Assembly (NCBI GenBank): GCA_003136795.1 | Contig: PLDP01000267.1 | Location: forward strand, 1-11,385 | Direction of reading: 5' to 3' | Origin: Actinomycetota bacterium | GTDB taxonomy: Bacteria > Actinomycetota > Thermoleophilia > Gaiellales > Gaiellaceae | Length of the DNA stretch: 11,385 bases | In this document: positions 1 through 11,385 of the stretch, piece after piece | Layout of the letters: every line of letters begins with the position of its first letter | Numbering within the stretch: position 1 is the stretch's first letter | Program-made: the position numbers and the translations under genes | The notes under the pieces: model-generated | The model's input: only the letters and a program-made list of their open reading frames with translations | Told to the model about the DNA's origin: nothing | The model's database searches: none

Positions 1-336
1 ATGTGGTTCAGGGATTGGGAACTCATCGGCCTCGACGGATCTCTCAGCAGGTTCGCGTTCACCGCCGATCTGCAGGTCACACTCGCCATCGACCGCGGAG
101 TCGATCCCCAAATCGCGGTCGAGGCGCCGCGCCTTCACGCGGAGTACGCACCTGGCCGTCTATACGTCGAGCCGGACTTCCCGGCCGATGTCCTCCACGG
201 ACTTGAGGAGCGCGGCTGGGCCTCAACGACGAGAGAGATGACCGCGCCACTCGGCCTGATTCGAAAGACAGCGACCGGCGTGATCGGAGCGCTTGACCCT
301 CGCGGAGGGCAGGGCCGGTGGCCGGAACACGAGTGA
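1..336 (+). CDS. Gamma-glutamyltranspeptidase-like protein, C-terminal fragment (5' end outside the window)
   Basis: The frame is open from base 1 to a TGA at 334-336, so the gene begins before the window; the ATG at base 1 is probably an internal methionine. The 111 visible residues resemble the end of the small subunit of gamma-glutamyltranspeptidases, which cleave and transfer the gamma-glutamyl group of glutathione and related peptides. The supporting pattern is LQVTLAIDRGVDPQIAVEAP, then RLH, then a Y-V-E-P-x-F stretch, then a closing A-L-D-P-R-G-G, which matches the family's LQVLLN...GMDPQEAVDAPR...DPR layout. The catalytic threonine and the G-G substrate loop lie in the missing part or have diverged: here the residues before LQV read D-G-S-L-S-R instead of the usual glycine-rich loop. 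It sits 66 bp upstream of a D-aminopeptidase gene in the same direction, so peptide catabolism or cell-wall peptide recycling is a reasonable shared role. The family call is by remembered motif only. Confidence 0.7.
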   Translation: MWFRDWELIGLDGSLSRFAFTADLQVTLAIDRGVDPQIAVEAPRLHAEYAPGRLYVEPDFPADVLHGLEERGWASTTREMTAPLGLIRKTATGVIGALDPRGGQGRWPEHE

Positions 337-388
337 CCAAAAGGCAATGGGCCAACGAACACGTCGTAACCGTCAAACGTCGAGCGCC

Positions 389-394
389 AGGAGG
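389..394 (+). promoter_or_regulatory. Shine-Dalgarno site of the M55 peptidase gene
   Basis: AGGAGG lies 8 nt before the ATG at 403. This is a near-ideal ribosome binding site and fixes the start of the D-aminopeptidase gene. Confidence 0.85.
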
Positions 395-402
395 AACGAC
401 CA

Positions 403-1254
403 ATGAAGGTGTACATCTCCGCCGACATGGAAGGCGTCTGCGGTGTCACGCACAGCGCCCAATGCAGGCCAGGTCACCCCGACTACGAGCGCTTCCGGCG
501 ACTCTTGACGCAAGAGGTGAACTCGGCGATTGAAGGTGCGCTCGAAGGCGGTGCGACGGATGTCCTCGTCAACGATTCGCACTTTGCGATGACGAACATC
601 GTCATCGAGGACTTGCATCCTCGGGCTTCGCTCATCTCCGGCAGCAACAAGCTCTCTGCGCAGATGGAGGGACTCGACGAAACATTCGCGGCAGTCTTCC
701 TCGTCGGCTACCACCAAGGCGACGGACAGGGCGACGGTGTCATCAATCACACCCTTATGTCGGCAACGATCCGGCGTGTCCTCGTGAACGGAACCGTCGC
801 CGACGAAGCGCTGATCAACGCGGCCGTGGCCGCTGACTTCGGTGTTCCAGTCGCGTTACTCACGGGAGACGACCGTGTCTGCGAGCACATCTCAAACACA
901 ATCGAGAACACCCAAGTAGCACCGGTGAAACGCGCGATTGATCGGCTGAGCGCCGAGAACCTACCGGTACACGAGGCGCGCCGCCTCATCCGCGAGCGCG
1001 CGGCGATGGCGATTGAACGCGTCCGAAACGGAGCTATCAAATCGGCGGCCGCATATGCACCAGCGCGCTTCGACGTCGAGTTCCGCCTCTCCTCCGCAGC
1101 GCATCTGTGCACGCTGTTCCCAGCGGTGGAGCGGACGGGACCCTGCTCGATCACCTTCGAGCGCCCGACGATGGTCGAGGCGTACAAGCTGTTTTGGGGC
1201 CTCGGCATCGTCGGCACCGCAGCGATGACCGGGGTCTTCACCCCGGCCCCCTAG
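403..1254 (+). CDS. dppA: M55 family D-aminopeptidase (DppA-like)
   Basis: This 283-residue protein matches the length and motif order of the M55 zinc aminopeptidases typified by Bacillus subtilis DppA. That enzyme is a self-compartmentalised cytoplasmic decamer that removes N-terminal D-amino acids from short peptides. Visible family motifs are D-M-E-G at residues 8-11, supplying metal ligands D8 and E10, N-D-S-H at 57-60, supplying H60, G-Y-H at 102-104, supplying H104, and N-H-T at 115-117, where the catalytic histidine is expected. A glutamate follows near residue 135, inside V-A-D-E-A-L-I-N-A. The segment L-T-G-D-D-R near 153-158 is also typical. The C-terminal part, including F-E-R-P-T-M-V-E-A-Y, keeps the family pattern. 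The start is fixed by AGGAGG 8 nt upstream. The gene follows the gamma-glutamyltranspeptidase-like gene by 66 bp and may be co-transcribed with it. The stop is TAG, and no clear terminator hairpin follows. Confidence 0.92.
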   Translation: MKVYISADMEGVCGVTHSAQCRPGHPDYERFRRLLTQEVNSAIEGALEGGATDVLVNDSHFAMTNIVIEDLHPRASLISGSNKLSAQMEGLDETFAAVFLVGYHQGDGQGDGVINHTLMSATIRRVLVNGTVADEALINAAVAADFGVPVALLTGDDRVCEHISNTIENTQVAPVKRAIDRLSAENLPVHEARRLIRERAAMAIERVRNGAIKSAAAYAPARFDVEFRLSSAAHLCTLFPAVERTGPCSITFERPTMVEAYKLFWGLGIVGTAAMTGVFTPAP

Positions 1255-1353
1255 CGATACGGGAGGCACGAGTCGCAGACGATCCCAGCGGCACACGAAC
1301 GGTGGCATCGGATCGGGTCGGATCGCGGCCGACGATGATCCAGCGGCGAATGA

Positions 1354-1593
1354 CAACGGTTGCGCAGATGGCGGGACGCCCGAATCCCTTCGGCCATCGG
1401 CAATCCACAGCGGAGGATGGAGCATTTACGGAGCCAAGCGGGCGCAACCAGTGGCAACCGGTCGCAAATAGGACGCGCCAGAAATTGGCTCAAACAGGCT
1501 GATCCGCAACCGGGGCAACCCACGGCAACCGTTTCGGAGATGGGCCAAATGACCACCGCGGAGGATTGCATCCATTTGGCGCTACGAGCGCGC
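1354..1593. repeat. Diverged direct repeat (two copies)
   Basis: Copy one begins CAACGGTTGCGCAGATGG at 1354 and copy two begins CAACCGTTTCGGAGATGG at 1526. The two openings share 15 of 18 positions. Further along, 42-base blocks beginning CCACAGCGGAGGAT (copy one) and CCACCGCGGAGGAT (copy two) share about 27 of 42 positions. The distance between openings and between blocks differs by an indel of about 24 bases. This could be an old duplication, decayed mobile-element DNA, or chance in GC-rich sequence. Confidence 0.35.
1544..1580. repeat. Inverted repeat, 8 bp arms, 21 nt spacer
   Basis: GCCAAATG at 1544-1551 is the exact reverse complement of CATTTGGC at 1573-1580. The arms are AT-richer than the surroundings. 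It lies about 180 bp before the XRE start and could be a regulator binding site or a folded RNA element. It carries no T-run, so a terminator role is unlikely. Confidence 0.35.
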
Positions 1594-1720
1594 ACGGCGT
1601 TTCGCCCCCGAACTCCGGACAGCTTGGTTCACTCCCGATGTAACCCCGCTGCCGCCACCTATTACGCAACGGCTTTCGGGTGAAATATCGCTTCGACGGA
1701 TAAGCGCAAATCAGCGAATT

Positions 1721-1727
1721 AGGAGGT
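1721..1727 (+). promoter_or_regulatory. Shine-Dalgarno-like AGGAGGT with no start codon at normal spacing
   Basis: AGGAGGT lies 29 nt before the XRE ATG at 1757, much farther than the usual 5 to 10 nt. No ATG, GTG or TTG in the XRE frame occurs in between. Either it is a chance match, or the XRE gene uses an unusual leader that brings the site closer. Confidence 0.3.
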
Positions 1728-1756
1728 CCTGCGCGCGCGAGAGCGAACGTTCGGAC

Positions 1757-2062
1757 ATGCCCCGGCATGCCCCGAGAACGCAGAAGAGCTACCGCGACGA
1801 GTTGCCGCCGCTCCTTGCTGAGCGCGGCATCAGCTACCGCCAGTTCGCGCAAGCGATTGGCGTGACCCAGTCGTATCTCTCACGCACCTTGAACGCCGAG
1901 CGGGCGCCCTCCGCGCGAATTCTCGAGGCTGCGGCCTCTGAGCTAGGGCTCCCAAAGGACTACTTCCCGGAATATCGAGAGCATGTCGCGATCGAGGCAC
2001 TGAAGCGCGACGGGGTTCTACGCGACTCGATCTATGACTCGGTCAAGCGTCGCCGGCGCTAG
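1757..2062 (+). CDS. XRE family (Cro/CI-type) transcriptional regulator
   Basis: This 101-residue protein is a compact Cro/CI helix-turn-helix DNA-binding protein. The HTH_3-type domain spans about residues 14-68: I-S-Y-R-Q-F-A-Q-A-I-G-V supplies the first helices, T-Q-S-Y-L-S-R-T-L-N the recognition helix, and R-I-L-E-A-A-A-S-E-L-G-L the closing helices. Residues 69-101 form a short charged tail ending in four arginines, common in small actinobacterial regulators. No ligand or protease domain is present. The ATG at 1757 was chosen because no earlier in-frame start exists near the AGGAGGT at 1721; a directly repeated 10 bp CATGCCCCGG begins at the start codon region. The gene converges on the five-gene operon of the opposite strand, with 77 bp between the two stops. 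It could control that operon or the palindrome at 4762-4789, but the sequence does not prove this. Confidence 0.85.
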   Translation: MPRHAPRTQKSYRDELPPLLAERGISYRQFAQAIGVTQSYLSRTLNAERAPSARILEAAASELGLPKDYFPEYREHVAIEALKRDGVLRDSIYDSVKRRRR

Positions 2063-2139
2063 GACCCCTCGCACCGCAGTCCGAGCACCGGCCGGAGGCG
2101 AAGACACCGCGCTCACTCACCTCTCCATCCATAGAGCGG

Positions 2140-2766
2140 TTAGCCCCGGCTCGTTCCCTGCCGCTTCCGGAGCCCCATCAACAGCTCGAGCTCCGCGCGA
2201 GTGATCGTGCCCGCCTCCTCGAGCCCTAGCAGGAAGGCGACGAAACGCTCGTTGTCTTCCAGCACGAGCTGTAGGTAACCGACAAGCGCGGCCGCATCGA
2301 CGAGGAGTTGGTCCGGATCTCGCTCGGCAGTCCCGACGCTGTTGGCGCTCTTCCTACGCTCGGCTAGAGCTTGGAGAACTCGCTCGCGGATCTCGTGGAC
2401 GTGCGTGACCAGCGCGCGCCCCTCGGCTAGCGCCTCCTTCAACTGCTCGAGCGTCAGACCTCCGGGAGCTGCGTCACTTTCTTCCACGGCGCCCTGCTCG
2501 GGCGCTGGTCCAGCAGCCCCTTGGAAGCACCCCTCGCCGACGATGCGCATCAGTAACTTCTGACTCCGCGTCGTCGAGCTCCCCCACTCCTCAGCGGTGA
2601 GCCGCCTAGTGATCCACCACATGATCGTATGCTCGACATCAGCGGACGGAAAAGTCCGCACCTCAGCGTGCGCAACTTCGACTCCCTTCGGAAACCAGGC
2701 CTGCCAGTCGATGCCACTCGGATCCGTATGACTCCGCACCCACAGGGAGACGAGATGCTCGGTCAC
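2140..2766 (-). CDS. Uncharacterised 208-residue protein, helical C-terminal half (operon gene 5)
   Basis: I do not recognise the family. The start is a GTG at 2766, only 3 nt after the TAG of the preceding gene, so translation is probably coupled. Residues 1-80 form a compact region with many tryptophans and the stretch T-I-M-W-W-I-T-R-R-L-T-A-E-E-W at 47-61. Residues 81-103 are a flexible, acidic, alanine- and proline-rich linker. Residues 104-140 and 150-205 are strongly helical, with heptad-like leucine spacing and charged faces, and may form a coiled coil or helical bundle. No signal peptide, catalytic motif or membrane segment is visible. It is the last gene of a five-gene operon and ends by converging with the XRE gene. 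High third-position GC supports it as a real gene. Confidence 0.75.
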   Translation of the reverse strand: MTEHLVSLWVRSHTDPSGIDWQAWFPKGVEVAHAEVRTFPSADVEHTIMWWITRRLTAEEWGSSTTRSQKLLMRIVGEGCFQGAAGPAPEQGAVEESDAAPGGLTLEQLKEALAEGRALVTHVHEIRERVLQALAERRKSANSVGTAERDPDQLLVDAAALVGYLQLVLEDNERFVAFLLGLEEAGTITRAELELLMGLRKRQGTSRG

Positions 2767-2769
2767 GCG

Positions 2770-3597
2770 CTAATCCGTCCTTTGGCGCGAGAAGCCGGCG
2801 AGCGCCTCCCACATGAAGGCCGGCCAGACGACGATTCGCAGCCAGAGCATGTTTCGACCAACCCGGATATGCGGACTCAGATCGATCAACGGCTTCTGCG
2901 CCCGGCGATGCTCACCATCAGCCGGATACCAAATGAGCTCGACGGTGCTGAGCGACTCGAAGGCGGCGAGCCAGTGCACACGGGCAAACACGAGTAGCGG
3001 CGAGCGTGACTGGTCACGGCGGCCGATGTAGGCACGCGTGCTTCGCTCATTCGAGCCCTGCCGGGCTTGGCGCTTTCGCACTTCGATCTGCCAGAAACGC
3101 CAGAGGCGAGGCCTGTGGCGAAGGATTCGAAGACGCAGACGTGTCCGTGCGTCGGTCGGTAACGCGATACGAAGAGTTCCGTCGCTTCCACGCAAGATGT
3201 GAGAGGCGCGATCGGCCGAGAGCTCAAGCTTGCCGGTTGGATGAACCTGCGCGGTCGCACCGGTTAGGTCGAGATCGTCGATCGAATCGGGAAGCGCGAA
3301 TTCGTGAAAGACATAGAGAGGTCGAGCGAGAAGACGCGCGAGCACACACAGCCGCTCCTCCCAGAGCGTGAGGTCGAGATCGCCCCACCAAAGAGCCTCA
3401 GGCGACGCGTCACCGCCGAGGACAACGAGAGAGTTGAAAATGCAGACATTCGACGGGCGCTGCTGCCGGTAACCGGACTTGCCCATCGCCATCACCCGGC
3501 CTTCATGGCCCAAGACGCGCGCGGCAAGCTTCTTTGGATCGCCGAGTTCGGACAGTGATGGCGCTCGGCCCTCCGTATCCTCGGAGCCTTCGCTCAT
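2770..3597 (-). CDS. Uncharacterised 275-residue protein with WWGDLDLT motif (operon gene 4)
   Basis: I cannot assign a function. The ATG at 3597 overlaps the previous gene's TGA as ATGA, the usual sign of translational coupling, so I prefer it to the GTG three codons upstream at 3606. Residues 1-33 are polar and probably flexible. Residues 48-100 hold the most conserved-looking block: S-N-V-C-I-F-N-S-L-V-V-L-G-G, then A-L-W-W-G-D-L-D-L-T, then a helix L-W-E-E-R-L-C-V-L-A-R-L-L-A, then P-L-Y-V-F-H-E. The order strand, acidic loop, helix, strand suggests a compact alpha/beta unit. Residues 150-185 are rich in arginine, fitting nucleic acid or membrane contact. A hydrophobic tryptophan-rich stretch near the C-terminus (250-269) could attach the protein to the membrane, perhaps together with the 57-residue membrane protein of the same operon. 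Confidence 0.78.
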   Translation of the reverse strand: MSEGSEDTEGRAPSLSELGDPKKLAARVLGHEGRVMAMGKSGYRQQRPSNVCIFNSLVVLGGDASPEALWWGDLDLTLWEERLCVLARLLARPLYVFHEFALPDSIDDLDLTGATAQVHPTGKLELSADRASHILRGSDGTLRIALPTDARTRLRLRILRHRPRLWRFWQIEVRKRQARQGSNERSTRAYIGRRDQSRSPLLVFARVHWLAAFESLSTVELIWYPADGEHRRAQKPLIDLSPHIRVGRNMLWLRIVVWPAFMWEALAGFSRQRTD

Positions 3598-3923
3598 CCT
3601 TGGCACGGACTCCAGCCGCCCTTCTCACGGATGAACGTCTCGGTCGCCGGATGCATCGGCCCCGGGGCTGCCGGGCGCGACGCGTAGTGCTCGGCGTCGT
3701 CCTCCGATCGAAGGACGAGCTTCGTTTTCGCCAGTTCGCTCAGGAGTTCCTCGCCCGGATCCCAGGGAGTCCGCTGTCCGTCTTCGTAACAGTCGTTGTT
3801 CTCGATCTGACGAAATGATCCGTCCATGTCGAGCTTCTGCAGAAGCGCAAGAAGGTTCCGACGTGAGAGCGTCACGATGACGCGACGCTCCGGCTCCCCG
3901 TTGACGATCTCGAGCCGCGCCAT
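3594..3923 (-). CDS. Uncharacterised 109-residue protein (operon gene 3)
   Basis: The family is not recognised. The ATG at 3923 lies 3 nt after the stop of the membrane protein gene, and the gene's TGA overlaps the next ATG. Residues 1-30 predict a beta strand followed by a helix (V-I-V-T-L-S-R-R-N-L-L-A-L-L-Q-K-L-D). Residues 66-98 hold L-V-L-R-S-E-D-D-A-E-H-Y, a proline-rich turn and G-P-M-H-P-A-T-E-T-F-I. The pattern E-D-D-A-E-H-Y followed by G-P-M-H-P-x-T-E looks conserved, and its acidic and histidine residues could bind a metal or a partner, but this is a guess. There is no signal peptide or membrane segment. Its size and place in the operon fit a small partner or adaptor of the neighbouring proteins. 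Confidence 0.75.
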   Translation of the reverse strand: MARLEIVNGEPERRVIVTLSRRNLLALLQKLDMDGSFRQIENNDCYEDGQRTPWDPGEELLSELAKTKLVLRSEDDAEHYASRPAAPGPMHPATETFIREKGGWSPCQG

Positions 3924-3926
3924 CGT

Positions 3927-4100
3927 CTATGCCGCCCTCTTTGGTTGATCAGGCAACCGCAACTTAATCTTGATGTGTGCGATGAGCCAGGCAGCGATCG
4001 CCCAGGCGGGTGCATCGAGCAGCCCGAGAAGTCCCGCCCCACCGACAACGCGGGTTAGTCCAAGGAACCACGCGAGAAAGACCGCCGGGCGGAAGCGCAT
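3927..4100 (-). CDS. 57-residue predicted membrane protein (operon gene 2)
   Basis: The reading frame runs from ATG at 4100 to TAG at 3929-3927. Its ATG shares one base with the TGA of the upstream gene (TGATG), and GAGG lies about 10 nt before it, so it is very likely translated by coupling. The protein starts with basic M-R-F-R, then has a hydrophobic stretch from about residue 6 to 28 (A-V-F-L-A-W-F-L-G-L, then G-G-A-G-L-L-G-L-L). A second stretch runs from about 31 to 42 (A-W-A-I-A-A-W-L-I-A). It ends in a basic tail with K-I-K-L-R and K-R-A-A. This predicts one or two membrane-spanning helices with a positive cytoplasmic tail. Such small membrane proteins are easy to miss in annotation. 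Its role is unknown; anchoring the operon's other products, or acting as a pore-forming or toxin-like component, are both possible. Confidence 0.72.
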   Translation of the reverse strand: MRFRPAVFLAWFLGLTRVVGGAGLLGLLDAPAWAIAAWLIAHIKIKLRLPDQPKRAA

Positions 4101-4675
4101 CAGCTGATGGCCTCATCACTAATCGCCGTTGCGATCCGCTCATCGTCAGCGGCAATCCATCGAAGCGCCGTCTCGCTCGCTACGAATGCAGCCTGGCAGT
4201 ACGCGAAACGTGCGCGAGGGTGAAGCCCGAGCAGAAGAGGGCGATGAAGCATCGTCGGGAGCGGACGCTCATCGGAAGCCTCGACCGCCACGAAACGCAC
4301 GCCGAGTCTCTGAAGCTGGAACCCGGCGAAAAGGCCGAGGACATCGAATGCGAGCCGAAGCGCGGGCGATGCGTCGGGCGAGAGGATCGGCTCGAGAAGG
4401 TCATCGACGTCCGGCCTCTCGTCAGTGCGAAGCGGGCACGGCACACCGCGCAGGTTGTGTTCGACCCGAAGCAGGGCGCCGGCAAGACAAAACCGACTAG
4501 CGCGAACGTCATCGACTGCGACTGACCTACCGCGACCGTCGAGCGCATAAGCCCGCCGCGCCCAGCGCTGCGGCCGATCTAGAAGTAGCCCGGCCGCTTC
4601 CGTGAGGATCGCGGCTTCGGCGAGGAGCTTCCGCTTCGCGTCGAGCTTCTTGGCCATGCTCTTTGGTCGAGCCAA
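4100..4675 (-). CDS. DUF6197-like protein, 191 residues (operon gene 1)
   Basis: The start is TTG at 4675, chosen because GGGAGGT lies just 5 nt before it; the ATG at 4657 has only a weak site. The N-terminal half (residues 18-75) follows the pattern of DUF6197-type proteins known from actinobacteria: a helix with L-L-A-E-A-A, then R-W-A-R-R-A-Y-A-L-D-G-R-G-R-S-V, then a short helix with C-L-A-G-A-L-L-R. That family has no firm function. The C-terminal part (about 85-191) differs from the usual short family members: it is leucine-rich and helical with F-D-V-L-G-L-F-A-G-F near 110-119, and R-W-I-A-A-D-D-E-R near the end. It overlaps the following membrane protein gene by one base. As first gene of the operon it lies 86 bp downstream of the palindrome's near edge. 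The domain call rests on pattern memory only. Confidence 0.7.
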   Translation of the reverse strand: MARPKSMAKKLDAKRKLLAEAAILTEAAGLLLDRPQRWARRAYALDGRGRSVAVDDVRASRFCLAGALLRVEHNLRGVPCPLRTDERPDVDDLLEPILSPDASPALRLAFDVLGLFAGFQLQRLGVRFVAVEASDERPLPTMLHRPLLLGLHPRARFAYCQAAFVASETALRWIAADDERIATAISDEAIS

Positions 4676-4680
4676 GGGTT

Positions 4681-4687
4681 ACCTCCC
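4681..4687 (-). promoter_or_regulatory. Shine-Dalgarno site that decides the TTG start of the operon
   Basis: On the - strand GGGAGGT ends 5 nt before TTG at 4675. This strong site favours the TTG start over the internal ATG at 4657. Confidence 0.75.
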
Positions 4688-4714
4688 GGTCGCGCTGTCA
4701 GTCCCGTTGCCGTC

Positions 4715-4738
4715 TCGCCGTTTCGCCGTCTCGCCGTT
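4715..4738. repeat. Three tandem copies of an 8 bp unit (TCGCCGTY)
   Basis: The units TCGCCGTT, TCGCCGTC and TCGCCGTT follow one another without gaps at 4715-4738, in the leader region of the five-gene operon and 24 bp from the 28 bp palindrome. They may be a regulator binding array in the operon's promoter or leader, or simple slippage. Confidence 0.55.
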
Positions 4739-4761
4739 CCCCAGCACCAGCGGTATCAGTC

Positions 4762-4789
4762 GCTATGATGTCCTGTTGGACATCATAGC
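4762..4789. promoter_or_regulatory. Perfect 28 bp palindrome upstream of the five-gene operon, candidate operator
   Basis: GCTATGATGTCC at 4762-4773 and its exact reverse complement GGACATCATAGC at 4778-4789 flank the 4 nt centre TGTT. Both arms contain TATGAT, a good -10 promoter match, readable on either strand. The site is AT-richer than its surroundings, is not followed by a T-run, and lies 87 to 114 bp before the operon start. It is therefore more likely an operator or overlapping divergent promoters than a terminator. No good -35 is visible at 17 bp. The XRE regulator at 1757 is one possible binder; the recombinase is another. Confidence 0.65.
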
Positions 4790-5062
4790 ACGGAACCGAC
4801 GCGCAGAGCGTCTCGCAGATCGGTCGCGATCAGGCGCAGGGCTCGCTGGAGTTCGCCGCGATCTGCGAGCCAATCATGGCCCTGCACCACGAACACCTGA
4901 CTGGTTCCCCGACCTCGGGATGCGCGGTCCGTTTCGGGGACGCATCTCGATGGTTCCCTCGCCTACTTCAACCGCGCCGGCGAGATCGAATGGGTCGGGC
5001 GCCCAACTGCGGGAGAAGGGCACTCCGAGCCGGGGACGCGAATGGTGGTTACTACGTACTAA
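4789..5062 (+). pseudogene. Frameshifted + strand reading frame, unrecognised
   Basis: Two adjoining frames look coding, with high third-position GC and ordinary protein-like composition. From 4789 one reads T-D-A-Q-S-V-S-Q-I-G-R-D, then G-S-L-E-F-A-A-I-C-E-P-I-M-A-L-H-H-E-H-L. From about 4904-4945 the next frame takes over and reads D-G-S-L-A-Y-F-N-R-A-G-E-I-E-W-V-G-R-P-T-A-G-E-G, ending V-V-T-T-Y and TAA at 5060-5062. That TAA shares bases with the recombinase stop on the other strand, as expected for two real genes placed tail to tail. The first frame is closed upstream by TAG at 4786-4788 inside the palindrome and has no good start codon. It is therefore either a decayed gene, a sequencing frameshift, or a gene with programmed shifting. 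I do not recognise the product. Confidence 0.42.
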
Positions 5063-7086
5063 TTGAGACCGGGCGCCCGCGGCCCTGACTTCTTCCGTGT
5101 CGGCGGCTTCGGCATCGGGCGTCTGCAGATCTCTAAGAGCCGTTCCCAAGCGTCAGGGTGGAAGCGTTTTGGATCGAGCTTGTCCAGGAGGATGTAGCGC
5201 TTGTGCTCTGACTCATAGTGCACAGCTTCGGGAAAGCGCTCACCGGGCGCTGGTCGTTCGAAGAGGTTGCGCGGATCGCCCGCGGGAAAGGGAAGCACTC
5301 CGGTCATCCAACGCCGCAGCGTTGAGCGCGGAAGGATGCTTGCGCCGACCGCCCAGCAGAACTCGCTCGGGAGAATCTCGGTTCGGACGAGTGGCCGCTC
5401 CTCATCGGCGTAGGACGCAAGCTCTAGCTCGCTCTCAGGCATCTCGGGAATCTCGGCTGCCGCGTCGTCGATCGCGACGACCACCGCGCGGGCTTCGTCG
5501 AGCCCGCGAGCTGCTCGTTCGTAGATCGCTGTCGCCTTCGCAAGCTCGCGCGAAGTCGTGGTGAGCTGCACGAGGAGAACCAAGAGATCCTTCTCGGCCA
5601 TCCTGGTCACGTGTTGTGCGTCGGCTTCGAGCTGGTCGAGTTTTGCTTCGACGCCGCGTAGCTCAATCTGCGCGCGCTCTGCCTTCTGCTCGGCGTCGCT
5701 AGTCAGTTTCAGATCAGGCCCTTTGCGCGCGCCTTTGTCGCCCCAGATCCACTCCCAGATCCCTTCAACCGTGATTTTCGTCCAGATCTCGCGGCTCTGC
5801 TTCGAGTCCATGTCGCGGTAGCGGTCGGCGATGTGGTGCAGCGCGTGGCCGAGAAGAACATCGGAGAAGGTTTGTGGCGCGGACGGCACGCCGTGTGCGC
5901 CGAGGAGGAACGCTGCAGGCCGTTCGCGGATCCATTCGATGCCGACGAGCGTCGCCAGACTCGACGCGAGATGACGCATCGTGTGCGGCGAATAGAGCCG
6001 TCCCTCGCACTGCGGCGAGAGGTAGCGGATGAGCACGTCCGTCGACATCTGCTGTGTGAGCCGCTCGCCGCGCCGCGCCTTCTGCTTGGGCCGCCACATC
6101 GGCTCGCCCGGCTTCGCGTCGATGTAGTCGAGGTATTCCTGAATCCAGTCGGCGACTTCCCGTGGCACGTACTTCGTGTGCTCGACACGCTCGCGCTTGA
6201 CTCGCGGGACAACGAGAGCGGCGCCGTGCGAGCCATCAGGAAACTCGTGTTGAGGCAAGAAGCTCTCGACGTTCAGTGCCCATAGCGCCTCTGCCCGCAT
6301 CCCATGAATGGCGAGAAGGGCGAACATCGCACGGTTCCGCAGTTCCTCGAACAGGTGCTTGCGCTGATGCGCGAGGCGCTTCTTGTGCTGAATACGCGCA
6401 TCGAGTCCCTTGAGGGCGCGTCGCACAGCGAGCAGTGGCGGGGCGCTCCGATCACGGCCGGCCTCCTCGGCGTTGAACTCCTCGGCGAGTGGCGCTTTCG
6501 GAAGGCTCTGGCGCTCCCACCCCTTTAGGTATTCGCGATCAGCTCCGTTGAGCGACTCGCGCAAATCACAGAGTCGGCGCATCAGCGACCACAGCGCCGC
6601 TATGTAGACCTGCAAATTGTTCGCGGCCCGTGCGCCAGTCGGGCGCTCCTCGCCGTTGCTGAAGAGCCCGATAGCCCAGCAGTCAAAGACGTTCCGCGCC
6701 TTGGCAATCGTCTCATCTGGGCCGTCGCAGATGAGCGTTGCGATTCCCGACCAGAGCATCTCCGGCACGAACTCGGCAAGCAGTTCCCTCTCTAATGGAC
6801 GGTCCTGAGTTCGCGCCGCGACCCACTTGCGATCAAGCGACTTCGGGTCGAGATCCTCGTGCGCCTGGATCACGAGCTTCCCCGATCTCCACGGCCGTTC
6901 CTTTAGCGTCCCGTCGGCGTTGCGCACGACATCCAGGCCGTCGAGCGCGGCCACGATCCGGCAGAGGTTGTAGGTGTAGGAGCGCCAGCCTTCGCTCTCA
7001 CCGATGAACCGCGAGAGCGCCAGCATCACGATCCGCTCTTCTGCCGGATCAAGATCGGCGCTGTGAACGAGATGGAGAGCGCTCAT
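5059..7086 (-). CDS. Large tyrosine recombinase (phage integrase family) with long C-terminal extension
   Basis: The start is ATG at 7086 with GGGAG 9 nt upstream, giving 675 residues, far longer than the usual 300-450. Residues about 10-230 would be the core-binding region. Residues about 245-440 carry the catalytic set: H-G-M-R-A-E-A-L with the first arginine at about 264, a K/R-rich segment near 298-305, S-P-H-T-M-R-H with H368 and R371, L-L-G-H with H414, and D-R-Y-R with the nucleophile Y423. All residues needed to cut and rejoin DNA are present, so it should be active. Residues about 460-535 are a predicted coiled coil rich in E, A, L and K. Residues about 570-660 form an extra region with L-P-R-S-T-L-R-R-W-M, similar to a DNA-binding helix. 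The tail is basic (R-K-K). It acts on DNA to insert or excise an element, and it is the main sign that this region is mobile. Confidence 0.87.
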   Translation of the reverse strand: MSALHLVHSADLDPAEERIVMLALSRFIGESEGWRSYTYNLCRIVAALDGLDVVRNADGTLKERPWRSGKLVIQAHEDLDPKSLDRKWVAARTQDRPLERELLAEFVPEMLWSGIATLICDGPDETIAKARNVFDCWAIGLFSNGEERPTGARAANNLQVYIAALWSLMRRLCDLRESLNGADREYLKGWERQSLPKAPLAEEFNAEEAGRDRSAPPLLAVRRALKGLDARIQHKKRLAHQRKHLFEELRNRAMFALLAIHGMRAEALWALNVESFLPQHEFPDGSHGAALVVPRVKRERVEHTKYVPREVADWIQEYLDYIDAKPGEPMWRPKQKARRGERLTQQMSTDVLIRYLSPQCEGRLYSPHTMRHLASSLATLVGIEWIRERPAAFLLGAHGVPSAPQTFSDVLLGHALHHIADRYRDMDSKQSREIWTKITVEGIWEWIWGDKGARKGPDLKLTSDAEQKAERAQIELRGVEAKLDQLEADAQHVTRMAEKDLLVLLVQLTTTSRELAKATAIYERAARGLDEARAVVVAIDDAAAEIPEMPESELELASYADEERPLVRTEILPSEFCWAVGASILPRSTLRRWMTGVLPFPAGDPRNLFERPAPGERFPEAVHYESEHKRYILLDKLDPKRFHPDAWERLLEICRRPMPKPPTRKKSGPRAPGLN

Positions 7087-7585
7087 CGTGCTGCACTCCC
7101 AACTGAGGGCCGGCGGCTCATTGTGGCGTGAAGGTAGAGCCGTCGAGTTCCCTGACTTACGGCGCCGCTCGTGTACCGCTTCGCCGCGAGCGCACCAAAG
7201 TCGCAAGATCGCTCACGGGGAAACGCCGGCCGACCTTTACCGTGAAATCGACGTGCAGGGGCAGCATCCGCTAGGGCGAGAACGCTCGCTGTTTCGCTCA
7301 CGATGAGCGCAACCGATCGCCGGGGGGCATGCTCGTTGAAGAGGTGGAAGCTCTCACCTCTCAGTTGTAGAGCCCCGGCCCATCGCGCACGTCGGTTCTC
7401 GCTTAACGGACATTCCCGATTTGAGCCGACCGCCACGTCGATCAGCGACAGCTAGTTCGCGCGCGGGGCTCGGCCGCTGGTTGCGAGCTGGCGGGAGGCA
7501 ATCGAGCCGCCGCTTTGGCTAGTTACGGGCCGAATGCGAAATTCGCGCAGTGCAACAAGGCGGCCGCCTATGTTCGGCGCATGAG
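7087..7585. other. Gene-free stretch upstream of the recombinase
   Basis: About 500 bp without a gene I can support. Open frames on both strands have arginine-rich, low-quality translations and no ribosome binding sites. It includes the recombinase Shine-Dalgarno (GGGAG at 7096-7100) and presumably its promoter; no clean -35/-10 pair stands out. A 7 bp hairpin is at 7340-7361. No tRNA and no matching pair of attachment-site repeats was found by eye. An attachment or excision site could lie here. Confidence 0.5.
7340..7361. repeat. Inverted repeat, 7 bp arms, 8 nt loop
   Basis: AGAGGTG at 7340-7346 and CACCTCT at 7355-7361 are exact reverse complements around an 8 nt loop. It lies about 250 bp before the recombinase start. 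No T-run follows on either strand, so it may be a recombinase-related binding site or an RNA hairpin rather than a terminator. Confidence 0.35.
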
Positions 7586-7714
7586 CTACTTAATGTCGTC
7601 GTCGCCGATGATGTCCTGAACCGCGAGCATGCACTCCTCAAAGAGCGCCGGTGCGCCAAGGATCAGTTCAAGCGTTCGCCAGGTCACCGGCCGCACCTCG
7701 TCAAAGTCGATCAC
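7586..7714 (-). CDS. Small acidic protein, 42 residues, function unknown
   Basis: The frame runs from GTG at 7714 to TAG at 7588-7586. The translation V-I-D-F-D-E-V-R-P-V-T-W-R-T-L-E-L-I-L-G, then A-P-A-L-F-E-E-C-M-L-A-V-Q-D-I-I-G, ending D-D-D-I-K, is protein-like, acidic and helical. About three quarters of its codons end in G or C, as in neighbouring genes. The GTG shares bases (GTGA) with the stop of a possible 16-codon frame starting at 7761. The ribosome binding site is weak (GAGAA). It lies 71 nt downstream of the 114-residue gene on the same strand. No family is recognised. It could be a complete small protein, or a surviving piece of a larger gene, since a TAG lies just three codons upstream. 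Confidence 0.42.
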   Translation of the reverse strand: MIDFDEVRPVTWRTLELILGAPALFEECMLAVQDIIGDDDIK

Positions 7715-7785
7715 TTCTCGAAGCTACGGAAGCGCGGCCGAGAAGGGGTGGTTTCTCGCATTCCAGTTTTGACTGCTGGCCGCGG

Positions 7786-8130
7786 TCAGAACTGCCGGCC
7801 GCCACGGAGTCCGACCGGCGACATCCGCAGTGCCGAGAGCGGCGCGGGGCCATCCTTCGTCAGCGGCGGAAGTATGAAGTCGCCTTTCTGCCACGCGAGG
7901 AAGATCGCTCGCGAACCCGGAGGAAGCGCGAACAGCACTTCGCTCGCTGCATAGAAGACCGAGCACCGCTGCGTCGTGAAGAACTCGCCAGTCAAGGCGC
8001 GTGCTGGCTCGATTCTGATGCGAGCCAGGTGCGCCCTCATCTGGCGCCGCTTCAGCTGGAAGAGAAAGCACAACTCCGAGAGCGAGAGGTAGGGGTGCTC
8101 AAACGTTCGTGGATCGACAACTGTCGCCAT
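7786..8130 (-). CDS. Small protein with possible helix-turn-helix, 114 residues
   Basis: The ATG at 8130 is preceded by GGAGG at a long distance (about 14 nt). High third-position GC and sensible composition favour this strand over the overlapping + strand frames. Residues 14-42 (Y-L-S-L-S-E-L-C-F-L-F-Q-L-K-R-R-Q-M-R-A-H-L) fit a MerR- or excisionase-like helix-turn-helix: a helix, a short turn, then a basic recognition helix. Residues 49-90 predict strands and a helix (F-F-T-T-Q-R-C-S-V-F-Y-A-A-S-E-V-L-F-A-L, then F-L-A-W-Q-K-G-D-F-I-L-P-P). The rest is proline- and glycine-rich. If the helix-turn-helix is real, it might be a regulator or recombination directionality factor for the nearby recombinase; that is inference from size and position only. 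A weak promoter (TTGACA at 8244-8239, TATTCC at 8223-8218, 15 nt apart) is possible. Confidence 0.6.
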   Translation of the reverse strand: MATVVDPRTFEHPYLSLSELCFLFQLKRRQMRAHLARIRIEPARALTGEFFTTQRCSVFYAASEVLFALPPGSRAIFLAWQKGDFILPPLTKDGPAPLSALRMSPVGLRGGRQF

Positions 8131-8217
8131 GGAACATCCATACGCCTCCGCGGCGGGAGCACGCGCGGTTTTCGCATCGCGTTAGCAACTTCGTTCGTCC
8201 CCTCGGTGAAAATCGAA

Positions 8218-8244
8218 GGAATACTGGATAGGCATCGCTGTCAA
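8218..8244 (-). promoter_or_regulatory. Possible sigma-70-type promoter of the 114-residue gene
   Basis: On the - strand a perfect TTGACA (8244-8239) is followed after 15 nt by TATTCC (8223-8218). The -35 is exact but the spacing is short and the -10 poor. It lies about 90 nt before the ATG at 8130 in an otherwise empty stretch. Confidence 0.28.
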
Positions 8245-8293
8245 TGCGCGCGCATGCGTTGAATGGAGGGACACGCTCTACGGCGTCCACGTC

Positions 8294-8437
8294 CTATGCG
8301 TAGGGCTGGAGGATCATCTCGTTTATTGCGTCTGTGTCGTCGATGGCTTGAATGCGGCGAGCGGCTTGAACTGTGTCCGACCTACGAGATGTAGCTGGTC
8401 CGTCGAACGACTGACCGCTGGCAGGAGCCTCAACCAA
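8294..8437 (-). CDS. Possible small protein, 47 residues, directly after the zinc-ribbon gene
   Basis: A frame from TTG at 8437 to TAG at 8296-8294 begins 2 nt after the stop of the 244-residue gene. It translates to a polar N-terminal half and a helical, well-formed C-terminal half (V-Q-A-A-R-R-I-Q-A-I-D-D-T-D-A-I-N-E-M-I-L) ending Q-P-Y-A. The composition is protein-like, but third-position GC is only moderate and no ribosome binding site is seen, so expression would need coupling to the gene before it. It could be a short downstream partner, or the former C-terminal end of the zinc-ribbon protein after a frame change near the stop. No family is recognised. Confidence 0.35.
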   Translation of the reverse strand: MVEAPASGQSFDGPATSRRSDTVQAARRIQAIDDTDAINEMILQPYA

Positions 8438-8438
8438 C

Positions 8439-8453
8439 GCTACCGCTGGTAGC
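8439..8453. repeat. Short perfect hairpin over a stop codon
   Basis: GCTACC (8439-8444) and GGTAGC (8448-8453) are exact reverse complements around a 3 nt loop, covering the TAG of the 244-residue gene. No T-run follows. It could slow translation or transcription at the gene end, or be chance. Confidence 0.3.
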
Positions 8454-9174
8454 TAGGGCCGCCCTCCACCATTCCCAGATAGCGATATGAGCGCGGGAAC
8501 CACTCCTTCGCGAATCTGATGCGGAGAGTGCGCGCGCCGAAATCTTCGTCCGCGATTTCCATCTGCTCGCGAGGCTCGGGCGTCTGTGAGCTCTCCTCCG
8601 GCGCGGCAACGAGATCGCGCGCTTCAAGCTCCTGGTCGCAGCGGCCACACCACAGCGCCCGCGTCGTCTGGCTCGACCAAACGACATTCGACTCGTAGCT
8701 ATCTCGCCAATCAACGAAGAAGCCCTGACGGCCGGTCTTCACCAGTCCGCGCGCATAACCGTAGACAGTGTCAAGCGTGCCGAGCCAATCGGTTTTGATG
8801 CATCCGGGGCAGCCGAGTGGGGTTGCGCCGCGCAGATTCTCGATCGGCTCCAGCCCGAGTGGTGCGTGTTCGTATGTCGGTAGCGCGAAATCGTCGAAGA
8901 CGAGACCGCTGACCTCATCGCCGGCCGCTAAGTCACCCGAGAGTTCAGACGGGCGTGCGAACACCCGCTCGCAGCCTGTGCACGCGACAGCTACCGGCTC
9001 CGAATCCCAGCCGACGTCGACCCACCCGTCGAAGCGGATTCTCGGCGCGCCAGTTGCGTCGAGCCAGAAGCTCGCCGGGGCGAAAGCCGCCAGTCGCTCG
9101 ATGGAGGCGATCCCGAGCGAGCGGCAGTTCGGACACGGAAGTGCTGCTGCGTCCGATGCGTACTGAGTCGTCAT
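8440..9174 (-). CDS. Protein with two predicted zinc ribbons (four CxxC pairs), 244 residues
   Basis: I do not recognise the family. Four CxxC pairs are at residues 14-17, 65-68, 122-125 and 176-179, spaced so that pairs 1+2 and 3+4 would each bind one zinc ion. The gaps inside each ribbon are alike (about 47 and 50 residues), and each contains a W-D near its second half (G-W-D-S-E and V-D-W-R-D), suggesting an internal duplication. A low-complexity acidic segment (about 188-215) and a short basic, aromatic C-terminal part (R-I-R-F-A-K-E-W-F, then R-S-Y-R-Y-L-G) follow. There is no signal peptide. The ATG at 9174 has no clear ribosome binding site; TATGTT lies 9 nt upstream, so a leaderless transcript is possible. 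It follows the patatin gene by 130 bp on the same strand. It may belong to the E1-JAB-patatin group, for example as a binding adaptor, or be independent. Confidence 0.72.
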   Translation of the reverse strand: MTTQYASDAAALPCPNCRSLGIASIERLAAFAPASFWLDATGAPRIRFDGWVDVGWDSEPVAVACTGCERVFARPSELSGDLAAGDEVSGLVFDDFALPTYEHAPLGLEPIENLRGATPLGCPGCIKTDWLGTLDTVYGYARGLVKTGRQGFFVDWRDSYESNVVWSSQTTRALWCGRCDQELEARDLVAAPEESSQTPEPREQMEIADEDFGARTLRIRFAKEWFPRSYRYLGMVEGGPSYQR

Positions 9175-9304
9175 GGGGCGAACATAGTGGCGCCCATGGA
9201 AGCGACTGGCGGTTCTCCGATCTGAGATTCGGTAGGCGCGAGACTCTAGTCAAGGCTCCGAACGAAGCGAGAGAGCCGTCAGAGACGACGTCCGCGTCCA
9301 CTTT

Positions 9305-10501
9305 CTACCGGTACGCCGCGCGATGTGAGCCGTCGGCGATCTCGGCGATCAATGTGTCCGTCTCGTCCTTGGAGAGATCGGCGTAATCGCGCCACGCAGG
9401 CGCGGGAACCGCGAAGGCGGGATGGAAGCTGCCGAAGCGGGCGTGCGTCGACCAGTAGCCGTGGTAGCTCAACAGATCGGCCTCGGACGCGGTGAAGCGG
9501 TTGAGGTCGGTGCGCATGCGTGCGAGCGCGGGCACGAACACGCTTGGCAGCGCTCCGTCGTAGAGCGCAGGATCGATGGGAGTCGTGTCGTCGGCGAGCT
9601 TGAAGCGGCGCGGGTCGCCAACGATCCCGAGGTAGAGACCACGGCGACGCTCCTTCAATAGATCCTGGACGAACCAGCGGATGCGCACGTTCAGCATCTG
9701 CGCGTACTGGATCTTGTGCTCACGCGCAAGCGCGCGCAGCCCGCCGAAGCGAGCGTCGACGCGGCCGAGCGAACCGGAGGCGTTACAGACGATCAGTAAG
9801 TCGGGCTCGACCGCACCCTCGGGCCGAAGCTCCGGGCGCCAGCCCTGGAACCACTCGATGCCCATGTTGTCGTAGACGCCGCCGTCGACAAGCTCGAGCC
9901 TCTCCGGCGGGCGCTTCAGACCAAGCCCGTTGCTCCTGAGCTCGAGCGGTGAGAAGACGCCGGGAAAAGCGGCCGAAGCGGCGACCGCGAAGCCGAGCGC
10001 CAGCGGCGGCGGCGCGACGTAGCCGAAGTCGTAGCTGCCGATGAAGTCGCGGCTCATGCGGAAAGCACGGCCGGTCGCGAGATCGGTCGCGGTGAAGATC
10101 GTCGCCGGGCCGGCGGGCAACGCGCCGAGTTCTGATGTGCGGTAGAGCTCGCCGATAACGTCGCCGAGGACATGACCGCGACCGCGACGGTCACCGCCGA
10201 GCCAATTCCTCGCTGCCCGTCCCATCCAGGCGCGGCGCAGGTCGCGCGAGGTGACCGTCGCGCGGAAAGGCCCGTCGACGTGCGCCAAGAACCCGGCCAA
10301 TCCCGCGCGCTCCACGTCCTGCCAGCGATCGGCAAGTGCGGCGGCGGCGAGCGATCCACCGGAGACGCACGAGACGGCGCAGACTTCGCCAAGAAGGTCG
10401 GCCTCGGCCAAGTAGCGCAGACAGCCGAGCGCGTAGAAGGCGGCGCGCAGGCCGCCGCCGGACAGAGCGACCCCGATACGCGGACGGTCTACGGCAGTCA
10501 T
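9305..10501 (-). CDS. Patatin-like phospholipase, 398 residues
   Basis: The protein has the features of the patatin family, serine-aspartate lipases that hydrolyse acyl chains of phospholipids. The oxyanion loop is S-G-G-G-L-R-A at residues 14-20. The nucleophile elbow is C-V-S-G-G-S at 45-50, with serine 47 as the predicted nucleophile; the usual first glycine of G-x-S-x-G is a cysteine here. A-S-A-A-F-P-G-V-F-S-P at 175-185 is the typical block after the lid. The catalytic aspartate is in V-D-G-G-V-Y-D-N at 205-212, D206. It is cytoplasmic by sequence, with no signal peptide. The C-terminal part (about 255-398) is an extra region without a recognised domain. The ATG at 10501 overlaps the JAB gene's TGA as ATGA, so the two are translated together. 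In CBASS, patatin effectors (CapV) attack the membrane after cyclic nucleotide binding; a similar effector role here is inferred from the E1 and JAB neighbours. Confidence 0.9.
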   Translation of the reverse strand: MTAVDRPRIGVALSGGGLRAAFYALGCLRYLAEADLLGEVCAVSCVSGGSLAAAALADRWQDVERAGLAGFLAHVDGPFRATVTSRDLRRAWMGRAARNWLGGDRRGRGHVLGDVIGELYRTSELGALPAGPATIFTATDLATGRAFRMSRDFIGSYDFGYVAPPPLALGFAVAASAAFPGVFSPLELRSNGLGLKRPPERLELVDGGVYDNMGIEWFQGWRPELRPEGAVEPDLLIVCNASGSLGRVDARFGGLRALAREHKIQYAQMLNVRIRWFVQDLLKERRRGLYLGIVGDPRRFKLADDTTPIDPALYDGALPSVFVPALARMRTDLNRFTASEADLLSYHGYWSTHARFGSFHPAFAVPAPAWRDYADLSKDETDTLIAEIADGSHRAAYR

Positions 10502-11010
10502 GTCAGCTCGAGTATCGGCCAGTCGCGCTCGGCGTCGCGGACGTCGATCAGTGTCGCCGGAACCAAGTCGTCGCGTGCCCGATCCCAGTGATGGGCACGG
10601 AGATCGATGTCGCGCACCAGCCGACGCGTCGGCCAGGTCGACTGGATCAAGATCAGTGGCCGCGCGAGGGCGACGCCCTCGTCCTCGCTCATCTCCCGCG
10701 CGGTTTGGCGGTCGCGCCCGCTCGGCGTCGGCCGGCCGCGCGGGTGCGTATGCCAGCTACCGAGATAGCGGTAGCGGCGTTCGCCCTCAGTCCAGACAAA
10801 GTCGATCGCCTCCGTGACCGCGCCGCGGTCGGGGACGAACGACATCGGGCGGTGGCGGGCCTTCGGGCCAGGGCCGCCGGCAGCGACGACGGTCAGCCGC
10901 TCCTCCTCGCCGAAACCGAACAGCGGCCCGCCAGTCTCGACCAGACGGAAGCGCGCGGCTTCACGGGCAATCTGCCGCCGGGCATTTGGGTCGAGCCAGA
11001 CCGTCGTCAA
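10498..11010 (-). CDS. JAB/JAMM (Mov34/MPN/PAD-1 type) isopeptidase, about 170 residues
   Basis: A complete JAMM zinc-protease signature is present: glutamate 25 in V-E-T-G-G-P-L-F-G, then H87 and H89 in S-W-H-T-H-P, then seven residues, S97, two residues and D100. These match E-x(n)-H-x-H-x(7)-S-x(2)-D of enzymes that cut ubiquitin-like proteins from their targets. Family members in prokaryotes act as deconjugases (Cap3 of type II CBASS, BilD) or in cofactor synthesis. Its start is uncertain. TTG at 11010 overlaps the E1 gene's TGA and starts close to the domain, so I prefer it; an earlier in-frame GTG or TTG inside the E1 gene would add up to 25 residues. The stop overlaps the patatin ATG by 4 nt. 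Together with the E1-like gene before it, this makes a conjugation/deconjugation pair. Confidence 0.88.
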   Translation of the reverse strand: MTTVWLDPNARRQIAREAARFRLVETGGPLFGFGEEERLTVVAAGGPGPKARHRPMSFVPDRGAVTEAIDFVWTEGERRYRYLGSWHTHPRGRPTPSGRDRQTAREMSEDEGVALARPLILIQSTWPTRRLVRDIDLRAHHWDRARDDLVPATLIDVRDAERDWPILELT

Positions 11011-11385
11011 TGGCTGCAGTCTGCATCGGGCTCCAGTCGGCCTTCCTGGTAGTGCGGTTGGCCGCGGAAGTCGATGACGACCCAATTGCTGTCGCTCGGC
11101 GCGTAGTTGGTGCGCCCGCTCGCGCGGATCGCCATGCGCGCTGTGATCGCCGCCAACTCAGTCGCTTCGAAGCCGGCGCCGGCGAAAGCCGGATGCCGGC
11201 AACCGATCGGCGTTTCAACACTGCGCTCGCCCGCCGGCGGCTGCGGCAGGCGGCCGTCGCCCTGCGCGAGCAAGAAGCAGTCGAGGCAGGCGCCGGCGGG
11301 CTCGAGCAGAAAGATGTCGCCGCCGTAGCTCGCCGCGGTCAGCCCGGCGACCACGAACGGTACGCCGGCGGCGCGCGCCACGCGC
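11007..11385 (-). CDS. E1/ThiF-like adenylyltransferase, C-terminal fragment (5' end outside the window)
   Basis: The frame continues off the right edge of the window; only the last 125 or so residues are visible, ending TGA at 11009-11007. They resemble the C-terminal half of the E1/MoeB/ThiF adenylating domain: R-V-A-R-A-A-G-V-P-F-V-V-A-G, then G-G-D-I-F-L-L-E-P-A-G-A-C-L-D-C-F with a CxxC pair. A further cysteine is in I-G-C-R-H-P-A-F-A-G, followed by a helix E-L-A-A-I-T-A-R-M-A-I and a tail with N-W-V-V-I-D-F and D-A-D-C-S-H. E1-like proteins activate the C-terminus of a ubiquitin-like protein with ATP. The nucleotide-binding site is in the missing part, as would be any fused E2 domain. 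The GTG near the window edge is most likely an internal valine. It is coupled to the JAB gene (overlapping stop and TTG), a pairing seen in bacterial ubiquitin-like systems. Confidence 0.82.
   Translation of the reverse strand, partial: RVARAAGVPFVVAGLTAASYGGDIFLLEPAGACLDCFLLAQGDGRLPQPPAGERSVETPIGCRHPAFAGAGFEATELAAITARMAIRASGRTNYAPSDSNWVVIDFRGQPHYQEGRLEPDADCSH

What the first reader, a model, noticed from the sequence alone, without database searches (positions are those of the whole stretch)
2140..4675. Tight five-gene operon of uncharacterised proteins next to a recombinase
Five genes on the - strand join by TGATG, 3 nt, ATGA and 3 nt junctions, so their products are probably made together in fixed amounts. 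None has a function I can name. The set contains a DUF6197-like protein, a 57-residue membrane protein, a small 109-residue protein, a 275-residue protein with a WWGDLDLT block and hydrophobic tryptophan-rich end, and a helical 208-residue protein. A palindrome upstream and an integrase next to it fit an island-borne, regulated system such as defence, toxin-antitoxin or element maintenance. That function is inference; the layout is seen directly.
Basis: partly seen in the sequence, partly recalled or inferred. Interest (0 to 1): 0.75.

Follow-up and report, generated by a model that had tools for sequence, protein, structure and literature searches.

The report
Phage-type gene operon carried by recombinase element
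A tightly packed set of five unstudied genes in an actinobacterium, partly related to small phage proteins, sits like cargo between a DNA recombinase and a regulator gene at the edge of a region with several anti-virus-type genes, so it is a candidate new immunity or counter-immunity cassette.

Summary
The layout is real: five minus-strand genes (A-E; 4675-2140) joined by TGATG, 3 nt, ATGA and 3 nt, behind a perfect 12-4-12 palindrome (4762-4789) and a tyrosine recombinase (INT). Codon patterns against homologues support all five as coding. It is not a fixed five-gene unit: A, C and D recur as neighbours, with a related HTH gene, in one other species (G011); B, a truncated C and E recur on another contig of the same genome; one metagenome protein fuses the start of A to D. 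C and D's N-domain have relatives in contigs classed as viral (24 and 20 loci); A is borderline DUF6197; B is a small membrane protein; E is known only here. A second G011 locus has the same frame (O114, INT, cargo, convergent HTH) with a Cas4/RecB-like nuclease as cargo. The palindrome has two imperfect copies before A in G011. Best reading: swappable, probably HTH-controlled cargo of a compact recombinase element at the edge of a defence island of about 39 kb. The anatomy rests on two loci; the function (phage exclusion rather than counter-defence or maintenance) is inference. None of the five matches a PADLOC model.

The parts
4100..4675 (-). Gene A, 191 aa, borderline DUF6197-like
   Evidence: PF19698 E 1.5e-5, 25.6 vs cut-off 24.6; homologue at 44-45% in G011; 2 of 101 genomes, own included
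3927..4100 (-). Gene B, 57 aa, small membrane protein (hydrophobic over most of its length)
   Evidence: Hydropathy; 58% identical over 33 aa to C251:3295-3197; no such gene between A and C in G011
3594..3923 (-). Gene C, 109 aa, phage-type family (phrog_2702-like)
   Evidence: 269 homologues by profile; 24 IMG/VR loci; phrog_2702 E 8.3e-4 here, 6.6e-6 in G011; 63% in G011
2770..3597 (-). Gene D, 275 aa: N-terminal phage-type domain (GDLDLT motif) plus C-terminal Trp-rich beta domain
   Evidence: 18 proteins including itself, 60-99% of the query covered; N-domain stands alone in a phage record and in viral contigs; models
2140..2766 (-). Gene E, 208 aa, no known family
   Evidence: 1 of 101 genomes, the own one, in two places; C-terminal half 58-59% identical to a gene on C251
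4762..4789 (.). Perfect palindrome GCTATGATGTCC-TGTT-GGACATCATAGC, candidate operator upstream of A
   Evidence: core at one place in the genome; imperfect copies before A in G011 and before the nuclease cargo
1757..2062 (+). XRE-type HTH regulator, convergent with gene E
   Evidence: PF01381 E 5.5e-11; 39-40% to the HTH divergent from the G011 A-C-D genes, 49% to the HTH of the G011 C90 locus
5059..7086 (-). Large tyrosine recombinase (INT), 675 aa
   Evidence: phrog_1 integrase E 1.6e-6, XerC E 1.1e-6, PF00589 below its cut-off; 55% to the G011 C90 INT
7586..7714 (-). Short ORF resembling the 128-aa gene between O114 and INT in G011 C90
   Evidence: 12 of 29 residues identical, E 1e-8 for a single comparison
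7786..8130 (-). O114, companion gene of the recombinase
   Evidence: 55% over 108 aa to the ORF upstream of INT in G011 C90; no Pfam match at E <= 0.01

Best explanation
Supported: the operon is cargo of a compact integrative element. The frame is O114, a short companion gene, a large tyrosine recombinase (INT), the cargo, and an HTH gene convergent with the cargo; in a second species the slot holds a PD-(D/E)XK nuclease instead. The element lies at the edge of a defence island. C and the N-domain of D (and perhaps A) belong to families that phages carry as small proteins of unknown function. Inferred: the HTH protein, or one of its kind, binds the palindrome upstream of A and keeps the operon low; infection, entry of another element or loss of the repressor switches it on; C, D and A act as phage-derived binding or sensing parts and the small membrane protein B (with E) as the executing part, so that the cassette excludes phages or other elements. 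The window's D lacks 4 of 10 residues invariant in the stand-alone proteins aligned, while G011's D keeps all 10, so in this branch the N-domain more probably binds than catalyses.
For: Same frame, different cargo: INT 53% over 687 aa, O114 55%, HTH 49% in G011 C90; cargo PDDEXK_1 E 8.4e-33. A-C-D adjacent with a divergent HTH in G011 C170. First 22 residues of A fused to D in P0004. B'-C'-E' order on C251. Viral relatives. Motif: two matches with 3 mismatches inside the 97-bp HTH-A gap of G011; 0 of 629 other arm permutations and 0 of 10,000 mononucleotide shuffles give two, 0 of 100,000 random 97-bp stretches of other loci give two. Of 7 close HTH copies whose surroundings I read, 3 lie beside a Pfam integrase and 2 beside an INT relative. 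Island: JAB, patatin, E1/E2, XRE-M78 and Mrr-type genes, and an MBL gene just under Pfam's cut-off. Residues of D.
Against: None of the five matches a PADLOC model at E <= 1. No activity is shown. In G011 C170 the HTH is divergent and no INT is on that 13-kb contig, so operon and INT can part. The frame with the window's type of INT and O114 is known from two loci only. The HTH's own upstream region in the window holds no motif copy. Weak motif copies are common: 16 in 144,114 bases of other loci, the perfect site among them, and 21 of 200 dinucleotide shuffles of the whole 13-kb G011 locus have two or more somewhere. No att repeats were found. B and E are missing from the G011 copy, so an effector role for B is not general. 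The triggers are pure inference.
Confidence: 0.42

Rival explanations
1. Counter-defence or early operon: the genes are phage-derived early genes kept by a mobile element so that it can enter or persist in defended cells (for example by blocking restriction or toxin-based immunity), under a phage-like HTH switch.
Confidence: 0.28
2. Mosaic of phage-derived remnants without a joint function: the genes were collected by recombination and are being lost.
For: Degraded pieces: a 33-aa piece of C at C184:36030, truncated C' on C251, D running into transposase-like ORFs in G011, A start fused to D in P0004.
Against: In the window all five frames are intact and tightly coupled, with coding-type codon patterns and a perfect palindrome upstream.
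Confidence: 0.17
3. Element maintenance or addiction module (toxin-antitoxin-like), with the membrane protein B as toxin.
For: Small membrane protein in a coupled operon next to a recombinase.
Against: No toxin or antitoxin family matches among the five in Pfam, NCBIfam or PADLOC; B is missing from the G011 copy.
Confidence: 0.08

Closest known systems
Gamma-Mobile-Trio islands (Mahata et al. 2024; architecture recalled, the paper itself not read, seen only as a citing passage in PMC12715929)
   Same: A few conserved mobility genes frame variable cargo that includes defence genes
phrog_2702 phage proteins of unknown function
   Same: Gene C shares the LSRRNLL ... PGxMHP core
   Different: Gene C is longer (109 aa vs a 71-position model) and conserved at 50-74% identity across the listed metagenome homologues
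Stand-alone GRMISGSKS...GDLDLT proteins (116 aa in phage record LR756500.1)
   Same: N-terminal domain of D
   Different: D adds a C-terminal domain; the window's branch lacks several invariant residues
DUF6197 (PF19698)
   Same: Gene A residues 21-94 match the profile
   Different: Borderline score; G011 copy below cut-off; the DUF6197 loci fetched from relatives show no C or D

Membership tests
Known anti-phage defence systems (PADLOC-DB 2.0.0) | Component proteins match the library's models | tested here: not met
   0 families at E <= 1 for each of A-E
DUF6197 (gene A) | Score over Pfam's curated cut-off | tested here: inconclusive
   Window copy 25.6 vs 24.6; G011 copy 19.0; the genome scan does not list the own copy at E <= 0.001
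phrog_2702 (gene C) | Profile match and relatives in viral records | tested here: met
   E 8.3e-4 and 6.6e-6; 24 IMG/VR loci from 106 candidate stretches. Against: tblastn of the window's own C finds no phage record, and the genome scan with the phrog model does not list the own copy
Stand-alone phage GDLDLT family (gene D, N-domain) | The ten residues invariant in the 95-row stand-alone alignment | tested here: not met
   Window 6 of 10; G011 copy 10 of 10. Homology is clear (E 1e-6); so a diverged relative, not a typical member
Tyrosine recombinase (INT) | Profile similarity | tested here: met
   XerC E 1.1e-6, phrog_1 E 1.6e-6; but PF00589 19.8 bits, under its cut-off 27.1, and XerC far under its equivalog cut-off
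Tyrosine recombinase (INT) | R..HxxR..H..Y catalytic residues (motif recalled) | tested here: inconclusive
   R264, H368, R371, Y423 shared by the two INTs; the H nine before Y is Q in G011; positions assigned by eye
Gamma-Mobile-Trio | Presence of GmtX, GmtY and GmtZ | not tested
   No sequences of these proteins were compared
Toxin-antitoxin module | A toxin neutralised by its partner | not testable with these tools
   No family match; needs expression assays
Dmd-like fold (D N-domain) | Same fold as Dmd | tested here: inconclusive
GntR effector (UTRA, name recalled) domain (D C-domain) | Same fold as GntR effector domains | tested here: inconclusive

The most novel reading that the evidence does not exclude
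An actinobacterial class of compact recombinase elements (O114-INT-cargo-HTH) carries single-operon immune or counter-immune cargos in one swappable slot under a shared operator, and the A-E operon is an undescribed cassette that turns widespread phage-protein families of unknown function (the C and D-N families) into a system acting on phages.
Probability: 0.3. Interest if true: 0.75.

Novelty: new variant of a known kind. Interest (0 to 1): 0.5.

Why it matters
It gives a bacterial foothold on two widespread protein families of phages without known function, a frame (INT + O114 + HTH) that can serve as bait for new cargo, and a testable operator by which such cargo may be controlled. If the cassette is active, it would be a new defence or counter-defence system.

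Tried and rejected
Fold searches: no PDB chain at E <= 0.001 for whole D or for its N-domain; the C-domain rows resemble GntR effector domains but are tied with unrelated rows, so not used. The one BFVD match at E <= 0.001 is a 123-aa phage protein without a function. Sequence searches of solved structures gave nothing significant for D, A or C (best E 0.05, 0.93, 0.1). Contig scans: D, with one peptide pattern, gave no confirmed relative in genome contigs or IMG/VR; C and A with two-row alignments none in IMG/VR, C with a 60-row alignment 24; C in genome contigs one, the contig that is G011's; E none in IMG/VR. tblastn: D no plasmid, one phage record over 31% of its length; the phage D-N protein only itself in phages and no plasmid; the window's C no phage; the C homologue P0141 three mycobacteriophage records at E 0.04 and no plasmid.

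Considered and rejected: that DUF6197 genes of relatives mark the same operon (13 of 199 genomes have one; in the 16 loci fetched, each about 3.5 kb, tblastn shows no C or D). phrog_2702 as a family search finds 1 of 199 genomes and not the own copy, so that search is too insensitive to count. That C and D-N sit together in phages: 1 of 9 viral records has both, not adjacent. That att repeats bound the element: none convincing. O114 against the small gene before the G073 INT: no similarity. P0005, which joins an AAA domain to D's C-part, may be an assembly chimera and was not used. D homologue P0002 lies on a 95.9-kb contig for which no C shows among the 120 listed of 269; it could not be checked. 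Rows left out: A5 used 60 of the 120 listed stand-alone proteins and not P0005; A7 used 95 of 120; A8 used 59 of 120. Motif control: a first set of random stretches gave 13 of 20,000 with two matches, but that pool held the G011 locus itself; the set without it gave 0 of 100,000. A dinucleotide shuffle of the 97-bp gap was planned but did not run (timed out).
Full report
Observation. The five-gene layout is exactly as described. Third codon positions are least conserved in all five genes when compared with homologues (A, C, D against G011; 33 codons of B and 96 of E against contig C251), so the genes are real. The palindrome at 4762-4789 is perfect and its core is found at one place in the held genome. 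The window is the first 11,385 bases of a 57-kb contig, C184, of a draft genome.

What the genes are. D has 18 matches, itself included, among 5.8 billion proteins. It is found in 2 of 101 genomes and 2 of 399 of the class, the same two, own included. Its first about 110 residues form a domain that stands alone elsewhere: a 116-aa protein in a 462-kb phage record, which itself has 336 matches (120 listed, mostly unnamed metagenome proteins) and 20 IMG/VR loci. The domain folds confidently (mean pLDDT 91.4) but has no PDB match of weight. Ten residues are invariant among the 95 stand-alone proteins aligned; the window's D keeps 6, the G011 D keeps 10. C has 269 matches by profile and 24 IMG/VR loci; most of the viral forms are shorter and sit among varied genes (16 of the 24 loci printed). 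C is in 2 of 101 genomes, and in 3 of 389 of the class with a deeper profile. A is borderline DUF6197, in 2 of 101 genomes. B is a 57-aa hydrophobic protein. E is in the own genome only, in two places.

How they travel. G011 contig C170: an HTH gene, then divergently A, C, D; two transposase-like ORFs (read from translations) overlap the end of D. B is absent there and E was not found in G011. Contig C251 of the own genome: B', a truncated C' beginning MARLEL (read by eye; BLAST does not score it), and E', in that order. C184:36030: a 33-residue piece of C. Protein P0004, longest contig 11.6 kb: the first 22 residues of A (16 identical) run into D. So A-C-D and B-C-E neighbourhoods recur, but the five are not inseparable.

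The element. The HTH gene has matches in 68 of 101 genomes, mostly distant, as expected of an HTH domain. I read the surroundings of seven of the closest copies: three lie beside a Pfam integrase, two beside a relative of the window's INT, one beside a DDE transposase, and one beside a 516-aa protein that I could not name. G011 C90 is the key case: O114 (55%), a 128-aa gene (matched by a short ORF in the window), INT (53-55%), then a 266-aa PD-(D/E)XK nuclease of the Cas4/RecB kind, and the HTH convergent with it. The window has the same frame with A-E in place of the nuclease. At E <= 1e-20, INT matches 4 of 299 genomes: nearly full length in the own genome and G011, distantly in two others. 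No att repeats were seen.

Control. Allowing 3 mismatches, the palindrome core matches twice in the 97-bp HTH-A gap of G011. None of 629 other arrangements of the arm and none of 10,000 mononucleotide shuffles gives two, and none of 100,000 random 97-bp stretches of eleven other loci does. Against this: 21 of 200 dinucleotide shuffles of the whole 13-kb locus have two or more matches somewhere, and a dinucleotide control of the gap itself did not run. One match with 3 mismatches lies 20 bases before the nuclease cargo of G011 C90 (L074:5268), noticed after the fact. Single weak matches are common: 16 in 144,114 bases, the window's perfect site among them. The HTH's own upstream region in the window has none. 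That the HTH is the binder is inference.

Surroundings. To the right lie patatin, JAB, E2/E1, MBL (just under Pfam's cut-off), an XRE-M78 protein, a split ThiF protein and an Mrr-type nuclease. Genes that read as housekeeping (MutY, RadA, ClpC, lysyl-tRNA synthetase; named by eye from translations) begin near 40.6 kb. The element is thus at the edge of what looks like a defence island of about 39 kb; not every ORF in it was searched.

Mechanism. Most likely the operon is switched on from the palindrome-bearing promoter when a repressor is relieved, and its phage-type proteins act on phages or other elements with B (and E) as the executing part. Only the anatomy is shown. The chief rival is counter-defence by phage early genes; its structural hint (Dmd, AcrIF9, SAM lyase) is too weak to count. 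Literature: DUF6197 (one paper; passages read), phrog_2702 (none), tyrosine-recombinase cargo elements (listings only), Gamma-Mobile-Trio (listing; one citing paper's passages), E2-E1-JAB-MBL (listings; PMC1779556 passages), Dmd (listing only). In what I saw of these there is no description of this frame or operon; the library lacks most subscription papers.

Noticed in passing
window 9305-11385 and L006:11007-13680: MBL, E2/E1 (575 aa), JAB and patatin genes in one run. Iyer et al. 2006 (PMC1779556, passages) describe an E2-E1-JAB protein beside an MBL (type 6a); here JAB is a separate gene and a patatin-like phospholipase follows.
   Followed up: partly
L074:5306-6106 (G011 C90): A Cas4/RecB-like PD-(D/E)XK nuclease occupies the cargo slot of the sister element.
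   Followed up: partly
L098:5489-6321: In a viral contig the C-family gene directly follows a gene that reads like a macro domain (from the translation; not tested by profile).
   Followed up: no
L006:14113-15216: XRE plus M78 peptidase protein matching PADLOC PD-Lambda-2_B at E 1.1e-27.
   Followed up: no
L008:11180-12738: ThiF-type protein (Pfam), with a JAB-like stretch by eye, that is broken into two ORFs where the sequence has unknown bases.
   Followed up: no
window 1405-1566: Imperfect direct repeats (20 nt, 80%; 14 nt, 93%) upstream of the HTH gene, possibly recombinase arm sites.
   Followed up: no
window 8440-9174: 244-aa protein with CxxC pairs between the element and the patatin gene, no significant family match.
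   Followed up: no
L008:5018-5035: A two-mismatch copy of the palindrome core just upstream of an excisionase-like ORF and a second large recombinase-like ORF (read by eye; no Pfam match for the latter) on the same contig.
   Followed up: no
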